A program made the translations under genes and the position numbers. A stretch of 64,000 bases of DNA from Baekduia soli. GTDB lineage: Bacteria; Actinomycetota; Thermoleophilia; Solirubrobacterales; Solirubrobacteraceae. Numbering within the stretch: position 1 is the first letter of the stretch; the number at the start of each line of letters is the position of its first letter. Shown piece by piece: positions 1 to 64,000 of this stretch. The DNA is taken from positions 682,001 to 746,000 of the forward strand of contig NZ_CP042430.1 in assembly GCF_007970665.1 (NCBI RefSeq), read 5' to 3'. The notes beneath the pieces were generated by a model. The model did no database searches, was not told where the DNA came from, and worked only from the letters and a program-made list of their open reading frames with translations.

Positions 1-157
1 CCGTCGGCTGGCGCTCAACGAATGTGAGCGGCGCATCGCACAGGGGCACCGGCTCTCGGCCCTGCGTCTTCTGCTCTCAGGTCTGGTGCGCGATCCGTCA
101 GTGCATGCGCCCGTCGCGCGCGTGCTGGCGTCTCGCCGGCTCCGGAGCGGCGGATGA
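1..157 (+). CDS. C-terminal end of an unidentified protein, probably a glycosyltransferase
   Basis: An open frame enters from the window edge (first full codon at base 2) and ends at TGA 155-157. Only 51 residues are visible, ending ...LASRRLRSGG. They form an Arg/Leu-rich helical tail with the phrase GHRLSALRLLLSGLVRDP, which resembles the helical C-terminal tails seen on family 2 glycosyltransferases. The stop overlaps the next gene's ATG (ATGA), so the two are almost certainly one operon, and the next gene is a glycosyltransferase. The catalytic part is outside the window, so the family assignment is inference only. Confidence 0.6.
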   Translation, partial: RRLALNECERRIAQGHRLSALRLLLSGLVRDPSVHAPVARVLASRRLRSGG

Positions 158-1305
158 GCCACGTCGTCGTCGGCCACGTGGTCAACACCTACGTGACGGT
201 CTCCGAGACGTTCATCCCGGACGCGATCGCCGCGGTGGATGCGCACGGCACCGAGTCCTGGGTCATCTGCGGGCGGAGCGAGAATGAGGACAGGTTCCCT
301 CTTCCCCCGCCGGAGCGACGGATCGTGGCCCCCGTGCCATCGACGGCGCGCCGGATCGTGGATCGCCTCCGGGGCGCCGACCCCCGCCGGCGGTTCGCTG
401 GCAGCGTGCTGGCGGACGCCCGCACGGCCGGCCCCGATCTGCTGCACGCCCACTTCGGATGGTCCGCGCTGTACGCCGCACCGCTGGCGCAGCTCATGGA
501 CATACCGCTCGTCACGACGTTTCATGGCAGCGACGTCACGGTACTGCCGCTCCAGCCCGAGCACCGCGGCGTGTACACCGGCCTCTTCGGCACCATGACG
601 GCGGCCATCGTCGTCTCCCGATACGTGCAGGGCGCGCTCGAGGACCTCGGGTGGGCAGGTCCGACCCACATCGTTCCCGCCGGCGTCGACGTCCGGCGAT
701 TCACGTTCCGCGAGCCGCCGGCCGCGTGTGACGCCCCCCGCGTCGCGTTCGTCGGGCGCCTCGTGGAGCGCAAGGGCGCCGACGTGCTGCTGCGGGCCGC
801 CGCCGGCCTCCGGGCCGACGGGACGCCGGTCGAGGTGCACCTCGTCGGCGATGGGCCCGAGCGCTCGGCGCTGGAGGCTCTGGCCCGCGAACACCGCCTC
901 GAGGAGATCCGGTTCCACGGCGCGCTCGGTCCTGACGGGGTGCGGGACGTCCTGCGAGGTGCCCACCTGATGGTCATGCCCAGCCGGGCGCTGCCTAGCG
1001 GCTCCGGTGAAGGCTCGCCCGTGGTGCTCAAGGAGGCCCTGGCGACGGGCGTGCCCGTCATCGCGACGGACACGGGAGGCACACGCGAGGTGATGCCGCC
1101 GGAATACCGCGACGAGCTGGTGGCCGGCGACGACGTCGCCGGGCTCGCGCACCAGATGCGGGCGGTGCTCCACGACCCGGCCTCGTGGGCTCGACGAGCC
1201 CACGTGGGCCGCGCCTGGGTCGAGCAGGAGTTCGACTGGGGCGTGCTCGGCGCACGCACCGTGGAGCTCTATGCGACCCTCGCCGGCGACGCCGAGCGCC
1301 GCTAG
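154..1305 (+). CDS. Glycosyltransferase family 4 (GT-B fold)
   Basis: A 383-residue retaining GT-B glycosyltransferase that should move a sugar from a nucleotide-sugar donor onto a cell-surface glycan intermediate at the cytoplasmic face. The N-terminal acceptor half contains HAHFGW and TTFHGSDV. The C-terminal donor half starts at VAFVGRLVERKGADVLL and carries HLVGDGPER and the family E-x7-E motif region SGEGSPVVLKEALATGVPVI, followed by TDTGGTREV. Length is normal for GT4. The ATG overlaps the upstream stop by ATGA. The 3' end shares a CTAG tetranucleotide with the convergent gene, so the two stop codons overlap. Donor and acceptor cannot be told from sequence. Confidence 0.88.
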   Translation: MSHVVVGHVVNTYVTVSETFIPDAIAAVDAHGTESWVICGRSENEDRFPLPPPERRIVAPVPSTARRIVDRLRGADPRRRFAGSVLADARTAGPDLLHAHFGWSALYAAPLAQLMDIPLVTTFHGSDVTVLPLQPEHRGVYTGLFGTMTAAIVVSRYVQGALEDLGWAGPTHIVPAGVDVRRFTFREPPAACDAPRVAFVGRLVERKGADVLLRAAAGLRADGTPVEVHLVGDGPERSALEALAREHRLEEIRFHGALGPDGVRDVLRGAHLMVMPSRALPSGSGEGSPVVLKEALATGVPVIATDTGGTREVMPPEYRDELVAGDDVAGLAHQMRAVLHDPASWARRAHVGRAWVEQEFDWGVLGARTVELYATLAGDAERR

Positions 1306-2483
1306 TTGACCACCAGCTCGGCCAGGCGGCGTCCGCAGCTCTCGCGGGAGTACGTCGCGACCGCGGCGGCGCGGGCGGCCGCGCCGAGCTCGGCCCGCCG
1401 GGCGTGCGCCTCCACGATCGCCTCGGCCAGCGCCCCGACGTCCCCCACGCCCACGATCAGCCCGGTGCGGTCGTGCTCGACGACCTCGGCGATGGCCGGG
1501 ATGTCGGACCCGACGACCGAGCATCCGCAGGCCATCGCCTCCAGGAGCGACATGGGCAGCCCCTCGTAGGCCGACGGCAGGGCGAAGACGGCGGCCGAGC
1601 GCATCGCCTCCACGATCACGGAGCGGTCCATGACGAAGCCGTCGAACCGGCAGCGGTCGGCCACGCCGGCCTCCCGCGCGAGCTCGCGCAGCATCTGCTC
1701 GTCGGGTCCGCTCCCCAGGATGCGCAGCGACCACCCGGCGTCCAGGCGGGCCAGCGCGTGGATGAGGTCGGAGATCCGCTTCTGCACGTCCAGCAGGCGC
1801 GCGACGATCACGATCTCCTTGCCCGGCCCCGCCGCCGTGGCCGGCGCCGGGGCGTAGCGGCCGACGTCGACGCCGTTGGGGATCCGGGTCGGGTGACCGC
1901 CGTGCCGACGGACCTTGTCGGCCTCGGCCGAGGTCTGCACGACGATCGCCCGCGCCCGCGGCAGGGTGCGCCGCTTGAACGTCTTGAGTTCGTGGCGGTC
2001 CGGCATCCCCTGGTCGATGCCGATGACCGGCAGGCGCAGTCCGGAGAGGACGTCCCACCGGCCCGTCCAGTACTCCTGGACCATCATGGTGGTGATGCGG
2101 TCCTCGCGGAACCCGCGCCGTAGCTCGGGCAGGATGCTCAGGGCGTTGGCGACCTGGTGGACGTAGCGTCCCGGCGGTGTGCGACGCAGCGATCGCACCC
2201 GCCGCCACGGGGCGTCGACGACGCCGGTCCCCACGAAGCGGATGCCGACCCCCTCCGGCGTGGCCATGACCGCGCTGCCGCGCTCGCTGGGGATGTAGAT
2301 CGTGGCCCTGACGCCCTGGTCGCGCAAGGCATAGGCGTACTCCCAGGACCAGTCGTTGCGATAGGTCTCGACGAACGCCTCCCGCGTCAGCCCGAGGCCG
2401 CGCCCGTAGAACTCCTCGAAGACGTCGGTGCTCAGCAGCAGCGCGACGGCCGGCGAGGCGACCTCAGGGATGCGTGACGACAA
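1302..2483 (-). CDS. Glycosyltransferase family 4 (GT-B fold)
   Basis: A 393-residue GT4 enzyme, distinct from the neighbouring one. The N-terminal half has LLLSTDVFEEFYGRGLG; the donor-binding half has IVIVARLLDVQKRISDLIHAL, LRILGSGPDEQML and the motif stretch PSAYEGLPMSLLEAMACGC with SDIPAIAEVV. The only usable start in frame is a TTG at 2483, 20 bases inside the end of the methyltransferase gene, which indicates translational coupling. It is the last gene of the leftward operon that appears to begin at the lasso precursor (5012). It probably adds one sugar of a surface polysaccharide; the sugar is unknown. Confidence 0.87.
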   Translation of the reverse strand: MSSRIPEVASPAVALLLSTDVFEEFYGRGLGLTREAFVETYRNDWSWEYAYALRDQGVRATIYIPSERGSAVMATPEGVGIRFVGTGVVDAPWRRVRSLRRTPPGRYVHQVANALSILPELRRGFREDRITTMMVQEYWTGRWDVLSGLRLPVIGIDQGMPDRHELKTFKRRTLPRARAIVVQTSAEADKVRRHGGHPTRIPNGVDVGRYAPAPATAAGPGKEIVIVARLLDVQKRISDLIHALARLDAGWSLRILGSGPDEQMLRELAREAGVADRCRFDGFVMDRSVIVEAMRSAAVFALPSAYEGLPMSLLEAMACGCSVVGSDIPAIAEVVEHDRTGLIVGVGDVGALAEAIVEAHARRAELGAAARAAAVATYSRESCGRRLAELVVN

Positions 2484-3198
2484 CGCGGATGCGATTGGCG
2501 AACAGCTCCGGGCGGTGGCGCATCAGCGCAGTGGCCACGGGCCCGGCGGCACGATCGGTCACGCGGTCGCGCAGGAACGGGAGGTCGAGCAGCGGCGTGA
2601 CGCCCCCACCGCTGCGCTCGACGACGCGCAGCCCCACCTGTCGCATCAGACCGGCCAGCGAGTCCAGGGTGAAGAACCGGATGTGGGGGTCGCGCCAGGG
2701 GCGCGTGCCCGACTCCTGGTCGCCCAGCGGAGAGAAGCGCCCCAGCAGGGCGAGGTCGGCCCGGGCGCGCCAGTGCGCCGCGTTGGGCACCTGGATGACG
2801 GCGTGGCCGCCTGGTCGCAGGACGCGCAGGATCTCCGCGGCGGCCTCCTCCGTGCGGAACAGGTGCTCGAAGACCTCGAAGCAGAGCACCAGGTCGAAGG
2901 ACGCGGACGCGAAGGGGAGCACGGCGGCGTCCTCGATGACCCGGGCGTCGAGCCCGAGCGAGCGGGCGCGCTCCACCGCCGCGGCCGAGACGTCGACGCC
3001 GACGTAGGAGCGCGCGTGGGCCTGCATGTAGGGGCCGGCGACCCGGCCGTCGCCGCAGCCGATGTCGAGCACGTCGGTGTCGGCGCCCTTGGACGCGAAC
3101 CGCGCGAAGACCTCGGCCACCGCGTCGCTCTCGCGGCCGACGTACCCGGCTCCGCCCTCCGACCAATACGTGTCGTAGTACTCGGCGGTTGTGGTCAC
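2464..3198 (-). CDS. Class I SAM-dependent methyltransferase
   Basis: A small-molecule or glycan methyltransferase of the Methyltransf_11 type. Motif I is VLDIGCGDGRVAGPY, the acidic residue after strand 2 lies in YVGVDVSAAAVERA, and motif post-II is FDLVLCFEVFEHLF followed by LRPGGHAVIQVPN. I place the start at GTG 3198 (MTTTAEYYDTYW, 244 residues) because a TACGAT hexamer lies 6 bases upstream, the spacing seen at many other starts here. An ATG at 3240 would add 14 residues of poor family character and give 258. It overlaps the downstream GT4 by 20 bases. A role in capping or decorating a surface glycan is inferred from context. Confidence 0.87.
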   Translation of the reverse strand: MTTTAEYYDTYWSEGGAGYVGRESDAVAEVFARFASKGADTDVLDIGCGDGRVAGPYMQAHARSYVGVDVSAAAVERARSLGLDARVIEDAAVLPFASASFDLVLCFEVFEHLFRTEEAAAEILRVLRPGGHAVIQVPNAAHWRARADLALLGRFSPLGDQESGTRPWRDPHIRFFTLDSLAGLMRQVGLRVVERSGGGVTPLLDLPFLRDRVTDRAAGPVATALMRHRPELFANRIRVVVTHP

Positions 3199-3204
3199 AC
3201 GGTC

Positions 3205-3210
3205 ATCGTA
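3205..3210 (-). promoter_or_regulatory. Candidate -10 element TACGAT for the methyltransferase
   Basis: TACGAT (read on the minus strand) ends 6 bases before GTG 3198. This matches the TANNNT-to-start spacing found repeatedly in the window and would give a leaderless mRNA. No convincing -35 is visible. Confidence 0.4.
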
Positions 3211-3261
3211 CTCACGCATCAGCGTCACAAACGGGTCCATCGCGCGTGCCGCGGCGCGCGG

Positions 3262-4314
3262 CTATGTGCACGTCGACGCCAGGGTCCACCCCCGCGTCGC
3301 GACGACCACGCGCGCGTCGGAGGGCGGCGGGCGCAGCACCCGGCCGCGATCCCGTGAGGGAACGACCACGAGGTTCGCGAACGCGTCCGGCGTGCCCATA
3401 CGAAGCTCCCGGAGGCCGGGGCGCCGTGACTGGAGTCCACGATGCTCGCGCGTGGCGCGTCACGCCACACGGCCGCCAGCGCCTGGAGCCGCTCGTTGGG
3501 GACCACGAGCGGCCCACACGGCAGGCGGGACCGGACGACGTGCTCGCCCGCCGCGCGCGTGCGGGCGATCTGGGCCGATGCATCACGGAGGTTCGACAGC
3601 CGCGTGGCCTGGGCGGGAGCGGTCGCGACGACCGCGACCAGCCCGACTGCGGCGACGGCCGGCCAGACGCGAGGGCGTCGCATTCCGATCCAGCCGGCCA
3701 GCCCCGCGCCGGCGAGGACGCACGCCATCGCCTCGAACGGCAGGGCGTATCGCGCGAGGAGCAGCGTGCCGCCGGCGACCGGCAGCAGGAAGGAGACGCC
3801 GAGCGCGGCGACGATCGCCAGCGCCGGCCAGGTACGCCGAGGCGCGGTCAGGACGCCGAACACCGCACCCGTCACCGCCAGCGCGGCCGTCGGCCGACGC
3901 CACCGGCGCGGACCCGGCGACGACCTCCCGGGTCAGGAGCAGGGCGAGGGCGACCACGCCGGCGGCGAGGCCGAACGCCTCGTGGGCGATGGTCAGCGTC
4001 GCCCAGCCGAGCACGCCCGTCGCCAGGTAGCCGATGACCAGCAGGCCGTCCTCGGACCCGGGGCCGAGTGGTGACAGCGCCGCCGCGATGAGGTTGCTGA
4101 GCGGATGCGGGGTGGGACCCGGCGCGTAGTGCGGGAGGTGACCGTGAGCGATCTCCCGCCCCCACACGAGCGAGTGGACCGCGTCGACGTTCACATAGCG
4201 ATCACCGAACGCCGCGAACGCGACAACGCTCACCAACGCGATGATCAGTGCGCTGAGTGCACCAGAGGTGATGCCGCGGCGAGGTGTCCGCGCTGCCATT
4301 GGGCCGGGAGTCAC
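3262..4314 (-). pseudogene. Broken GT-C type (GT39-like) polytopic membrane glycosyltransferase
   Basis: The N-terminal part begins at GTG 4314, directly after the acetyltransferase stop. It reads as a membrane glycosyltransferase: a first TM helix (LSALIIALVSVVAFAAF), then DAVHSLVWGREIAHG and PHPLSNLIAAALSPLGPG, then further TM helices. Near 3900 the frame changes and residues typical of the middle (roughly 150-200 aa) are missing. A second frame continues with TAALAVTGAVFGVLTA and several TM helices. Near 3420 a further single-base shift inside a CCCC run moves to a third frame (PGLRELRMGTPDAFANLVVV) that ends at TAG 3264-3262. The internal loss looks real; the CCCC shift could be a sequencing error. 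Family name is inferred. Confidence 0.7.
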
Positions 4315-4860
4315 TCAGAACTGCTCCGCGGGATCGGCCGTCCGGTCGCGCCGGCCGACGACCCGCGCCGGGATGCCTGCGACGGTCGCGCCCGCGGGGA
4401 CGTCGTCGAGCACGACGGTCATCGCCCCCACCTTCGCGCCGCGGCCGACCCGCACCCCGCCGAGGACCTGGGCATAGGCGCTGAGCACCACGTCGTCCTC
4501 GATGACCGGCGCGCCGTCGCGGTGCTCGCGCACGCCGAGGGTCACGCCGTGGCCCATCGTCACGTTGGCCCCCATGCGGGAGGCCGGGTGGATGATGATC
4601 CCGCCGAAGTGGAAGATCCGCAGGCCCGGGCCGATCTCGGCCGACTTGGGGATGCTGATCCCGGTCAGCAGCGAGACCGCGAGGTGCAGCGCCCCGTAGA
4701 CGGGGAAGAGCGCCAGCCGGACCGGTCGCGGCAGCTCCAGGGTGAAGCGCCCGAGGCGGTAGACGGCGATGGCCCACAGGGCCGGCTCGGTCAGCAGCTC
4801 ACGCGGCGCGTAGCGCCGTACGTCGGCCCGGAGCGCGACGAGGGCGCTCGTGCCGCTCAG
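4315..4860 (-). CDS. Serine O-acetyltransferase-like hexapeptide-repeat acyltransferase, CTG start
   Basis: Left-handed beta-helix acetyltransferase of the CysE / glycan O-acetyltransferase type, about 181 residues. The helical N-terminal domain (LRADVRRYAPRELLTEPALW) and the SIPKSAEIGPGLRIFHFGG transition are followed by hexapeptide coils (GANVTMGHGVTLG, VVLSAYAQVLGGVRVG) and the AGIPARVVG exit. Homology clearly begins well upstream of the first ATG (4575), which would cut the protein in half. No ATG, GTG or TTG exists in frame before the lasso precursor's own frame. The only sensible start is CTG 4860, overlapping the precursor stop (CTGA) with GGGG five bases upstream. It could O-acetylate a surface glycan or, more speculatively, the lasso product. 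Confidence 0.75.
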   Translation of the reverse strand: MSGTSALVALRADVRRYAPRELLTEPALWAIAVYRLGRFTLELPRPVRLALFPVYGALHLAVSLLTGISIPKSAEIGPGLRIFHFGGIIIHPASRMGANVTMGHGVTLGVREHRDGAPVIEDDVVLSAYAQVLGGVRVGRGAKVGAMTVVLDDVPAGATVAGIPARVVGRRDRTADPAEQF

Positions 4861-5012
4861 ATGCTCCCCAGCGTGGGGTTGCCCTTGAACAGGACGCCGT
4901 CGCTCGGCGCCGTGAAGTCCTTGTTGGAGGCCAGCGTCAGGTCGTGCAGGTCACCGATGATCGTCACGGTCGGCGCCTCGTAGACGCGCTGCGCGGCGGG
5001 GGTGTTCTCCAT
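4857..5012 (-). CDS. Lasso-peptide-type RiPP precursor peptide
   Basis: A 51-residue peptide starting at ATG 5012. The leader carries the recognition pattern bound by B1 proteins: Tyr11-x-x-Pro14 (YEAPTVTII), Gly20, then DLHDLT with Leu25-Thr26. In known lasso precursors a Thr at position -2 marks the cleavage site, which would place the core at Ala28 to Ile51. That core has Asp at core positions 5 and 11 but none at 7, 8 or 9, where the ring acceptor normally lies; cleavage before Asn30 would put Asp38 at position 9. The 3' part is SDGVLFKGNPTLGSI. The genes for B1, B2 and the cyclase lie nearby in divergent arrangement. The stop overlaps the CTG of the acetyltransferase. The antisense reading frame of the kinase gene was excluded here. 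Confidence 0.85.
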   Translation of the reverse strand: MENTPAAQRVYEAPTVTIIGDLHDLTLASNKDFTAPSDGVLFKGNPTLGSI

Positions 5013-5019
5013 ATCGCTG

Positions 5020-5048
5020 AGGGTAGGCGGTGGTGTCGGGCGTGGCAA
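5020..5048 (-). promoter_or_regulatory. Promoter of the lasso precursor operon (leaderless)
   Basis: On the minus strand a -35 TTGCCA (5048-5043) and a -10 TACCCT (5025-5020) are separated by exactly 17 bases. The -10 ends 7 bases before ATG 5012, so transcription should begin at or within a base or two of the A of the start codon. Confidence 0.6.
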
Positions 5049-5060
5049 GCTGCGTCGGCT

Positions 5061-5942
5061 TTGCACGATCTGTCCCACCAAAGCGCCACGGGGGCTTACG
5101 GACTGCGGCTGCACCTGGCCGCCCATGACGATCTGCTGGGCCCAGCGCCGACCTCCTGGCCGCGCTGGCAGGTCACCCAGCGGACCGGACCATCGCCCGC
5201 AGGGCGCTCGCGCCTCACCGACGACGAGGCCTGCCTGGTGCTGGACTCCGGCGGGGTGATCGCCCTCGACCGGCGCGAGGCCACGGCCGTCTACATGCTG
5301 CCGCACCCCGTCGGCGCCGATGCGCTCGTGCATCCCTACCTCGTCCCGGCGGCGGCCGTCGCGGCGCACTGGCGCGGCGACGTCTGCTTCCACGCCGGGG
5401 GGTTCGTCCTCGACGGTCGCGCGTGGGGCGTGCTGGCCCCCAAGGACGGCGGGAAGACCACGCTGCTGGCCGGCCTGGCTGGCCGCGGGGTGCCCGTCCT
5501 GGCCGACGACGCGCTCGTGCTGCGCGCCGCCGACACCGCCCTGGCGGGCCCCCGTTGCCTCGATCTGCGGAAGGGTGCGGCCGAGCGCTTCGCGGGCGCC
5601 ACGCCGCTGGGCATGATCGGCGACCGGGAGCGCTGGCGCCTGGCGCTGGCCCCCGCACCGGCCGAGACGCCGTTCGCGGGCTGGGTCGCGCTCGGGTGGG
5701 GGGATGGCCCGCCGCGGACCGAGCCGGTCGCGCTGGCCGGGCGCCTGCGGGCGCTGACGGCATCGCTGACCCTCAGGACCCCGCCTCGGCATCCGCAGGC
5801 GCTGCTCGACGCCGCCACGCCGGCCATGGTGCGCCTGACGCGCGAGGCGGACTGGTCAGCGCTGGAGCCCGGGCTCGACGTCCTGCTCGACGCGCTGCGC
5901 GCCGCCGGCCGCCAGCCAGGCGGTCTGCAGCAGGGCGAATGA
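5061..5942 (+). CDS. HprK-related serine kinase-like protein of the lasso cluster
   Basis: A 293-residue protein (if TTG 5061 is the start) related to the HPr kinase-like enzymes found in paeninodin-type lasso clusters, where the kinase phosphorylates a Ser of the precursor. The P-loop region is GVLAPKDGGKTTLLAGL (about residues 122-138), with Ala in place of the usual first Gly, followed by the Walker-B-like VPVLADDALVL. It is transcribed away from the precursor; the two starts are only 48 bases apart. An in-frame GTG at 4944 would run antisense through the precursor and is unlikely. The last 87 bases overlap the cyclase gene tail to tail. Substrate is inferred; the precursor offers Ser29, Ser37 and Ser50. 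Confidence 0.75.
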   Translation: MHDLSHQSATGAYGLRLHLAAHDDLLGPAPTSWPRWQVTQRTGPSPAGRSRLTDDEACLVLDSGGVIALDRREATAVYMLPHPVGADALVHPYLVPAAAVAAHWRGDVCFHAGGFVLDGRAWGVLAPKDGGKTTLLAGLAGRGVPVLADDALVLRAADTALAGPRCLDLRKGAAERFAGATPLGMIGDRERWRLALAPAPAETPFAGWVALGWGDGPPRTEPVALAGRLRALTASLTLRTPPRHPQALLDAATPAMVRLTREADWSALEPGLDVLLDALRAAGRQPGGLQQGE

Positions 5943-7043
5943 GTGCGGGTCGGGGTCGTCCTTGCGCCACTCGGCCGCCAGGGCGTCGAGGTCGACGCGG
6001 TCGTCCTCGATGCCCGTGCCCGGCCAGGACGCTCCGAACGCCCGGGCCCGCGGACCCCAGATCGCCGCATTGAACGAGGCCTTGCTCGTGCGCCGCAGGC
6101 AGCCGTCCGGCAGCAGGTCGCCCACCAGGCCGGACAGGCCCGCCACCCGGCCGGGCACCCCGCCGCGCGGCGTGCCCCCGGCGTAGGCGGCGAGCGTCCG
6201 CGCGTCGGAGAACGGGTGGCGCACCAGGACCCCGGCATCGCGTCCCAGGAGGTCCAGCGCGGCGATCGTGCACTGCAGGCGGCGGCTGGGCCACCACCAT
6301 CTCGTCAGCGCGCGCGGCCACGACAAGGGCTCTGCGGCCAGCCAGCTGGCGTAGGCCTCCGCGAGCTCCCGCACGCCCTCCGGTCGCAACCACGGGAAGG
6401 CGAACGGCAGCGTGCGGCGACCGCGCCGGGCGCGCAGCGCCGCGGGCAGCGCCTCCCCTGCGGTCGCGCGCCACTGTCCCGGCTCCGGCCGGCGCCGCGC
6501 GAACAGCAGCCGCGCCAGCCGCGCGCGCTCGACCCCCGCGAACAGCTCGTCGCCCCCGGCGCCGGTGAGCATGGTGCCGCCGGCGGCCTGCGCCACCACC
6601 GGGCTGTGGAAGTGCACGTTGAACAGCGGCGGCACGCCGTGGCGGCGCAGGAGCGCGGTCGCGTGGCCGCCGAGCATGTCGAGCTCGCCGCCGAGCTCCA
6701 GCCGGATCCAGTCCTCGAGCCCCAGATGGGCGACGACGCGCTCCTGCCAGTCGTTCTCGTGGGATGCCGGAACCGCGGGGAATCGATTGGACACCGGGAT
6801 CGGCGCGGGCAGGCCCTCCCGCCGCGCGACATGCGCCGCGACGGCCAGCACCGCGCTCGAGTCCCGTCCACCTGAGAAGCTGACCGTGCACGGCGGGCGG
6901 CGCAGCGCCTCCAGCACGACGTCCTCGAACGCGGCGCGCGGCTCCTGCGCGGCCGGGCGCAGCGGCGCGGTCGCCGCGTCGTGGCCGAACGGGACCGACC
7001 ACAGCAGCTCCAGGGGCCGCGGCGCCAGCCGCCCGAGCGTCAT
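5856..7043 (-). CDS. Lasso macrolactam synthetase (Asn-synthetase-like, C protein), short form
   Basis: A 395-residue ATP-pyrophosphatase that in lasso clusters adenylates the acceptor Asp/Glu and closes the macrolactam. The PP-loop is VSFSGGRDSSAVL (SGGRDSS at about residues 57-63); a second hallmark is TGAGGDELFAG. Characterised lasso C proteins are roughly 550-620 residues with an N-terminal glutaminase-like domain. Here only about 50 residues precede the PP-loop, so that domain is absent. The ATG overlaps the B2 stop (ATGA). The 3' end overlaps the convergent kinase gene by 87 bases. Without the rest of the cluster it would be called an asparagine synthase-like protein. Confidence 0.85.
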   Translation of the reverse strand: MTLGRLAPRPLELLWSVPFGHDAATAPLRPAAQEPRAAFEDVVLEALRRPPCTVSFSGGRDSSAVLAVAAHVARREGLPAPIPVSNRFPAVPASHENDWQERVVAHLGLEDWIRLELGGELDMLGGHATALLRRHGVPPLFNVHFHSPVVAQAAGGTMLTGAGGDELFAGVERARLARLLFARRRPEPGQWRATAGEALPAALRARRGRRTLPFAFPWLRPEGVRELAEAYASWLAAEPLSWPRALTRWWWPSRRLQCTIAALDLLGRDAGVLVRHPFSDARTLAAYAGGTPRGGVPGRVAGLSGLVGDLLPDGCLRRTSKASFNAAIWGPRARAFGASWPGTGIEDDRVDLDALAAEWRKDDPDPHSFALLQTAWLAAGGAQRVEQDVEPGLQR

Positions 7044-7420
7044 CCTGGCGGGATGCGCGTCAGCACCGTGAAGCGCTCCTGCTCGGGCGCGACGTCGTGG
7101 CCGACGACCCAGGCGTGCGCCCGGAACGTCCCCTCCGAGCCGCGCACGCCGATCGCCACGTCATGGGTGCGGCCCGCCCCGGCCAGCAGGCGCTGAACGA
7201 TGAGCGACCGCTCCAGGCACGTCGCGCGCCCGGCGCGCAGGACCCCGGCGACCGACCAGCGCCCGGGCCGGGTCAGCGCCGCGGGCGGGCAAGGCGGCAC
7301 CGCGGCCTCGAGCCCCATGCGCTTCAGATCGCGCCGCAGGCACCGCAGCGACCGCCAGGCCCAGACGGTGCCGGCGGGCACGCCATGCCACGCCGCCGCA
7401 CGGCGCAGCCCCGGCCTCAT
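7040..7420 (-). CDS. Lasso leader peptidase B2 (transglutaminase-like)
   Basis: A 126-residue B2 protein, which removes the leader peptide from the precursor. Visible catalytic triad candidates are Cys68 in ATCLERSLIVQRLL, His102 in FRAHAWVV and Asp109 in VVGHDVA, in the order and spacing expected of the transglutaminase-like B2 family. Length is typical for split B2 proteins. It sits between B1 and the cyclase with ATGA overlaps at both ends, forming a three-gene operon B1-B2-C read leftwards from 7698. Confidence 0.88.
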   Translation of the reverse strand: MRPGLRRAAAWHGVPAGTVWAWRSLRCLRRDLKRMGLEAAVPPCPPAALTRPGRWSVAGVLRAGRATCLERSLIVQRLLAGAGRTHDVAIGVRGSEGTFRAHAWVVGHDVAPEQERFTVLTRIPPG

Positions 7421-7698
7421 GCCCCCTGCTCCACCAGGTCGAGGGCCACGAGCCGCTCCACGAAGCCCTGCACATCGGTGACGGCCCGTGCGCGATCAAC
7501 GTCGTAGGCCGAGCACAGCACGTCGGCCATGGCGGGCAGCGTGGTGCCCTGCACGATGAGGGGCCACAGCTCGGTCGCGCTGCCGCCGAGGCCCACGTAG
7601 TTCCAGGTCGAGGAGTCCAGGACGACGATCTGGCCGTCGACCTCGCGCCATGGGACGTCGCCCGAGCGCAGGCGGATCACGGATGGATCGTCGGACAT
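7417..7698 (-). CDS. Lasso leader-binding RRE protein B1 (PqqD-like)
   Basis: A 93-residue stand-alone RiPP recognition element. It has the PqqD-like winged-helix pattern: three N-terminal beta strands (SVIRLRSGDVPWREV, GQIVVLDSSTWNYVGL) then helices (SATELWPLIV, TVTDVQGFVERLVALDLVE-like end). In lasso clusters B1 binds the leader through the Tyr-x-x-Pro segment and delivers it to B2. It is the first gene of the B1-B2-C operon, with a -10-like TAGTAT 15 bases upstream of its ATG. Confidence 0.87.
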   Translation of the reverse strand: MSDDPSVIRLRSGDVPWREVDGQIVVLDSSTWNYVGLGGSATELWPLIVQGTTLPAMADVLCSAYDVDRARAVTDVQGFVERLVALDLVEQGA

Positions 7699-7713
7699 CG
7701 GTCGCGAGCAGTG

Positions 7714-7723
7714 ATACTACGGT
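7714..7723. promoter_or_regulatory. Overlapping divergent -10 elements between B1 and the nucleotidyltransferase gene
   Basis: TAGTAT on the minus strand (7719-7714) lies 15 bases from the B1 ATG. TACGGT on the plus strand (7718-7723) overlaps it and faces the nucleotidyltransferase gene. No clear -35 is seen for either. Confidence 0.4.
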
Positions 7724-7762
7724 CATGTTCGCCCGGCAAGCCTGCGGTCGCCGGCCCTGCTC

Positions 7763-8968
7763 TTGACGAGGGAGCGCCGAGCGGTCAGCGGCGACGAGCC
7801 CGCCCATCGGCTCCTGCGCCTTCTCTGCAGCACGCAGGAGCGCCGCGCCGCGCGCGCCGAGGAGGCCGGCCGACTGGCCGCCGTGGTCGACGCGCCGACG
7901 CTTGCCGCGCTCGCCGCGCGCCAGCGCCTGCTGGGCATCGTCCCTGGCCGGTTGCGGGAGGCCGGCCTCGGCGCGCCGGCGGCCGAGCTCGAGGCGCTGC
8001 TCGGCGACGTGCCCCGCCACGAGCGCGCCGAGGGCGGACGGCTGCAGCTCATCACGCTCGGCCTGCTGCTCGAGCTCGAGCGCCACGGGATCGCGGCGCT
8101 GGCCCTCAAAGGCCCGCTGCTGGGCGAGGCGCTCTACGGGGACGCCGGCGCGCGGCCGTCCAGCGACGTCGACCTCCTCGTCGGCCGCGACGACCTGGCG
8201 CGGGCGGTCGACGTCGTGCGGGCGCACGCCTACCGCGCGCCCGAGGATCCGCCAGGCCCCGACGGCCTGCCACCGCTGCACTGGTGCCTGCGGCCCGCCG
8301 CCGGCTCGGCGCCCAACGTCGAGCTGCACTGGCGCGTGCACTGGCACGAGACGACCTTCTCGCCCCAGCTGCTGGCGCACGCGCTCCCCGATCCCGCCTG
8401 GGGGCGCCGCGCGCCGGTGCAGTGGGAGCTCGCCACGCTGCTCCTGATCTACGCGCGCGACGGGTTCGCCGGGCTGCGCATGGCCTGCGACCTCGCGACG
8501 CTGGCCGACAGCGACCGGGCGCGGGCCCTCCCCGACGGCGCGATCGCGTCCGTCGTCGACCGCGTCCCCGAGCTGGCCGGGACCCTGGCGGCCGCGGCGC
8601 TGACCGCGGAGCGGATCGTCGGCATGCCCGCCGCGCCGTGGACCCGGCGCCGCCCCCGCCCGGCGCCGCTGGTCACGCGGCTGGCCGACTGGCGCCTGCT
8701 CGGCGACACGGTGCAGCTGCACGCCGAGCAGCGGCTTGTCGACGTCCTGGTCGCACCCAGGCACCAGCGTGGTGCGGCGCTGCGCCATCAGCTCTTCCCG
8801 AGCCTCGAGGAGCTGCGCTGGATGATCGGCGACGCAGCGCCGGGCCCGATCCGCCGCCGCCATCAGCTCGCGCACGCGCCGAGCACGCTGCTGCGCTGGA
8901 TGGCGCCGCTGCGTCGCGGCGCCCGCGTCAGTACTCCACGAGCGTCCCGTTCCGCCGGCAGCTCCTGA
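7763..8968 (+). CDS. Nucleotidyltransferase-family protein of the lasso/glycan cluster
   Basis: A 401-residue protein of the NTP_transf_5 type. The polymerase-beta-like core shows GIAALALKGPLLGEALYG, where the Lys aligns with the family, followed by the acidic pair in RPSSDVDLLV (SDVD). Later segments VELHWRVHWHE and LLLIYARDGFAGLRMACDL are typical of the family. Such proteins recur in lasso clusters and in exopolysaccharide clusters; nucleotidylation of the peptide or a partner is possible but unproven. The start is uncertain: TTG 7763 is the first conventional codon, with CTG 7742 and 7757 upstream in frame. The 3' end overlaps the convergent permease by 41 bases. Confidence 0.78.
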   Translation: MTRERRAVSGDEPAHRLLRLLCSTQERRAARAEEAGRLAAVVDAPTLAALAARQRLLGIVPGRLREAGLGAPAAELEALLGDVPRHERAEGGRLQLITLGLLLELERHGIAALALKGPLLGEALYGDAGARPSSDVDLLVGRDDLARAVDVVRAHAYRAPEDPPGPDGLPPLHWCLRPAAGSAPNVELHWRVHWHETTFSPQLLAHALPDPAWGRRAPVQWELATLLLIYARDGFAGLRMACDLATLADSDRARALPDGAIASVVDRVPELAGTLAAAALTAERIVGMPAAPWTRRRPRPAPLVTRLADWRLLGDTVQLHAEQRLVDVLVAPRHQRGAALRHQLFPSLEELRWMIGDAAPGPIRRRHQLAHAPSTLLRWMAPLRRGARVSTPRASRSAGSS

Positions 8969-9731
8969 TCGCCATGCCGACCGCGGCGCCGGCCAGCGGC
9001 AGCCCGACGATCGCGAAGCCCACCATCTTGGCCAGCGACACCCAGGTGCTCTCCGTCAGCGGCAGGCCGAGCAGCAGGTGGCGCAGCAGCTCGACGGCGG
9101 GCGTGAACGGCTGCACCTCGGAGGCCCAGCGGATCCAGCCCGGCAGCAGGCTCGTCGGGAAGTACAGCCCGGCCGACAGCGAGACCAACGCGATGATGTA
9201 GCTGGCTCCCGGCGCCTGCTTGAACCGCAGCATCACGGCGCTCATGAGCAGCGTCAGCGGCGCGAAGGACAGCGCCCCCAGCAGCCCCACGGGGATCGCC
9301 AGCGCGACCGTCGCCCAGTGCAGCCGCACGCCGAAGATGACGACCGCGAGCGCCAGCGTGACGGCCGACATGATCGAGGCCAGCGCGAAGGGGAAGATCA
9401 TCAGGCTCGCGACGCTGGCGGTGGGCCCGAAGGGCGACAGGGCCATCCGCTCGAACGTTCCGGCCACGAGCTCCTGGCGCAGCTGCATCGGGCTCTCCAG
9501 CGTGGACTGCAGCACCTGGAGGATCACGAGGCCGACGACGACGAAGCCGAAGTACTCCTTCGGGGAGTGGAACGGCTCCACCCGCACGAGCTTCGACACG
9601 TAGTAGAACAGCGCGAGCGTGAAGACCGTGCCGACGCTCTGGGTCACCAGCCGCCCGCGGTAGCTCGTGTAGATCAGCGCATCGCGGCGGATGAGCGCCA
9701 CCGTCGCGGCGAGGCGGGGCGGGAGGCTCAC
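8928..9731 (-). CDS. ABC-2 type transporter permease
   Basis: A 267-residue polytopic membrane protein with about six TM segments, of the ABC-2 / Wzm type used to export polysaccharides, peptides or drugs. Visible features include the amphipathic N-terminus (LAATVALIRRDALIYTSYRG), TM segments such as FGFVVVGLVILQVL and the conserved FKQAPGASYIIALVSLSAGLY region. Its GTG overlaps the ATPase stop (GTGA), so subunit pairing is clear. It ends inside the 3' end of the convergent nucleotidyltransferase gene. It may export the lasso product or a glycan; classical lasso exporters are fused ABC proteins instead. Confidence 0.82.
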   Translation of the reverse strand: MSLPPRLAATVALIRRDALIYTSYRGRLVTQSVGTVFTLALFYYVSKLVRVEPFHSPKEYFGFVVVGLVILQVLQSTLESPMQLRQELVAGTFERMALSPFGPTASVASLMIFPFALASIMSAVTLALAVVIFGVRLHWATVALAIPVGLLGALSFAPLTLLMSAVMLRFKQAPGASYIIALVSLSAGLYFPTSLLPGWIRWASEVQPFTPAVELLRHLLLGLPLTESTWVSLAKMVGFAIVGLPLAGAAVGMAIRSCRRNGTLVEY

Positions 9732-10450
9732 CGCGGCTCCAGCCGGCCGCCGGCCAGCACGAGCGTCGCGTCGAAGTCCACCGACGCGCGGTCGTCGCCC
9801 GGCGAGATCCACAGGCACGCGCCGCCGACCTGCGCGGTGCGGGCGATCGCCGCGGCCAGCAGGTCGGCCGCCGCGTCGTCGAGCGAGTTCATGGGCTCGT
9901 CGAGCAGCGTCAGCCGCGGCTCGTGCAGGAACGCCATCGCCACGCGCAGCCGCTGGCGCTGACCCATCGACATGCGGTCGGTGCGCGCACCCTCGAGGTC
10001 GTGCAGCGCGAAGTCGGCCATCGACCGCTCGACGGCCGCGCGGCGCCGCGCGGCCGGCAGCAGGGCCAGGCGCGACCACAGGTCGAGGTGCTGGCGGACC
10101 GTCAGCCGCGCGTAGAGCCCCCGGTCGCCGGCCGACAGGAACCCGACGCGCCGCTGCACGGCCTCGCGGTCGCGGACCGGGTCGTGGCCCTCGACGCGGA
10201 CGGTGCCCGCCTCGGGCAGCACGAGCCCGGCGATCACCCGGATCAGCGTGGTCTTGCCCGCGCCGTTGGCGCCGACGATCCGCGTGCGCGAGCCCGCGCG
10301 CACCGTGAGCGACACGGCGTCGAGCACCGGGCGCTCGAGCCGCGGCCACCGCTTCGTCAAGCCCTCGACGACCAGGATCTCGGCATCGTCGCGGGCGGCC
10401 CCGCGCGGACCCGGCAGCGGGTCGGGCGACTGCTCGCGGATGGCCGGCAT
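9728..10450 (-). CDS. ABC transporter ATP-binding protein
   Basis: A 240-residue ABC ATPase partnered with the downstream permease. Walker A is IVGANGAGKTTLIRVI, the signature is a variant RMSMGQRQRLRVAMAF, and Walker B is PRLTLLDEPMNSLDD. The H-loop position reads LWISPGDDRAS, with no obvious switch His, which is unusual and could impair or alter hydrolysis. It starts at ATG 10450; TAAGCT lies 11 bases upstream as a possible -10. Cargo is probably the lasso peptide or a surface glycan. Confidence 0.82.
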   Translation of the reverse strand: MPAIREQSPDPLPGPRGAARDDAEILVVEGLTKRWPRLERPVLDAVSLTVRAGSRTRIVGANGAGKTTLIRVIAGLVLPEAGTVRVEGHDPVRDREAVQRRVGFLSAGDRGLYARLTVRQHLDLWSRLALLPAARRRAAVERSMADFALHDLEGARTDRMSMGQRQRLRVAMAFLHEPRLTLLDEPMNSLDDAAADLLAAAIARTAQVGGACLWISPGDDRASVDFDATLVLAGGRLEPR

Positions 10451-10461
10451 GGAGATCCGCG

Positions 10462-10467
10462 AGCTTA
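10462..10467 (-). promoter_or_regulatory. Candidate -10 element TAAGCT for the ABC exporter genes
   Basis: TAAGCT on the minus strand ends 11 bases before ATG 10450, in the short gap after the sugar transferase gene. The -35 is not recognisable. Confidence 0.3.
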
Positions 10468-10501
10468 GACCCCGCCTCAGCCGGAGGCCCCGCGGTGGTC
10501 G

Positions 10502-12064
10502 CTACAGCCCGCGACGGGCCAACATGTAGGGCACGGTCCGCGCCAGGATCTTGAAGTCCTGGAACAGGCTCCACGTCGTCACGTACAGGTAGTCGATCTT
10601 GACCATCTCGTGCATCGGCACGCGCGAGGAGCCCATGATCTGCCAGTGACCCGTCATGCCCGGCGTCAGGTGCAGCCGCCGCCGGTCATAGCCCGTGATG
10701 ACCTTGTCCTCGCTGCGGATGAGCGGCCGCGGCCCGACGAGCGACATCTCGCCGCGCAGCACGTTGATGAGCTGGGGCAGCTCGTCCAGCGAGGACTGGC
10801 GCAGCCGGCGGCCCATGCGGGTGATCCGCGGGTCGTCGGCGATCTTGAACAGCCCGTCGGCCTCGTTGTGGGCCATGAGATCGTCCTTGCGCTGCTCGGC
10901 GTCGGTGACCATCGAGCGGAACTTGAAGATGCGGAAGAGGTGGCCGTCGCGACCGATGCGCTCCTGGCGGAAGAAGACCGGCCCGCGCGAGTCGAGCTTG
11001 ATGAGCGCTGCGATGACGGCGAACAGGGGCGCGAGGAACACGAGGCCCACGAGCGCGCCGACCACGTCGAACGCGCGCTTGACCAGGCGCGAGGAGCGCG
11101 ACAGCGCGAACTCGCGCACACCGAGCAGGGTCATGCCGCCCAGGTCGTCACAGACCACCGTGTTGCCCACGACGTCGAAGACGTGCGGGACGATGCTCAC
11201 CCGGACGCCGAGCGCCTTGGCCGCGCGGATGAGGTCGACGGTGACCTGCGGGTTGGTCTGGCTCGGCACGACGAGCACGCGGTGGGCGTCGAGCTGGTGG
11301 ATGAGGTGCCCGAAGGTGTCCTGGTCGACCGGGCGCTCCTCCGAGGAGAAGTCCGACACGCGCTGCAGCGACATGCGGCCCACGAGCTTGGCGTGGATGC
11401 CGGCCATCTCGAGCTTGTGCTGGACGCGCCCGTAGGTGACCGCGTCGCCGACGAGCAGCAGCCGCTCCTCGGCCACGCCCCGCGAGGCCACGGCGCGGGC
11501 GACCCAGCGGAAGCCGAGGCCGAAGGCCAGCAGCGTGGCCCACAGGACCAAGGCCTGGGACTTGCCCAGGGTGCCGTTGATGACGATGCCGTCGACCATC
11601 CACACGGCCATCGTGTAGAGCGTGGCCAGCTCGAGCATCGCCGGGGCCTCTTCCAACGTCGTCTTGTGGACGAGCAGCTCGTCGCGGTCGTACAGACCGC
11701 TGAGCTTGGAGGCCAGGATCACCAGCGGCAGGCCGACCAGGACGGTGACGCTGAGGTGGTCGTCGCCCAGCAGGTCGACGCAGACGACCAGGGCGACGAG
11801 GGCGGAGAGCGCGTCGGCGGTGGCGAGCCACAGCCGGTAGTGGCGATCGCGATGCGCCACGGCGGCGTTCGGCCGGGGCGCCTCTTCGATGGGTCGGGGA
11901 AGCGGCCGGAGGCCGGTGATGCGACGCAGGGTCACCGTGCGCCGACGTCGGACGTCGGGCACGCGAAGATCAACTCGCGAGGAAATCGTTCTGCCGTTCG
12001 TTTGCGCTTGGACGTGCCGTGTTGCGCCTCCTGGAGCTTCGGTCACACCGGCCCCCTCGGCCAC
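10502..12064 (-). CDS. Polyprenyl-phosphate sugar phosphotransferase (initiating glycosyltransferase)
   Basis: A 520-residue enzyme that should start exopolysaccharide repeat-unit synthesis by transferring a sugar-phosphate to undecaprenyl phosphate at the membrane. The N-terminal half has four hydrophobic segments (such as LSALVALVVCVDLL) and a nucleotide-fold middle. The C-terminal catalytic domain has a TM segment (VVGALVGLVFLAPLFAVIAAL), then IKLDSRGPVFFRQERIG, FKFRSMVTDAE, SLDELPQLINVLRGEMSLVG and GLTPGMTG-type HLTPGMTGHWQI. The start at GTG 12064 is uncertain; GTG codons about 30-40 residues further in are also possible. It confirms that the surrounding cluster makes a surface polysaccharide. 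Confidence 0.9.
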   Translation of the reverse strand: MAEGAGVTEAPGGATRHVQAQTNGRTISSRVDLRVPDVRRRRTVTLRRITGLRPLPRPIEEAPRPNAAVAHRDRHYRLWLATADALSALVALVVCVDLLGDDHLSVTVLVGLPLVILASKLSGLYDRDELLVHKTTLEEAPAMLELATLYTMAVWMVDGIVINGTLGKSQALVLWATLLAFGLGFRWVARAVASRGVAEERLLLVGDAVTYGRVQHKLEMAGIHAKLVGRMSLQRVSDFSSEERPVDQDTFGHLIHQLDAHRVLVVPSQTNPQVTVDLIRAAKALGVRVSIVPHVFDVVGNTVVCDDLGGMTLLGVREFALSRSSRLVKRAFDVVGALVGLVFLAPLFAVIAALIKLDSRGPVFFRQERIGRDGHLFRIFKFRSMVTDAEQRKDDLMAHNEADGLFKIADDPRITRMGRRLRQSSLDELPQLINVLRGEMSLVGPRPLIRSEDKVITGYDRRRLHLTPGMTGHWQIMGSSRVPMHEMVKIDYLYVTTWSLFQDFKILARTVPYMLARRGL

Positions 12065-12567
12065 GACTGGTCACATGCGTCGCCGTTCGGGGGCGCACGC
12101 CAGACCTCGTGCTCCAAGGTATCGAGGCCCGGCGGGGTTCTCCAGCTACATGCTGTCGCCCCTTCCTAGAGCACCGATAGACCCCGAGTCCAGCCACATT
12201 TGCGGTGACTTGACCCCAGGTGACACCAAACCTCCCCATCGGTCCCCGGTCTGCACAGGGCCCGGGTGCGTTGCAAGCGTTCTTGCGCATCCGACGCTGA
12301 CCGGGGACGGGAGGGTCATGTCACCGATCCCGTGCGTTCACCGTCTGCGTCAGGACCTTCTCGGGGTCAGTTCGTGCGACGTTGCACAGGTCGCCGCCGC
12401 CGGACCGCAGCAAATCTGCCGAGCCGGGCCCGCCGATCCTCCACGGCCATCTCCGCCCACCCCGGCCACGAGCGCGCCATACCAACCTGAACATGACCAG
12501 AACTTGCGCTCGCGCCGGCACGCGAGCTGACCCGGTCGGGTGAGGCGGCACCCGCCGCCGTGGGTGC
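12065..12567. other. Intergenic region without a convincing gene
   Basis: About 500 bases of lower GC than the flanks. All open frames here lack protein-like composition. It must hold the promoter of the leftward sugar-phosphotransferase gene, but I find no clear -35/-10 pair. A short inverted repeat, GCAAG-cgtt-CTTGC, lies at 12273-12286. No riboswitch or RNA gene was recognised. Confidence 0.5.
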
Positions 12568-12779
12568 TCAGCCGATGCCGAAGCCCACGCGCTGCTCGTC
12601 CTTCTCGACGCGCAGCCAGAGGACGTGCTCGAGGTTGAGCCGGATCGACCCGTCCTCGGCGTCGACGTCGTGCCAGCCCTCGGTCCCGAGGGCGTCACGG
12701 AGCCGCGACAGCTCAGCGTCGCTGACGCGGGTCGCCAGCGGGGGCTGGCCTGGAAGCCGATCGAGATGCGCTGAGCCAT
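12568..12779 (-). pseudogene. Small hypothetical protein gene, frameshifted by one missing C
   Basis: From ATG 12779 (MAQRISIGFQASP) the frame fails, but the adjacent frame continues LATRVSDAELSRLRDAL, then DAEDGSIRLNLEHVLWLRVE, and ends VGFGIG at TGA 12570-12568. Inserting one C in the CCCCC run near 12741 gives a smooth 70-residue acidic protein. The span (212 nt) is exactly one base short of a whole number of codons. TAGGCT lies 6 bases before the ATG. The function is unknown to me. The break is either a recent mutation or a homopolymer error in the assembly. Confidence 0.65.
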
Positions 12780-12808
12780 GCCCAGAGCCTACTTGCCTTC
12801 AGACCCGA

Positions 12809-13216
12809 CTAGTGATCCACGGGCTGGACGATCTCCGTCAGCACCCCGCCGGTGGACGCCGGATGCAGGAAGGCGACGTGCGACCCGCGGATGCCGATCC
12901 GGAACTCCTCGTCGATGAGGCGCATCCCGGCGGCCTTGAGGTCGGCCAGCGCCCGCTCGATGTCGGGGACCTGGTAGGCGATGTGGTGCATGCCGGGCCC
13001 CTTGCGGGCCAGGAACTTGCCCACGGGCGTGTCGGGGCCCAGGGGCGACAGCAGCTCCACGTGGTTCTCGCCCACGTCGAGCAGGACGGCGTCGACGCCC
13101 TGGTCGATCACCGCCTCGCGGTACACCAGCTCCATCCCGTAGGTGGACTCGTACAGGGCGATGGCGGCGTCGAGGTCCTCGACGGCGATCCCCACGTGGT
13201 CGATGCGCGCGAACAT
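12809..13216 (-). CDS. mce: Methylmalonyl-CoA epimerase
   Basis: A 135-residue VOC-superfamily enzyme that interconverts (R)- and (S)-methylmalonyl-CoA in propionate and odd-chain fatty acid metabolism. Metal ligands expected of the fold are visible: His in DHVGIAV, Glu in NHVELLSPL, His in GMHHIAYQV and Glu in VLTEIVQ. Length is normal. TAAGGT ends 8 bases before the ATG, so the mRNA is probably leaderless. No mutase genes are nearby. Confidence 0.92.
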   Translation of the reverse strand: MFARIDHVGIAVEDLDAAIALYESTYGMELVYREAVIDQGVDAVLLDVGENHVELLSPLGPDTPVGKFLARKGPGMHHIAYQVPDIERALADLKAAGMRLIDEEFRIGIRGSHVAFLHPASTGGVLTEIVQPVDH

Positions 13217-13224
13217 GGCGCGCG

Positions 13225-13230
13225 ACCTTA
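13225..13230 (-). promoter_or_regulatory. Candidate -10 TAAGGT of mce
   Basis: TAAGGT on the minus strand sits 8 bases upstream of ATG 13216, fitting the leaderless promoter pattern of the window. Confidence 0.45.
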
Positions 13231-13266
13231 CCCGCCGGACCGGGGCACGCGCCGCCGGGCGGCGGC

Positions 13267-13272
13267 TACTGT
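13267..13272 (+). promoter_or_regulatory. Candidate -10 TACTGT of the lipoprotein gene
   Basis: TACTGT ends 6 bases before ATG 13279, the leaderless spacing. Confidence 0.45.
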
Positions 13273-13278
13273 CCAGGC

Positions 13279-14253
13279 ATGCGGTCGGTCGTGCTCTGTG
13301 TCCTGCCCGCGCTGGTCGCGGTGGCCGTCGGGTGCGGCGGCGGCTCCTCGGGCCGGACCGACACCGCGCAGCAGGCGCTGCAGCTCGGCCGCCCCGGCTC
13401 GGCGTGGCGGGCGCTGACGCCCGCCCAGCAGCTCGACGCGGTCAAGGACTGCCGACTGGGCGCCGCGGTGGCCGCCAGTACCGCCAGCGGCTCCGGGCCC
13501 GCCTTCTTCAGCGACCGCTACCGGGCCATCCAGCGCCTGCAGGAGTCGACGCTGACCACCGCGCTGGACCGCTGGTTCGCGGCCGCCGGCCATGCCGGTC
13601 AGAGCTTGCAGGAGGGCTGCACGGCGGTCGCCGAGCGCCTCGCGGACATCCCATCCGTGGCCCGGCGGCCCCACGTCGAGTTCGCCCTCCCGGTCACCGG
13701 CGGCAAGGGGCCGCTCGGCCTCGAGGTGGCCGGCCCCGACATCGAGCTCGTCGGGCGCGTGAGCCCCTCGGGCGCGCGTGTGACGCTCTCGCGCCCCGGC
13801 GACCGCGCCCGCAGCACGGCGACCTGGCGCATCGATCAGCGGGGCGACACCGTGCGCGTCTCGCTGCGCTCGATCCCGCTCGGCGTCTCCTACCTGCGCG
13901 TCGACGTGGCCGGCCCGGGCGTGCGGCGCGCCGGGCGCCTGCTGGTCATCGACCGCTCCCACGCGCCGTCGCGGCGCCCGCCGCGCACGTTCGCGCCCGT
14001 GCTGCTGCGCGGCACGACGTCGCGCACGCTGTCGGTCCTCTACATCCCGCGCGCCGCCCGGGCGACCGTGCGCTCCGACGGCCCGGTGACCCTGACGGCC
14101 TCGGGCAGCCTGCTCGTGGCCCACCGGCCGGGGCCGACCACCACCGCGACGATCCGCCCGGCGCTCTACCACGACGTGCGCATCGCCGCGGCGGGCCCGT
14201 GGGTCCTGCGGATCGAGCCCGTCGGCGCCGCCCAGGGCGGCGGAGGGCCCTAG
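13279..14253 (+). CDS. Predicted lipoprotein of unknown function
   Basis: A 324-residue secreted protein. The N-terminus is a lipoprotein signal: Met-Arg, hydrophobic core VVLCVLPALVAVAV, then the lipobox VAVGC with the modified Cys at about residue 19 and a Gly/Ser linker. The first mature half is helical (TPAQQLDAVKDCRLG, FSDRYRAIQRLQEST) and the second half looks beta-rich, with repeated strands (ARVTLSRPGDRAR, VLLRGTTSRTLSVLYIP). I recognise no family. The 3' end shares CTAG with the convergent FtsH-like gene. Confidence 0.75.
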   Translation: MRSVVLCVLPALVAVAVGCGGGSSGRTDTAQQALQLGRPGSAWRALTPAQQLDAVKDCRLGAAVAASTASGSGPAFFSDRYRAIQRLQESTLTTALDRWFAAAGHAGQSLQEGCTAVAERLADIPSVARRPHVEFALPVTGGKGPLGLEVAGPDIELVGRVSPSGARVTLSRPGDRARSTATWRIDQRGDTVRVSLRSIPLGVSYLRVDVAGPGVRRAGRLLVIDRSHAPSRRPPRTFAPVLLRGTTSRTLSVLYIPRAARATVRSDGPVTLTASGSLLVAHRPGPTTTATIRPALYHDVRIAAAGPWVLRIEPVGAAQGGGGP

Positions 14254-15914
14254 GCGGCGGTGTTGTCGTCGTCCTCGCCGCCCGGGTGGGGCAGCGGGGT
14301 GACGGCGGCGATGCGGGGGCGCTCGGGCGGGGGCGCGGGCACGCCGCGCGGGCGGCGGTGCGCGGTGCGGTCCACGCCGTCCATGATCTGGTCGATCTCG
14401 CCGCGGTCGAGCGTCTCGCGCTCGATGAGCGCCTGGGCCAGCTCCTCGAGCTTGGGCCGGTGGCGCGTGATGAGGTCGTAGGCGGCGCGCTGGGCCTCGA
14501 AGGCCAGCTCCTGCTGCTCCTCGTCGCGGATGCGGCGCGTGAGGTCGGAGACGATGTCGGCGTCGGTCACCGCGCGGACGCCGGCGGTGGCGGTGCCCAT
14601 GCCGTAGTCGTGGACCATGGAGTGGGTGATCTCGGCGACGCGATGCAGGTCGTTGGCGGCGCCGGTCGTGACGACACCGAAGACGATGGCCTCGGCGACG
14701 CGGCCGCCGAGCAGGACGGTCATCTGGTCGACGAGCTCCTCGCGCGTCTTGAGGTAGCTGTCCTCGTCAGGCAGGTTCATGACGAACCCGAGGGCCTGGC
14801 CGCGCGGGACGATCGAGATCTTGTGCACGCGCTCGGAGGCGATGAGCAGCTCGCGGCACAGGGCGTGGCCGGCCTCGTGGTAGGCCACCACCTTGCGCTC
14901 GTGCTCGTTGAGCGTGGTGTTGGTCTGCACGCCCGCGACGACGCGCTCCAGCGCCCCGTCGAAGTCCTCGCGCCCGAGGGCCTGGCCCGAGCGGCGCGCG
15001 CAGAAGATCGCGGCCTCGTTGCAGAGGTTGGCCAGCTCGGCGCCGGTCAGGCCGCTCGTCTGCTGGGCGACGAGGTGCAGGTCGACGTCGGCGCGCAGCG
15101 GCTTGTTGGCCGTGTGGACCTCGAGGATGCGCCGGCGCCCGTCGACGTCGGGCGGCGAGACGAAGACCTGGCGGTCGAAGCGGCCGGGGCGCAGCAGCGC
15201 GGGGTCGAGCTTGTCGAGCAGGTTGGAGGCGGCCATGACCACGAGCCGCCCGGAGGAGGCGAAGCCGTCCATCTCGACGAGCAGCTGGTTGAGCGTCTGC
15301 TCGCGCTCGGAGTTGTTGTCGCTGCCGCGCCGGGCGCCGACGGCGTCGAGCTCGTCGATGAAGATGATCGCGGGCTCGCTCTTGCGGGCCTCGCGGAACA
15401 GGCGGCGGATGCGGGCGGCGCCCAGGCCGGCGAACATCTCGACGAACGAGGACGCCGACTGGGAGTAGAACGTCGCGCCGGACTCGTGGGCGACGGCCTT
15501 GGCCAGCAGGGTCTTGCCCGTGCCGGGCGGCCCGTGCAGCAGGACGCCGGCGGGGACGCTGGCGCCCAGGCGCTTGAAGGGCCTGGGGTCGCGCAGGAAG
15601 TCGACGACCTCCTGCAGCTCGCGCTTGGCCTCGTCGACGCCCGCGATGTCCTCCCAGTTGACCTCGACGCCGGCGTCGGGCTTGATCTCGACCGGCTTGG
15701 TCTTGGGCATCGTCTTGAGCATCCGCCACATGACGACGCCGAAGATCACGATGAAGATGATCGAGGCGAACCCCGACCAGTTGTTGCCGAAGTCCTGCAG
15801 GCGCTCGGTGAGCGTGGCGTGATGGACGGGCAGGGGCGCCGTCGGGATCTTCGTGAACCTCGAGGGATCGACCGACGTCGTCGACGTCGTCGCGGTCGTG
15901 AGGGCGGCCGTCAT
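14250..15914 (-). CDS. FtsH-like ATP-dependent zinc metalloprotease with one visible membrane helix
   Basis: An AAA+ protease that unfolds and degrades membrane and regulatory proteins. Walker A is GVLLHGPPGTGKTLLAKA, Walker B AIIFIDELDAVG, the second region of homology LLRPGRFDRQVF, and the M41 zinc site HEAGH with a later Asp in TTGAANDLHRV. Canonical FtsH has two TM helices around a periplasmic domain; here only one is evident (FASIIFIVIFGVVMWRML). The C-terminus is Pro-rich. I start at ATG 15914 (554 aa); an ATG at 15983 would add 23 low-complexity residues and run into the AGCGGAC repeat region. Confidence 0.88.
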   Translation of the reverse strand: MTAALTTATTSTTSVDPSRFTKIPTAPLPVHHATLTERLQDFGNNWSGFASIIFIVIFGVVMWRMLKTMPKTKPVEIKPDAGVEVNWEDIAGVDEAKRELQEVVDFLRDPRPFKRLGASVPAGVLLHGPPGTGKTLLAKAVAHESGATFYSQSASSFVEMFAGLGAARIRRLFREARKSEPAIIFIDELDAVGARRGSDNNSEREQTLNQLLVEMDGFASSGRLVVMAASNLLDKLDPALLRPGRFDRQVFVSPPDVDGRRRILEVHTANKPLRADVDLHLVAQQTSGLTGAELANLCNEAAIFCARRSGQALGREDFDGALERVVAGVQTNTTLNEHERKVVAYHEAGHALCRELLIASERVHKISIVPRGQALGFVMNLPDEDSYLKTREELVDQMTVLLGGRVAEAIVFGVVTTGAANDLHRVAEITHSMVHDYGMGTATAGVRAVTDADIVSDLTRRIRDEEQQELAFEAQRAAYDLITRHRPKLEELAQALIERETLDRGEIDQIMDGVDRTAHRRPRGVPAPPPERPRIAAVTPLPHPGGEDDDNTAA

Positions 15915-15971
15915 CGCAGCGAAGGACACGCCCCTTCCATCGGCTGTTCGGGGCGGCGACTTGACCGGTCG

Positions 15972-16045
15972 GTCCGCTGACATGTGCCGTCAAAGCGGAC
16001 CGCAGTCCGCTATAATCCCCTCCTGTAAGCGGACTTCGGTCCATT
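15972..16045. promoter_or_regulatory. Operator array of AGCGGAC half-sites with embedded TATAAT promoter
   Basis: One full dyad AGCGGAC-CGCA-GTCCGCT lies at 15994-16011, a degenerate second dyad AGCGGAC-TTCG-GTCCATT at 16028-16045, and a lone GTCCGCT at 15972-15978. The right arms are 33-34 bases apart, about three helical turns. TATAAT (16011-16016) lies between the dyads and dyad 1 fills its spacer from a weak GTCAAA -35. This layout suits repression of the YceI operon, and possibly of the divergent FtsH-like gene. The binding protein is unknown; the TetR gene at 17190 is one candidate. Confidence 0.7.
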
Positions 16046-16076
16046 TCCTCTTCTCCACAGGAGCCTCATCGTCGTC

Positions 16077-16607
16077 ATGAGCACCACCGCCCAGCAGGTC
16101 CCCACCGACACCTACGCCGTCGACCCCGTCCACTCCTCGATCGGCTTCGGCGTCAAGTACAACGGTCTTGCCACGTTCCGCAGCGCGTTCGAGACCTTCG
16201 ACGCCCAGCTGGCCGGCGGCGAGCTGACCGGCAGCGCGCAGGTCGCCTCGATCCAGATCGACGAGCCCAACTTCAAGGGCCACCTGCTGTCCGAGGAGTT
16301 CTTCAACGCCGACGTGACGCCGACCGTCACGTTCCGCTCGACCGACATCCGCGTCGACGACGACGGCAGCGCCGAGGTCGACGGCGAGCTCACGATCCGC
16401 GGCACCACGAAGCCCGTCACGGCCACCGGCACCTACGCCGCCGGCCCCGACCCGTTCGGCAACGACCGCGTGGCGTTCGAGCTGTCCGCGACCGTCGACC
16501 GCCGCGAGTTCGGCCTCAACTGGCAGAACCCGCTGCCCTCCGGCGCCGACTCCCTCGCCTGGGACGTCACGCTGACCGTCGACCTGCAGCTCGTCAAGCA
16601 GGCCTAG
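16077..16607 (+). CDS. YceI family protein
   Basis: A 176-residue lipocalin-like beta barrel of the YceI family, whose members bind polyprenyl chains or quinones. No signal peptide is visible, so it is cytoplasmic. Family features: TYAVDPVHSSIGFGVKYNGL at the start, NFKGHLLSEEFFNADVTPTV, ELTIRGTTKPVTATGTY and EFGLNWQNPL. It is the first gene of a likely three-gene operon with a flavin reductase and a TetR regulator, downstream of the AGCGGAC operator array. That points to a quinone- or electrophile-response function, by inference. Confidence 0.9.
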   Translation: MSTTAQQVPTDTYAVDPVHSSIGFGVKYNGLATFRSAFETFDAQLAGGELTGSAQVASIQIDEPNFKGHLLSEEFFNADVTPTVTFRSTDIRVDDDGSAEVDGELTIRGTTKPVTATGTYAAGPDPFGNDRVAFELSATVDRREFGLNWQNPLPSGADSLAWDVTLTVDLQLVKQA

Positions 16608-16612
16608 CCCCG

Positions 16613-17179
16613 ATGCCCGCGATGCACATCCTGGGCCTGTCGGGGAGCCTGCGTCGCGGGTCCCACAACACGGGCCTCCTCCGGGCGGCAGCGCATTCGC
16701 TGCCGTCCGGGGTGCAGCTCGAGGTCTTCGACGGCCTCCGCGACCTCCCGCCCTACGACGCCGACCTCGACGTCGATCCCGCGCCGCCGGCCGTGGCCGC
16801 GCTGCGCGAGGCGATCGCCGACGCCGACGGGATCCTCATCTCGACGCCCGAGTTCAACGGGTCGATCCCCGGCGTGCTCAAGAACGCGCTGGACTGGGCC
16901 TCGCGCCCGTTCCCCGACAACGCGCTGCGGGGCAAGCCCGTCGCCGTCGTCGGCGCCTCGACCGGCCTGTTCGGCGCGGTCTGGGCCCAGGCCGACACCC
17001 GCAAGGTGCTCGGCATCATCGGCGCCGACGTCCTCGACGGCGAGATCCCGGTGGGCCAGGCCCACCACGCCTTCGGCGAGGACGGCCAGCTGGCCGAGCC
17101 CGAGCTGCGCGACGCGCTGACCGACCTGGTCAGCGTCCTGGCCGCGCGGGCGGGGGCCGCAGAAGCCAAGGCGGCGTAG
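16613..17179 (+). CDS. NADPH-dependent FMN reductase
   Basis: A 188-residue flavodoxin-like oxidoreductase (FMN_red family). The flavin phosphate loop is LGLSGSLRRGSHNTGLL, followed by STPEFNGSIPGVLKNALDW, which contacts the isoalloxazine ring, and VAVVGASTGLFGAVWAQ. Such enzymes reduce free FMN or quinones. It lies 5 bases after the YceI gene and 10 bases before the TetR start, so the three are co-transcribed. Pairing with YceI suggests quinone detoxification. Confidence 0.9.
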   Translation: MPAMHILGLSGSLRRGSHNTGLLRAAAHSLPSGVQLEVFDGLRDLPPYDADLDVDPAPPAVAALREAIADADGILISTPEFNGSIPGVLKNALDWASRPFPDNALRGKPVAVVGASTGLFGAVWAQADTRKVLGIIGADVLDGEIPVGQAHHAFGEDGQLAEPELRDALTDLVSVLAARAGAAEAKAA

Positions 17180-17189
17180 GGTGCCCACC

Positions 17190-17804
17190 GTGGCACCCCA
17201 CGAGCTCCCGATGGCGGCCGCCCCCGGCGGCGAGCATGAGCGCGCCGACGCCCGGCGCAACCGCGAGCGCATCCTGTGCGCCGCGGCCCGGCTCATCGAG
17301 GCCCACGGGGTCGACGGCGTCTCCATGGACGAGGTCGCCGCGGAGGCCGGCGTCGGCAAGGGCACGCTGTACCGCCGCTTCGGCGACCGCGGATCCCTGC
17401 TGCGAGCGCTCATCGACGAGCCCGAGCGCGCATTCCAGGAGGCGCTCATCCGCGGCGCCCCACCGCTGGGCCCGGGCGCCGATCCCGTCGAGCGACTGCA
17501 CGCGTTCGGCGGCGGGATGATCGGCCTGCTGGAGAGCCACGCGCGCTTCATCCGCCAGGCCGAGAGCCTGGGCGGGGTCAAGCGCTACACGCACCCCGTC
17601 TACCAGGGCTACCGCGCCCACGTCGCGATGCTGCTCGGCCAGATCCTCGGACCGGGCCCGCAGACCGAGTACCTCACCGACTGCCTCCTGGCGCCGCTGG
17701 GCGCCGAGCCGTTCCTCTACCAGCGCGACGTGCGCGGCATGACGCTGGACGAGATGCGCGCCGGCTGGTGCCGGCTGGCCGACGCGATCGTCGGCGGGTC
17801 CTAG
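17190..17804 (+). CDS. TetR family transcriptional regulator
   Basis: A TetR-type repressor of about 204 residues. The N-terminal helix-turn-helix is clear: RERILCAAARLIEAHGVDG, DEVAAEAGVGKGTLYRRFGD. The C-terminal ligand domain is divergent. An in-frame GTG at 17181 is overlapped by TAGGGT (17177-17182), which would be a -10 exactly 7 bases before GTG 17190, so I favour the later start. It probably regulates its own operon (YceI, FMN reductase). The 3' end shares CTAG with the convergent DUF1385 gene. Confidence 0.88.
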   Translation: MAPHELPMAAAPGGEHERADARRNRERILCAAARLIEAHGVDGVSMDEVAAEAGVGKGTLYRRFGDRGSLLRALIDEPERAFQEALIRGAPPLGPGADPVERLHAFGGGMIGLLESHARFIRQAESLGGVKRYTHPVYQGYRAHVAMLLGQILGPGPQTEYLTDCLLAPLGAEPFLYQRDVRGMTLDEMRAGWCRLADAIVGGS

Positions 17805-18616
17805 CCCTCCGGGCGCCGCTCCACCCGCAGGATCTCCGCCAGCGCCGCACGCCCCACGTCGAGCTGGTCCTCGGTGGGCTCGCGCGTCCCGACCACCCGC
17901 TGCAGCTCGTGGCCCGGCCGGCGCAGCGCGCGGGACACGGGCGAGTCGTCGTGGCGCTCGGACCACGCGAAGACCTCGACGGCCATGCCGATCGAGGCCA
18001 GCGACACCGCCGCGCCGGCCAGCGGTCCGGGGCGCTGGACGACGCGCTTGAGCAGCGCGGTGCCCGCCGCGTTGGAGGCCAGCAGCGGCGCCATGAGGTG
18101 CGAGCCACAGCGGTCGTGCTCCTTGGCCGCCTCGCGCGCGTCGTCCGCACCGGACTCGTAGGCGGCGATCGCCTTGTGCTCGACGCCGTGGTAGGCCGCG
18201 AGGTCGCCGCCCCGCAGCGCCACGAGCGAGGGCAGCATCGACAGACCGGCCAGCGCCACCTCGCCGCCGGCGCCCCGCACCCGGCGGCGCAGCGCGGCCG
18301 AGCCGAGCATCGCCGCGGCCGAGGCCGCCAGCACACGCGAGTCCTGCCAGGGCAGGCGCACCTCCGGCAGGGCGCGCTTGGCCAGCGGGATGACGATCAT
18401 CGCCTCGGCCAGGCGGGCGACCCCGCGGGCGCCGGGCAGCGCCTGCAGCGGGCCGCGAACGCGCGGCTTGCGGCCGGAGGCCACGCCGATCGTCCCGTCC
18501 GTGCGCCGCGCGGCGACCGCCCAGTGCTCCGGGCCGTGCACGAGCAGGCCGTTGCGCAGCGCCATGCCGCCGAGGCGCAGCGGCTTGGCGCGACGGGCGA
18601 CGGCCTCGCCGCTCAT
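17801..18616 (-). CDS. DUF1385 family membrane protein
   Basis: A 271-residue protein of the DUF1385 family, which has no assigned biochemical function that I know. Recognisable parts are LGGMALRNGLLVHGPEHWAV near the N-terminus and the family core YHGVEHKAIAAYE followed by HDRCGSHLMAPLL. Several hydrophobic segments suggest membrane association. The ATG overlaps the M20 peptidase stop (ATGA). In other firmicutes and actinobacteria the gene often neighbours peptide release factor and rpmE; that is not seen here. Confidence 0.85.
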   Translation of the reverse strand: MSGEAVARRAKPLRLGGMALRNGLLVHGPEHWAVAARRTDGTIGVASGRKPRVRGPLQALPGARGVARLAEAMIVIPLAKRALPEVRLPWQDSRVLAASAAAMLGSAALRRRVRGAGGEVALAGLSMLPSLVALRGGDLAAYHGVEHKAIAAYESGADDAREAAKEHDRCGSHLMAPLLASNAAGTALLKRVVQRPGPLAGAAVSLASIGMAVEVFAWSERHDDSPVSRALRRPGHELQRVVGTREPTEDQLDVGRAALAEILRVERRPEG

Positions 18617-19893
18617 CCCAGGAGGTCCTGCGCGATGGCGCGGTAGGCGCGGGCGGCGAAGCCGACGTCGGCGGCGGTGATCCGCTCGTCCTTGCCGTGC
18701 ACGAGCGGCCACATCTCGAAGAGGTTGCGTTCGCGCTGGGGGAAGAACCCGTAGGCCACGCACTCGGGGAACGCGTCGCGGAAGGCGCGCGAGTCGGTGT
18801 AGGCCGGCAGCATCACCGGCACCAGCCGGGAGCCGGGGTCCTCGGCCTGCACCCAGCGCCCGATCGCGTCCATGAGCGGCGACTCGACCGGCGAGCCGTT
18901 GCCGACGACCTCCTCGTCCCAGGTCAGCTCGTAGCCGTCCAGGCCCTCGAGGACCTCGGTCATGCGGCGCAGCGCGGTGTCGCGGCCGTGTCCGGGCGGC
19001 ACGCGGCAGTCGACCTTCAGCGAGGCCGCGCTGGGGATGACGTTGATCTTCCGGCCGGCGCTGATCATCGTGGGCGCGAACGTCACCGACGACATGGGCT
19101 CGACGAACGTGGCCAGCGCCGGGTTGGCGGCCTGCAGCGCCGCCAGGTCGGGCAGGCCGAGCGCGGCCAGCAGCGCGCGCGGCGCGTCGGTCAGGTCGTG
19201 CTCGGGCCGCCGGGAGCCCAGCGCGGCCAGCAGCGGCGCGAGCTTGGGCAGCGCGTTGTCGCCCACGTTGGGCATCGACGCATGGCCGGCCGCGCCGCGC
19301 GTGGTCAGCGTGAAGCGGAAGACGCCCTTCTCGGCGGTGCAGACGCCGTAGAGGCGCTCGTCGCCGTGCGGGATGACCGTGCCCGCGCCCTCGTTGAGCA
19401 GGAAGTCGCTGCGCACGAGATCGGGATGGGTCTCCGTCAGCCAGATCGCGCCGTCGGCGCCGCCGGTCTCCTCGTCGACGACGACCACGACCAGCAGGTC
19501 CCCGTGGGCCGGCCGCCAGCCCGAGCGGGCGAGGTCCAGCGCGGCGGCGACCTCCGCGGCGGTCTGGGACTTCATGTCCTGCGCGCCGCGACCCCAGACC
19601 TCCCCATCGATCAGGGCGCCCGACCACGGGTCGTACCGCCACTCCGACGGGTCGGCGAGCACCGTGTCGACGTGCGAGAGCAGCGTGAGGACCGGCCCGC
19701 CGGCCCGGCCCCGCAGGCGCGCGACCAGGTTCGGGCGCGACTCCGTGCGGCCGACGAGCTCGACCTCGAAGCCCGCGTCGCGCAGCTCGGCGGCCAGCTC
19801 CTCCTGCAGCGGGCGCTCCTCGCCGGGCGGGTTGACCGTCTTGTGGCGGATGAGCTGCTGCAGCAGCTCGACGGCACGCTCCTCCAGGGCCAT
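18613..19893 (-). CDS. M20 family metallopeptidase
   Basis: A 426-residue dinuclear zinc peptidase or deacylase of the DapE/ArgE/carboxypeptidase class. Metal ligands: His-Val-Asp in LLSHVDTV, Asp in WGRGAQDMKSQ, Glu-Glu in VVVVDEETGG, and a C-terminal His in LVHGKDERI. The dimerisation domain is present (GHASMPNVGDNALPKL). The substrate cannot be assigned from sequence. The start ATG 19893 has TAGCCT 8 bases upstream; a longer open frame upstream runs over the divergent RarA promoter and is rejected. Confidence 0.9.
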   Translation of the reverse strand: MALEERAVELLQQLIRHKTVNPPGEERPLQEELAAELRDAGFEVELVGRTESRPNLVARLRGRAGGPVLTLLSHVDTVLADPSEWRYDPWSGALIDGEVWGRGAQDMKSQTAAEVAAALDLARSGWRPAHGDLLVVVVVDEETGGADGAIWLTETHPDLVRSDFLLNEGAGTVIPHGDERLYGVCTAEKGVFRFTLTTRGAAGHASMPNVGDNALPKLAPLLAALGSRRPEHDLTDAPRALLAALGLPDLAALQAANPALATFVEPMSSVTFAPTMISAGRKINVIPSAASLKVDCRVPPGHGRDTALRRMTEVLEGLDGYELTWDEEVVGNGSPVESPLMDAIGRWVQAEDPGSRLVPVMLPAYTDSRAFRDAFPECVAYGFFPQRERNLFEMWPLVHGKDERITAADVGFAARAYRAIAQDLLG

Positions 19894-19901
19894 GGCGGTG
19901 C

Positions 19902-19907
19902 AGGCTA
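19902..19907 (-). promoter_or_regulatory. Candidate -10 TAGCCT of the M20 peptidase gene
   Basis: TAGCCT on the minus strand ends 8 bases before ATG 19893, consistent with a leaderless mRNA. Confidence 0.4.
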
Positions 19908-19947
19908 GTGGAGCGCTGCCCGCCACCCGGCGCCTTGGCGCACCTCG

Positions 19948-19953
19948 TAGCGT
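19948..19953 (+). promoter_or_regulatory. Candidate -10 TAGCGT of rarA
   Basis: TAGCGT ends 10 bases before ATG 19964. Confidence 0.4.
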
Positions 19954-19963
19954 CTGCGCCACG

Positions 19964-21259
19964 ATGGAAGAGCAGATGGGACTCGGAGAGGTCGTCGCCA
20001 CGCGCAACGCGCCGCTGGCCGACCGCATGCGCCCGCAGACCCTCGACGAGGTCGTGGGCCAGCCCCAGCTCACCGGCGAGCGCGCGCTGCTGGCGCGCTC
20101 CGTGGCCGAGAACCGCCCGTACTCGTTCGTCCTCTACGGCCCGCCGGGCACCGGCAAGACGACGATCGCCATGGCCGCCGCGCGGGCGTTCGGCCTGGCG
20201 TTCGAGCAGCTCAACGCGGTCACCGACGGCGTCAAGGACCTCCGCGAGGTCATCGCGCGGGCCAAGGACCGCCGCCGCATGGGGGAGGGGACGCTGCTCT
20301 TCCTCGACGAGATCAGCCGCTGGAGCAAGTCCCAGCAGGACGCGCTGCTGCCCTACGTCGAGAACGGCACCGTCGTGCTCATCGGCGCCACGACCGAGAA
20401 CCCGGGCTTCGAGCTCAACCGCGCGCTGCGCTCGCGGCTGAAGATCGAGATGGTCCGCGGGCTCGACGAGGGCGACCTGTCCGAGCTGGCCGATCGCGCG
20501 CTGACCGACCGCCCCCGCGGCCTCGGCGCCCGCGAGCTGACGCTGCACCCCGACGCGCGCACGACGCTGCTGCAGCACGCCGACGGCGACGCTCGCGCGG
20601 TCCTCACCGGCCTGGAGTACGCGGCCACGCTGGCCGAGCAGGGCGACGAGATCTCCGAGGCGCTCATGCTCGAGGCGCTCGGCGCCCGCTCGTTCCCCGG
20701 GCGCGTCGAGCACTACGACCTGGCCTCGGCGCTCATCAAGAGCATCCGCGGCTCGGACCCCGACGCCGCGCTGTACTGGCTGGCGCGCATGGAGGCCACC
20801 GGCGAGGAGCCGCGCTTCATCGCCCGACGGCTGCTCATCGGCGCCGCCGAGGAGGTCGGGATGGCCGCGCCCGGCGCGCTGGCCGTCGCCAACGCGGGCT
20901 TCGAGGCCACGATGAACCTCGGGCCGCCCGAGTGCTGGCTCGTCCTGGCCGAGGTCGCCTGCTACCTCGCGGTCAGCCCGAAGAGCTGGGCGTCCTACAT
21001 GGGCCTGGCCGAGGCGCGCCGCATCGTGGCCGAGAGCCCGGCCTACCCCGTGCCGCTGGCGCTGCGCAACCCCAGCGACGAGGTGTCGCGGGCCGAGGGC
21101 GCCGGGGAGGGCTACGAGCACGCCAGCCGGCTGCCGCCCGGCTCCGGGCATGTGCGCTTCCTGCCCGACGAGCTGCAGGACGCCCGGACCTACAGCGCCC
21201 ACCGGCGCGGCACCGAGGTCGACCGCGGCTGGGAGCGCCGGCCGCCCGACCCCGACTGA
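19964..21259 (+). CDS. rarA: Replication-associated recombination protein A (RarA/MgsA AAA+ ATPase)
   Basis: A 431-residue clamp-loader-like AAA+ ATPase acting at stalled replication forks with SSB. The N-terminus has PLADRMRPQTLDEVVGQ, Walker A is LYGPPGTGKTTIAMA, Walker B TLLFLDEISRWSKSQQDALL, and sensor 1 LIGATTENPGFELN. The C-terminal tetramerisation domain shows AEEVGMAAPGALAVA and PSDEVSRAEGAGEGYEHAS. Family length is typical. The usual His in the Walker B region (DEIHR) is Ser here (DEISR). Confidence 0.92.
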   Translation: MEEQMGLGEVVATRNAPLADRMRPQTLDEVVGQPQLTGERALLARSVAENRPYSFVLYGPPGTGKTTIAMAAARAFGLAFEQLNAVTDGVKDLREVIARAKDRRRMGEGTLLFLDEISRWSKSQQDALLPYVENGTVVLIGATTENPGFELNRALRSRLKIEMVRGLDEGDLSELADRALTDRPRGLGARELTLHPDARTTLLQHADGDARAVLTGLEYAATLAEQGDEISEALMLEALGARSFPGRVEHYDLASALIKSIRGSDPDAALYWLARMEATGEEPRFIARRLLIGAAEEVGMAAPGALAVANAGFEATMNLGPPECWLVLAEVACYLAVSPKSWASYMGLAEARRIVAESPAYPVPLALRNPSDEVSRAEGAGEGYEHASRLPPGSGHVRFLPDELQDARTYSAHRRGTEVDRGWERRPPDPD

Positions 21260-21289
21260 CCGACCCCGGGGCCTGCCACCATCGGCGCC

Positions 21290-22936
21290 ATGGCCGGCGA
21301 GCACGACGACGTACCGCGCATGCGGGCGGTGGCCCCCGCGACGGGCCGCCCGCTGGGGACGGTCGCCGTCGCGGGCCCGCGCGAGGTGCAGGCCGCCGTG
21401 CGCGAGAGCGGCGAGGTCCAGCGCTTGTGGGCCCAGCTGCGCCTGGCGGACCGCGCGCGCTACATGGCGCGCGCCGCCCAGGCCGTCATCGACGAGGCGC
21501 CCGAGCTCGTCGAGCTCGTCGGCGCCGAGCAGGGCCGCCCACGGGCCGAGGTCGAGATCGGCGAGCTGCTGCCCGCCGTGGAGACGCTGCAGTGGCTCGC
21601 CGAGAACGGGCCGCAGATCCTCGCCGGCGAGCGCGCCGGGATCTCCCGCGTGCTGCACCCGCTGACCCGGGCGCGCTGGACCTACGAGCCGCTGGGCGTC
21701 GTGGCCGTCCTGGGCCCGGCGGCCGAGCCGTTCGCCACGCCGCTGGGCGACGTCGCGGTGGCGCTCATGGCCGGCAACGGCGTCGTGCTCAAGCCCTCGC
21801 CGCACGGCGCGCTGGCCGGCGAGCGGATCGCCCGCGTCTTCGCCCGCGCGGGGCTGCCCGAGGGCCTGCTGCAGGTCGTCCACGGCCACGCGGCGACGGG
21901 CGGGGCGCTGGTCGAGGCGCCCGGCGTCGCCCAGGTGCGCTTCACGGGCTCGGCGGTGGCGGGCGGCAAGGTGCTCGAGGCCTGCGCGCGCGGAGTCAAG
22001 CGCGTTGTGGCCGAGCTCGGGGGCAAGGACGCGGCGATCGTCTGCGCCGACGCCCAGGTGCCGCGCGCCGCCCAGGGCATCGCCTGGGCCGCGTTCACCA
22101 ACGCCGGGCAGTCGGGCGGCAGCGTCGAGCGCGTCTACGTCCTGCAGGAGGTCGCCGAGCCGTTCCTGGCCGCGCTCACCGAGCGCGCGCGCAGCCTGCG
22201 CGTCGGCGACCCGGCCGACCCCGCCACCGAGATCGGCCCGCTCGTCGGCGGCGAGCGGCTGCACCGGCTGACCGAGCTGCTCGAGGAGGCCGTCGCGCTC
22301 GGCGCCACGATCCACTGCGGCGGCCCGCGGGAGGTCGCGGGCCTCAGCGGCGCGTTCTGCGCGCCCGTCGTGCTGACCGGCGTGCCGCCCGGCGCCCGGA
22401 TGGCGCGCGAGGAGGTCCCCGGCCCCGTCGTCGCGGTCACCGTCGTCGCGCGCGAGGAGGACGCGATCGCCGCCGTCAACGACGCCGACCTCGGCCTCGG
22501 GGCCTCCGTGTGGACGGCCGACCGCTACAAGGGGCAGCGCATCGCGCGCGAGCTGCGCGTCGGGATGGTGTGGATGAACCACCACCTCGTCGCGCGCAGC
22601 GCCCCGCAGCTGCCCTGGGGCGGGGTGCGCGGGTCGGGCATCGGCCGCGCGCGCGGCGCGATCGCGCTGCGCACCTGCGCCGAGCCGAAGGTCATCACCT
22701 GGGACCCGGGCGCGGCGGGCGCGTTCTGGTGGTTCCCCTACGACGCGGCGCTGGCGCGGACCGGCCGCGCCGTCGCCCAGCTGCGCTCGGCCCGCGACGC
22801 CGACCGCGAGGCCGCGTGGCGCGAGGGCGTGCCGTCGGTGCTGTCGGTGGCCGCGCGCACCCTGAGATCTGCGCGCGGCCACCGCAGGCGGGCACGCCTC
22901 GCGGCGTCGCCCGGCGCCTCCCGTCGCCCGGACTGA
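21290..22936 (+). CDS. Aldehyde dehydrogenase-family protein lacking the catalytic cysteine
   Basis: A 548-residue member of the NAD(P)+-dependent aldehyde dehydrogenase fold. The cofactor and structural motifs are intact: VVLKPSPHGALAGERIA, VRFTGSAVAGGKV, and the general-base Glu242 in AELGGKDAA. The catalytic loop, normally N-A-G-Q-x-C, reads NAGQSGGSVERVYV, with Gly276 where Cys is required; codons TCG GGC GGC leave no doubt in this assembly. The remaining motif EVPGPVVAVTV and the tail GVRGSGIGRARG are normal. A C-terminal extension of about 60 residues follows. It is likely a pseudoenzyme, or has a non-oxidative role. Confidence 0.85.
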   Translation: MAGEHDDVPRMRAVAPATGRPLGTVAVAGPREVQAAVRESGEVQRLWAQLRLADRARYMARAAQAVIDEAPELVELVGAEQGRPRAEVEIGELLPAVETLQWLAENGPQILAGERAGISRVLHPLTRARWTYEPLGVVAVLGPAAEPFATPLGDVAVALMAGNGVVLKPSPHGALAGERIARVFARAGLPEGLLQVVHGHAATGGALVEAPGVAQVRFTGSAVAGGKVLEACARGVKRVVAELGGKDAAIVCADAQVPRAAQGIAWAAFTNAGQSGGSVERVYVLQEVAEPFLAALTERARSLRVGDPADPATEIGPLVGGERLHRLTELLEEAVALGATIHCGGPREVAGLSGAFCAPVVLTGVPPGARMAREEVPGPVVAVTVVAREEDAIAAVNDADLGLGASVWTADRYKGQRIARELRVGMVWMNHHLVARSAPQLPWGGVRGSGIGRARGAIALRTCAEPKVITWDPGAAGAFWWFPYDAALARTGRAVAQLRSARDADREAAWREGVPSVLSVAARTLRSARGHRRRARLAASPGASRRPD

Positions 22937-23034
22937 GCGCGGACCGTAGAGGAGGCGGTCAGGCAGGAGACGCGCGTGCGCGGCAAATGCAGCGCTTCCC
23001 GCGGTGAAGCTGCACCAACGCTCCACGGCGCAGA

Positions 23035-23055
23035 GCGGTCCGGGTGCCGGACCGC
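23035..23055. terminator. Hairpin between convergent genes
   Basis: Perfect 9-bp stem GCGGTCCGG / CCGGACCGC around a 3-base GTG loop, in the 126-base gap where the aldehyde dehydrogenase-like and MpaB-like genes converge. No U-tract is present, as is common in very GC-rich genomes. Confidence 0.6.
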
Positions 23056-23062
23056 CGCGCCC

Positions 23063-23881
23063 TCAGGCGGCGGCCTGGGCGCGCGCGCCGACGTAGCGCA
23101 GCCGTCCGGGCAGCAGCGGCACGAGCACCCGCTTGACGTACTCCGCGCCGCCGCGGATGGCCAGCGCCCGCGCCGGGTCCCACGAGAAGCCGTAGCCGCG
23201 GCGGATCCCCGCGGGCAGCAGCCCGACGGTGATGACGTTGGACAGCTCGACGAGCGGGCGCACGCGCGCCGGGACCGGCGGGCGCAGGACGACATCGATG
23301 CCGACCTCGCGCGCGGTCGGGGTGACCACGAGGTCGCCCGAGGCCAGCATGCGCGACATGTAGGCCTGCAAGTCGCCCCACGTGGCGGGCATGTCCTCGT
23401 CGGCCAGGCCGAACAGCCGGCCGATGACGCGGTAGTCGGCCCAGTAGGCGTCGCGCTCGGCGTAGGAGAGGCGCTCGACGTAGCGGTCGTAGACCAGGAC
23501 GGCGGAGTCCGCGAGGCAGGCGACGATCCACAGGAGCAGGTCGGGGTCGTCGGCGGCCCAGGGCGTCCCGGCCGGGAACGGCCCCGCCGCGCGCGGCAGC
23601 ACCCCGCGGGCCCTGGCGTGCATCGCGCGTACGCGCCGGGTCTGGCGGTCGGCGTCGGCCCTGGACCCCCAGGCGATCGTGTCCATCACCTCGGCCGTGC
23701 GGCGCAGGCGGACGTAGGGGTCGCCGAGCGCGCCCGTCGCCATGAAGAACCCCTCGAAGGCGACGGGGTAGGCGGCCATCATGAGCAGGGCGCGCGGGCC
23801 CGAGAGCGCGACGACCTTCTCGCGGTGCACGCGGCGCAGCAGGGAGTCGTCGGTGAAGTAGGAGGCGGGTGTCTTGGTCAC
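23063..23881 (-). CDS. MpaB-like oxygenase family protein (DUF2236)
   Basis: A 272-residue protein of the DUF2236 / ER-bound oxygenase MpaB-like family, associated with latex-clearing-type and fungal MpaB oxygenases. Visible features: LRRVHREKVVALSGPRALLM near the start, HARARGVLPR, WIVACLADSAVLVYDRYV and SYAERDAYWADYRVIGRLFGL. The heme-ligand assignments cannot be made with confidence from the sequence alone. The start is GTG 23881. It is transcribed divergently from the precorrin-2 dehydrogenase gene 41 bases away. The reaction is unknown. Confidence 0.82.
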   Translation of the reverse strand: MTKTPASYFTDDSLLRRVHREKVVALSGPRALLMMAAYPVAFEGFFMATGALGDPYVRLRRTAEVMDTIAWGSRADADRQTRRVRAMHARARGVLPRAAGPFPAGTPWAADDPDLLLWIVACLADSAVLVYDRYVERLSYAERDAYWADYRVIGRLFGLADEDMPATWGDLQAYMSRMLASGDLVVTPTAREVGIDVVLRPPVPARVRPLVELSNVITVGLLPAGIRRGYGFSWDPARALAIRGGAEYVKRVLVPLLPGRLRYVGARAQAAA

Positions 23882-23909
23882 GGTGATCTCGAGGACACCT
23901 ACGGCCGTC

Positions 23910-23915
23910 TACCCT
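23910..23915 (+). promoter_or_regulatory. Candidate -10 TACCCT of the tetrapyrrole block
   Basis: TACCCT ends 7 bases before ATG 23923, the same hexamer and spacing as the lasso precursor promoter. A leaderless mRNA is expected. Confidence 0.5.
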
Positions 23916-23922
23916 CTCAGAG

Positions 23923-24669
23923 ATGCCTGCCGCCGCCTACGAAGGGAAGGAGTGCGTCTGCCAGTTCAAGCGCGGGGTCTGCGACCAGACCTGCGTGCGC
24001 GACATGCTGGACACGCCCTTCTACATCGCCTGCCTCAAGCTGCGCGGCCGCCGCTGCCTCGTGGTCGGCGGGGGTGCCATCGGCCTGGAGAAGGCCGAGG
24101 GCATCCTGGCCTGCGACGGCGACGTGACGGTCCTGGCGCCCGAGGTCGGCCCCGAGCTCGAGGAGCTGGCGCGTGAGGGCTCGATCACGTGGGAGCGGCG
24201 CGAGTACGCCGGGATCCAGGACCTCGAGGGCGTCTTCATGGTCATCGCCTGCACCGACGACACCGACGTCAACATCGCGATCTACGAGGACGCCGAGCGC
24301 CGCGCGATGCTCGTCAACGTCGTCGACGTCCCGCCGCTGTGCAACTTCATCCTGCCCGCCATCCTGCGCACCGGCCCGCTGGCCATCGCGATCTCGACCG
24401 CGGGCGCCTCACCCGCGCTGGCCAAGCGCATGAAGCGCGAGATGGCCGAGCACTTCGGCGAGGAGTACGCGCGGCTGGCGATCCTGCTCAACCAGGTGCG
24501 CGGCTGGGCCAAGGGCACGCTGCCCACCTACCAGGAGCGCAAGGACTTCTTCGAGTCCATCGTCAACGGCGACCCGGACCCCATCGCGCTGCTGCGCGCG
24601 GGCGACGAGCCGGCGGTCCTGGACCTCATCGCCGCCGCTCAGCGCACGCACACCCCGGCGACGGCCTAG
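23923..24669 (+). CDS. Precorrin-2 dehydrogenase / sirohydrochlorin ferrochelatase-type protein with Cys-rich N-terminus
   Basis: A 248-residue NAD+-dependent enzyme of the Met8/CysG-N type that oxidises precorrin-2 to sirohydrochlorin on the way to siroheme or heme d1/alternative heme. The Rossmann motif is [16 protein letters not shown], followed by [17 protein letters not shown] and the catalytic-domain entry [10 protein letters not shown] and [15 protein letters not shown]. Unusually, about 30 residues precede the normal start; they contain Cys11, Cys13, Cys20 and Cys24, which could bind a metal or Fe-S cluster. The start is supported by TACCCT seven bases upstream. An internal Met28 start would remove the cysteines. 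Confidence 0.88.
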
Positions 24670-24681
24670 GGGCCGCGGCCG

Positions 24682-25158
24682 ATGCCCGACCGCCTCACCC
24701 ACCTCGACGCGCAGGGCACCGCGCGCATGGTCGACGTCGGCGCCAAGCCCGTCACCGAGCGCCGGGCCGTCGCCGAGGCCGTCGTCCGGATGCTCCCGGA
24801 GACCGCCGGCGCCGTCGCCGCCGGCGACGCGCCCAAGGGCGACGTCCTGGGCACCGCGCGCATCGCGGGCATCCAGGCCGCCAAGCGCACGGACGAGCTC
24901 ATCCCGCTCTGCCATCCCATCGGGCTCGACCTCCTGGACCTCGACGCCGTCGTCGACGCCGAAGCCGGCACGGTCACGCTGACCGCCACCGCGGCGGTGA
25001 CCGCGCGCACCGGCGTCGAGATGGAGGCCATGACCGCCGCCGCCGTCGCGGCGCTCACGGTCTACGACATGGTCAAGGGCCTGGAGCGCGGCGTCAGCAT
25101 CGAGGCCGTGCGACTGTTGGAGAAGTCGGGCGGGCGCAGCGGCATCTGGCGCCGCTGA
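24682..25158 (+). CDS. moaC: Cyclic pyranopterin monophosphate synthase MoaC
   Basis: A 158-residue enzyme that, with MoaA, converts GTP-derived 3',8-cH2GTP to cyclic pyranopterin monophosphate in molybdenum cofactor synthesis. Diagnostic segments are LTHLDAQGTARMVDVGAKP, KGDVLGTARIAGIQAAKRT, ELIPLCHPIGLD, GVEMEAMTAAAVAALTVYDM and VRLLEKSGGRSG. Length is normal. It follows the precorrin-2 dehydrogenase gene by 12 bases and precedes a MoaB gene. No moaA, moaD or moaE is in the window. Confidence 0.95.
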   Translation: MPDRLTHLDAQGTARMVDVGAKPVTERRAVAEAVVRMLPETAGAVAAGDAPKGDVLGTARIAGIQAAKRTDELIPLCHPIGLDLLDLDAVVDAEAGTVTLTATAAVTARTGVEMEAMTAAAVAALTVYDMVKGLERGVSIEAVRLLEKSGGRSGIWRR

Positions 25159-25162
25159 GCCG

Positions 25163-25168
25163 TACGCT
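25163..25168 (+). promoter_or_regulatory. Candidate -10 TACGCT of the MoaB gene
   Basis: TACGCT ends 7 bases before ATG 25176, so the MoaB-ccm-hem genes may have their own internal leaderless promoter. Confidence 0.45.
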
Positions 25169-25175
25169 GACCGCG

Positions 25176-25658
25176 ATGCGCACCTGCGTGCTCACCGTGT
25201 CCTCCTCGGTCTCGCGCCGCGAGAGCGAGGACGAGTCCGGCCCGCTGTTGGCGCACCTGGCCGAGGAGGCGGGCGCCGAGATCGAGGCGATGGAGGTCGT
25301 GCCCGACGACTACTCGCTCATCGAGGACCGCCTGCACCACTTCGTCGACGACGACTTCGCGCTCATCTTCACGACGGGCGGCACGGGCTTCACGCCCGAC
25401 GACGTCACGCCCGAGGCCACCCGCGCGGTGATCGAGCGCGACGCGCCCGGCATCGCCGAGGCCATGCGCGCCGAGTCGCTGCGTCACACGCCGATGGGCA
25501 TGATCTCGCGCGGCGTCGCGGGGATCTCCCACCACACGCTCATCGTCAACTTCCCGGGCAGCCCCAAGGCCGTCGGGCAGCTCTTCCCGGTCATCGCGCC
25601 CGTGCTCGAGCACGCCGTGCGCACGCTGCGCCGAGCCGATGACGGCCCCCGCCATTGA
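25176..25658 (+). CDS. Molybdopterin adenylyltransferase-type protein (MoaB/MogA)
   Basis: A 160-residue MoCF-fold protein that adenylates molybdopterin before molybdate insertion. The substrate-binding motif is LIFTTGGTGFTPDDVTPEAT, with upstream VSSSVSRRESEDESGPLL and downstream SRGVAGISHHTLIVNFPGSP. Family length matches. Its last 20 bases overlap the ccmA start, showing operon continuity from cofactor genes into cytochrome c maturation genes. MoaB versus MogA cannot be decided from sequence alone. Confidence 0.92.
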   Translation: MRTCVLTVSSSVSRRESEDESGPLLAHLAEEAGAEIEAMEVVPDDYSLIEDRLHHFVDDDFALIFTTGGTGFTPDDVTPEATRAVIERDAPGIAEAMRAESLRHTPMGMISRGVAGISHHTLIVNFPGSPKAVGQLFPVIAPVLEHAVRTLRRADDGPRH

Positions 25659-26325
25659 GCTGCAGGGCCTGACCCGCCGCTACGGCGACCGCGAGGCCCT
25701 CTCCGACCTGACGCTCGACGTCGCCCCCGGCACCACGCTGGTCGTCTTCGGCCCCAACGGCGCGGGCAAGACGACGCTGCTGCGCGTGCTGGCCACGCTC
25801 CTGCGCCCGCACGCGGGGACCGTGCGCGTGCTGGGCAGCGCGCTGCCGAGCGAGGGCTGGGCCGTACGCGGGCGCGTCGGCTTCCTCGGCCACGCGCCGC
25901 TGCTGTACCGCGACCTCACGGCGCGCGAGAACCTGCGCTTCCACGCCCGCCTGCACGGCGTCGCGCCCGCCCGCATCGACGAGCTGCTGGGGGCCGTCGG
26001 CCTGCGCGCCCGCGCCGACGACCCCGTCAACACCTACTCGCGCGGGATGGTGCAGCGCGCCGCGGTGGCCCGCGCGGTCCTGCACGACCCAGAGCTGCTG
26101 CTGCTCGACGAGCCGACCGCCAACCTCGACCCGCACGCCGCCGAGCTCGTCGAGCCGCTGATCGGCGCGGCCTCGGGGCGCACCCGCGTGGTCACCAGCC
26201 ACGACCCCGTGGGCGGGCTGCAGGGCGCCGACGTGGCGCTGGGCCTGCGGGCCGGACGCGCCGAGCTGCTGGCCGCGGCGTCGGCGGTCGACCGCGAGCA
26301 GATCGGGGCGCTGTACCGGTCATGA
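25639..26325 (+). CDS. ccmA: Heme exporter ATP-binding protein CcmA
   Basis: A 228-residue ABC ATPase of the CcmABCD complex, which loads and releases heme on CcmE for cytochrome c maturation. Walker A is VVFGPNGAGKTTLLRV, the signature is a variant NTYSRGMVQRAAVARA, Walker B ELLLLDEPTANLDP and the switch His TSHDP. The identity rests on its overlap with the ccmB gene (ATGA) and the downstream ccmC. It overlaps the MoaB gene by 20 bases. Confidence 0.9.
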   Translation: MTAPAIELQGLTRRYGDREALSDLTLDVAPGTTLVVFGPNGAGKTTLLRVLATLLRPHAGTVRVLGSALPSEGWAVRGRVGFLGHAPLLYRDLTARENLRFHARLHGVAPARIDELLGAVGLRARADDPVNTYSRGMVQRAAVARAVLHDPELLLLDEPTANLDPHAAELVEPLIGAASGRTRVVTSHDPVGGLQGADVALGLRAGRAELLAAASAVDREQIGALYRS

Positions 26326-26999
26326 GGCGCGCCGTGGGAGCCCTGCTGCGCAAGGAGCTGCGCCTCGAGCTGCGCACGCCGCAGGTCATCCCGGCGATGG
26401 CGCTGTTCAGCATCACGACGCTCGTCGTCTTCCACTTCTCGCTGCAGGCCAACACGGTCGAGGGGGCGCTGGCCGCCGGCGTGCTCACCGTGACGCTCCT
26501 GTTCAGCGCGATCCTGGGCATCAACCGCCTGTTCGTCGCCGACCACGAGGAGGGCGGCTTCGACGGCTTCATGCTGGCCCCCGTGGACCGCACGGCGATG
26601 CTCGTCGCCAAGGCCCTGGCGCTCGGCGCGTTCCTCGTCGTCCTCGAGGTCATCGCGGTGCCCGCGTTCGCGCTCATGCTCCTGGAGCCGGGCCTGGACG
26701 GGCAGGCGCTGGGCCAGGCCGTCCTCGTCCTGGCGCTGGCCGACGTCGGGATCGCGGTCGTCGGGACGCTCGTGGGCGCGCTGGCCATCCAGACCCGCGC
26801 GCGCGACCTCATCGTGCCGCTCGTCGCGCTGCCGCTGCTGCTGCCGGTGGTCATCGGCACGGCGAAGGCCCTCGCGCCGACCTTCGCGGCTGCGGGCGCG
26901 GGGCCGCTGCCCGGACGCTGGCTGGCGATCCTCGGCCTCTATGATCTGGTGTTCACGCTGCTCGCCTACGCGGTCTTCGACTTCCTGCTCGAGGACTGA
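26322..26999 (+). CDS. ccmB: Heme exporter permease CcmB
   Basis: A 225-residue polytopic protein with six predicted TM helices, the permease partner of CcmA. Diagnostic features are the N-terminal RKELRLELRTPQVIPAM, GALAAGVLTVTLLFSAILGINRLF, the DHEEGGFDGFMLAPVDR loop and LIVPLVALPLLLPVVIG. The ATG overlaps the ccmA stop by four bases. Confidence 0.92.
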   Translation: MRRAVGALLRKELRLELRTPQVIPAMALFSITTLVVFHFSLQANTVEGALAAGVLTVTLLFSAILGINRLFVADHEEGGFDGFMLAPVDRTAMLVAKALALGAFLVVLEVIAVPAFALMLLEPGLDGQALGQAVLVLALADVGIAVVGTLVGALAIQTRARDLIVPLVALPLLLPVVIGTAKALAPTFAAAGAGPLPGRWLAILGLYDLVFTLLAYAVFDFLLED

Positions 27000-27020
27000 G
27001 CGCCCCAAGGACGCCCCCCG

Positions 27021-27746
27021 ATGTCCGGAACCCGTCTCCGCTCCCTGTCCCTCCTCACCGTCGTCACGCTGGTCGGGGGGTTCGCCCTCGCCGCCTACGT
27101 GGCGCCGATGGACGCCGATCAGGGCTTCCTGCAGAAGATCTTCTACCTGCACGTGCCGATGGCCATCGTCGCGCTGTGCGGCTTCATCTTCGGCGGGATC
27201 TGCGCCGTGCAGCACCTGCGCACGTCGGAGGCCAAGTGGGATCTGCGCTCCTACGTGGCGATCCACATCTCGGTCATCCTCGGGGTGGGCGTGCTCCTGA
27301 CCGGCGCGATCTGGGCCAAGGCCTCCTGGGGCCACTGGTGGGTGTGGGACGAGCCGACGCTGGTCAGCTTCCTCATCATCTTCCTGCTCTACGCGACCTA
27401 CACGCCGCTGCGCTTCTCGATCGAGGACCGCGAGCGCCAGTCGCGCTACGCCTCGGTCTTCGCCGTGACCGCCGGTGCGTTCGTGCCGCTGAACTTCATC
27501 GCGGTGCGCGCCGCGACGTCGCTCGTGCACCCGCGCACGTTCGACTCGGCCGGCAACCTGCCCGGCGCGATGCGCACGGCGTTCATCGTCTGCTTCATCG
27601 GGATGGCGCTGCTGTACGTGACGCTCTTCCAGTACGAGATCGCCCACAAGCAGACGACCGCCCGCCTCAAGTCGCTCAAGCGCCGCCTCGGCGGCGAGGA
27701 CGTCCTGCGCCCGCGGCGCTCGGCCGCGCCGGAGCTCGGGGCCTAG
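27021..27746 (+). CDS. ccmC: Cytochrome c biogenesis heme-handling protein CcmC
   Basis: A 241-residue member of the CcmC/CcsA heme-handling family with six TM helices. The WWD-type signature is WGHWWVWDEPTLVSFLI, which binds heme at the outer face of the membrane. Conserved axial His candidates are in FYLHVPMAIV and SLVHPRTF. It follows ccmB after 21 bases and abuts the ccmD-like gene. No ccmE, ccmF or ccmH is in the window. Confidence 0.93.
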   Translation: MSGTRLRSLSLLTVVTLVGGFALAAYVAPMDADQGFLQKIFYLHVPMAIVALCGFIFGGICAVQHLRTSEAKWDLRSYVAIHISVILGVGVLLTGAIWAKASWGHWWVWDEPTLVSFLIIFLLYATYTPLRFSIEDRERQSRYASVFAVTAGAFVPLNFIAVRAATSLVHPRTFDSAGNLPGAMRTAFIVCFIGMALLYVTLFQYEIAHKQTTARLKSLKRRLGGEDVLRPRRSAAPELGA

Positions 27747-27989
27747 ATGCTCGTCGCGGCCTCCAACACGCTGCCCACGAACTCGGGCTACGTCGTCGCG
27801 GCCTACCTCGTCTTCCTCGCGCTCATCCTGGTCTACGTCGCGATCATGGCCGCCAAGCTGGCGCGCGTCGGCCGCGAGGTCGCCGAGATCGACGACCTCG
27901 AGCAGCGCCGGGCCCAGCAGGCCGGCGACGACGACGCGCGCGGCCCGGCGTCCGGCGCACGCTCCGGGCAGGTCGGCGGCCATGTCTGA
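27747..27989 (+). CDS. CcmD-like small membrane protein
   Basis: An 80-residue protein with one TM helix (YVVAAYLVFLALILVYVAIMAA) followed by a charged cytoplasmic helix and a Gly/Ala-rich tail. Position directly after ccmC (no gap) and size fit CcmD, which holds CcmABC together during CcmE release. Sequence conservation in this family is very low, so the call rests on context. It overlaps the hemA start by eight bases. Confidence 0.75.
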   Translation: MLVAASNTLPTNSGYVVAAYLVFLALILVYVAIMAAKLARVGREVAEIDDLEQRRAQQAGDDDARGPASGARSGQVGGHV

Positions 27990-29319
27990 GCTGCTCTGCC
28001 TGGGCATCTCGCACAAGACCGCCCCGGTCGCCGTGCGCGAGCGCCTCGCGCTGTCGACCAAGGACGCCGAGGCCCTGTGCCGGGACCTCGTGGCCCACGA
28101 CGACGTGCGCGAGGCCGTCGCGATCTCGACCTGCAACCGCACGGAGGTCTACCTCGTCGCCTCCGACCCCGTGCAGGCCGAGGGCGAGCTGCTGCGCCAC
28201 CTGGCCCGGCGCGCCGGGATCCGCCCCACCGAGCTGACCGATGCGATGTACGCGCCGCGCAACTGCGACGCCGCGCGCCAGCTCTACCGCGTCGTCAGCG
28301 GGCTGGAGTCGATGATCGTCGGCGAGGCCGAGATCCAGGGCCAGGCCAAGCGCGCCTACGAGGCCGCGCTGGCGGCCGGCACGACCGGGCCGATGACCAA
28401 CCGCCTGTTCACCGCCGCGCTGCAGACCGGCAAGCGCGTGCGCAGCGAGACCGCCATCGGCGCGGGCAAGGGCAGCGTCTCGACCGTCGCCGTCGCGCTG
28501 GCCCGTGAGGTCGTCGGCGACCTGGCCGACCGCAACGTCGTCATCATCGGCGCCGGCGAGACCTCCGAGCTCACCGCCCGCGCGCTGGCCGAGGAGGGCG
28601 TGCACACGATCTTCCTCGCCAACCGTCACGCCGATCGCGCGCGGTCGATCGCCGACCGCTTCGGCGGCACGGTGTCGTCGCTGCACGAGCTGCCCGAGCG
28701 CCTGGCCGCCGCCGACATCGTCGTGGCCAGCACCGCCTCACCGCACCCCATCATCGGCTACGAGGAGCTCGAGCTCGTCATGCGCGAGCGCGCGGGCCGG
28801 CCGCTCCTGCTCATCGACATCGCCGTACCGCGCGACGTCGAGCCCGAGTGCGGCGACCTCGACGGCGTCGCGCTCTACGACATCGACGACCTCCAGGCGA
28901 CCGCGGCGCGCAACCGCCAGGTCCGCGAGGACGAGCGCACGCAGGCCGAGGACGTCGTCGAGGACGAGATCCAGCGCTTCGCGCGGTGGATGGGCTCACT
29001 GGAGGTCATGCCGACCATCGGCGCGCTGCGCGAGCACGGCAACGCGATCGTCGAGCAGGTGCTCGGTGAGAACGCGGGGCGCTGGGAGACCGCGTCGCCG
29101 CGCGACCGCGCCCGCATCGAGGCCATCGCGCGCTCGGTCATGCAGCGCCTGCTGCACGAGCCGACGATCCGCCTGAAGTCGCTGGACCGCGACGGCGGCC
29201 ACGGGCGGGTGCAGCTCGCCCGCGAGCTCTTCGGCCTGCAGGAGGGCACCGACGAGGCGCCCGCCACGCAGGACGCAGCCGCCGACGTCCGGCCGCTGCG
29301 ACGCCGCGACGCCCGGTGA
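27982..29319 (+). CDS. hemA: Glutamyl-tRNA reductase
   Basis: A 445-residue enzyme for the first committed step of C5-pathway tetrapyrrole synthesis: NADPH reduction of Glu-tRNA to glutamate-1-semialdehyde. The nucleophile is Cys51 in ISTCNRTEVYLV. SHKTAPVAVRERLAL, GLESMIVGEAEIQGQ, the NADPH-binding VVIIGAGETSELTARAL and the C-terminal dimerisation helix follow in order. It overlaps the ccmD-like gene and its stop overlaps the hemC start (GTGA). The link between heme export and heme synthesis genes is an operon-level coupling. Confidence 0.96.
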   Translation: MSELLCLGISHKTAPVAVRERLALSTKDAEALCRDLVAHDDVREAVAISTCNRTEVYLVASDPVQAEGELLRHLARRAGIRPTELTDAMYAPRNCDAARQLYRVVSGLESMIVGEAEIQGQAKRAYEAALAAGTTGPMTNRLFTAALQTGKRVRSETAIGAGKGSVSTVAVALAREVVGDLADRNVVIIGAGETSELTARALAEEGVHTIFLANRHADRARSIADRFGGTVSSLHELPERLAAADIVVASTASPHPIIGYEELELVMRERAGRPLLLIDIAVPRDVEPECGDLDGVALYDIDDLQATAARNRQVREDERTQAEDVVEDEIQRFARWMGSLEVMPTIGALREHGNAIVEQVLGENAGRWETASPRDRARIEAIARSVMQRLLHEPTIRLKSLDRDGGHGRVQLARELFGLQEGTDEAPATQDAAADVRPLRRRDAR

Positions 29320-30149
29320 GGCTCGGCACGCGCGGCAGCGCCCTGGCCCGCGTCCAGGCCGACGCCGTCGCCGGCGCGCTCGGCGGCGCGGAGATCGTCG
29401 AGATCACGACGAGCGGCGACCGCGGGGTCGCCGGCGACAAGGCGCGCTGGATCGACACGATCGAGGACGCGCTGGAGCGCGGCGACATCGACCTGGCCGT
29501 CCACTCGGCCAAGGACGTCCCGGCCGCGTCGCTGCTGCGCCCGGGGATGGCCGTCGCGGCGGTCCTGCCGCGCGAGGATGCGCGCGACGCGCTGGTGGGC
29601 GCCGCGGCGCTGGACGACGTGCCCGAGGGCGCGCGCGTGGGCACCGCCTCGCTGCGCCGTCGCGCCCAGCTGCTGGCCGTGCGCCCCGACCTCGAGATCG
29701 TCGACCTGCGCGGCAACGTCGACACGCGGCTGCGCCGGCTGGCCGAGGGCGCCTGCGACGCGCTCGTGCTCGCCGCCGCCGGACTGCGCCGCCTGGGCCG
29801 CGGGGACGAGATCGGCGTGCTGCTGGACCCCGCCGTGTTCGTGCCCGCCCCCGGCCAGGGGGCGCTGGCGCTGGAGGGACGTGCGATCCCCGAGGGGATC
29901 GTCGACGCGCCCGCCGACACGGCGCTGGGGCTGGAGCGCGCGGTCGTCGAGGCGCTGGGCGCCACATGCGACACCCCCGTCGGCTGCCACTACGACGGCA
30001 CCGCGCTGCACGCGTTCGTCGGGCTGCCCGACGGCAGCGAGTGGCTGCGCGACGCCGTGACCGGGCCCGACCCGGCGGCTGCGCTCGTGGCGCGCCTGCG
30101 CACGATGGGCGCCGACGACCTGCTCGCGCGGGCCGGGGAGCTCGCGTGA
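29316..30149 (+). CDS. hemC: Hydroxymethylbilane synthase (porphobilinogen deaminase), short form
   Basis: A 277-residue enzyme that assembles four porphobilinogens into hydroxymethylbilane. Diagnostic segments are RLGTRGSALARVQADAV, EIVEITTSGDR, AVHSAKDVPA with the catalytic Asp, GTASLRRRAQLLAVRP and RGNVDTRLRRL. The dipyrromethane cofactor Cys lies in GATCDTPVGCHYDG. Most family members have about 300-320 residues; the C-terminal domain is short here. GTG 29316 overlaps the hemA stop and the stop overlaps the next gene (GTGA). No hemB is present in the window. Confidence 0.94.
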   Translation: MRLGTRGSALARVQADAVAGALGGAEIVEITTSGDRGVAGDKARWIDTIEDALERGDIDLAVHSAKDVPAASLLRPGMAVAAVLPREDARDALVGAAALDDVPEGARVGTASLRRRAQLLAVRPDLEIVDLRGNVDTRLRRLAEGACDALVLAAAGLRRLGRGDEIGVLLDPAVFVPAPGQGALALEGRAIPEGIVDAPADTALGLERAVVEALGATCDTPVGCHYDGTALHAFVGLPDGSEWLRDAVTGPDPAAALVARLRTMGADDLLARAGELA

Positions 30150-31639
30150 GCGCCGGCGGGCGCGTCGTGCTCGTCGGCGCCGGGCCGGGCGACCCGGGCC
30201 TGATGACCGTCCGGGGCCTGGACGCGATCGCCCGCGCCGACGTCATCCTGTACGACAAGCTCATCCCGCCGACCGCGCTGGACGGCGCGCGCGCCGACGC
30301 GATCCTCGTCGACGTGGGCAAGATCGGCGGCGGCGAGCAGGTCCCCCAGGCCGAGACCCACCGCCTGCTGCTGGAGCACGCGCAGGCCGGGCGGCTGGTC
30401 GTGCGCGTCAAGGGCGGCGACCCCTTCGTCTTCGGCCGCGGCGGCGAGGAGGCCCAGCTCTGCCGCGCGCACGACATCGCCTACGAGGTCGTGCCGGGCG
30501 TCACCGCCGGGATCGCCGGCCCGGCCTACGCCGGCATCCCCGTCACCCAGCGCAACCTCGCGGCCGCCGTGGCGTTCGTCACGGGCCACGAGGACCCCGG
30601 CAAGCCGGAGACGCAGATCGACTGGCCGGCGCTGGCCGCGTTCCCCGGCACGCTGGTGTTCTACATGGGCGTGCGCGCGCTGGCGCGCATCGCCGAACAG
30701 CTCGTCGCCGGCGGGCGCCCGCAGGACGAGCCCGCCGCCGTGGTCGAGCGCGGCACGCTGCCCGACCAGCGCGTCGTGCACGGCACGCTGGCCGACATCG
30801 CGGCGCGCGCGCAGGCCGCGGGGGTCAGGCCGCCGTCGGTGACCGTCGTGGGGCCCGTCGCCGCGCTGGGCGAGGACCTGGCGTGGCTGGACCGCGGGCC
30901 GCTGGGCGGCACGTCGGTCGTCGTCACGCGCCCGAAGGCCCAGGCCAGCGGCCTGGCCGGCCGGCTGCGCGACCTGGGCGCGCGCGTCGTGGAGGCCGCC
31001 GTCATCGTGCCCGAGCCGCTGGACTTCGCGGTGCCCGACCTGACGGACGTGGGCCTGCTCGTGCTCTCCAGCCCCAACGGCGCCGCGCGCTTCTTCGACG
31101 CGCTGCGCGCCCAGGGCCGCGACGCCCGCGCGCTGGCGGGCACCCGCGTGGCCGTCATCGGCCCGGGCACCGCCGATGCCGTGCGCGCCCACGGCATCGA
31201 GCCCGACCTCGTGCCGACGCGCGCCGTCGGCGAGTCGCTGGCCGAGCTCGTCGGGCCGCTGCAGGTCGGCCGCGCGCTCGTGGTCCGCGCGCGCGGCGGC
31301 CGCGACGTCGTGCGCGACGCGCTGGCGGCCGGCGGCGCTGAGGTCGAGGTGCTCGAACCCTACGTCACGGTGGCCGAGCCGCTGGACGAGCGCACCCTGA
31401 CACGGGCGCTGGCCGCCGACTGGGCGACGTTCACCTCGGCGTCCTCGGCGCGCTTCTTCTGCGAGGCCGCAGGCGGTGCGGCGGCCGTGCGCGAGAGCGG
31501 GCTGCGCCTGGCCTCGATCGGGCCGATCACGACGCAGGCGCTGCGCGACCTCGGCCTGGAGCCCACGCTGGAGGCCGCCGAGCACACGCCCGACGGCCTC
31601 GTGGCCGCGCTCGTGGGCGCGACCGCCCCCGCGGCCTGA
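30146..31639 (+). CDS. Fusion: uroporphyrinogen-III C-methyltransferase (CobA) - uroporphyrinogen-III synthase (HemD)
   Basis: A 497-residue bifunctional protein. Residues 1 to about 240 are an SAM-dependent uroporphyrinogen-III methyltransferase: VVLVGAGPGDPGLMTVRG, VRVKGGDPFVFGRGGEE, VVPGVTAGIAGPAYAGIPVTQR. After a linker (LGGTSVVVTRPKAQASGL) the HemD half runs to the end (VLSSPNGAARFFDAL, VAVIGPGTADAVRAHGIEPD, ATFTSASSARFF). It makes uroporphyrinogen III and methylates it to precorrin-2, which the dehydrogenase at 23923 would use. The GTG overlaps the hemC stop. Confidence 0.94.
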   Translation: MSAGGRVVLVGAGPGDPGLMTVRGLDAIARADVILYDKLIPPTALDGARADAILVDVGKIGGGEQVPQAETHRLLLEHAQAGRLVVRVKGGDPFVFGRGGEEAQLCRAHDIAYEVVPGVTAGIAGPAYAGIPVTQRNLAAAVAFVTGHEDPGKPETQIDWPALAAFPGTLVFYMGVRALARIAEQLVAGGRPQDEPAAVVERGTLPDQRVVHGTLADIAARAQAAGVRPPSVTVVGPVAALGEDLAWLDRGPLGGTSVVVTRPKAQASGLAGRLRDLGARVVEAAVIVPEPLDFAVPDLTDVGLLVLSSPNGAARFFDALRAQGRDARALAGTRVAVIGPGTADAVRAHGIEPDLVPTRAVGESLAELVGPLQVGRALVVRARGGRDVVRDALAAGGAEVEVLEPYVTVAEPLDERTLTRALAADWATFTSASSARFFCEAAGGAAAVRESGLRLASIGPITTQALRDLGLEPTLEAAEHTPDGLVAALVGATAPAA

Positions 31640-31643
31640 GGGG

Positions 31644-31814
31644 TCAGCCGACGGCCGGCGGCTCGCCCTCGGTCGGGATGCCGGGCATCGCGCCGGGGCC
31701 GGGCTCGGTGTGCTCGCCCTCCGGGTCGGCCTCGGCCACGCCGAGCGGCGCCTCCTCGGGCTGGCCGTCGGGCATCCCCGTCGGAATGTCGTCGTCTTCG
31801 GGGTCGTCGGGCAT
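31644..31814 (-). CDS. Small acidic proline-rich protein
   Basis: A 56-residue open frame from ATG 31814 (MPDDPEDDDIPTGMPDGQPE) to TGA 31646-31644. It is almost entirely Asp, Glu, Pro, Gly and Ala, with repeated MP-D/G motifs, no Cys, no aromatic residue and no hydrophobic core. It should be disordered. It fills the gap between the CobA-HemD stop (four bases away) and the SAM hydrolase promoter. Codon-position base use looks coding. I know no family; it could be a false call, but short acidic proteins of this kind do occur. Confidence 0.5.
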   Translation of the reverse strand: MPDDPEDDDIPTGMPDGQPEEAPLGVAEADPEGEHTEPGPGAMPGIPTEGEPPAVG

Positions 31815-31844
31815 GCCTCCGCGCTACCCGCACGGGCGCGCCGC

Positions 31845-31850
31845 TAACGT
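31845..31850 (+). promoter_or_regulatory. Candidate -10 TAACGT of the SAM hydrolase gene
   Basis: TAACGT ends 10 bases before ATG 31861. Confidence 0.4.
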
Positions 31851-31860
31851 TGCCGACGGC

Positions 31861-32658
31861 ATGGCCAGGCCGATCACCTTCCTCTCGGACTACGGGCTCG
31901 AGGACGACTTCGTCGGCGTCTGTCACGCGGTCATCGCCCGCATCGCCCCCGACGCGCGGGTCATCGACCTCAACCACGGCCTGGGCCGCCACGACGTGCG
32001 CACCGCCGGCCTGGTGCTGCGGCGGGCGCTGCCCTACTGCGCGCCCGGCGTGCACCTGGCCGTCGTGGACCCCGGGGTGGGCGCCGAGCGCCGCGCGATC
32101 GCGCTGCGCACCACGGAGGAGGACCGCATCCTCGTCGGCCCCGACAACGGCCTGCTGTCGCTGGCCGCGCAGCGCTTCGGCGGCATCGCCGAGGTCGTCG
32201 ACGTCGGCCGCTCGCGCCACCGGCTCGAGCCCGTCTCGGCGACGTTCCACGGGCGCGACATCTTCGCCCCGGTGGCCGCCCACCTGGCCGCCGGCGCCCC
32301 GCTGGGCGACGCGGGCGACCCGATGGACCCCGACGAGATCGTGCGCCTGGACATGCCGCTGGCCATCCTCGAGGACGCGGTGCTGTGGGCCCACGCCGTC
32401 GCCTTCGACCGCTTCGGCAACATCATGCTCGACGTCGAGCACGCCGAGCTGGCCGACTCGGGCTTCCGCCTCGGTCATGCCGTCGTCGTCAACGGCCGCC
32501 AAGGGGTCTACGCGACCACGTTCTCCGACGTGCCGCCCGGTGAGCTCATCCTCTACGAGGACGCCTACCGGACGCTCTCGCTGGCGGTCAACCGCGGCTC
32601 GGCCCGCGAGCTGCTGGGCGTCGAGACCGACGACGACCTGCGCATCAGCGCGCCGTAG
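31861..32658 (+). CDS. SAM hydroxide adenosyltransferase (DUF62, SAM hydrolase)
   Basis: A 265-residue enzyme of the fluorinase/chlorinase/DUF62 family. Non-halogenase members hydrolyse SAM to adenosine and methionine with a hydroxide nucleophile. Key features: ITFLSDYGLEDDFVGVCHAV with the ribose-binding Asp, HLAVVDPGVGAERRAI, VGPDNGLLSLAA, ATFHGRDIFAPVAAHLA with the Arg-Asp pair, and the C-terminal FDRFGNIMLDV. Residues that mark halogenases were not recognised. An earlier start at 31678 is unlikely because TAACGT lies 10 bases before ATG 31861. Confidence 0.92.
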   Translation: MARPITFLSDYGLEDDFVGVCHAVIARIAPDARVIDLNHGLGRHDVRTAGLVLRRALPYCAPGVHLAVVDPGVGAERRAIALRTTEEDRILVGPDNGLLSLAAQRFGGIAEVVDVGRSRHRLEPVSATFHGRDIFAPVAAHLAAGAPLGDAGDPMDPDEIVRLDMPLAILEDAVLWAHAVAFDRFGNIMLDVEHAELADSGFRLGHAVVVNGRQGVYATTFSDVPPGELILYEDAYRTLSLAVNRGSARELLGVETDDDLRISAP

Positions 32659-32667
32659 GAGCCGGCC

Positions 32668-33366
32668 CTGCTCGGGACGCCGCGCCTGCACCTGGCCGTC
32701 ACGGCCTCGACGAACGACCGCGCGCGCGAGCTGGCCGCGTTGGGCGCGCCCCACGGCGCGCTGGTCACCGCGGGGCTGCAGACCGCCGGGCGCGGGCGGC
32801 AGGGCCGGACGTGGAGCGCCCCGGCGGGCGCCGCGCTGCTCATGTCGCTCGTGCTGCGCGACGCGCCGCCGCTGCTGCCGCTGCTGGCCGCCGTGGCCGT
32901 GGCCGACGCCTGCGGGCCGCAGGCGACGATCAAGTGGCCCAACGACGTGCTGCTGGACGGCCGCAAGGTCGCCGGGATCCTGGCCGAGGGCCGCCCGGCC
33001 GAGGGGTGGGTGGTCCTGGGCATCGGGGTCAACGTCGCCGTGGCCCCGGACGACCTGCCCGCCGAGCTGCGCGACACGGCCGCCACGCTCGGGCTGGGGC
33101 GCGGCGCGGTCGAGCCGTTCCTGGCGCGGCTGCTGGCCGGCCTGCAGGAGGCCCTGGAGCGCCCCGTCGAGGCCACGCTGGAGGCCTGGCGCGCCCGCGA
33201 CGCGCTGCACGGCCAGGCCATCACCTGGGGCGCGGGCGCGGGCGTGGCCCGCGGCATCGACGGCGAGGGGCGCCTCGTCGTCGAGCTGGCCGACGGCGGG
33301 CGCACGGCCCTCAACGCGGGCGAGGTGCACCTGGGCCGGCGCAGGCCCGCGGCCGAGCAGACCTAG
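32668..33366 (+). CDS. birA: Biotin--[acetyl-CoA carboxylase] ligase, CTG start
   Basis: A 232-residue biotin protein ligase without the N-terminal DNA-binding domain. Motifs: LHLAVTASTNDRARELA, QTAGRGRQGRTWSAP (biotinyl-AMP loop) and IKWPNDVLLDGRKVAGIL. Homology starts at LGTPRLHL, upstream of the first conventional start (TTG 32740), which would remove the conserved STND motif. The frame is the same as the preceding gene, closed only by its TAG. CTG 32668 with GGAG (32658-32661) six bases upstream is the best start. It shares CTAG with the convergent helicase stop. Confidence 0.88.
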   Translation: MLGTPRLHLAVTASTNDRARELAALGAPHGALVTAGLQTAGRGRQGRTWSAPAGAALLMSLVLRDAPPLLPLLAAVAVADACGPQATIKWPNDVLLDGRKVAGILAEGRPAEGWVVLGIGVNVAVAPDDLPAELRDTAATLGLGRGAVEPFLARLLAGLQEALERPVEATLEAWRARDALHGQAITWGAGAGVARGIDGEGRLVVELADGGRTALNAGEVHLGRRRPAAEQT

Positions 33367-36300
33367 GCCGCGTCGTCGAGCGCGTCGCCGCCCACGGGCG
33401 ACTCCGGCTCGGCGGGCTCGGCCTTCTTCGTCGCGCGGCGGCGCTTGGGCTTCGGCGCGGGCTCGGCCTCGGCGCCGTCCAGCGTGAGCTGTCCGTCCTG
33501 GGCCGCAGCCTCGGCGGGCGCGGCCTCGGCGGGCGCGGCCTTGACCGGCGCGCGGCGGGTCCGCGGCTTGGCCGCCGTGCTCGCACGCGCCCGGGGCTTG
33601 GGGGCGGCCTCGGCGGCCGGGGTCTCCTCGGCCTGCGGCGCACCGGCCTCCTCGGCGGCGGCCTTGGCCTTGCGCGCCGCGGCGGTCGTGCGCGGCTTGG
33701 CGGGGGCCTTGGGCTTGGCGGCGGCCTTGGCCTTCGTGGCCGCGGCCTTCGGCTTGGCGACGGCCCTCGGCTTGGCGGCGGCCTTGGGCGCGGTGGCGCG
33801 GCGGGCCCGCGCCGGCTTGGCGGGGGCCTCCTCCTCGGCGACGGCGTCGCCGGTGGGCGCCTCGGCGGGCTCGGCGGGCTCCGTGTCCGCGCCGGCCTCC
33901 GGAGCGGACTGGGCGGGCGCCTTGGCGGGGGTGCGCCGGCGACGCGCGGGCGTCGCGGGGGCCGGGGCCGGCGCGACCGCGCGCATCGCGGCCAGCGCGG
34001 CGGCGATCCCCTCGGCGACCTCCTCCTCGTCCAGCGGCGCGGGCGCCGCGGCCGGCGCCGGGCGCGGCGCCTCGTCCCGGGCGTCCTCGTCGCCGGACGG
34101 CCCGTCGGAGGGCTCGCCGGCGACCTCGCCGCGGGCCTCCTGCTCGCGCCGCTCGGCCGCGGCGGCGGCCTTGCGGCGCCGCGAGGAGCGCCGGCGCTTG
34201 GAGCGCGAGCTCCCGCCGGCGGCCTCGCCGCCGGCCTCGGCCCCGGCGTCACCCTCGGCGACGGCGGCCTCGGACCCCGGCTCGGACTCCGCCCCGTCGG
34301 GCGGAGCCTGCACGCCGGCGACGACGAGCGTCGGCTCGAGCTCGGGCGCGCGGCCCTCCTCGCCCTTCTTGCGCCGGCGCCGGGAGCGGTTCTTGCGCTT
34401 GGGGAAGTTGCGCAGAAGCTCGCGCGACAGGGCGCTGGGCTTGCGCGCCATCCGCGTGCGCGCGCCGCGCACGACCTCCATCGCCTCGGGCGTGTGCGCG
34501 ACCGCCGCAGCGAGCAGCGCGGCGCTGAGCCGGCGGTCCTGCTTGCGTGCCGCGTGCACGAGCCGCCGGGCGTTGCGCGCGTGCGCGCCGCCGGAGGAGT
34601 TGACGAGCAGCCCCAGCAGGCGCTTGGTCTCCGGCCAGCGCTGGACCGCGTATTCCTCGTGGACCTCGCGCGTCATGTCCGCGAGGTCCCAGATCCAGTG
34701 GCTGGCCTGGTCGCGGCGGCCGATGCGGCGCTCGGCGAGGGCCTGGAGCAGGATCTTGACGCCCTCGCGGCGCTCGTCGCGCGACCACGTGCGCACGACG
34801 TCGACCGCGCGCTCGAACGCGTCGGCGTCGCGCGACTGCGCGATCTCCTGCAGCGCGCGCAGGCGCAGCTGGGAGTTCTTGTTGCGCTCGACCGCGGTCA
34901 GCAGGAAGCTGCGCTTCAGCTCGCCGGTCTTGTCGAAGTGCAGCATCGCCCGGGCGCGGCGCCAGCCGCTCGGGGCGACGCGCGCGCCGGCCAGGGCCGC
35001 CCACTGCACCTGCTCCCCGTAGTCCAGGAACTCGACGGCGATGCGCCAGAGCTCGCGCTCGAAGACCTCGATGCGCGTGTCCGGATCGGCGGTGACCGGG
35101 ATGACGCGGCGCTCGACGCGCACCCGGCGCCCGCGCCCGCGCCGCACCGGGCCGACGACGATCGCCCCGCCGCGGTAGACGTCGCGGTCCAGCAGCGAGT
35201 GCAGCGTGACGACGGGGTCGTCGTGGCGCGTGGCCGGGTGGACGAAGTCCACGACGATCCCCGACTCCTTGCCGGGGTGCCGGCGCGTGACGCGGCCGAC
35301 GCGCTGCTGGTAGATGCGCTTGGACGCCGTGGGCGCCAGGTGCATGCAGATCGTCGCGCGCGGCGAGTTCCAGCCCTCGGCCAGCAGCTGGGCGTTGACG
35401 AGCACGTCGATCTCGCCGCGCTCGTAGCGCGCGAGGATCTCGGCCAGCTCGCGCTTGGGCGTCTCGCCCGACACGCCCATGGCCTTCATGCCCTCCTGGC
35501 GGAAGGCCTCGGCGACGTTCATCGCGTGGCGCACGCCGGCGGCGTAGACGACCCCGGGCACGCCGTTGAAGCGCGTCTTGTAGAGGTCGGCGATCGCCAG
35601 GTTGAACGGCAGCTGGTCCAGCAGCTCGGCCAGCATCTCCTGGTCGAACTCGACATCGACCTCGCCCTTGCGCAGCGGGACCTTGGCGATCGTGCGCACG
35701 CCGGGGCCCGGCGGGATGCGGATGGAGCGCAGCGGCGCGATGACGCCGCGCCGCGCGGCCTGCGCGAGGTCGAAGCGCGAGGTCTGCGTCGGGAAGAGGT
35801 CGGTGACGTGGCGGGCGATGAGCGCGCCCGTCGCGGTCATGCCGACGAAGATCGGACCGGTCCATGCGCGGATGGCCGCCGACGTCTTCTCGCCCAGCGC
35901 GGTGTGCGCCTCGTCGCAGATGACGATCGTGTAGGCGTCGGAGATCCGCCCGGCGTTGCGCACGAACCACTGGTAGGTCTCGACGGTGACCGGGCCGTCC
36001 GTGCGGTCCGTGCCGGCGCCGTCCAGCAGCGGCGGGGACTCGCGCTTGCCGTAGCCGCGCTGGTGCAGCTCGCCGAGGAACTGGTCGACGAGGTTGCGGC
36101 GGTGGGTGAGGATGAGGACGCCGCCCGTGCGGGACGCGTCGACGAAGCCCATGGCGGCGACGGTCTTGCCGGCGCCCGTGGCGTGCTCGAACCAGAAGCG
36201 CTTGCCGGCGTTCGGGTCGTCGGCGGCGCCCTCCTGGACGTCCTCGTCGACGTCATCCTCGGTCGCGTCGTCGTAGGACTCCTCCTCGGCGGGCTCCTCG

Positions 36301-36869
36301 GGCTCGTCGTCCTCCTCGAGGTCGATGTCGATGTCGACGTCGACCGGCGTGCGGTCCTCGGGCTCGTCGTCGGGATCGTCGTCGTCCTCGTCGTCGTCGG
36401 GCTCGGGCTCGGGCTCGTCGGGCTCCTCGGGCTCGACCGCCGGCTCGTCCTCGACGGGCTCGGGCTCCTCGACGGCGAGCACCGGCGCAGCCGCCGCACC
36501 ACCGCCGTTGGCGCCCTTCTGCGCCGAGGCCAGCAGCGCGACGAGCGTGCCGGACAGCGCATCGACCTGATGCGGGTTGAGCAGCGTGCCGTCGGCCAGC
36601 CGCGGCTCCTGGTCGCTGAGGACCCGCTCGAGGCCCAGCAGGAGCGAGTAGCGGCGCCGCCAGCGCGTCGACGGGACCTTCGCCCCGGCGTCGATCTCGG
36701 CCAGCGCGTCGTCCAGCGCCTGACGTCGCGCCCCGCCCGGGGCCAGCGCGACCGCCGGCTCCTCGCCCTCGTGGACGAACCGCTCACGGGTGAACGCCTC
36801 GGCGCGAGCGACGAGCGACGGTTCGGGAAGGGATGCGGCCTCGACGGCCGGCGACGTGGGATCAGCCAT
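33363..36869 (-). CDS. Large superfamily 2 DEAH-type helicase with acidic insert and H1-like tail
   Basis: A 1168-residue ATP-dependent helicase. Residues 98-101 (NPHQ) look like the start of the helicase fold. An approximately 85-residue insert (134-218), nearly all Glu, Asp and Pro, then separates it from Walker A (ATGAGKT, 230-236). DEAH follows in VICDEAHTALG, motif III is VGMTATG, motif VI YQQRVGRVTRRHPG. After a helical middle the last 300 or so residues are charged and low-complexity: Lys/Arg clusters (KRKNRSRRRRKKG), acidic stretches and Ala-Lys-Pro repeats (AKPKAAATKAKAAAKPKAPA) resembling histone H1 tails. The start ATG 36869 is chosen because upstream frame is not conserved in character. 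Confidence 0.88.
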   Translation of the reverse strand: MADPTSPAVEAASLPEPSLVARAEAFTRERFVHEGEEPAVALAPGGARRQALDDALAEIDAGAKVPSTRWRRRYSLLLGLERVLSDQEPRLADGTLLNPHQVDALSGTLVALLASAQKGANGGGAAAAPVLAVEEPEPVEDEPAVEPEEPDEPEPEPDDDEDDDDPDDEPEDRTPVDVDIDIDLEEDDEPEEPAEEESYDDATEDDVDEDVQEGAADDPNAGKRFWFEHATGAGKTVAAMGFVDASRTGGVLILTHRRNLVDQFLGELHQRGYGKRESPPLLDGAGTDRTDGPVTVETYQWFVRNAGRISDAYTIVICDEAHTALGEKTSAAIRAWTGPIFVGMTATGALIARHVTDLFPTQTSRFDLAQAARRGVIAPLRSIRIPPGPGVRTIAKVPLRKGEVDVEFDQEMLAELLDQLPFNLAIADLYKTRFNGVPGVVYAAGVRHAMNVAEAFRQEGMKAMGVSGETPKRELAEILARYERGEIDVLVNAQLLAEGWNSPRATICMHLAPTASKRIYQQRVGRVTRRHPGKESGIVVDFVHPATRHDDPVVTLHSLLDRDVYRGGAIVVGPVRRGRGRRVRVERRVIPVTADPDTRIEVFERELWRIAVEFLDYGEQVQWAALAGARVAPSGWRRARAMLHFDKTGELKRSFLLTAVERNKNSQLRLRALQEIAQSRDADAFERAVDVVRTWSRDERREGVKILLQALAERRIGRRDQASHWIWDLADMTREVHEEYAVQRWPETKRLLGLLVNSSGGAHARNARRLVHAARKQDRRLSAALLAAAVAHTPEAMEVVRGARTRMARKPSALSRELLRNFPKRKNRSRRRRKKGEEGRAPELEPTLVVAGVQAPPDGAESEPGSEAAVAEGDAGAEAGGEAAGGSSRSKRRRSSRRRKAAAAAERREQEARGEVAGEPSDGPSGDEDARDEAPRPAPAAAPAPLDEEEVAEGIAAALAAMRAVAPAPAPATPARRRRTPAKAPAQSAPEAGADTEPAEPAEAPTGDAVAEEEAPAKPARARRATAPKAAAKPRAVAKPKAAATKAKAAAKPKAPAKPRTTAAARKAKAAAEEAGAPQAEETPAAEAAPKPRARASTAAKPRTRRAPVKAAPAEAAPAEAAAQDGQLTLDGAEAEPAPKPKRRRATKKAEPAEPESPVGGDALDDAA

Positions 36870-37053
36870 GGATCGGCTCGCTCTGAAGGAGGAGCGCCCG
36901 CGGAGGACCAGCGGCGGTGGTACGCGCTGCGCGGTCCTCAGGGACCGGGAGGATCGAGGGGACTCCAACTGAACAGCAGTCGCACCCTCGCCTCGTTGAC
37001 GCAAGGATATCGGATCGGGGGGCGGATCCACAGGAACCTGCGACCCTGTGCCC

Positions 37054-37650
37054 ATGTCCCGACGCCTCCTCCTCGTGCTCGGCGCCGTGGTGGCCGTCAT
37101 CGCGATGGTCGTCATCGGGCTGTCGCAGGCCGGCTCGAAGTCCAAGACGCCGGCGCCCGCCACGCTGTCGCTCGCCCAGCAGCGCGAGCGCCTCGCCGGG
37201 GCGCCCGCGCCCCTGGCCGGGCTGCACGCGCAGGCCAGCGAGCTGCTCACGGGCGGCACGACGGCGGTCGGGGCCCGGATGGCCGCGCTGCAGCGCGCCG
37301 GCTACCCCGTCGTCATCAACAAGTGGGCCGCCTGGTGCGGGCCCTGCCGGCTGGAGTTCCCCGTCTTCCAGCGCGTGAGCGTCGCGCTGGGCAAGCGGGT
37401 GGCGTTCATCGGCCTCGACGGCCACGACAACCGCGGCGACGCGCGCGCCTTCCTGGCCCGGACGCCGTTGAGCTACCCCAGCTACGAGGACCCCAACGAG
37501 CGCACGGCCCACAGCCTGCAGGCCGGTGCGTTCTACCCCACGACGGTGTTCGTCGATGCCCGGGGGCGCCGCACCGTCCACCAGGGTCCCTACAACGACG
37601 AGGCGACGCTGGAGCGCGACATCCGCCGGTACGCGCTGGGCCGTGCCTGA
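37054..37650 (+). CDS. TlpA-like membrane-anchored thioredoxin
   Basis: A 198-residue thiol-disulfide oxidoreductase on the outer face of the membrane. An N-terminal signal anchor (RRLLLVLGAVVAVIAMVVIGL) precedes a helical linker and a thioredoxin fold with WAAWCGPCRLEFP, the CGPC active site, and the cis-Pro region AFYPTTVFVD. Redox partners may include apocytochrome c, given the ccm genes elsewhere, but that is inference. GTG 37048 is an alternative start. The stop overlaps the galT start by eight bases. Confidence 0.9.
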   Translation: MSRRLLLVLGAVVAVIAMVVIGLSQAGSKSKTPAPATLSLAQQRERLAGAPAPLAGLHAQASELLTGGTTAVGARMAALQRAGYPVVINKWAAWCGPCRLEFPVFQRVSVALGKRVAFIGLDGHDNRGDARAFLARTPLSYPSYEDPNERTAHSLQAGAFYPTTVFVDARGRRTVHQGPYNDEATLERDIRRYALGRA

Positions 37651-38632
37651 GATCCGCGTCGACCCGCTGACGGGTCTGCGCGGCATCATCGCGCAGCACC
37701 GCGCGCAGCGGCCCGGCGGGGGCCTCGCGATCCCGCAGCCGCCCCCGCCCATCGACGCCGACAGCGATCCGTTCGCCGCCGGACACGAGCACCGCACGCC
37801 GCCCGAGCTCTTCGCGGTGCGCCCCGGCGGCGGGCCGCCCGACACCCCGGGCTGGACGGTCCGCGTCGTGCCCAACCTCTACCCGGCGCTGGAGGCCGGC
37901 GGCGTCGAACCGGAGCCCTCCCACGCCCCGGACCTGTTCACCGCCGCGCCCGCGCGCGGCGCGCACGAGGTCGTCGTCAACGCCCCCGATCCCGTCGGCT
38001 CGCTGGCCGACCTGACCGCCGGCCAGGTCGCGGTCGCGATGGACGTCTGGCGCGCGCGCATGCGCGCCCACGCGGACGCCGCCTACGTGCACGTCACCGT
38101 CAACGAGTGCGCCGCGGGCGGCGCGTCGCTGCCCCACACCCACACCCAGCTCTTCGCGCTGGACTTCGTCCCCTCCCAGATCGCGCGCGAGCGCGAGCGC
38201 TTCACGGCCCACGCGACGCGGACGATGGGCGGCAACCTGCTCCAGGACCTCGTCCAGGAGGAGGTGCGCCAGCGCGACCGGCTCGTCGCCGTCGACGACG
38301 AGGGCGTGCTGCTGTCCCCCTACGCCGCCGCGCTGCCCTACCAGCTCCTGCTGGCCCCGCGCGTGCCGCGGGCGCGCTTCGAGGACGACGGGCCGGTGGC
38401 CGCCGCCCTGCTGCACGACGCGTTGCAGCGCCTGCGCCGGCGCTTCGGCGGCGTCGTCCCGCCGCTGAACCTCTGGGTGCGGACCGCGCCTCGCGGCGCC
38501 GAGCACTTCTGCTGGCACATCGACATCGTCCCCCGCCTGACCCCGCTGGCCGGTCTGGAGCTCGGCACCGGCCTGCACCTCAACATCGTCTCGCCCGAGC
38601 AGGCCGCGGCCGACCTGCGCGACAGCGGCTGA
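37643..38632 (+). CDS. galT: Galactose-1-phosphate uridylyltransferase-like HIT-superfamily protein
   Basis: A 329-residue GalT-type nucleotidyltransferase exchanging UMP between UDP-glucose and hexose-1-phosphate. The nucleophile motif is LPHTHTQLFAL (HxH-x-Q). The N-terminal half shows VRVVPNLYPAL and HEVVVNAPD; the C-terminal half has FCWHIDIVPRLTPLAGLELG. This is the short GalT form seen in many actinobacteria. The GTG start overlaps the thioredoxin stop. It could supply UDP-galactose for glycans, though no galE or galK is nearby. Confidence 0.85.
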   Translation: MPEIRVDPLTGLRGIIAQHRAQRPGGGLAIPQPPPPIDADSDPFAAGHEHRTPPELFAVRPGGGPPDTPGWTVRVVPNLYPALEAGGVEPEPSHAPDLFTAAPARGAHEVVVNAPDPVGSLADLTAGQVAVAMDVWRARMRAHADAAYVHVTVNECAAGGASLPHTHTQLFALDFVPSQIARERERFTAHATRTMGGNLLQDLVQEEVRQRDRLVAVDDEGVLLSPYAAALPYQLLLAPRVPRARFEDDGPVAAALLHDALQRLRRRFGGVVPPLNLWVRTAPRGAEHFCWHIDIVPRLTPLAGLELGTGLHLNIVSPEQAAADLRDSG

Positions 38633-38635
38633 CCC

Positions 38636-39556
38636 ATGGCCCTCGTCGTCCTCGCGATCATCGCCGCCACGGCGGTGGGGGTCGCCGCCGAGCGCCGCCA
38701 CGGCGCCGCGGCGGTCGCCCTGGCCCACCGGCTCATCACCATCATGGTGTGGGGGCTGTTGCCCTTCATCGCGTTCTTCGTCATCGCCCGGCTGCACCTC
38801 GGCGGCGGCGTGGGCATCGGCCTCGTGCTCGGCTACGCCGGGCACGCCATCCTGGGCACGCTGGCCTACCTCATCGGGACGCGCGTGCTGCACCTGTCGC
38901 GCCCCTCGACCGGCACGCTGGTGCTCAACACCGTGCTCGTGAACACGGGCTTCCTGGGCATCCCGCTCACCGCCACGCTGCTCGGCCACGACGCGCTGGC
39001 GCCCGCGGTCGCCTGGGACACGCTCGTCAGCCTCGTCATGACGTTCACCGTCGGCTTCGCGGTCGGCGCCGCGTTCGGCACGAAGGCCGGCGAGCGGCCC
39101 CGCGACCGGGTGCGCGCGTTCCTGACGCGCAACCCGGTGCTCTGGGCGCTGGTGGCGGCGCTGGTCGCCCCCGACGCCCTGGCCCCCGACGCCCTGGTGG
39201 AGATCGCCAAGAACTCGACCTACGCGCTGCTGCCGATCGGGTTCTTCGTCCTGGGCGTCCACCTCACCGTGGAGCGCGAGGGCGGGGCCCTGGCCTTCCC
39301 GCCGCCGCTGACGCGGCCGGTGCTCGTCGTGATGGTGCTGCGCCACGCCGCGGCGCCCGCGCTGCTGGTCGGCCTCTCGGCGCTGACGGTCGACGTTCCC
39401 GACGCCTACATCGTGGAGGCGGGCATGGCCTCGGCGATCAACAGCCTGATCGTCAGCCACCTCTACGGCCTGGACGTCCGCCTGGCGGCCAGCGCCGTGG
39501 CCTGGACCTCGGCCTTCGCGGTTACGGCCGCCGTCGTGCTGTCGCTCGTGCTGTGA
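38636..39556 (+). CDS. AEC family transporter
   Basis: A 306-residue membrane carrier of the auxin efflux carrier family with about ten TM helices in two halves. Visible segments: LITIMVWGLLPFIAFFVIARL, the family STGTLVLNTVLVNTGFLGIPL loop region, GTLAYLIG, and in the second half IAKNSTYALLPIGFFVLGVH and VEAGMASAINSLIVSHLYGL. The substrate may be malate or other organic acids; it cannot be read from sequence. It starts three bases after the galT stop. Confidence 0.88.
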   Translation: MALVVLAIIAATAVGVAAERRHGAAAVALAHRLITIMVWGLLPFIAFFVIARLHLGGGVGIGLVLGYAGHAILGTLAYLIGTRVLHLSRPSTGTLVLNTVLVNTGFLGIPLTATLLGHDALAPAVAWDTLVSLVMTFTVGFAVGAAFGTKAGERPRDRVRAFLTRNPVLWALVAALVAPDALAPDALVEIAKNSTYALLPIGFFVLGVHLTVEREGGALAFPPPLTRPVLVVMVLRHAAAPALLVGLSALTVDVPDAYIVEAGMASAINSLIVSHLYGLDVRLAASAVAWTSAFAVTAAVVLSLVL

Positions 39557-39563
39557 TGGCGCG

Positions 39564-40001
39564 ATGCGAGCCCTCGTCCAGCGCGTGAGCCGGGCCGCCG
39601 TCGTCGTCGACGGTGCGCCCGTGGCGTCGACCGGCCCGGGCCTGCTCGTGCTGCTCGGGGTCACCCACGACGACGACGCCGCCGTCGCCGATCGGCTGGC
39701 CGACAAGGTCGCCGCCCTGCGGATCTTCGAGGACGCCGAGGGGCGGATGAACGACGCGCTGGGCGACCGCGACGTGCTCGTCGTCAGCCAGTTCACGCTG
39801 TACGGCGACGCGCGCCGGGGCAATCGCCCGTCGTTCGTGGCCGCGGCGAGGCCCGAGCACGCCGAGCCGCTCTACGAGCGCTTCCGGGCGCGCCTGGACG
39901 CGGCCGGCGGCGTGTTCGGCGCCCACATGGAGGTCGAGCTCGTCAACGACGGGCCCGTCACGCTGCTGCTGGAGATCGCCCCGCGGGCGCCGACCTCCTA
40001 A
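39564..40001 (+). CDS. dtd: D-aminoacyl-tRNA deacylase
   Basis: A 145-residue proofreading enzyme that removes D-amino acids and Gly from tRNA. The specificity motifs are present: VSQFTLYGDARRGNRPSF, containing SQFTL, and ELVNDGPVTLLLE, matching the NxGPVT motif. The N-terminus MRALVQRVSRAAVVVDG is typical. Its TAA stop forms the first bases of a TAAGGT hexamer for the next gene. Confidence 0.95.
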   Translation: MRALVQRVSRAAVVVDGAPVASTGPGLLVLLGVTHDDDAAVADRLADKVAALRIFEDAEGRMNDALGDRDVLVVSQFTLYGDARRGNRPSFVAAARPEHAEPLYERFRARLDAAGGVFGAHMEVELVNDGPVTLLLEIAPRAPTS

Positions 40002-40004
40002 GGT
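39999..40004 (+). promoter_or_regulatory. Candidate -10 TAAGGT overlapping the dtd stop codon
   Basis: TAAGGT ends 7 bases before ATG 40012. Its TAA is the dtd stop codon. Confidence 0.4.
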
Positions 40005-40011
40005 GCGGGCC

Positions 40012-40647
40012 ATGCCGCCCGAGGAGCATCTGGTCCCCCGGTTCGCCGCCGAGCCCCCGCAGGAGCTGCTGCCCTACGGCCGCCGCGCCGAGCAGCTGCA
40101 CGAGGAGTTCCTGGCCGCCTGCCTGCTGCTGGACGACGACCTGGGCGCGCCGGGCGCGCCGGTCTGGTTCCCCGACCGCACGTGGGCGGGGCGCACCTAC
40201 GTCCCGGTGACCTGCCGCACCGAGCGCGGGCTGGAGCTCTTCGGCGCCGTGTCCTACGCCCCGGCCGTCGAGCAGGGCCAGACCGAGGACCACTTCCGCG
40301 CCACGGCGGACTGGACCGAGGAGACCGCGGAGGCCAACCCCGACTGGTCGATCGACCTCTGCGAGGAGGTCATCGGCGGCTGGCGCGGCGAGGCCGGCAA
40401 GGTCGCGGCGATGACGCTGATCTGGGGCACGCCGCTCGTGGACCGCGGCGCGATCGTCACGGCCGAGCTCGCGGGCCTGACCGTCGACCAGTGCGTGCTC
40501 GTGGAGAACCGCTTCACGCTCGTGGCGCCCGACGACTACCGCGGTGACACGCTCGAGGTCGCCGTCTACGACGCCGGCGGGCGCGAGCTGGGCCGCGAGG
40601 CGCTGTGGGCCGGCGAGGAGGACGCCGACGACGAGGAGGGCGCCTGA
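40012..40647 (+). CDS. Hypothetical protein
   Basis: A 211-residue acidic soluble protein I cannot assign. It has no signal peptide or TM segment. Features: HLVPRFAAEPPQELLPYGRR, an aromatic-rich central part (PVWFPDRTWAGRTYVPVTC, TADWTEETAEANPDWSIDLCE), beta-rich VLVENRFTLVAPDD, and a strongly acidic tail (GEEDADDEEGA). Codon use matches neighbours. ATG 40012 is favoured over an upstream GTG by the TAAGGT hexamer seven bases before it. A nitroreductase gene follows after five bases. Confidence 0.7.
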   Translation: MPPEEHLVPRFAAEPPQELLPYGRRAEQLHEEFLAACLLLDDDLGAPGAPVWFPDRTWAGRTYVPVTCRTERGLELFGAVSYAPAVEQGQTEDHFRATADWTEETAEANPDWSIDLCEEVIGGWRGEAGKVAAMTLIWGTPLVDRGAIVTAELAGLTVDQCVLVENRFTLVAPDDYRGDTLEVAVYDAGGRELGREALWAGEEDADDEEGA

Positions 40648-40652
40648 GCGCG

Positions 40653-41165
40653 ATGGAGCTCGAGACCGCGATCCGCACCCGCCGCACCCACAAGGCCTAC
40701 GGCGCCGAGCCGGTCGGCCGCGACGTGCTCGACGCGCTCTTCGAGCTGGCGCGCTGGGCGCCGAACCATCACCTCACCAACCCATGGCGCTTCCGTGTCG
40801 TGGGCCCCGCCGCGCTGGCCGCGCTGAAGGCGGCGATCGGCGCCGAGGGGGCGGGCAAGCTGGACCGCGCCCCGACGCTCGTGGCGGTCTCCTACGTCCG
40901 CACGCCGCAGGACCCGGTCGCCGACGAGGAGGACCTCCTGGCCGCCGGCTGCGCCGCCTACGCCGTCCTGCTCGGCGCCCACGCGCGCGGCCTGGCGGGC
41001 TACTGGCGCACCCCGGCGATCCTGCGCGAACCCGCGGGCCGGGCCGCGCTGGGCATCGGCGAGGACGAGCGCTGCATCGCGCTGCTGCACCTCGGCGCCG
41101 CCCGCCAGGAGCAGCGCGTGCCCGACCGCGCCCCGGTGGGCGAGGTCGTCGCCTACCTGGACTAG
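40653..41165 (+). CDS. Nitroreductase family protein
   Basis: A 170-residue FMN-dependent oxidoreductase of the nitroreductase fold. The FMN-binding start is IRTRRTHKAYGAEPV, followed by ARWAPNHHLTNPWRFRVV, and the C-terminal LLHLGAARQEQRVPDRAPVGE. Length matches the short YdjA-type family. The substrate is unknown. The stop shares CTAG with the convergent YbaK gene. Confidence 0.9.
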   Translation: MELETAIRTRRTHKAYGAEPVGRDVLDALFELARWAPNHHLTNPWRFRVVGPAALAALKAAIGAEGAGKLDRAPTLVAVSYVRTPQDPVADEEDLLAAGCAAYAVLLGAHARGLAGYWRTPAILREPAGRAALGIGEDERCIALLHLGAARQEQRVPDRAPVGEVVAYLD

Positions 41166-41581
41166 GGCGCCACCCGCGCGACCGTGCCGCCCGTGCGCGC
41201 CAGCAGCTCGGCGGGCGTCAGCGGGAAGACGCGGGTCGCCGTCCCCGCCGCGGCCCACACGACGTCGAAGGCCATGAGGTCCTCGTCGACGATCGTGTGA
41301 AGCGGCGCGGGATGCCCGTAGGGCGCGACACCGCCGATCGACGTGCCGGTGGCCTCCCGCACCGTCTCGGCGCGGGCCTTGACGACGCCCAGCGCGGCCT
41401 CGTCGACGCGGCTGGCGCCGCTGCACAGCACGAGCACGGGTGCCGGCGGGTCGTCGCGCGTCAGGAACACGAGCGACTTGACGATCTGGGCGACGGACAC
41501 GCCCAGCGCGGCGGCCGCCTGCGCGGCGGTGTGCGCGCTGGCGCCCAGCTCCCGCGCGCCGGGGTAGTCCACGCCGGCCAC
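41162..41581 (-). CDS. YbaK/ProX-type aminoacyl-tRNA deacylase
   Basis: A 139-residue member of the YbaK/ProRS editing-domain family that hydrolyses mischarged tRNAs such as Cys- or Ala-tRNA(Pro). Motifs: QIVKSLVFL with the conserved Lys, GGVAPYGHP (GG-x-P-x-GH), and a central VLCSGASRVDEAAL. It starts at GTG 41581, seven bases after the ABC ATPase stop, so it may be the last gene of the oligopeptide importer operon. It is shorter than typical (about 155-165 aa) at the N-terminus. Confidence 0.87.
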   Translation of the reverse strand: MAGVDYPGARELGASAHTAAQAAAALGVSVAQIVKSLVFLTRDDPPAPVLVLCSGASRVDEAALGVVKARAETVREATGTSIGGVAPYGHPAPLHTIVDEDLMAFDVVWAAAGTATRVFPLTPAELLARTGGTVARVAP

Positions 41582-41587
41582 GCGCGC

Positions 41588-42622
41588 TCAGGCGGCGGCC
41601 GTGGGCACGCGGCGGGCGATCTCCTCGTCGGTCAGCGGGAAGTGGCAGGCCGCCACGTTGCCGCCGTCCTTGGGCTCGAGGAGTGGCTCGTCGACGTCGC
41701 ACGTGCCCTGCACGAACTTCGAGCACCGCGTGTGGAAGCGGCAGGCCTTCGGCGGGTTGGTCGGCGAGGGGACGTCACCGCCGAGCACCTGGCGCTGCTT
41801 GTTGCGCGCCAGCCGCGGGTCGGGCACCGGCACCGCGCTGAGCAGCGCGCCGGTGTAGGGGTGGCGCGGGTGCCCGTAGAGGTCGTCGGACTCGGCGAGC
41901 TCGACGATCTTGCCCAGGTACATCACCGCGACGCGGTCGCAGGTGTGGCGCACGACCGACAGGTCGTGGGCGATGAAGATGATGGTGAGCCCCAGCTCCC
42001 TCTGCAGGTCGCGCAGGAGGTTGAGGATCTGGGCCTGGATCGACACGTCCAGGGCCGAGACCGGCTCGTCGGCGACGATGAGCTTGGGCTTGAGCGCGAT
42101 GGCGCGCGCGACGCCGATGCGCTGGCGCTGCCCGCCGGAGAACTGGTGCGGTAGCCGGTTGAAGTGCTCGGGGTTGAGCCCGACCTGCTCCATGAGCTCC
42201 TGCACGCGCACCCGGCGCTTGCGCTGGTCGGTCTCGACCTCGTGGATGACGAACGGCTCCGCGATGATCGACCCCACCGTCTTGCGCGGGTTCAGCGAGG
42301 AGTAGGGGTCCTGGAAGATCATCTGCATCTCGCGGCGCAGCGGCTTGAGCTCGCGGCGCGAGAGGCCGGCGATGTCCCGGCCCTCCCAGGTGATCGAGCC
42401 CGCCGTGGGCTCGAGCAGGCGCGTGATGAGGCGGGCGGTCGTCGACTTGCCGCAGCCCGACTCGCCGACGAGGCCGAGCGTCTCGCCCGGCCGCACGTCG
42501 AAGCTCACGCCGTCGACGGCCTGCACCGCGCCGACCTGGCGCTGGAAGAACCCGGCCCTGATCGGGAAGTGCTTGACCAGGTCGCGGACCTGGACGAGCG
42601 GTTCGGTGGACGTGGCGCTCAC
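41588..42622 (-). CDS. Oligopeptide ABC transporter ATP-binding protein (DppF/OppF type)
   Basis: A 344-residue ATPase of a peptide importer. Walker [17 protein letters not shown], signature [14 protein letters not shown], Walker [16 protein letters not shown], switch His in FIAHDLSV. The C-terminal oligopeptide_ABC domain has the Cys cluster in [18 protein letters not shown], possibly an Fe-S or zinc site seen in this subfamily. The GTG overlaps the DppD stop (GTGA). Confidence 0.94.
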
Positions 42623-43754
42623 TGGCCGCTGACCTCCTCGGATGGGGTGCCCGGCGCAGGGGCGGGCGCGCCGCGGGCGGAGGACGACATCGCCTGCTCG
42701 GGATGTCGACGCCCTGCACGGCGGCGTCCGGGCTGTCGCCGCTGCGCAGCGCCGACCACAGCGAGCGGCGCGTCTCGGCGGGCAGGAGGCAGGCGACCTT
42801 GTGGATCGGGTCGGCGCCGCCGGTCGGCTCCAGCGTCGGGTCGACCGTCTTGTGCGCCTCGCGCACGTAGGGGCAGCGCGGGTGGAACGCGCAGCCCGAG
42901 GGCTTGGTGATGAGCGACGGCGGGCGGCCGAAGATCGGCACGAGCTCCTCGTCGCGCGGGGTGTCCAGGCGTGGGATCGACTTGAGCAGGCCCCAGGTGT
43001 ACGGGTGCTCGGGCGCGGCGAAGATCGTGTCGACGGCGCCGAACTCCACGATGCGCCCTGCGTACATGACCGCGATCTCCTCGGTGACCTCGGCGACCAC
43101 GCCGAGGTCGTGGGTGATCATCACCACGGCGGTGTCGAGCTCGCGCTGCAGGCGCTGGATCAGCTCGAGGATCTGCGCCTGGACGGTCACGTCCAGCGCG
43201 GTCGTCGGCTCGTCGGCGATGAGCAGCTTCGGGTCGTTGATCAGCGCCATCGCGGTCATGACGCGCTGGCGCATGCCGCCCGAGAACTCGTGCGGGTAGC
43301 TGTCGATGCGCCGGCGCGGCTCCGGGATGCCGACCAGGCCGAGCATCTCCACGGCGCGGTCCCGCGCCTTGGCCTTGGACTCCTCGTGGTGGTGGGCGCG
43401 ACGGGCCTCCACGAGCTGGTGGCCGATCTTGTAGAACGGGTGCAGCGAGGACAGCGGGTCCTGGAAGATCATGGCCACGTCGCCGCCGCGCACCTTGCGC
43501 ATCTCGGCGTCCGAGGCCGCCAGCAGGTCCTGGCCGTCGAACGTGATCGACCCGGTGATGCGCGCGTTGCTCGCGCGGGTCAGGCCCATCACGGTCATGC
43601 TCGACACGGACTTGCCCGAGCCCGACTCGCCCACGATCCCCAGCGCCTTGCCGCGCTGCACGCTGTAGCTGATGCCGTCGACGGCCTTGACGAGACCGTC
43701 CTCGGTCTCGAAGTGGACGGCGAGGTCCTTGACCTCGAGCAGCGGCTCAGGCAT
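42619..43754 (-). pseudogene. Oligopeptide ABC transporter ATP-binding protein (DppD/OppD type), frame broken near its 3' end
   Basis: From ATG 43754 the first 350 or so codons encode an intact ATPase: Walker A IVGESGSGKSVSSMTV, signature [15 protein letters not shown], Walker [16 protein letters not shown], and the C-terminal [12 protein letters not shown] domain. Near 42700 the frame as written runs on to 41775 through the next gene. One extra C in the CCC of GACATCCCGAGC restores [18 protein letters not shown] and a TGA at 42621-42619 that overlaps the DppF GTG. The span is one base short of whole codons. I judge this an assembly indel; the protein is probably functional. Confidence 0.75.
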
Positions 43755-44711
43755 CTAGTAGCGCACGCGTGGGTCGAGGAAGGCGTACAGGATGTCGACG
43801 ACCAGGCTCATGATCGCCACGGCGGCCGCGAGCACCATGGTCGTGCCCTGGATCGTGGCGAGGTCCCCGCGCTGGATCGCGTCAAAGGACAGGCGGCCGA
43901 TGCCGTCGATGTTGAACACGGTCTCGGTCAGGATCGCGCCGCCCATGAGGATGCCGATGTCCAGCCCGAGCACGGTGATGACCGGCGTGATCGCCGAGCG
44001 CACACCGTGGCGCAGGATCACCCGCCGTTCCGGCAGGCCCTTGGCCCGCGCCGTCCGGATGTAGTCCTCGTTCATGGTCTCGAGGAGGTTGGAGCGCAGC
44101 AATCGGGCGTAGATGGCGGCGAACGCGGCGGCCAGGACGAGCCATGGCATCACCAGGGTCCAGCACTTGCTGAAGAACCCGTGCGCGTCCTGGTAGGCGC
44201 CGGAGCCCGGGAAGATCTTGAACCGCCCGATGTCGTTGGAGAACAGGTACAGGCAGACCAGCCCCATCCAGTAGACGGGCGCCGAGATGAGCACGAGCGC
44301 ACCGCCCATGAGCGCGCGGTCCCAGAAGGATCCGCGCTTGACGGCGGAGACGATGCCGATGCCCACGCCGGCCAGGAACCAGATGATCGCGGCTCCGACG
44401 ACGAGGAAGACCGTGTTGGGCAGCCGGTCGAAGATCAGCGACTTGACCGAGGTGTTGTTCGTGAAGCTGTGGCCGAAGTCGAAGTGGAAGAACAGCTTCC
44501 TCGTGTAGTCCCAGTACTGCGCCGGCAGGGACCTGTCCAGCCCGAGCTGGTGGCGGATCGACGCGACGAGCGCCGGGGACGGATCGCGGCCTGCGCGCGC
44601 GGTCGCCGGATCGCCCGACGGCAGCACGTAGAAGATGAGGAAGGTGACCGCGGAGATCACCAGCAGGAGCAGGATCGTCCAGAGAAGACGTCGCGCGATG
44701 TAGGCGGCCAT
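43755..44711 (-). CDS. Oligopeptide ABC transporter permease (DppB/OppB type)
   Basis: A 318-residue integral membrane subunit with six TM helices. The N-terminal RRLLWTILLLLVISAVTFLIF is typical of DppB, followed by LGLDRSLPAQYWDY. The ATPase-coupling EAA loop is RTARAKGLPERRVILRHGVR. It abuts the dppD start (one-base gap) and follows the substrate-binding protein gene across a strong hairpin. Confidence 0.93.
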   Translation of the reverse strand: MAAYIARRLLWTILLLLVISAVTFLIFYVLPSGDPATARAGRDPSPALVASIRHQLGLDRSLPAQYWDYTRKLFFHFDFGHSFTNNTSVKSLIFDRLPNTVFLVVGAAIIWFLAGVGIGIVSAVKRGSFWDRALMGGALVLISAPVYWMGLVCLYLFSNDIGRFKIFPGSGAYQDAHGFFSKCWTLVMPWLVLAAAFAAIYARLLRSNLLETMNEDYIRTARAKGLPERRVILRHGVRSAITPVITVLGLDIGILMGGAILTETVFNIDGIGRLSFDAIQRGDLATIQGTTMVLAAAVAIMSLVVDILYAFLDPRVRY

Positions 44712-44732
44712 GTGAGGAGGAAAGGTCCTAGC

Positions 44733-44779
44733 GATGCGGCCGCCGCCCCGGGCCGGGCCCGGGGCGGCGGTGACGCATC
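44733..44779 (-). terminator. Strong intercistronic hairpin between binding protein and permease genes
   Basis: Perfect 13-bp stem CCGCCGCCCCGGG / CCCGGGGCGGCGG (44740-44752 and 44758-44770) with a 5-base loop, extended by GATGCG / CGCATC at the base. It lies between the solute-binding protein stop and the dppB start. In ABC importers such hairpins commonly attenuate readthrough and protect the 3' end of the abundant binding-protein mRNA. Confidence 0.75.
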
Positions 44780-44785
44780 AGGTGC

Positions 44786-46582
44786 TTACTTGACGGAGGT
44801 GAAGGACAGGTCCCAGAGCGCGATGTACGGGTTCGGAACACCGTTGATGTTCTTCGACCGCACGAGCGTGGTCTTGTCCCAGATGAACGGGATGCCGGCG
44901 GCATCCTGGATGATCATCTTGTCGATGGCCGCCCACGCCTTCAGGCGGGGCTCACCCTCGAGCAGCGCCGCCTTGTTCATGGCGTCGTCGACCTTGGGAT
45001 CGTTGAGCATCGAGTAGTTGATGTTGCCGCTGGAGCGGTTGATCAGCGAGCCCTTGAAGACCGGCTCGAGCATCGACTGCGGGTCGGCGAAGTCCTTGAA
45101 CCAGCCGGCGCCGCCGCACATGGCGACCTTCTTGGACGGGACCTGGCACCAGTCGGTGTAGACCGAGTCCTGGGGAACGAGGCGCAGCCGCACCTTGAAG
45201 CCCATCTTCTCGAGCTGGTTCTTGGCGACCTCGGCCTGGGCCTTGCCCGGGTCGGCGTTGGCGCCCACCATCAGGAGCTCGTTGTTGCCCTCGTACTTGC
45301 CCGAGGCGTAGCCCGCAGCCTTGAAGTACTTGGCGGACAGCGCCATGTCACCCGACTCGTTGTTCGCGTTGAAGTAGTCGATGTCGGGGAAGCCCTTGTA
45401 CCCGCCCGACTCCTGGAAGCCCGGGAAGTCCGGCGGCAGCCAGTGCGTCGCGATGTCGCCGATGTACTTGCCGCCACGCGCCAGCCGGGCCGCGTTGCGG
45501 TCGAAGCCGGCCATCACGGCCTTGCGGACGTTGATGTTGTCGAAGGGCTTGACCTCGGTGTTCAGCGGGAAGTAGCGGTAGCCGCCCGACGGGACCGAGG
45601 TGTACTGGTCCTTCACCTTGGTGACCAGGTCCTTGAGGATGTTCGACGGCGGGTTGGTGTCGAGCAGCATGTTCGACCCGTCGATGACCTGGCGCGCCGC
45701 CACGTTGGCGTCCGACGCGTTGGTGCGGATGAAGTACGAGTCCGCGTAGGCCGGCCGGTAGTCGGTCTTGGGATCCCAGTTGGGATTGCGGACCATCGTG
45801 ATGCTCTTGCCCGGCTTGTAGCCCGTCAGGTTGCCCGAGCTGTCGTTGGGGATCATGTACGGGCCGGTGAACGCGACATGCGTGTTGTACGTCGACTGCG
45901 CCTTGGCGTCGAACGGCTTGGCGTACTCCTCCGGCACCGGGACCGTGATCGGCATGACCAGAGCGGCGATGAACGACACGGCCGTCGGCTCCGTGAGCTT
46001 GAACACGATCGTGTGGTCGTCGGGCGTCGTGATGCCCGAGATCGGCTTGACGCCGGTCGTGGGCTTCTTGGGCGCGCCCTCGATGACCTGGAAGTAGCCC
46101 GGGTACTGGCCGCCGACGTTGGACGAGAAGAAGCGCTCGATGGCGTACTTGACGTCCTTGGAGGTGACCTCGCGGTTGACCGGCGGGGCGTACTTGATGC
46201 CCGACTTGATCTTGACCGTGACGGTCTTCTTGTCGGCCGAGACCTGGGCCTCGCCGTCGGCGAGGTCCGGCACGGGCTTGTTGGCGTCGGTCGGCTTGAA
46301 CGAGTACAGCGGGCGGTTGGTCGCCAGCGTGATCATCTCGCCGAACGTGTAGTAGGTGTGGCCCGGGTCGACGTAGTCGACGTCGGAGGAGGCAAGCATC
46401 GTGATCTTGCCGCCCTTCTTGGCCGGGGCCTCGGCCGCCTTCTTCGTCGCGGCAGCGCTGCTGCTCGCGGACGAACCGGACGACGAGGAACTGCTGCTAG
46501 AGCTGCCGCCACAGGCGGCGACCACGAACGCGAGCATGCCGAGCACACCCGCCAGCAGGAATCGGAGGTGACTCCGAGTCAT
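44786..46582 (-). CDS. Peptide ABC transporter substrate-binding lipoprotein (SBP_bac_5)
   Basis: A 598-residue extracytoplasmic receptor. The signal is RFLLAGVLGMLAFVVAACGG with lipobox VAAC, followed by a long Ser tract. The family 5 fold shows VDPGHTYYTFGEMITLATN, VTSKDVKYAIERFFSS, AFTGPYMIPNDSSG, NINVRKAVMAGFDRNAAR and the C-terminal SMLNDPKVDDAMNKAALL. The ATG 46582 has AAAGGA four bases upstream, a Shine-Dalgarno site rare among the leaderless starts of this window. Placement between the two permease genes is unusual. Confidence 0.93.
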   Translation of the reverse strand: MTRSHLRFLLAGVLGMLAFVVAACGGSSSSSSSSSGSSASSSAAATKKAAEAPAKKGGKITMLASSDVDYVDPGHTYYTFGEMITLATNRPLYSFKPTDANKPVPDLADGEAQVSADKKTVTVKIKSGIKYAPPVNREVTSKDVKYAIERFFSSNVGGQYPGYFQVIEGAPKKPTTGVKPISGITTPDDHTIVFKLTEPTAVSFIAALVMPITVPVPEEYAKPFDAKAQSTYNTHVAFTGPYMIPNDSSGNLTGYKPGKSITMVRNPNWDPKTDYRPAYADSYFIRTNASDANVAARQVIDGSNMLLDTNPPSNILKDLVTKVKDQYTSVPSGGYRYFPLNTEVKPFDNINVRKAVMAGFDRNAARLARGGKYIGDIATHWLPPDFPGFQESGGYKGFPDIDYFNANNESGDMALSAKYFKAAGYASGKYEGNNELLMVGANADPGKAQAEVAKNQLEKMGFKVRLRLVPQDSVYTDWCQVPSKKVAMCGGAGWFKDFADPQSMLEPVFKGSLINRSSGNINYSMLNDPKVDDAMNKAALLEGEPRLKAWAAIDKMIIQDAAGIPFIWDKTTLVRSKNINGVPNPYIALWDLSFTSVK

Positions 46583-46657
46583 GTGGGGTCCTTTCTGACG
46601 TGACGGCCGGCGCTCCTCAAGCACCGGCGTCGGGACGGGGCGGCGTCGCACGTGCAC

Positions 46658-47632
46658 TTACTTCGACGTCCGCGGGTTGAGGGCGTCCTGGAGTCCGTCG
46701 CCGACGATGTTGAAGGCGAGGACCGTGATCAGGAGCGCCAGACCAGGGAAGACCATGAACCACCAGGCGTCCTGGAAGATGTCGGTGGCGTCGGAGATCA
46801 TCGCGCCCCAGCTGGGCTTGGACGGGTCGACCCCGACGCCCAGGAACGAGAGCGCGGCCTCGTACAGGATGTTCTGCGGAATCAGGACCGTCGCGTAGAC
46901 GATGATCGGCGCCACGAGGTTGGGAAGGATCTCCTTGAAGATGATGCGCCGATCGCTGGCGCCCAGGGAGCGGGCCGCCTCGACGAACTCGCGCTCGCGC
47001 AGGGACAGCACCTGACCGCGCACGATGCGCGCCATGTACGGCCATGTCGTCAGGGTGATGACGAAGATGACGACCATCAGGCCCGGCTGGATGACCCCGC
47101 CGAGGCAGCCGTCGGCGCAGGCGACCCCGAGGCCGACGGCGAGCACGAGCACGGGGAAGGCCAGGAACAGGTCCATGAGCCGGCTGATGCCGGTGTCGAC
47201 CTTGCCGCGGTAGTAGCCCGTGACCAGCCCGGCGGTGACGCCGATGATCACGATGAGCGCCGTCGCGATGAACGCGACCTCCAGCGAGACGCGAGAGCCG
47301 TAGATCACGCGCGACAGGATGTCGCGGCCGCGACTGTCGACCCCGAACGGGTGCGCGCCGCTCGGCCCCGTGGGCTGCCCGAAGTCGCTGAGCAGGTTCT
47401 CGTTCTGCGTGTTCGGGTCCGGGAACCCGAAGAGCTTGACGATGAGCGGCGCGAAGATCGCGACGAACACCATGAAGAGCACGATGCCCAGCGAGACGAG
47501 CGCGACCTTGTCGCGTCGCAGCCGGCGCCAGAAGAGCTCCAGCGGTGATCGTGCGGCGATCTCGGCCGCGGACTCGCCGCCGGCATCGATCGGCTCGCTC
47601 TCGAGGAGCGTCTCGGAAGCGCCGGTGCTCAC
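46658..47632 (-). CDS. Oligopeptide ABC transporter permease (DppC/OppC type)
   Basis: A 324-residue permease with six TM helices. The OppC_N segment [20 protein letters not shown], then [21 protein letters not shown] typical of DppC, and the EAA loop [19 protein letters not shown]. It is the first gene of the operon, before the binding protein and DppB, an order opposite to the common A-B-C-D-F arrangement. GTG 47632 is the start. Confidence 0.93.
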
Positions 47633-47870
47633 GCCCTGCCCTCCCCGCGGGTGGTCTCGTCCTGCTTGATGGGTCCCTCTCCCAAGGCTGTTCGATGTCC
47701 GCCGTCGGGTCCCTGCAACCTCCCCGGATGGGGAGTGCCCTTCGACAGAACCGCGCGCAGGCTACTCCTTATGCCCGGCATATGTCAGGAGACTTGACCA
47801 CACGCAACCTCATGTTCACGCAAGCTCTGGAGCCAAATGACTCCAGGTCGGCCAACCAGTGATGCAATGC
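47633..47870. other. Intergenic region upstream of the peptide importer operon
   Basis: No gene is recognised. It should hold the importer promoter on the minus strand, but only weak candidates are visible (TTGCGT, 17 bases, CATATG). A dyad TATGCC-c-GGCATA lies at 47770-47782 and could be an operator. A hairpin CTGGAG / CTCCAG with an 8-base loop is at 47827-47846. Confidence 0.4.
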
Positions 47871-47901
47871 TGTGCCGAATCGGCGCATCCGGTTCGGCAC
47901 A
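47871..47901 (-). terminator. Hairpin downstream of tRNA-Arg
   Basis: Perfect 9-bp stem TGTGCCGAA / TTCGGCACA with a 13-base loop, starting 16 bases past the tRNA 3' end. Probably the tRNA terminator or processing structure. Confidence 0.55.
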
Positions 47902-47917
47902 CGGCCGCGACGGCGGA

Positions 47918-47991
47918 CGCCCCGAGCTGGATTCGAACCAGCGGCCTTCCCCTTAGGAGGGGGACGCTCTATCCATCTGAGCTATCGGGGC
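47918..47991 (-). tRNA. tRNA-Arg (anticodon CCT)
   Basis: A 74-base cloverleaf read on the minus strand. Acceptor GCCCCGA pairs with TCGGGGC plus discriminator G; D arm GCTC/GAGC; anticodon stem TCCCC/GGGGA closing loop CTCCTAA with anticodon CCT; T arm GCTGG-TTCGAAT-CCAGC. It reads AGG codons, which are rare in such GC-rich genomes. The 3' CCA is not encoded. It lies 13 bases after the response regulator stop. No integrase or duplicated 3' end is seen nearby. Confidence 0.95.
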
Positions 47992-48004
47992 GGAGCAACG
48001 AAGC

Positions 48005-48444
<440 letters not shown>

Positions 48445-48448
<4 letters not shown>

Positions 48449-50025
48449 GCGTCGTCCTCCTGGACGAGGGGCAGGGTGAATCGGAACGAGGCGCCCCCGA
48501 GGGCGCCGACGGGCTCGAGCCAGATCCGGCCGCCGTGGAACTCCACGATCTTGCGGCACATCGCCAGGCCGATCCCGGTGCCCTCGTACTCCTCCTTGGG
48601 GTGCAGCCGCTGGAAGATCACGAAGATGCGGTCGGCGTAGCGGGGCTCGATGCCGATGCCGTTGTCGTCGACGGCGAACGTGCGGACGCCGTCGCCCTCG
48701 CCGCCGGACGCCGAGATGCGGACCTGCGGCGGCTCGTCGCCGGCGAACTTGACCGCGTTGGCCACGAGGTTCTGCAGCAGCGCCACGAGCAGGCTGCGGT
48801 CGCCGGGCACCCGCTCGAGGTCGCCGGCGACCACGACGGTGGCCCCGGCCTCGGCGATCGCGGTCTCCAGGTTGGACAGCGCCTCGGCGGCGACGTCGCC
48901 CATGTCCACCGGGCGCATCTCGCCGGCCATGCGCCCCACGCGCGAGAACGCGAGCAGGTCGTTGATGAGGCCCTGCATGCGCTTGGCGCCGTCGACGGCG
49001 AAGTCGATGTACTGGTCGGCGCGCTCGTCGAGCTGCCCGTGGTAGCGGTGCTGGAGCATCCCGCAGAAGCTCGCCACCTTGCGCAGGGGCTCCTGGAGGT
49101 CGTGGGAGGCGACGTAGGCGAACTGCTCGAGCTCGGCGTTGGAGCGCTGGAGGTCGAGGGCCTGGGCCTCGAGCCGGCGGCGCGCGGCCTGGACCTCCTC
49201 CAGCTCGGCGAGGATGCGGCGGCGCATGGAGTCGACGTCGGTGCTCAGCCCGGCGATGTCGCGCGGGCCCTGCACGCGCACCGGCGCGTCGAACGCCCCG
49301 CGGGCGACCCGGCGCGCGTCGGCGGCCAGCCGCGCCAGCGGCGTCGTGACGACGCGACGCAGCGTCGCCGAGGCGGCCAGCGCGGCGGCCAGCAGCAGCA
49401 GGCCCGCGATGAGCACGGCCACGGTGGCCGCCGTCGCGGCGTGGCGCAGGCGCGCGCGCTCACGAGCGCGCAGGACCGCGAGGTCGGCGTCCAGGCGGCC
49501 GAACGCGGTCCGCAGCGCGTCGAAGCGCGCCTTGCCGTCGGCCACCGACGGAGCCGACGCCGGGTCGGGGCCCCGGTCGCGGACGGCCGCGATGACGGGT
49601 CGCGCGTAACCGTCCACCCACACGCGCTCGCGGGCGCGCACGACCGCCAGGTCGGCGCCGAGGCGGTCGACCGAGCCCGTGGCCGCGACGGCGGCGATGG
49701 CCGCGCGCGCCCGCCCGGCGTCGGCCGCGCCCGTGCGGTAGGGCCGCAGGAACGACGCCTGGCCCGACAGGACGTAGCCGCGCACCGCGGTCTCCTGGTC
49801 GACCATCCCGATGAGGTAGCGCTGCGCGGCGATGCGCGCGGGGTCCACGCGGTCGACGACCTGCGTGCGGGCCCCCGCGAGGCGGTGCAGCGCCAGCAGC
49901 GTGATGAGCAGCCCCGCGAGCGCGGCGAGCACGAGCGCGCCCGCGCCCAGGCCGAGCCACTGGCCGCTGGTCCGGCGCGTCAGGCGCGACGGCGCGATGA
50001 CGGGCGCCGCAGCGGGCTCAGCCAT
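48445..50025 (-). CDS. CHASE3-type sensor histidine kinase
   Basis: A 526-residue membrane kinase. TM1 ([21 protein letters not shown]), an extracytoplasmic four-helix sensor with [15 protein letters not shown] typical of CHASE3, TM2 ([19 protein letters not shown]), a HAMP linker ([16 protein letters not shown]), a coiled coil, then HisKA with [19 protein letters not shown] and HATPase with [30 protein letters not shown] and [13 protein letters not shown]. It likely phosphorylates the downstream receiver. The ATG overlaps the upstream PP2C gene by eight bases. Confidence 0.92.
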
Positions 50026-51228
50026 CGGCGTCCACCGACAGCACCACGAGCGCGACGTCGTCGGCCAGGTCGCCGCCGTTGAGCTCCAGCGCCGTGCCGA
50101 CCAGCCGGTCGATGAGCGCGTGGCCGGCCTCGCCGCTCGGCACGGCGTCCGGCCCCCGACGAGCTGCACCAGGCGTTCGGCGCCCAGCCGCTCGGCGCCG
50201 CGGCCGACACGGCCCTCGATGAGGCCGTCGGTGTAGAGCAGCAGGTCCCAGCACGCGGGCAGCGCGATCGCCGCGGCCGGCCAGGACCCCGGCCCGGACC
50301 CGATGCCGAGCATCGGGCGCGCGGGCGGCGCGGGCAGCTCGCGGGCGCCGCCGTCGTCGACGAGGACCGGGGCCGGGTGGCCGGCGACGCGGACCTCGGC
50401 GCTGCGCCGGTCGGGCGCGACGCTGACCATGCACGCCGTGGCGAACGCGTCGTCGCCCAGGCGCTCGTGGACGAGCACCTGCTCCAGGGTCGGCAGGACC
50501 TCGGCGGCCGGGCGGTCGCCCAGGACGAGCGTGCGCCAGGCGATGCGCAGGCACACGCCGAGCGCCGCCGCGTCGGGGTCGTGGCCGCAGACGTCGCCGA
50601 TGACGGCGTGCAGCGTGCCGTCCCCGCACTGCACGACGTCGAAGAAGTCGCCGCCCAGCAGCGTCCGGGCGCGTCCGGGGCGCGAGCCCGTCGCGACCTG
50701 CAGGCGCGGGTCGGAGACGATCGGGCGCGGCAGCAGCCCGCGCTCGAGGCGGGCGCTCTCCTCGGCGTCGCGCTGCGCGGCGCGCAGCTCGTCGTGGACG
50801 AGCTCGGCCCGCTGGCGCTCCACGGCGTAGCGGATGGACCGGGCCAGCAGCTCGCCGTCGACCCGGCCCTTGAGGAGGTAGTCCTGCGCGCCGGCGGCCA
50901 CGGCCTCCAGGCCGCGGGCCGCGTCCGACAGGCCCGTCAGCACGAGCATGGGGACGCCGGGCCCCGCCGCGCGCAGGCGGTGCAGGGCCGTGAGCCCGTC
51001 GGCGTCGGGCAGGCCGAGGTCGAGCACCACGCAGGAGATCTCGGCCGAGAGCGCCTGCACGGCGTCGGCGACGTTGCGCCGGCGCACGACCGTCACCTCG
51101 AGATCGGAGTCCTGCAGGAGGTCCTCGAAGAGGAACGCGTCGCCGTCGTCGTCCTCGACGAGCAGCACCTGCAGGTGCGGGCCGCCCAGGAGGGCAGGCC
51201 GGTCGTCACCGTCGGCCGGCGCGTGCAT
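50018..51228 (-). pseudogene. REC-PP2C (RsbU-like) serine phosphatase response regulator, frame broken near its 3' end
   Basis: Starting at ATG 51228 there is a receiver domain (VLLVEDDDGDAFLFEDLLQ, phosphoacceptor in CVVLDLGLPDADG, LVLTGLSDAA, YLLKGRVD), a coiled linker and a PP2C/SpoIIE phosphatase (LLGGDFFDVVQCGDG, GDVCGHDPDAAALG, LLLYTDGLIEGRV). Near 50160 one missing base in GGGGGCC shifts the frame. The restored frame reads [31 protein letters not shown] and stops at 50018. The length is one base short of whole codons. Such proteins control anti-sigma antagonist phosphorylation. I suspect an assembly indel. Confidence 0.8.
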
Positions 51229-51250
51229 CGCGGACACCCCGGCGGCGCGC

Positions 51251-51802
51251 CTACCCGCGGTCCGGGCGATCCGGATGGATGTCGTCGATCGTGGCGCAGG
51301 CCACGTAGGGCGCCCCGGCCGCCGCCTCGATGGCCGCGCCGCCGCCGGCGAGGCGGTCCAGGACCGAGACGACCCCGACGATCTCCAGGCCGGCCTCCTG
51401 GACGGCCTCGATGGCCTGCAGGGTCGAGCCACCGGTCGTCACCACGTCCTCGACGATCACGCAGCGGTCGCCGGGCTCCAGCAGCGGGCCCTCGATGCGC
51501 CGCTGCAGCCCGTGCTGCTTGGCGTCCTTGCGCACGAAGAAGGCCTTGCCGTCGAACCCGCCCGCCAGCGCCGCGCACGCGACGGGGTCGGCGCCCATGG
51601 TCAGGCCGCCGACCGCGGTCGCGCCCCAGCCGGCAGCGTGGCCGGCGACGATCTCGCCGAGCGCGGCGAAGCCGGGCGGGCGCAGGATCGCGCGCTTGGC
51701 GTCGACGTAGTACTGGGCGGTGGCTCCGCTGGTTAACACGACCTCGCCGATGACGAGGGCGTGGATCCGAAGTTCGTCCACGAGGCGTTGGGTGGCGTCC
51801 AT
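51251..51802 (-). CDS. pyrE: Orotate phosphoribosyltransferase
   Basis: A 183-residue enzyme joining orotate to PRPP to form OMP in pyrimidine synthesis. The start region is VIGEVVLTSGATAQYYVDAK, the orotate loop FFVRKDAKQHGLQRRIEGP carries the flexible-loop Lys-Asp-x-Lys, and the PRPP-binding motif is CVIVEDVVTTGGSTLQA. Length is normal. ATG 51802 has TAGACT 10 bases upstream; a longer frame to 52024 overlaps the divergent gene and is rejected. Confidence 0.95.
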   Translation of the reverse strand: MDATQRLVDELRIHALVIGEVVLTSGATAQYYVDAKRAILRPPGFAALGEIVAGHAAGWGATAVGGLTMGADPVACAALAGGFDGKAFFVRKDAKQHGLQRRIEGPLLEPGDRCVIVEDVVTTGGSTLQAIEAVQEAGLEIVGVVSVLDRLAGGGAAIEAAAGAPYVACATIDDIHPDRPDRG

Positions 51803-51811
51803 GAGCGGCCG

Positions 51812-51818
51812 TAGTCTA
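51812..51818. promoter_or_regulatory. Palindromic TAGTCTA: back-to-back -10 elements for pyrE and the 51824 gene
   Basis: TAGTCT (51812-51817, plus strand) ends 6 bases before GTG 51824. TAGACT (51818-51813, minus strand) ends 10 bases before ATG 51802. One 7-bp palindrome therefore serves both divergent leaderless genes, which start only 21 bases apart. Confidence 0.6.
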
Positions 51819-51823
51819 AGGAC

Positions 51824-52186
51824 GTGCTGGAGCGCGTCCTGCGACTGGCGGCGATCATCTGCAGCCTCCTGGTCGCGGCCGGGTGGGTGTGGTTCGCCGC
51901 CAACGAGACCAACGCGGCCTCCCAGGACACCCAGCAGGAGATCGCCGGGCGTCAGGCGGCCCGCGTCGCCGACCCCAGCCCGGACCAGGAGCGCGCGCGC
52001 GAGCGGGTCAACGGCAAGGTGCACGAGGCCATCGACGACGCCAACGACGTCCTGCTCAAGCCGTTCGCGTTCGTCGCCCGCAGCAGCTCGAGCAAGTGGG
52101 TGCGCCGGACGGTGCCCGCGCTGCTGGCGCTGCTGGTCTACGGCTTCGGGCTCGGCCTGCTTGCCCGCTTCGCCGCCGGACGATGA
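51824..52186 (+). CDS. Small membrane protein of unknown function
   Basis: A 120-residue protein with two TM helices, one near each end (LAAIICSLLVAAGWVWFAA and VPALLALLVYGFGLGLLARF). Between them lies a polar helical stretch (ASQDTQQEIAGRQAARVAD) ending in NGKVHEAIDDANDVLLKP. I know no function. It overlaps the GCS2 gene by four bases, so it is co-expressed with it. Confidence 0.72.
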   Translation: MLERVLRLAAIICSLLVAAGWVWFAANETNAASQDTQQEIAGRQAARVADPSPDQERARERVNGKVHEAIDDANDVLLKPFAFVARSSSSKWVRRTVPALLALLVYGFGLGLLARFAAGR

Positions 52187-53280
52187 CGGCCACGGCCTTC
52201 GGCGGCGCCGGGCGGGACTTCGCCCTCGGCGTCGAGGAGGAGCTCATCGTCGTCGACCCGGTGACGCTCGCGCTGTCGCACACGGGCGTCGAGGTCCTGG
52301 AGCGGATGGAGGTGCCGGAGGGGACGGGGTCGGCGCACCCCGACACCTACGCCGCGCTCGTCGAGCTCGCCTCGCCCGTCGTGCACTCGGCGGGCGAGGG
52401 CGTGGCGTCCATCGCCGCGCTGCGCGCCCGGGCCCGGGCCGCCGGGGCGACGCTCATCGGCGCCGGCATCCATCCCGACGGCGCGTTCGGCGACGTGGTG
52501 CACGTGCCCGAGGCGCGCTACGACGAGATCCACGCGCAGCTGCGCGGCCTGCTGCGGCGCACCCCGACGTGCGCGCTGCACGTGCACGTGGGGATGCCGG
52601 ACGCCGAGACGGCCATCCGCGTGTACAACGGCCTGCGCGAGCACCTGCCGCTGCTGCAGGCGCTGGCGGCCAACTCGCCGTTCTGGCACGGACACGACTC
52701 CGGGCTGGCGACGGCGCGGGCCCAGCTCTTCCGAGGCTACCCGCGCGGCGACATCCCCCCGGCGTTCGCGTCGTTCGCCGCGTTCGAGGATCTCGTCGAC
52801 CAGCTCGTGGCGGCCGGCGACGCGCCCGACTACACGTTCCTGTGGTGGGACCTGCGGCCCCACCCGCGCCTGGGCACGGTCGAGCTGCGCGCCATGGACG
52901 CGCAGTCGTCGCTGTGGTCGGTCGCGGCGCTCACCGCGCTCGTCGCCGGGCTGGCGCGCGCGGCCGCCGAGGACGACCGGCTCTCCTGGACGCCGCGGGC
53001 GGTCCTCATGGAGTCGAGCTTCCGCGCCGCGCGCGACGGGCTGGGCGCCACGCTGCTGCACGAGGGCGCGCTGCGCCCGGTGCCCGAGATCGCGCGCGCC
53101 GCCGTGGCCCGCGCCCGCCCGTTCGCCGCCGAGCTGGGCTCCGAGGAGCAGCTGGGCCTCGTGGAGCGGCTGCTGACCGAGGGGGGCGGGGCCGACCGCC
53201 AGCGCGCGGCACACGCCCGCGGCGGGATGCCCGGGCTCCTGCGCCACCTGGCCGCGGAGACTGCGCACGACCTCGCCTAG
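52183..53280 (+). CDS. Glutamate-cysteine ligase-type carboxylate-amine ligase (GCS2/YbdK family)
   Basis: A 365-residue ATP-dependent ligase joining an acidic amino acid carboxylate to an amine. The family start is FALGVEEELIVVDP. Further marks: ALHVHVGMPDAETAIRVYNGL, LQALAANSPFWHGHDSGLAT, YTFLWWDLRPHPRLGTVELR. Actinobacterial members may make gamma-glutamylcysteine for mycothiol-like or ergothioneine routes, but the true substrate is unresolved. The ATG overlaps the upstream membrane protein stop (ATGA). Confidence 0.9.
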   Translation: MTATAFGGAGRDFALGVEEELIVVDPVTLALSHTGVEVLERMEVPEGTGSAHPDTYAALVELASPVVHSAGEGVASIAALRARARAAGATLIGAGIHPDGAFGDVVHVPEARYDEIHAQLRGLLRRTPTCALHVHVGMPDAETAIRVYNGLREHLPLLQALAANSPFWHGHDSGLATARAQLFRGYPRGDIPPAFASFAAFEDLVDQLVAAGDAPDYTFLWWDLRPHPRLGTVELRAMDAQSSLWSVAALTALVAGLARAAAEDDRLSWTPRAVLMESSFRAARDGLGATLLHEGALRPVPEIARAAVARARPFAAELGSEEQLGLVERLLTEGGGADRQRAAHARGGMPGLLRHLAAETAHDLA

Positions 53281-53289
53281 GGGCTAGGC

Positions 53290-54318
53290 CTAGGTGTAGA
53301 CGTCCACGAGGTCGCCATAGGAGATCCAGCGGAAGATCGACACGGCGTCGGGCACCGGCTCGCGCAGGCACCCGTGGCTGGCCGCGTAGACCGGGACCTC
53401 GGCGTAGCCGTGGATCCCGTAGCCGCCGTGGAAGTAGGACGTGAAGACCATGCCCTTGGCGTTGGTCCCGGGCGTCTTGGAGTACACGCGGAACGTGCCC
53501 AGGACCGTCGGCGTCGACGGCTTGCCCGACGAGATCGGGTAGATCCGGTCGACCTTGCCGCCCTTGATGAGCGCCATGACCTGCAGCGAGAGATCCGCCT
53601 CGACGTGCTTGCCGTGCTTGGGGAAGCGGATCTTGAACCGCCCGGCGCCGCGCACGAGGCGGCGCATCATGTCGCTCGTCGCGGTCTCCGTGCGCGCCAG
53701 GCCGGTGACCTTGCGGAAGGCCAGGACGGCCCGCGCGGTGCGCGCGTCGTAGAGGCCGCGGGCGCCGACGACGTAGCCCAGGCGGCGCAGGCGGCTCTGC
53801 AGGAGGCGCACGCCGGCGCCGCGGGCGCCGGGCGCCACGCTGCGGGGCAGCACGTCGAGCCCGTGGGCCTTGGCGACCATCGTCGCCTGCTCGGCCGTGG
53901 CGCGATGGCTGGCGCGCACCACGAGGTGGCCGCGGCCCGTCGTGCGCAGCCCGAGCAGGAACGTGCCCGTGGCCCCGTCGCTGCCCGGCCGCACCGCGAC
54001 GCGCCGGCTGACGACCTTCGTCGTCCCGCGGTAGAGGCGCACGACGACCTGCTGGCCGGCGACGTAGGGCGCGACGGTCCCCTCGACGCGGACGCGATCG
54101 CCCGACAGCACCGCAGCGGGCGAGCCCGTGACCTTCTTGAGCACGATGGACAGGGCGCCCGGGGCGGGGACCTGCGGGACCGGCGGGACCGGCGGGGCGA
54201 CGGGGGGCGGCGTGGTCGTGCTGGGCGGCGTCGTCCCCGACGGGACCGGGGTCTGCGCCGCGGCCGGCGCGGCGACGGCGGCGGCAGCGGCGACGACGAG
54301 GGCGATCGGGCGGCGCAT
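53290..54318 (-). CDS. L,D-transpeptidase (YkuD) with peptidoglycan-binding domain
   Basis: A 342-residue secreted enzyme making 3-3 crosslinks in peptidoglycan or anchoring proteins. A signal peptide (MRRPIALVVAAAAAVAAPAAA) precedes a Pro/Thr linker, beta domains, a PG_binding_1 domain (VRLLQSRLRRLGYVV) and a YkuD domain with the catalytic HGGYGIHGY and SHGCLREPVPDA, including the nucleophilic Cys. I prefer ATG 54318 because TACGAT (54334-54329) overlaps the upstream ATG 54330 and lies 10 bases from 54318. Confidence 0.91.
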   Translation of the reverse strand: MRRPIALVVAAAAAVAAPAAAQTPVPSGTTPPSTTTPPPVAPPVPPVPQVPAPGALSIVLKKVTGSPAAVLSGDRVRVEGTVAPYVAGQQVVVRLYRGTTKVVSRRVAVRPGSDGATGTFLLGLRTTGRGHLVVRASHRATAEQATMVAKAHGLDVLPRSVAPGARGAGVRLLQSRLRRLGYVVGARGLYDARTARAVLAFRKVTGLARTETATSDMMRRLVRGAGRFKIRFPKHGKHVEADLSLQVMALIKGGKVDRIYPISSGKPSTPTVLGTFRVYSKTPGTNAKGMVFTSYFHGGYGIHGYAEVPVYAASHGCLREPVPDAVSIFRWISYGDLVDVYT

Positions 54319-54328
54319 GGGCGCGCGC

Positions 54329-54334
54329 ATCGTA
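54329..54334 (-). promoter_or_regulatory. Candidate -10 TACGAT of the L,D-transpeptidase gene
   Basis: TACGAT on the minus strand ends 10 bases before ATG 54318 and overlaps ATG 54330, which argues against the earlier start. Confidence 0.4.
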
Positions 54335-54363
54335 CTGAGCAGGACCGCGGTCCGGTACGAGGA

Positions 54364-55242
54364 TCAGGCGGTTCGGGCGGCGAGGTCCGGCTCTGGACCC
54401 CAGGCCCGCAGCCCGAGGGCCACGAACAGCGCGATGCCGCCCAGGGCGCCGATCAGCACGACGGGGATCTCCCAGCCCCAGTGCTCGCTGCTGGCCATGG
54501 CGAAGGAGTTGTTGATGCAGTGCAGGGCGATGCCGGGATACAGGGAGCGCGTCCGGTCGCGCAGCAGGCACAGCCCGGTGCCCAGGACGGCGAGCGGCAC
54601 GAGGAAGGCGATCGGCGAGCCGAAGACGTGCACGACCCCGAACGCCAGGCCGGTCAGCACGGCCGCCGGCCAGAGGCCGAGCCGGCGCAGCGAGCCGAAG
54701 AAGTAGCCGCGGAACAGGAACTCCTCGGCCAGCGGCGCGCACACGCACACCACGAACGTGACGGCGACGAGCGCGATCGTGCTGCGGTCGGCACCCAGGT
54801 CCTTCGTGATCGTGTCCTGCTCGCTGGACCGGCCGATCGCCGTCAGCCACAGGTAGCTGACGAGGATGAACGCGAGGTAGCCGCCGATCGTCAGGCCGAT
54901 CGCCGCGCGGACGCTGGACGGCGGGCGCAGGCCGAACTGCCACGGGCGCGGCCGGGCGATGATGCGGGCGAACAGCAGGGCGGCGCCGACCAGGCACGCG
55001 TCCTGGACGACGATCGACGCGATGCTCACCGACGGCGGCGGGTCGCTCAGGCTCGCCCCGAACGCGGCGCCGATGCCGCCGATGAGGATGGCCAGGAGCG
55101 TCGCCGCGCCGAAGCCCGCGAGGAGGGCCGCGGGGCCCGACCAGGCCGGCCACGCGGGCATGGCCCGGCGCGGCGGCGCGCCCGCGGGAAGCTCCGGGTG
55201 CTCGGGCGGGGAGGGGTGCGGCGCGGCCGGGACGCTCGTCAT
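54364..55242 (-). CDS. CPBP family intramembrane glutamic endopeptidase
   Basis: A 292-residue multi-pass membrane protease of the CAAX/bacteriocin-processing (Rce1-like) family. The catalytic motif is APLAEEFLFRGYFFGSLRR with the Glu-Glu pair and Arg, followed by LAFGVVHVFG with the conserved His and HCINNSFAMA. A Pro-rich N-terminus precedes eight or so TM helices. The ATG overlaps the HAD stop (ATGA). Its substrate is unknown; a link to the lasso locus is not supported. Confidence 0.9.
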   Translation of the reverse strand: MTSVPAAPHPSPPEHPELPAGAPPRRAMPAWPAWSGPAALLAGFGAATLLAILIGGIGAAFGASLSDPPPSVSIASIVVQDACLVGAALLFARIIARPRPWQFGLRPPSSVRAAIGLTIGGYLAFILVSYLWLTAIGRSSEQDTITKDLGADRSTIALVAVTFVVCVCAPLAEEFLFRGYFFGSLRRLGLWPAAVLTGLAFGVVHVFGSPIAFLVPLAVLGTGLCLLRDRTRSLYPGIALHCINNSFAMASSEHWGWEIPVVLIGALGGIALFVALGLRAWGPEPDLAARTA

Positions 55243-55958
55243 GCGCCCTGGAGGGTAGGGCCCTCGGGCCCCACGAGCGCCCGCAGGTCCGCGATGGCGC
55301 GCAGGCCGCGGGCCGCGGCGCGCCCGGTGCGGTCCACGAGCACGGGCGCGATCCCCGCCGCGCGGGCGCCGGCGACGTCGGCCTCGACGCTGTCGCCGAC
55401 GTGCAGCGCCCGCTCGGGCGCCACGCCGCCGGCCAGCTCCAGCGCCCGGGCGAAGATCGCCGGGTCGGGCTTGGCCGCGCCGGCCTCGGCCGAGCTGATG
55501 GCCGCGTCGACCAGCGGCGCCAGGCCGGTGGTCGCCAGGGCCTCGTGCAGGGAGACGTCCCAGTTGCTGACGACGACGAGCGCCGCGCCGCGCGAGCGCA
55601 GCTGCGCCAGCACGCCCGGGACGTCCGGGAACGCCCGGAAGCGCAGGCTGGCCAGCAGGACGTCGCGGAGGTCCGGCAGGCCACGCGCGTGCTCGGGCAG
55701 CGCCGCGTCGAGCACGCCCGCGCAGCGGTCGCGCAGGTCGGCCAGCGCGGCGCCGTCGACCGCCTCGTCGTGGTGGGCGCGGTAGTAGGCGATCTCGGCC
55801 CGCAGCGCGACCGCGGCCTCGTCGCGGCCGATCGTGACGCCGCGCCGCGCCAGCTCGGCGCACAGCAGCGGCGCCGGCGGGTCGAAGCCCAGCAGCGTGC
55901 CCATCGCGTCGAGCAGGACGGCGTCGCGGCCGTCGGCCAGCCCCCGTGCGGCGCCCAC
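55239..55958 (-). CDS. HAD superfamily hydrolase
   Basis: A 239-residue HAD phosphatase-like protein. Motif I is VLLDAMGTLLGFD, with the nucleophile Asp but Met at the usual second acidic position, as in the D-A-V-G-T-L subgroup. Motif II is LVVVSNWDVS, motif III Lys in AGAAKPDPAIFARAL, and motif IV LHVGDSVEADVAGA. The start GTG 55958 lies two bases after the stop of the upstream membrane glycosyltransferase gene. Substrate unknown. Confidence 0.88.
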   Translation of the reverse strand: MGAARGLADGRDAVLLDAMGTLLGFDPPAPLLCAELARRGVTIGRDEAAVALRAEIAYYRAHHDEAVDGAALADLRDRCAGVLDAALPEHARGLPDLRDVLLASLRFRAFPDVPGVLAQLRSRGAALVVVSNWDVSLHEALATTGLAPLVDAAISSAEAGAAKPDPAIFARALELAGGVAPERALHVGDSVEADVAGARAAGIAPVLVDRTGRAAARGLRAIADLRALVGPEGPTLQGA

Positions 55959-55960
55959 GC

Positions 55961-57235
55961 TCAGGCCACCCAGTGCCAGGTCGAGAAGAGCGCGCTGAAC
56001 GCCGCCAGGCCGGCGGCGAAGAGCCCGAGGACGACTGCGCGGCGCGCCGCCGACCCGCGCGCGAGCCAGAGGCCGATCCAGAGGAACAGCGGGTACAGGA
56101 CGGCCTCGAAGCGCGGCAGGGACATCAGCGGCTGCGGGCCCACGGGATAGGACAGCGGCAGCAGCAGCGCGGTGGCGGCGTAGGCGCCGTGGGCGAGCGG
56201 CAGCCGCCGCAGCGCGCCGGCCAGGGCCGGGACGGCGGCCACGAGGAACCCGAAGAGCATGAGGTTGTGGCGCCCGACCTCGACGGGGTCGCCGCCCGCC
56301 GGCCGGAAGTACACGGGCGGCGCGGCGCCGTGGACGACCTGGCGCGCGCCGTCCCACGCGGCGACGGCGCCGTCGCGCACCCCGGCCCAGGGGCCGGCCA
56401 GGCTGCGGTGCCACGTGTCCTGGGCCGAGAACGGGGCCGTGAACCCGTGGCCGCCCAGTGCGAGGAAGCCACAGTAGGCCAGCAGGCCGAGCGGGACGAC
56501 CCCCAGCCAGGCCAGGTCGGCGACCCGCGCGCGCCCGGGACCGCGGGCCCGCCACCCGTCGAGCCACAGCAGCGCGAGCGGCACGAGCAGCAGCAGGCCG
56601 GCGCTGCGCGTCGCCGCCGCCAGCGCCCCGAGGACGCCCGCCGCCGCCCAGCGGCCGGTGCGGGCGCAGAGCACAGCGCCGACCGACACGAGCAGGAACA
56701 GGGACTCCGAGTAGGCCGCCGAGAACCAGAGCGCGCCCGGGAACAGCGCGAGGGCCAGGACCGCCCAGCGCGCGGCCTCGTCGCCCACCTCGAGCACCGC
56801 GAGCCGGTGCAGCACCGCCAGCGCGGCCAGGAACGCCGCGCAGGAGATCGCGATCGCCGCCAGCAGCGGCGAGCCGCAGAGGATCCCGCCCACGCGCACC
56901 AGCAGCGGGTAGAGCGGGAAGAACGCGGTGCGGTCGCCGCCGTCGTAGCCCGAGCCGGCGATGGCCAGGAACCACACCGAATCCCAGCGGGCGGCCGGGC
57001 CGACGAGCAGGTCGGCCAGCGGACCATAGGGCCGCGTGAGACCGGCCGGGTCGAACGCGACGCGATGGGCGGCCTGTTGGCCCCAGACGCCGATCGCGGC
57101 CAGGCCGGCGGCCCACACCACGACGCGCGAGATCCAGAACGCCCGCCACGCCGCGGCCAGGTCGGCGCGATCGGCGAGCGGGGCCCGGTGGCGAGCCCTC
57201 GTCGCGGCCCCCTGCTCTTGTACGGTCAGCGCCAC
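55961..57235 (-). CDS. PIG-V-like GT-C membrane mannosyltransferase
   Basis: A 424-residue polytopic protein, about ten TM helices, resembling PIG-V/GPI mannosyltransferase-type enzymes that use dolichyl/polyprenyl-phosphate mannose. The luminal-loop acidic motif is ARWDSVWFLAIAGSGYDG, followed by TAFFPLYPLLVRV and SESLFLLVSVGAVL with the SAAYSESLFL signature. The C-terminal QPLMSLPRFEAVLYPLF also fits. The start codon GTG 57235-57233 abuts the divergent MscS GTG in a CACGTG palindrome. Confidence 0.82.
   Translation of the reverse strand: MALTVQEQGAATRARHRAPLADRADLAAAWRAFWISRVVVWAAGLAAIGVWGQQAAHRVAFDPAGLTRPYGPLADLLVGPAARWDSVWFLAIAGSGYDGGDRTAFFPLYPLLVRVGGILCGSPLLAAIAISCAAFLAALAVLHRLAVLEVGDEAARWAVLALALFPGALWFSAAYSESLFLLVSVGAVLCARTGRWAAAGVLGALAAATRSAGLLLLVPLALLWLDGWRARGPGRARVADLAWLGVVPLGLLAYCGFLALGGHGFTAPFSAQDTWHRSLAGPWAGVRDGAVAAWDGARQVVHGAAPPVYFRPAGGDPVEVGRHNLMLFGFLVAAVPALAGALRRLPLAHGAYAATALLLPLSYPVGPQPLMSLPRFEAVLYPLFLWIGLWLARGSAARRAVVLGLFAAGLAAFSALFSTWHWVA
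57221..57226 (+). promoter_or_regulatory. Candidate -10 TACGGT of the MscS gene
   Basis: TACGGT ends 9 bases before GTG 57236 and lies inside the start of the divergent membrane glycosyltransferase gene. Confidence 0.4.
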
Positions 57236-58009
57236 GTGACCCACATCGTCGCGGAGACCTGGCTCCACCGCCACAGCGGGCTGTTCACGGCCCTCGGGAC
57301 GCTCCTGGCCGCAGCGCTCATCGTGCTCGTCCTGGACCGCTTCCTCGTCCGCCGCGCCGGGCGCCTGGCCCGTGCCGTGACGGGCTACGACGGCCTGTCG
57401 CAGGACGCCGCCACGCGCCTGCGCTTCGCCCGGCGCACGGTCGAGGCGGTCATCGTCGTCATCGCGATCGCGATCGCGCTGTCGCAGTTCGACTCGCTCG
57501 ACAAGGTCGGGCGCACCCTGCTGGCCTCCAGCGCGATCACCGCCGCCGTCGTCGGGTTCGCCGCGCGCCAGACGCTGGCCAACGCGGTCGCCGGGATCCT
57601 GCTGGCCGTCGTGCAGCCGATCCGCATCGGCGACCTCATCACGTTCGAGGGCGAGACGGGCACCGTCGAGGACGTCGGGCTGACCTACACGTGGCTGCGC
57701 ACGGGCGCCGACGCCCGGATCCTCATCCCCAACGAGCGCCTGGCCGGTGGGATCCTGCGCAACGACTCCATCCGCTCGCCGACGGTCTCCACCGAGGTCT
57801 CGGTGTGGCTGGCGCCCGACGCCGACGAGGCCGTGGCGCTCGAGGCCCTGCGCGCGCTCGGCGTCCGCGCGCGGCTGGCCGAGAGCACCCACGAGGGGCT
57901 GCGCCTGGTGGTCGTCGGCGACCCGGCCGCGCCCGGCGACCGGATCGCCCGCGAGGGCGACCTGCGGGCGGCGGCGCTCGGCGCGCTGCGGGCGTCCGGC
58001 GTGCGCTGA
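57236..58009 (+). CDS. MscS-type mechanosensitive ion channel
   Basis: A 257-residue small-conductance channel that opens under membrane tension. Two N-terminal TM segments (LFTALGTLLAAALIVLVL and VEAVIVVIAIAIALSQF) precede the pore helix AITAAVVGFAARQTLANAVAG and the beta domain start VVQPIRIGDLITFEGETGTV, then LIPNERLAGGILRNDS. The C-terminal domain is short. GTG 57236 is taken as the start because upstream sequence belongs to the divergent gene. Confidence 0.9.
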   Translation: MTHIVAETWLHRHSGLFTALGTLLAAALIVLVLDRFLVRRAGRLARAVTGYDGLSQDAATRLRFARRTVEAVIVVIAIAIALSQFDSLDKVGRTLLASSAITAAVVGFAARQTLANAVAGILLAVVQPIRIGDLITFEGETGTVEDVGLTYTWLRTGADARILIPNERLAGGILRNDSIRSPTVSTEVSVWLAPDADEAVALEALRALGVRARLAESTHEGLRLVVVGDPAAPGDRIAREGDLRAAALGALRASGVR

Positions 58010-58019
58010 GGGGCGAACG

Positions 58020-58035
58020 CCGGCCCAGGGGCCGG
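58020..58035 (+). terminator. Hairpin terminator after the MscS gene
   Basis: CCGGCC-cagg-GGCCGG in the context GAACGCCGGCCC, eleven bases past the stop. The same GAACGCCGGCCC...GGCCGGG arrangement recurs after the IF-1 gene. Confidence 0.55.
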
Positions 58036-58115
58036 GTTGGCTGCGGATGTCGGCCCCGGGGGCCGCACCTGCGGACCCGCGCCGTCGGACCGGCGGAGGG
58101 TTCTCGGGACCGGGC

Positions 58116-58121
58116 TAGAAT
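58116..58121 (+). promoter_or_regulatory. Candidate -10 TAGAAT of the class A PBP gene
   Basis: TAGAAT lies 56 bases before ATG 58178, giving an mRNA with a leader, unlike most genes here. The -35 is not clear. Confidence 0.45.
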
Positions 58122-58177
58122 CAGCACTTCGCGTGCGCGCCTCTGGGGAGGGGCTGACCAGCGCCCGCCTCCACCTC

Positions 58178-60436
58178 ATGTCCCGCCGCGAACGTCAGCG
58201 CCGCCGCAGTCGCAACAAGGGTGGACCCGCCCGCCCCGTCTTCCTGGCGCTCGGCGTCCTGACGACGCTCGCCGCGCTCGCCGTGCTCGGCGCCGTCGGC
58301 TGGGTCGTCTCCGTCGCCACCTCCGGGCCCGAGCTCTCCAGCCTCAAGCCCCAGGACCAGGGCGCGGCCTCCGTCGTCTACGCCGCCGACGGCACCCGCC
58401 TGGGCTTCATCACGACCGACATCCTGCGCACCCCGATCACCGGGACCCAGATCCCGCAGGTCATGCGCGACGCCACGGTGGCGATCGAGGACCGCCGGTT
58501 CTTCGACCACAAGGGCGTGGACTTCGAGGGTGTCGTGCGCGCCGCGGTCAAGAACCTGGAGTCCAAGAACGACGTCCAGGGCGGCTCGACGCTGACGATG
58601 CAGCTCATCCGCAACCTGTACACCAAGAACACGACGCGCAGCGGCATCGAGGGCTACAAGCGCAAGATCCGCGAGGCCAAGCTGGCCGAGGAGTTCGAGA
58701 ACCTCCACCCCGGTCGCAAGGGCAAGCGCTACATCCTGGACCAGTACCTCAACAACGTCCCCTACGGCACCGTCGGCGGCAAGACCGCAGTCGGCGTGCA
58801 GGCCGCCGCGCGCATCTTCTTCAACAAGTCGGCCTCCGAGCTGACGCTCTCGCAGGCCGCGCTGCTGGCCGGGCTGCCGCAGGCGCCCTCGCTCTACAAC
58901 CCGTTTCTGGACCGCGCCCGCGCGACGCAGCGTCGCAACGACGTCCTGCGCGCGATGGCCGGCCAGGGCTACATCACCCAGGATCAGGCCGCCAAGGCCA
59001 TCGCGACGAAGATCGACGTCAAGGACAACGGCTACTACTCCAAGCGCCGCGAGAGCTACTTCTTCGACTACGTCCGCCAGCAGCTCATCGACGAGTACGG
59101 CGTCGACAAGGTGCGCGCCGGCGGGATGCACATCTACACGACGCTCGACCTCAAGATGCAGACGGCCGCGCGCAAGTCGATCGACACCGCGCTGGCGGGC
59201 ACCGACCGCTCGGGCGCGATCGTCTCCGTCGACCCGCGCAACGGCGAGATCAAGGCCATGGCGTCCAACGCCCAGTACGGCCAGTTCAAGTTCAACCTCG
59301 CCTCCCAGGGCCACTACGCCGCGGGCTCGACGTTCAAGGTCATGGTCCTGATGACCGCGCTGCGCATGGGCGTGGACCCGGACACCACGACCTACACGTC
59401 GATGCCGCTGAAGTTCAACGACCCCAAGTGGGGCCCGATCGACGTCCACACCTACTCGGGCACCTACATCGGCCGCGCGAACCTCGTCCGGGCGACGCTG
59501 CAGTCCGACAACTCGATCTACGAGCAGCTCGACCTCGACGTCGGCCCCGAGAACGTCAAGCAGACCGCGATCGACATGGGCATCAAGACCCACCTCGACG
59601 GCTACCCCGCCGAGGGCCTGGGCGGCCTGACCAAGGGCGTCACGCCGCTGGAGATGGCCAACGCCTACGCGACGATCGCGTCGGGCGGCTGGCGCAACCG
59701 GGTCACCGCCGTGCGCAAGGTCTGCTTCCCCAAGGCGGTCAACGCGGTCAGCGGGTTCACCTGCACGCAGGAGAAGATCCACCGCCACAAGGCCTTCGAG
59801 GACGGCGTCACCGCCAAGGCGACCGAGATCCTCAAGAAGAACGTCGAGGCCGGCACGGGCACCAAGGCGCAGTACGGCTGCCCGGCGGCCGGCAAGACCG
59901 GCACGGTCGACGACTTCACCGACGCGTGGTTCGTCGGCTTCACCCCGCGCCTGTCGACGGCCGTCTGGGTCGGGCACGCCACCGACCGCCGCACCCTGGG
60001 CGCCGGCGCCGCCGGCGGCGAGGTCGCCGCGCCGATCTGGGGCGCCTACATGAAGACCGCCCACGGCTCCTACTGCGGCGACTTCGCCGCGCCCAAGGTC
60101 CCGTTCAAGTCCACGCCGTTCTTCGGCAAGTACGCCAAGACCGGTGTCCAGGGCAACCAGGTCGACCCGAGCACCTACCAGACCGACGCCAACGGCGGCC
60201 AGAGCCTGGAGACGGGCAAGAAGGGCAAGACGGGCGCCAAGGACGGCAAGGGCACCGGCAACGGCTCGACGAAGTACCCGCCCGACGCCTACGCGAACCC
60301 GCCGCAGGGCACGCCGACCACGCAGGCCCCGGCCGCGACGCCGACGACGCCCGCCACCGGCACGCCGGCCCCCACGCCCACCCCGGCGCCCGCGCCGTCG
60401 ACGGGCGCCGGCGGGGGCACCGCGCCGCCGCCCTAG
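58178..60436 (+). CDS. Class A penicillin-binding protein (bifunctional transglycosylase/transpeptidase)
   Basis: A 752-residue peptidoglycan synthase. A basic cytoplasmic start and TM helix (FLALGVLTTLAALAVLGAVGW) precede the GT51 domain with Glu104 in VAIEDRRFFDHKGVD, GGSTLTMQLIRNLYT and KIREAKLAEEFE. The transpeptidase has nucleophile Ser384 in AAGSTFKVM, SDN in QSDNSIYE and K573TG in AAGKTGTVDDFTDAWF. A Pro/Thr/Ala-rich tail of about 90 residues ends the protein. Cysteines in the C-terminal part (CFPK, FTCTQ, YGCP, YCGD) suggest disulfides. Confidence 0.95.
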   Translation: MSRRERQRRRSRNKGGPARPVFLALGVLTTLAALAVLGAVGWVVSVATSGPELSSLKPQDQGAASVVYAADGTRLGFITTDILRTPITGTQIPQVMRDATVAIEDRRFFDHKGVDFEGVVRAAVKNLESKNDVQGGSTLTMQLIRNLYTKNTTRSGIEGYKRKIREAKLAEEFENLHPGRKGKRYILDQYLNNVPYGTVGGKTAVGVQAAARIFFNKSASELTLSQAALLAGLPQAPSLYNPFLDRARATQRRNDVLRAMAGQGYITQDQAAKAIATKIDVKDNGYYSKRRESYFFDYVRQQLIDEYGVDKVRAGGMHIYTTLDLKMQTAARKSIDTALAGTDRSGAIVSVDPRNGEIKAMASNAQYGQFKFNLASQGHYAAGSTFKVMVLMTALRMGVDPDTTTYTSMPLKFNDPKWGPIDVHTYSGTYIGRANLVRATLQSDNSIYEQLDLDVGPENVKQTAIDMGIKTHLDGYPAEGLGGLTKGVTPLEMANAYATIASGGWRNRVTAVRKVCFPKAVNAVSGFTCTQEKIHRHKAFEDGVTAKATEILKKNVEAGTGTKAQYGCPAAGKTGTVDDFTDAWFVGFTPRLSTAVWVGHATDRRTLGAGAAGGEVAAPIWGAYMKTAHGSYCGDFAAPKVPFKSTPFFGKYAKTGVQGNQVDPSTYQTDANGGQSLETGKKGKTGAKDGKGTGNGSTKYPPDAYANPPQGTPTTQAPAATPTTPATGTPAPTPTPAPAPSTGAGGGTAPPP

Positions 60437-60476
60437 GAGCGGGGCGGGCCCCTCCTTCGCGCACCCCCGGCACTGG

Positions 60477-60482
60477 TACGGT
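60477..60482 (+). promoter_or_regulatory. Candidate -10 TACGGT of infA
   Basis: TACGGT ends 8 bases before ATG 60491, so initiation factor IF-1 appears to be made from a leaderless mRNA. Confidence 0.45.
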
Positions 60483-60490
60483 CACCCGGG

Positions 60491-60709
60491 ATGCCCAAGG
60501 AGGAGAAGGTCGAGTTCGAGGGCGAGGTGCTCGAGGCACTGCCGAACGCGATGTTCCGCGTCGAGCTCGACAACGGCCACGAGGTCCTCGGCCACGTGGC
60601 CGGCAAGATGCGCCGCTTCCGCATCCGGATCCTCCCGGGCGACCGCGTCCGGGTCGAGCTCAGCCCCTACGACCTCAACCGGGCGCGGATCGTGTACCGC
60701 CATCGATGA
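60491..60709 (+). CDS. infA: Translation initiation factor IF-1
   Basis: A 72-residue OB-fold protein that binds the 30S A site. Typical start [55 protein letters not shown] and the Arg-rich end RARIVYRHR. Exact family length. In most actinobacteria infA lies in the ribosomal protein region with rpmJ and rpsM; here it stands alone between a PBP gene and thiL. Confidence 0.94.
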
Positions 60710-60712
60710 ACG

Positions 60713-60729
60713 CCGGCCCGGAGGGCCGG
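60713..60729 (+). terminator. Hairpin terminator after infA
   Basis: Perfect 7-bp stem CCGGCCC / GGGCCGG with a 3-base loop, immediately after the infA stop, in the same GAACGCCGGCCC context as the hairpin after the MscS gene. Confidence 0.65.
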
Positions 60730-60783
60730 GTGCATCCTGCGAGAGCTCGCCAGGGGCTCGCGCTCGCCGCCCGCGGTCTCCGC

Positions 60784-60789
60784 TAGCGT
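60784..60789 (+). promoter_or_regulatory. Candidate -10 TAGCGT of thiL
   Basis: TAGCGT ends 10 bases before ATG 60800. It nearly touches the alternative GTG 60791, favouring the ATG. Confidence 0.4.
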
Positions 60790-60799
60790 CGTGGCGCTC

Positions 60800-61759
60800 A
60801 TGGGCGAGCTCGCGCTCATCGCCGCGTTCCAGGAGCTGCTGACCAACCGCTCGCAGCGCATCGTCCGCTGGTCGGGCGACGACTGCGCGGTCGTGCGCGC
60901 CCGGGCCGTGCAGGCCGTGAGCGTCGACGCCATGGTCGACGGGGTCCACTTCCGCCTCGACCACCCCGGCGTCACGCCCGCCGACGCCGGGCACCGCGCG
61001 ATGGCCGCCGCGCTCAGCGACCTCGCCGCCATGGGCGCCGAGCCGGGCGAGGCCTACGTCGTGCTCGGCCTGCCGCCCGGCTTCGACACCGACGACGCGA
61101 CCGCGCTGGCCGGCGGCATGGAGGACGTCGCGCGCGCCACGGGCACGACGATCGCCGGCGGCGACGTCACGCGCGCGCCGGTCCTGACCATCTCGGTGAC
61201 CGTCGTGGGCTGGGCCGACGACGAGGCCGCCCTCGTCGGGCGCGACGGCGCGCGGCCCGGCGACGCCGTGGTGGTCACCGGCACGCTCGGGGGCTCCGGC
61301 GCGGGGCTGGCCATCCTCGAGGGCCGGGCGACCGGCCCGGCCGCGCTCGTGGCGCGCCACCTGCGTCCCGAGCCGCGGATCGCCGACGGCCTGGCCCTCG
61401 CGCGGGCCGGGGCCCACGCCATGATCGACGTCTCCGACGGCATCGCCACCGACGCCGCCCACCTGGCCCGCAGCAGCGGGGTGCACCTGGAGCTCGACCT
61501 CGACGCCCTGCCGCTGGCCGACGGCGTGGCCGAGGTGGCCGCGCAGCTCGGCGCCGACCCGCGCGAGATGGCGGCGACCGCCGGCGAGGACTACGAGCTG
61601 TGCGCCTGCGTCGCCCCGGCCGCCCTGGCCGGCCTGACCGTGCGGGTGACGGTCATCGGCCGGGTCGCCGAGGTCGCGCCGGGCGGCGTGCCCGAGGTCA
61701 GCTTCGCGGGAGCGCGCCCGGGCCGGACCCTGCGGGGCCACGAGCACGAGGTCGGCTGA
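60800..61759 (+). CDS. thiL: Thiamine-monophosphate kinase
   Basis: A 319-residue ATP-dependent kinase converting thiamine phosphate to thiamine diphosphate. Family features: [88 protein letters not shown] and [13 protein letters not shown] 60791 would add three residues but sits next to the -10 hexamer. No other thiamine genes are in the window. Confidence 0.94.
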
Positions 61760-61868
61760 GCCGCCGGCGACGTCCGGCGGCGCGGAGCAGCAACGCCTCG
61801 GCGACCGCCCGGCAGTCGACGACGTAGGTGTCGAGCTGGACCTGCGTCTTGAGCTGTTGGACGTGCAT
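61698..61868 (-). CDS. Possible small FlgM-like protein
   Basis: A 56-codon frame from ATG 61868. [20 protein letters not shown] followed by [12 protein letters not shown] resembles the C-terminal helix pattern of FlgM-type anti-sigma factors (x-G/D-TY-x-VD-x-x-x-VA-x-A-x-L). The rest is Arg-rich low complexity that overlaps the thiL 3' end antisense by 62 bases. A longer GTG start at 61943 would run into the sortase gene. No flagellar gene is nearby. This could equally be a chance frame. Confidence 0.35.
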
Positions 61869-61890
61869 GGCCCGGTGGGGAACCATCGGG

Positions 61891-62646
61891 TCAGGCGGGC
61901 GTGGGGGTGAGCGGCGCGGGGAGCCGATCGGACCCTTGTCCACCCCGCACGATGGGTTGCGGTATGACGCGGGCCAGCCGGGCGAACACGACGATCCGCT
62001 TCGCGGCGCTGAACAGCGGATGGCACGCGCTGAGCACGAGCGTGTCCGTGCGGGCCCGGCCCAGGATCCACAGCGCGTCGGGGTCGACGATGCGCGTGCG
62101 CTCCACGTTGTAGGTGAAGGTCGCGTAGGGCATCTCGATGGTGATCGCGTCGCCCGCGCGCAGGCGGTCGATGTGCCGGAACGGGGCCAGGTAGGTCGTG
62201 CGGTGCCCGGCGATCGCCGTCGTGCCCGGCACCCCGGGCAGCGCGGTCTGGTCGTAGGTCCCGGGACCCTTGCGCAGCGCCGCGGCGCTCGAGCCCTTGA
62301 CGACCACGAAGTCGGCGCCGATGCGCGGGATGCGGATGCGGCCCACGGCGTCGCCCTCGGCCGTGCGCCGGCGCAGCGAGCGCGCGAGGAACGCGATGCG
62401 CCGGCGGTCGCCGGCCAGGCCGGCCAGGGCCCGCGCCTCCAGCCGCGTCGGGCCGGCGCGCTGCAGCCGGCGCAGGTCGTCGCGCAGCCCGTCCTGGCGC
62501 AGCCGGGTCTGCAGCGCGGTTACCGGCTCCTGCCACAGCAGCGTGAGCACGGCGTCGGCCAGGACGAGCGCCCCGGCGACGATGAGGACCGTCGAGGCGG
62601 CCCGCAGCGCGCGGCGGCGCCGGGGGGAGGCGGTGGGCGCCGGCAC
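61891..62646 (-). CDS. Class E/D-type sortase
   Basis: A 251-residue membrane-anchored transpeptidase for surface proteins. An N-terminal TM helix (AASTVLIVAGALVLADAVLTLL) is followed by a long charged linker and the catalytic barrel: GRIRIPRIGADFVVVKG, the His in TAIAGHRTTYLAPF, the nucleophilic Cys in LVLSACHPLFSAAKRIVVF with the catalytic Arg close behind. The start is GTG 62646. It abuts a large membrane protein gene; the two are probably co-transcribed. Confidence 0.9.
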   Translation of the reverse strand: MPAPTASPRRRRALRAASTVLIVAGALVLADAVLTLLWQEPVTALQTRLRQDGLRDDLRRLQRAGPTRLEARALAGLAGDRRRIAFLARSLRRRTAEGDAVGRIRIPRIGADFVVVKGSSAAALRKGPGTYDQTALPGVPGTTAIAGHRTTYLAPFRHIDRLRAGDAITIEMPYATFTYNVERTRIVDPDALWILGRARTDTLVLSACHPLFSAAKRIVVFARLARVIPQPIVRGGQGSDRLPAPLTPTPA

Positions 62647-62652
62647 GCGCGC

Positions 62653-64000
62653 CTACCGCCGCAGCGCCGACTCGGTGCCGCCGAGGGAGCCCGGACCGGC
62701 GTAGCTGACCGGCCCGCGGACCGTGACGTCCTGGGGTCCCTCGTCGCGCGGGCGGCGCTTGCGCACCGCCACGAGCGCCGCCGACACCGCGCAGCCCCAG
62801 AACAGGCTCCACAGCACCCAGGAGCCGATGGGCACGTGCCCGCCGGCGACGAGGATCGTCCAAAACCACACCGAGTGCGGGACGTCCAGGCCGAACGCCC
62901 GGCCGTCGGCCAGCCCGACGAGCAGCACGGGCAGCAGCGCGGCGAGCACGAGCGCCAGGCCCGCCGGCCGCGGCAGGCGCAGGTCGGGCGAGGACGTCCA
63001 CAGCCACAGGTGCAGCGCCGGGACCGCGAGCGCCGCCGCGTACGGGTTGGCCAGCCAGAGCCCGGCCACGACCGCCCACGTGACCAGCCCGACCGCGATC
63101 CCCGCCCCCGGCGTGTCGGGATGGCCGCCGCCGGCGACCACGCGCAGCAGCGCGGGCCGCGTGAGCACCCAGCCGAGCACGAAGACGAGCACGATCGCCG
63201 CCAGCGCCCCGGCCGGCCCCGCGCCGAGGCGCAGCGCCACCGCCGGGATCGGCCCGCCCGGCGCCACCGCGATGAGCCCGACCAGGGCCAGCAGCACCGC
63301 GAACACGCAGGCCATGAGGAACGGCACCGCGGCCGAGAGGGTCCATGCCGCCCAGCGCAGCACGGGCTCGTTGCGCCGGCGGGTGCGCGCCAGGGCGTCG
63401 ACGCCCGCCACCAGCACGGGCAGCAGCAGCGTGCCGACGAGCAGGCGCACCGCCCACTCGGGCAGGACCTTGCCGCGGATGACGAGGTCGGCCCGCGGCG
63501 GCTGCGCCGCGTCGCGGAAGTCGTCCAGCGCGTAGAGCACCCGCAGCGCCGAGCGCCCGAACGCGCTCAGGCGCTCGCGGCTGACCGGGGCGCGGGCCGC
63601 CGGCGCCCGCTCGCCCGTGGCCGACAGCAGCACGGCGGGCTGGCCGGCGCGCAGGAACGCGCCCTGCTCGCCGACCGTCACCGGGACGGCCATCCGCAGC
63701 CACTGCGTCACCGCGCGCGGGCCGCCGGGATCGGTCCCGACCTCGGCGCGCACCGCGTTCTGCACCGTGCGCAGGAGCTGCAGCGGCGCCTGGCCCACCC
63801 CGTCGGACCAGCCGACGACGAACGGCCGGCGCCTGCCGGTCGCGCCGACGGCACCGAGCACGAGGACCGCGTCGGCGCGGCCGCCGAGCCGGCGGGCCTC
63901 CTCGCGGGCGCCCGCGAAGCCCCCGCTGCCGCCGCTGGTGGAGATGAACGTGATCGTGCGCCGCAGCCGGCCGTCGGCGGCGATCGTCGCCAGCTCGATG
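62653..64000 (-). CDS. Large membrane protein, N-terminus beyond the window (M28-peptidase-like extracytoplasmic part)
   Basis: The frame runs to the window edge; the visible portion is about 448 residues. The edge-proximal part has TITFISTSGGSGGFAGARE and ADAVLVLGAVG, resembling the loop of M28-type zinc peptidase-like domains in actinobacterial membrane proteins, but no zinc ligands are visible in this portion. After residue 130 or so come about eight TM helices (LLVGTLLLPVLVAGVDAL, AAIVLVFVLGWVLT, WFWTILVAGG). A GTG at 63861 is internal, not the start. Function unknown; a surface or envelope role is inferred. Confidence 0.7.
   Translation of the reverse strand, partial: IELATIAADGRLRRTITFISTSGGSGGFAGAREEARRLGGRADAVLVLGAVGATGRRRPFVVGWSDGVGQAPLQLLRTVQNAVRAEVGTDPGGPRAVTQWLRMAVPVTVGEQGAFLRAGQPAVLLSATGERAPAARAPVSRERLSAFGRSALRVLYALDDFRDAAQPPRADLVIRGKVLPEWAVRLLVGTLLLPVLVAGVDALARTRRRNEPVLRWAAWTLSAAVPFLMACVFAVLLALVGLIAVAPGGPIPAVALRLGAGPAGALAAIVLVFVLGWVLTRPALLRVVAGGGHPDTPGAGIAVGLVTWAVVAGLWLANPYAAALAVPALHLWLWTSSPDLRLPRPAGLALVLAALLPVLLVGLADGRAFGLDVPHSVWFWTILVAGGHVPIGSWVLWSLFWGCAVSAALVAVRKRRPRDEGPQDVTVRGPVSYAGPGSLGGTESALRR

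What the first reader, a model, noticed from the sequence alone, without database searches (positions are those of the whole stretch)
4315..10450. Lasso-type RiPP cluster embedded in a surface-glycan locus
Seen: precursor with a YxxP...LT leader, B1 (PqqD-like), B2 (Cys68/His102/Asp109), Asn-synthetase-like cyclase, HprK-like kinase, nucleotidyltransferase and an ABC-2 exporter, flanked on both sides by GT4, O-acetyltransferase, methyltransferase and an initiating sugar phosphotransferase. Known: kinases and nucleotidyltransferases tailor some lasso peptides (paeninodin type). Inference: the peptide may be secreted with, attached to or regulating a surface polysaccharide rather than acting as a free antibiotic. 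I know of no characterised cluster of this make-up.
Basis: partly seen in the sequence, partly recalled or inferred. Interest (0 to 1): 0.88.

Follow-up and report, generated by a model that had tools for sequence, protein, structure and literature searches.

The report
Lasso-like peptide cassette with lysine-aspartate motif
A soil-type actinobacterium carries, inside its surface-sugar gene cluster, genes for a small ring-closed and probably phosphorylated peptide; related clusters across the phylum also tend to sit beside surface-sugar genes, and many of the peptides share a fixed lysine-aspartate pair that suggests a ring closed in a new way.

Summary
Window 4857-10450 holds precursor A, kinase K, cyclase C, peptidase B2, RRE B1, nucleotidyltransferase N and an ABC-2 exporter, inside a polysaccharide locus.

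The make-up is not new: pseudomycoidin and Bradymonas bsf clusters share it, and a 2026 paper reports such clusters in capsule loci of Bacilli. I extend the co-location to Actinomycetota: WbaP-type genes lie within the fetched stretch in 11 of 34 relatives (0.27 expected), although 10 of 48 full-length loci show no glycan gene.

Unforeseen result: the window precursor has no Asp/Glu at core positions 7-9, and its cyclase is short, without the glutaminase-like domain. Many relatives' cores share a Lys with an Asp six residues on, usually KxxGxxD, at variable distance from the leader: 28 of 118 cores (2.9 by shuffling), then 6 of 21 held-out cores (0.95). Most of their cyclases have lost the Glu of the TG(E)GGDE loop that most canonical-core cyclases keep, and core class follows the cyclase tree.

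Best reading: a phosphorylated lasso-family peptide whose ring joins Lys4 to Asp11 (spacing 7, a Pro-containing variant that is not enriched by itself), exported with the surface glycan. Ring chemistry and glycan attachment are inferred.

The parts
4857..5012 (-). precursor A; leader ..YEAPTVTIIGDLHDLTL, predicted core ASNKDFTAPSDGVLFKGNPTLGSI (Lys4, Asp11, penultimate Ser23)
4944..5942 (+). HprK-like kinase K (open frame; true start uncertain, likely after 5012)
   Evidence: HKDD residues invariant; HPr kinase among the profile's hits
5856..7043 (-). short Asn-synthetase-like cyclase C, 395 aa, no glutaminase-like domain, loop TGAGGDE (Ala162)
7040..7420 (-). leader peptidase B2 (Cys68, His102, Asp109)
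7417..7698 (-). RRE protein B1 (PqqD-like)
7763..8968 (+). nucleotidyltransferase N (PF14907; Asp135 and Asp137 invariant in 18 rows, the window included); start uncertain
8928..9734 (-). ABC-2 exporter permease
9728..10450 (-). ABC exporter ATPase
10502..12064 (-). polyprenyl-phosphate sugar phosphotransferase (WbaP/EPS type), glycan locus
4315..4860 (-). serine-acetyltransferase/EpsC-like O-acetyltransferase, glycan locus; abuts the end of A; the frame has no ATG/GTG/TTG start there, only an ATG at 4575
   Evidence: strong matches only here and upstream in the same locus
2464..3240 (-). methyltransferase, glycan locus
1302..2483 (-). GT4 glycosyltransferase
154..1305 (+). GT4 glycosyltransferase

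Best explanation
The cassette makes a phosphorylated, ring-closed peptide of the lasso family and exports it at the site and time of surface-polysaccharide synthesis. Steps: B1 binds the YxxP leader and presents A (inferred from the family). K phosphorylates the penultimate Ser23 (inferred; HKDD residues present). B2 cuts after LT-Leu (inferred; catalytic residues present). The short cyclase C activates Asp11 with ATP and, unlike known lasso cyclases, closes the ring onto Lys4, most likely onto its side-chain amine, leaving a short N-terminal Ala-Ser-Asn tail (inferred from the Lys-Asp spacing statistics of the relatives and the lost loop Glu). N adds a nucleotide- or sugar-derived group to the phosphate (inferred, by analogy with PsmN). 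The ABC-2 pair exports the product, which then acts with or on the glycan at the cell surface (inferred from conserved co-location). My confidence by layer: cassette identity 0.93; functional tie to the surface glycan 0.7; a Lys-Asp ring rather than an N-terminal ring 0.55; covalent attachment to the glycan 0.2.
For: Genes and residues. Co-location: WbaP-type gene in the fetched stretch in 6 of 36 class-survey loci (0.76 expected, P 9e-5), GT4 in 23 of 36 (4.8 expected, P 1e-12), WbaP in 11 of 34 named-genome loci (0.27 expected, P 1e-15) (densities). Lys-Asp spacing of 6: 28 of 118 cores, shuffle mean 2.9, max 9 in 2000; held-out 6 of 21, mean 0.95, not reached in 5000 shuffles; all 131 cores 37, mean 6.4, max 13 of 300, while Arg-Asp at 6 is 2 (4.7 expected). 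Residues before the Lys vary from 0 to 17 while Lys-Asp stays fixed. Position 1 is Ala/Gly in 54 of 66 canonical cores but 5 of 21 Lys-Asp cores. Class follows the cyclase tree: 4 changes for 18 Lys-Asp and 53 canonical rows, 7 if mixed rows count as Lys-Asp (29 rows). Loop Glu in 12 of 13 canonical-core rows of A5 and 0 of 20 Lys-Asp or mixed rows, with L104 and L152 (both Glu) set aside as unclear. Ser last or penultimate in 93 of 110 cores. B2 in 29 of 30 genomes, 21 of them over the cut-off.
Against: The window itself has spacing 7, and spacing 7 alone is not enriched (6, mean 2.9; 10, mean 6.3; 2, P 0.22). It is placed in the class by its cyclase (clade, Ala162), by its relative L100, the best match of the species-genome scan (KAVSPPSD, also spacing 7), and by a pattern found after the fact, that spacing-7 loops hold Pro (7 of 9 against 3 of 37). 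By pattern read-out, 3 of 20 readable Lys-Asp rows (L104, L137, L174) and 5 of 16 readable mixed rows keep the loop Glu; L243, a spacing-7 core without Pro, also goes with Glu. Loop residue and core class both follow phylogeny, so they are few independent events. 16 of 37 spacing-6 cores also have an Asp/Glu at 7-9 that could close a canonical ring. Four of the six held-out spacing-6 cores come from one family. Fusilassin enzymes can make a 10-residue ring in vitro (review passage). No product has been seen; no metabolite data were available.
Confidence: 0.5

Rival explanations
1. Ordinary lasso with a hidden N-terminus: the peptide is trimmed to the conserved Lys, so that Lys is residue 1 and its alpha-amine closes a 7- or 8-residue ring onto the Asp, inside the known 7-9 range.
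For: Ring sizes 7 and 8 fit the known range (review passage); in L059 the Lys is already at position 1.
Against: Thr(-2) stays next to a spacer of 0 to 17 residues, though my search pattern itself required Thr or Ile at -2; a B2 cut at fixed distance cannot always fall before Lys. Among the extra genes of L102 and L131 and one ORF of L101 that I annotated, no trimming peptidase was seen, two proteins having no family at all. An N-terminal alpha-amine needs no Lys side chain, yet Arg at that place is rarer than chance (2 against 4.7).
Confidence: 0.2
2. Enlarged ring: the N-terminal amine of Ala1 attacks Asp11 (11-residue ring; Asp at 7 to 24 in relatives), and the Lys is only a recognition residue for the cyclase.
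For: The cyclase family normally uses the N-terminal amine; a 10-residue ring was obtained in vitro with fusilassin enzymes (review passage).
Against: Ring size would have to vary with Lys-Asp spacing fixed; ring-size changes are poorly tolerated by lasso enzymes (review passage); position 1 loses its Ala/Gly bias.
Confidence: 0.15
3. Neighbour by chance or by shared mobility: the cassette is an antibiotic island that tends to land in the variable glycan locus, with no functional link.
For: Patchy distribution: the short cyclase is in 1 of the 7 genomes of the window's genus; some relatives have no glycan genes (10 of 48; 16 of 53 in the class survey).
Against: The same association in Thermoleophilia, Acidimicrobiia, Geodermatophilaceae, Jiangella, Nocardioides and others, and in Bacilli in print, with synchronous up-regulation of lasso, lpp and an EPS gene in one strain (passage).
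Confidence: 0.25
4. The window copy is decaying: the precursor lost its acceptor and the cluster makes nothing.
For: No Asp/Glu at 7-9; the C-terminus ends Ser-Ile rather than Ser; no clear ribosome site before A by eye.
Against: The active-site residues I checked in B2, K, N and C are intact; L100, from another genome, has the same Lys+7 arrangement.
Confidence: 0.08

Closest known systems
Paeninodin / pseudomycoidin-type lasso peptides (PadeK, ThcoK, PsmK, PsmN)
   Same: lasso genes plus an HprK-like kinase with His-Lys-Asp-Asp residues and, in pseudomycoidin, a nucleotidyltransferase; Ser at or next to the C-terminus (PMC9266682, passages)
   Different: cyclase without glutaminase-like domain; Ser is penultimate in the window; no acceptor at core 7-9; actinobacterial
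Bradymonas bsf cluster (BsfA, B1, B2, C, D, K, N)
   Same: same seven functions (PMC10368454, passages)
   Different: Gly1-Asp8 ring and Ser3 phosphorylation there
Atypical lasso clusters and LPP clusters in capsule loci of Bacilli (PMC13381572, passages and section 6)
   Same: RRE, HprK-like kinase, NTP transferase and transporter inside polysaccharide loci
   Different: LPP has no cyclase and uses a SipW-like peptidase; Bacillota; the lasso members there are described as paeninodin-like
Lariocidin B (class V lasso; PMC12427821, table note)
   Same: uses a Lys side-chain amine in an isopeptide bond
   Different: there it is an extra bond, Lys2 to the C-terminal carboxyl, besides the ordinary N-terminal ring
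Asparagine synthetase B / beta-lactam synthetase fold
   Same: Foldseek best matches of the C model (TsnB9, carbapenam synthetase, beta-lactam synthetase, ASNS; TM by query 0.36-0.51); PP-loop SGGRDSS
   Different: no N-terminal glutaminase domain; loop Glu lost in most of the Lys-Asp group

Membership tests
Lasso peptide biosynthetic cluster | precursor with YxxP leader and Thr at -2, split B1/B2, AsnB-like cyclase | tested here: met
Lasso peptide biosynthetic cluster | 7-9-residue ring from the N-terminal amine to Asp/Glu (definition: PMC8498205, passage) | tested here: not met
   no Asp/Glu at core 7, 8 or 9 if the cut is after LT-Leu; ring chemistry itself not observed. So I call the product lasso-family or lasso-like, not a lasso peptide
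Lasso peptide biosynthetic cluster | C-terminal tail threaded through the ring | not testable with these tools
   needs NMR, ion mobility or carboxypeptidase assay
Paeninodin-type (kinase-tailored) lasso | HprK-like kinase with His-Lys-Asp-Asp | tested here: met
   His125, Lys146, Asp163, Asp164 invariant in 37 rows including the window; motif from PMC9266682 (passage)
Paeninodin-type (kinase-tailored) lasso | C-terminal Ser as phosphorylation site | tested here: inconclusive
   window ends Gly-Ser-Ile; Ser last or penultimate in 93 of 110 cores
Pseudomycoidin-type | nucleotidyltransferase gene in the cluster | tested here: met
   PF14907 90.7 bits; model of moderate confidence resembles MNT-fold enzymes (one match with E below 0.001, MenT1, 3.5e-4)
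Linear polyphosphorylated peptides (LPP) | SipW-like peptidase, no cyclase, leader YxxPxVLxHQxIxFETxxS | tested here: not met
   cyclase and B2 present; leader different; a SipW-like gene was not looked for by profile

The most novel reading that the evidence does not exclude
A clade of glutaminase-less lasso-type cyclases in Actinomycetota closes the macrolactam between a Lys side chain and an Asp six (or, with Pro in the loop, seven) residues on, giving phosphorylated two-tailed lariats instead of N-terminal lassos, and these peptides work as parts or tailoring agents of the surface polysaccharide beside whose genes they are often encoded.
Probability: 0.3. Interest if true: 0.88.

Novelty: new variant of a known kind. 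Interest (0 to 1): 0.72.

Why it matters
If the Lys-Asp ring is right, an enzyme family known for N-terminal rings has learned side-chain to side-chain stapling with no ATP-grasp enzyme, which would be a new way to make stable peptides and would free ring position from the N-terminus. The association with surface-glycan genes, seen in Bacilli in print and across Actinomycetota here, turns the open question of what kinase-tailored lasso-family peptides are for into a direct test: delete the cassette and look at the glycan, adhesion and biofilm.

Tried and rejected
Glycan acetyltransferase as a lasso tailoring gene: not favoured; strong matches only in the window and upstream in the same locus, weaker ones in 4 of the 79 loci and 3 of the 21 loci. 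Trimming peptidase: among eight extra proteins of L102, L131 and L101 that I annotated I found LuxR regulators, a weak methyltransferase hit, an ABC protein, an N gene and a dehydratase, no peptidase; two had no family. Plasmid origin: no match of the cyclase in 72,556 plasmid records. A phylum-wide sample gave 3 genomes of 396 with the short cyclase, two of them already known, so I used family and order searches round other centres for the hold-out. Cyclase-less K-B1-B2 loci as linear analogues: no precursor found (the conserved small ORFs look like shadows of larger genes). The species-genome scan keeps the best 80 of 137 matches, so the lower 57 were not seen.

Errors of mine, corrected: gene maps kept the worst rather than the best overlapping hit and were redone; the first precursor search used those maps and was redone; the tree took some cyclases in a wrong frame and was redone; one search searched Lys only to core position 10, searched all positions. 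Rows dropped or set aside: 8 of 118 cores (seven very short L141 cores and one shadow ORF in L170); L104, L117 and L152 set aside as unclear, two of them with loop Glu; 17 of the 52 B2 places were not in the density test (their genomes had no density count), and L008, found through its cyclase, was added to it; 34 of the 79 loci, those on longer contigs and held, were used for the second density test; four of the 21 loci duplicate earlier ones (L237, L245, L248, L249). Of 200 label shuffles run only the first five were printed.
Full report
What is there. The window is bases 682001-746000 of a 5.2 Mb genome with about 66-79% G+C in 2-kb blocks; the relatives reached by the cyclase search include records titled Solirubrobacterales and Thermoleophilia, so I take it as Thermoleophilia, although the genome itself is unnamed. 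From 4857 to 10450 lie precursor A, kinase K, cyclase C, peptidase B2, RRE protein B1, nucleotidyltransferase N and an ABC-2 exporter pair. K and N run on the + strand, the others on the - strand. On one side stands a WbaP-type sugar phosphotransferase (10502-12064), on the other an EpsC-like acetyltransferase, a methyltransferase and two GT4 genes; upstream of the window come Wzx, O-antigen-ligase-like, Wzz, GT2, heptose genes GmhA and HddA, GT4 and two WecG-type genes, named from their translations. The cassette is thus inside a large polysaccharide locus. Active-site residues of B2 (Cys68, His102, Asp109), K (His-Lys-Asp-Asp), N (two Asp) and C (SGGRDSS, GGDE) are intact. K is divergent: no Pfam hit, and its profile finds HPr kinase at E 1.3e-5 among many P-loop ABC proteins.

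Is the make-up known? Yes. Passages of PMC9266682 and PMC10368454 describe paeninodin (K), pseudomycoidin (K and N, with hexoses on the phosphorylated Ser) and Bradymonas bsf (A, B1, B2, C, D, K, N). PMC13381572 (passages, section 6) describes paeninodin-like clusters and cyclase-less LPP clusters embedded in capsular polysaccharide loci of Bacilli, with function unknown. I made ten full-text searches, of which some were aimed at Lys-closed rings; in their listings, and in the passages I opened, I saw no description of the Lys-Asp core class below. Subscription papers are mostly not in that library, so this is weak evidence of absence.

Is the glycan link real? In 399 genomes of the class, the B2 family is found in 50, at 52 places. 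I mapped up to 20 kb round these places with local profiles: of 53 loci (with L008), 46 have K, 28 N and 37 a glycan-type gene; 16 have none, ten of those on stretches under 14 kb. Against each genome's own density, GT4 genes occur in 23 of 36 loci (4.8 expected, P 1e-12) and WbaP-type genes in 6 of 36 (0.76, P 9e-5). A scan of 84,980 species genomes with seven short cyclases gave 137 relatives, of which the best 80 (79 loci) were kept, nearly all from Actinomycetota. In 34 of these with genome densities (35 asked, one not held), WbaP-type genes occur in 11 (0.27 expected, P 1e-15). Of 48 loci of 20 kb or more, 38 have at least one glycan-type gene by my profiles and 26 have two or more; 46 have K, 40 N, 42 an ABC ATPase. 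Of 17 new loci of the hold-out, 12 have one. Nine control stretches from two genomes showed a GT2-type hit in two and no GT4. The loci are related to each other, so these P values overstate independence. The cassette is patchy: only 3 of 61 genomes, including the window's own, have a convincing short cyclase (two more pass E 1e-3 weakly).

What is unusual. Counting from the Thr(-2) rule, the window core ASNKDFTAPSDGVLFKGNPTLGSI has Asp at 5 and 11 and none at 7-9, so a canonical ring cannot form. Its cyclase, 395 aa, lacks the N-terminal domain that the long cyclases of the survey have; the model (mean pLDDT 91.8) matches the Asn-synthetase superfamily. Precursors of the relatives fall into classes. 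Canonical cores: Asp9 in 59 of 66 and Ala or Gly first in 54 of 66. Lys-Asp cores: a Lys with Asp exactly six residues on, in 28 of 118 unique cores against a shuffle mean of 2.9 (maximum 9 of 2000), while spacings 3-5 and 8-11 give 1-3. I saw this pattern in the same data, so I drew new genomes: of 21 new cores, 6 have spacing 6 (mean 0.95, not reached in 5000 shuffles), 4 of the 6 from one family, that of Blastococcus. Over all 131 cores, 37 have spacing 6 (6.4 by shuffling), 34 of 37 with Gly inside, mostly KxxGxxD; Arg-Asp at 6 is 2 (4.7 expected) and Lys-Glu at 6 is 3 (1.7). The number of residues before the Lys varies from 0 to 17. So the pair, not the distance to the N-terminus, is what selection seems to hold. 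Against this, 16 of the 37 also have an Asp or Glu at 7-9. Ten cores fit neither class.

Enzyme side. On the cyclase tree the two classes (18 Lys-Asp, 53 canonical) need 4 changes, while the first five of 200 label shuffles, the only ones printed, gave 16-18; with mixed rows counted as Lys-Asp (29) it is 7 changes. In alignment A5 the residue before the GGDE motif is Glu in 12 of 13 canonical-core rows and Phe, Ile, Ala, Val or Asn in 20 of 20 Lys-Asp or mixed rows; the window has Ala162; three rows were set aside as unclear, two of which (L104, L152) have Glu. By pattern over all cyclases: Glu in 31 of 34 readable canonical rows (28 more not readable), non-Glu in 17 of 20 readable Lys-Asp rows (3 not readable), and in the mixed group 11 of 16 readable rows non-Glu. 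From memory, this Glu corresponds to Glu348 of AsnB and Tyr348 of beta-lactam synthetase, which help the amine nucleophile; that assignment was not tested here. The three Lys-Asp rows with Glu (L104, L137, L174) sit among canonical cyclases and can be read with spacing 7, so they may be false members.

The window in this picture. Its spacing is 7, not 6, and spacing 7 is not enriched by itself. It belongs to the class by cyclase clade and loop residue, by the same arrangement in L100 (KAVSPPSD), and by the later-seen pattern that spacing-7 loops hold Pro (7 of 9 against 3 of 37, P 7e-5). I therefore put the Lys4-Asp11 ring at about 0.55. Whether Lys acts through its side chain or as a trimmed N-terminus is open; the kept Thr(-2) site (which my search pattern favoured), the variable spacer and B2 in 29 of 30 genomes, 21 over the cut-off, favour the side chain.

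Tailoring and function. Ser is last or next to last in 93 of 110 cores, which fits phosphorylation by K as in paeninodin. N has the fold of minimal nucleotidyltransferases (model pLDDT 75.6; best match MenT1 at E 3.5e-4, then ANT(2'')-Ia and, more weakly, FKRP, a glycan-modifying enzyme); no solved relative was found by sequence. The likely order is phosphorylation, leader removal, ring closure, decoration of the phosphate, export; every step after gene identity is inferred. The co-location suggests a surface role with the glycan, covalent attachment being the boldest form (0.2).

Noticed in passing
L058, L063, L065, L067-L069, L073-L076, L078, L081, L083, L084, L086, L087: Loci of one family of the class with K (not in L063, a short contig), B1 and B2 but no cyclase by my profile and no recognisable YxxP precursor, many with GT4/GT2 genes beside them.
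   Followed up: partly
L239, L244, L246; L141: Very short cores (TIVVLAQGETS and kin; seven of 10-13 aa in L141) whose acceptor at 7-9 leaves hardly any tail to thread.
   Followed up: no
L055, L057, L064, L070: Precursors ending in HTF with long cyclases and cores with TDKFGE[YF]S or a like motif (L057 LDKFCEYS); no Asp/Glu at 7-9; perhaps another ring type.
   Followed up: no
window 3225-4314 (-): Two overlapping ORFs in different frames where one membrane-protein gene is expected; possibly a broken gene.
   Followed up: no
G908 (L195, L207, L211-L216): One Acidimicrobiaceae MAG with eight short-cyclase matches and diverse cores.
   Followed up: partly
L008 10948-12198: The best same-family cyclase match (G018) has an in-frame TAG and the locus lacks B2 by my profiles.
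   Followed up: no
L156, L157, L161, L171, L172: Two short cyclases in one locus together with a pair of precursors, one GQSxGxRLDADF.. and one ANLFG..D or a like core.
   Followed up: no
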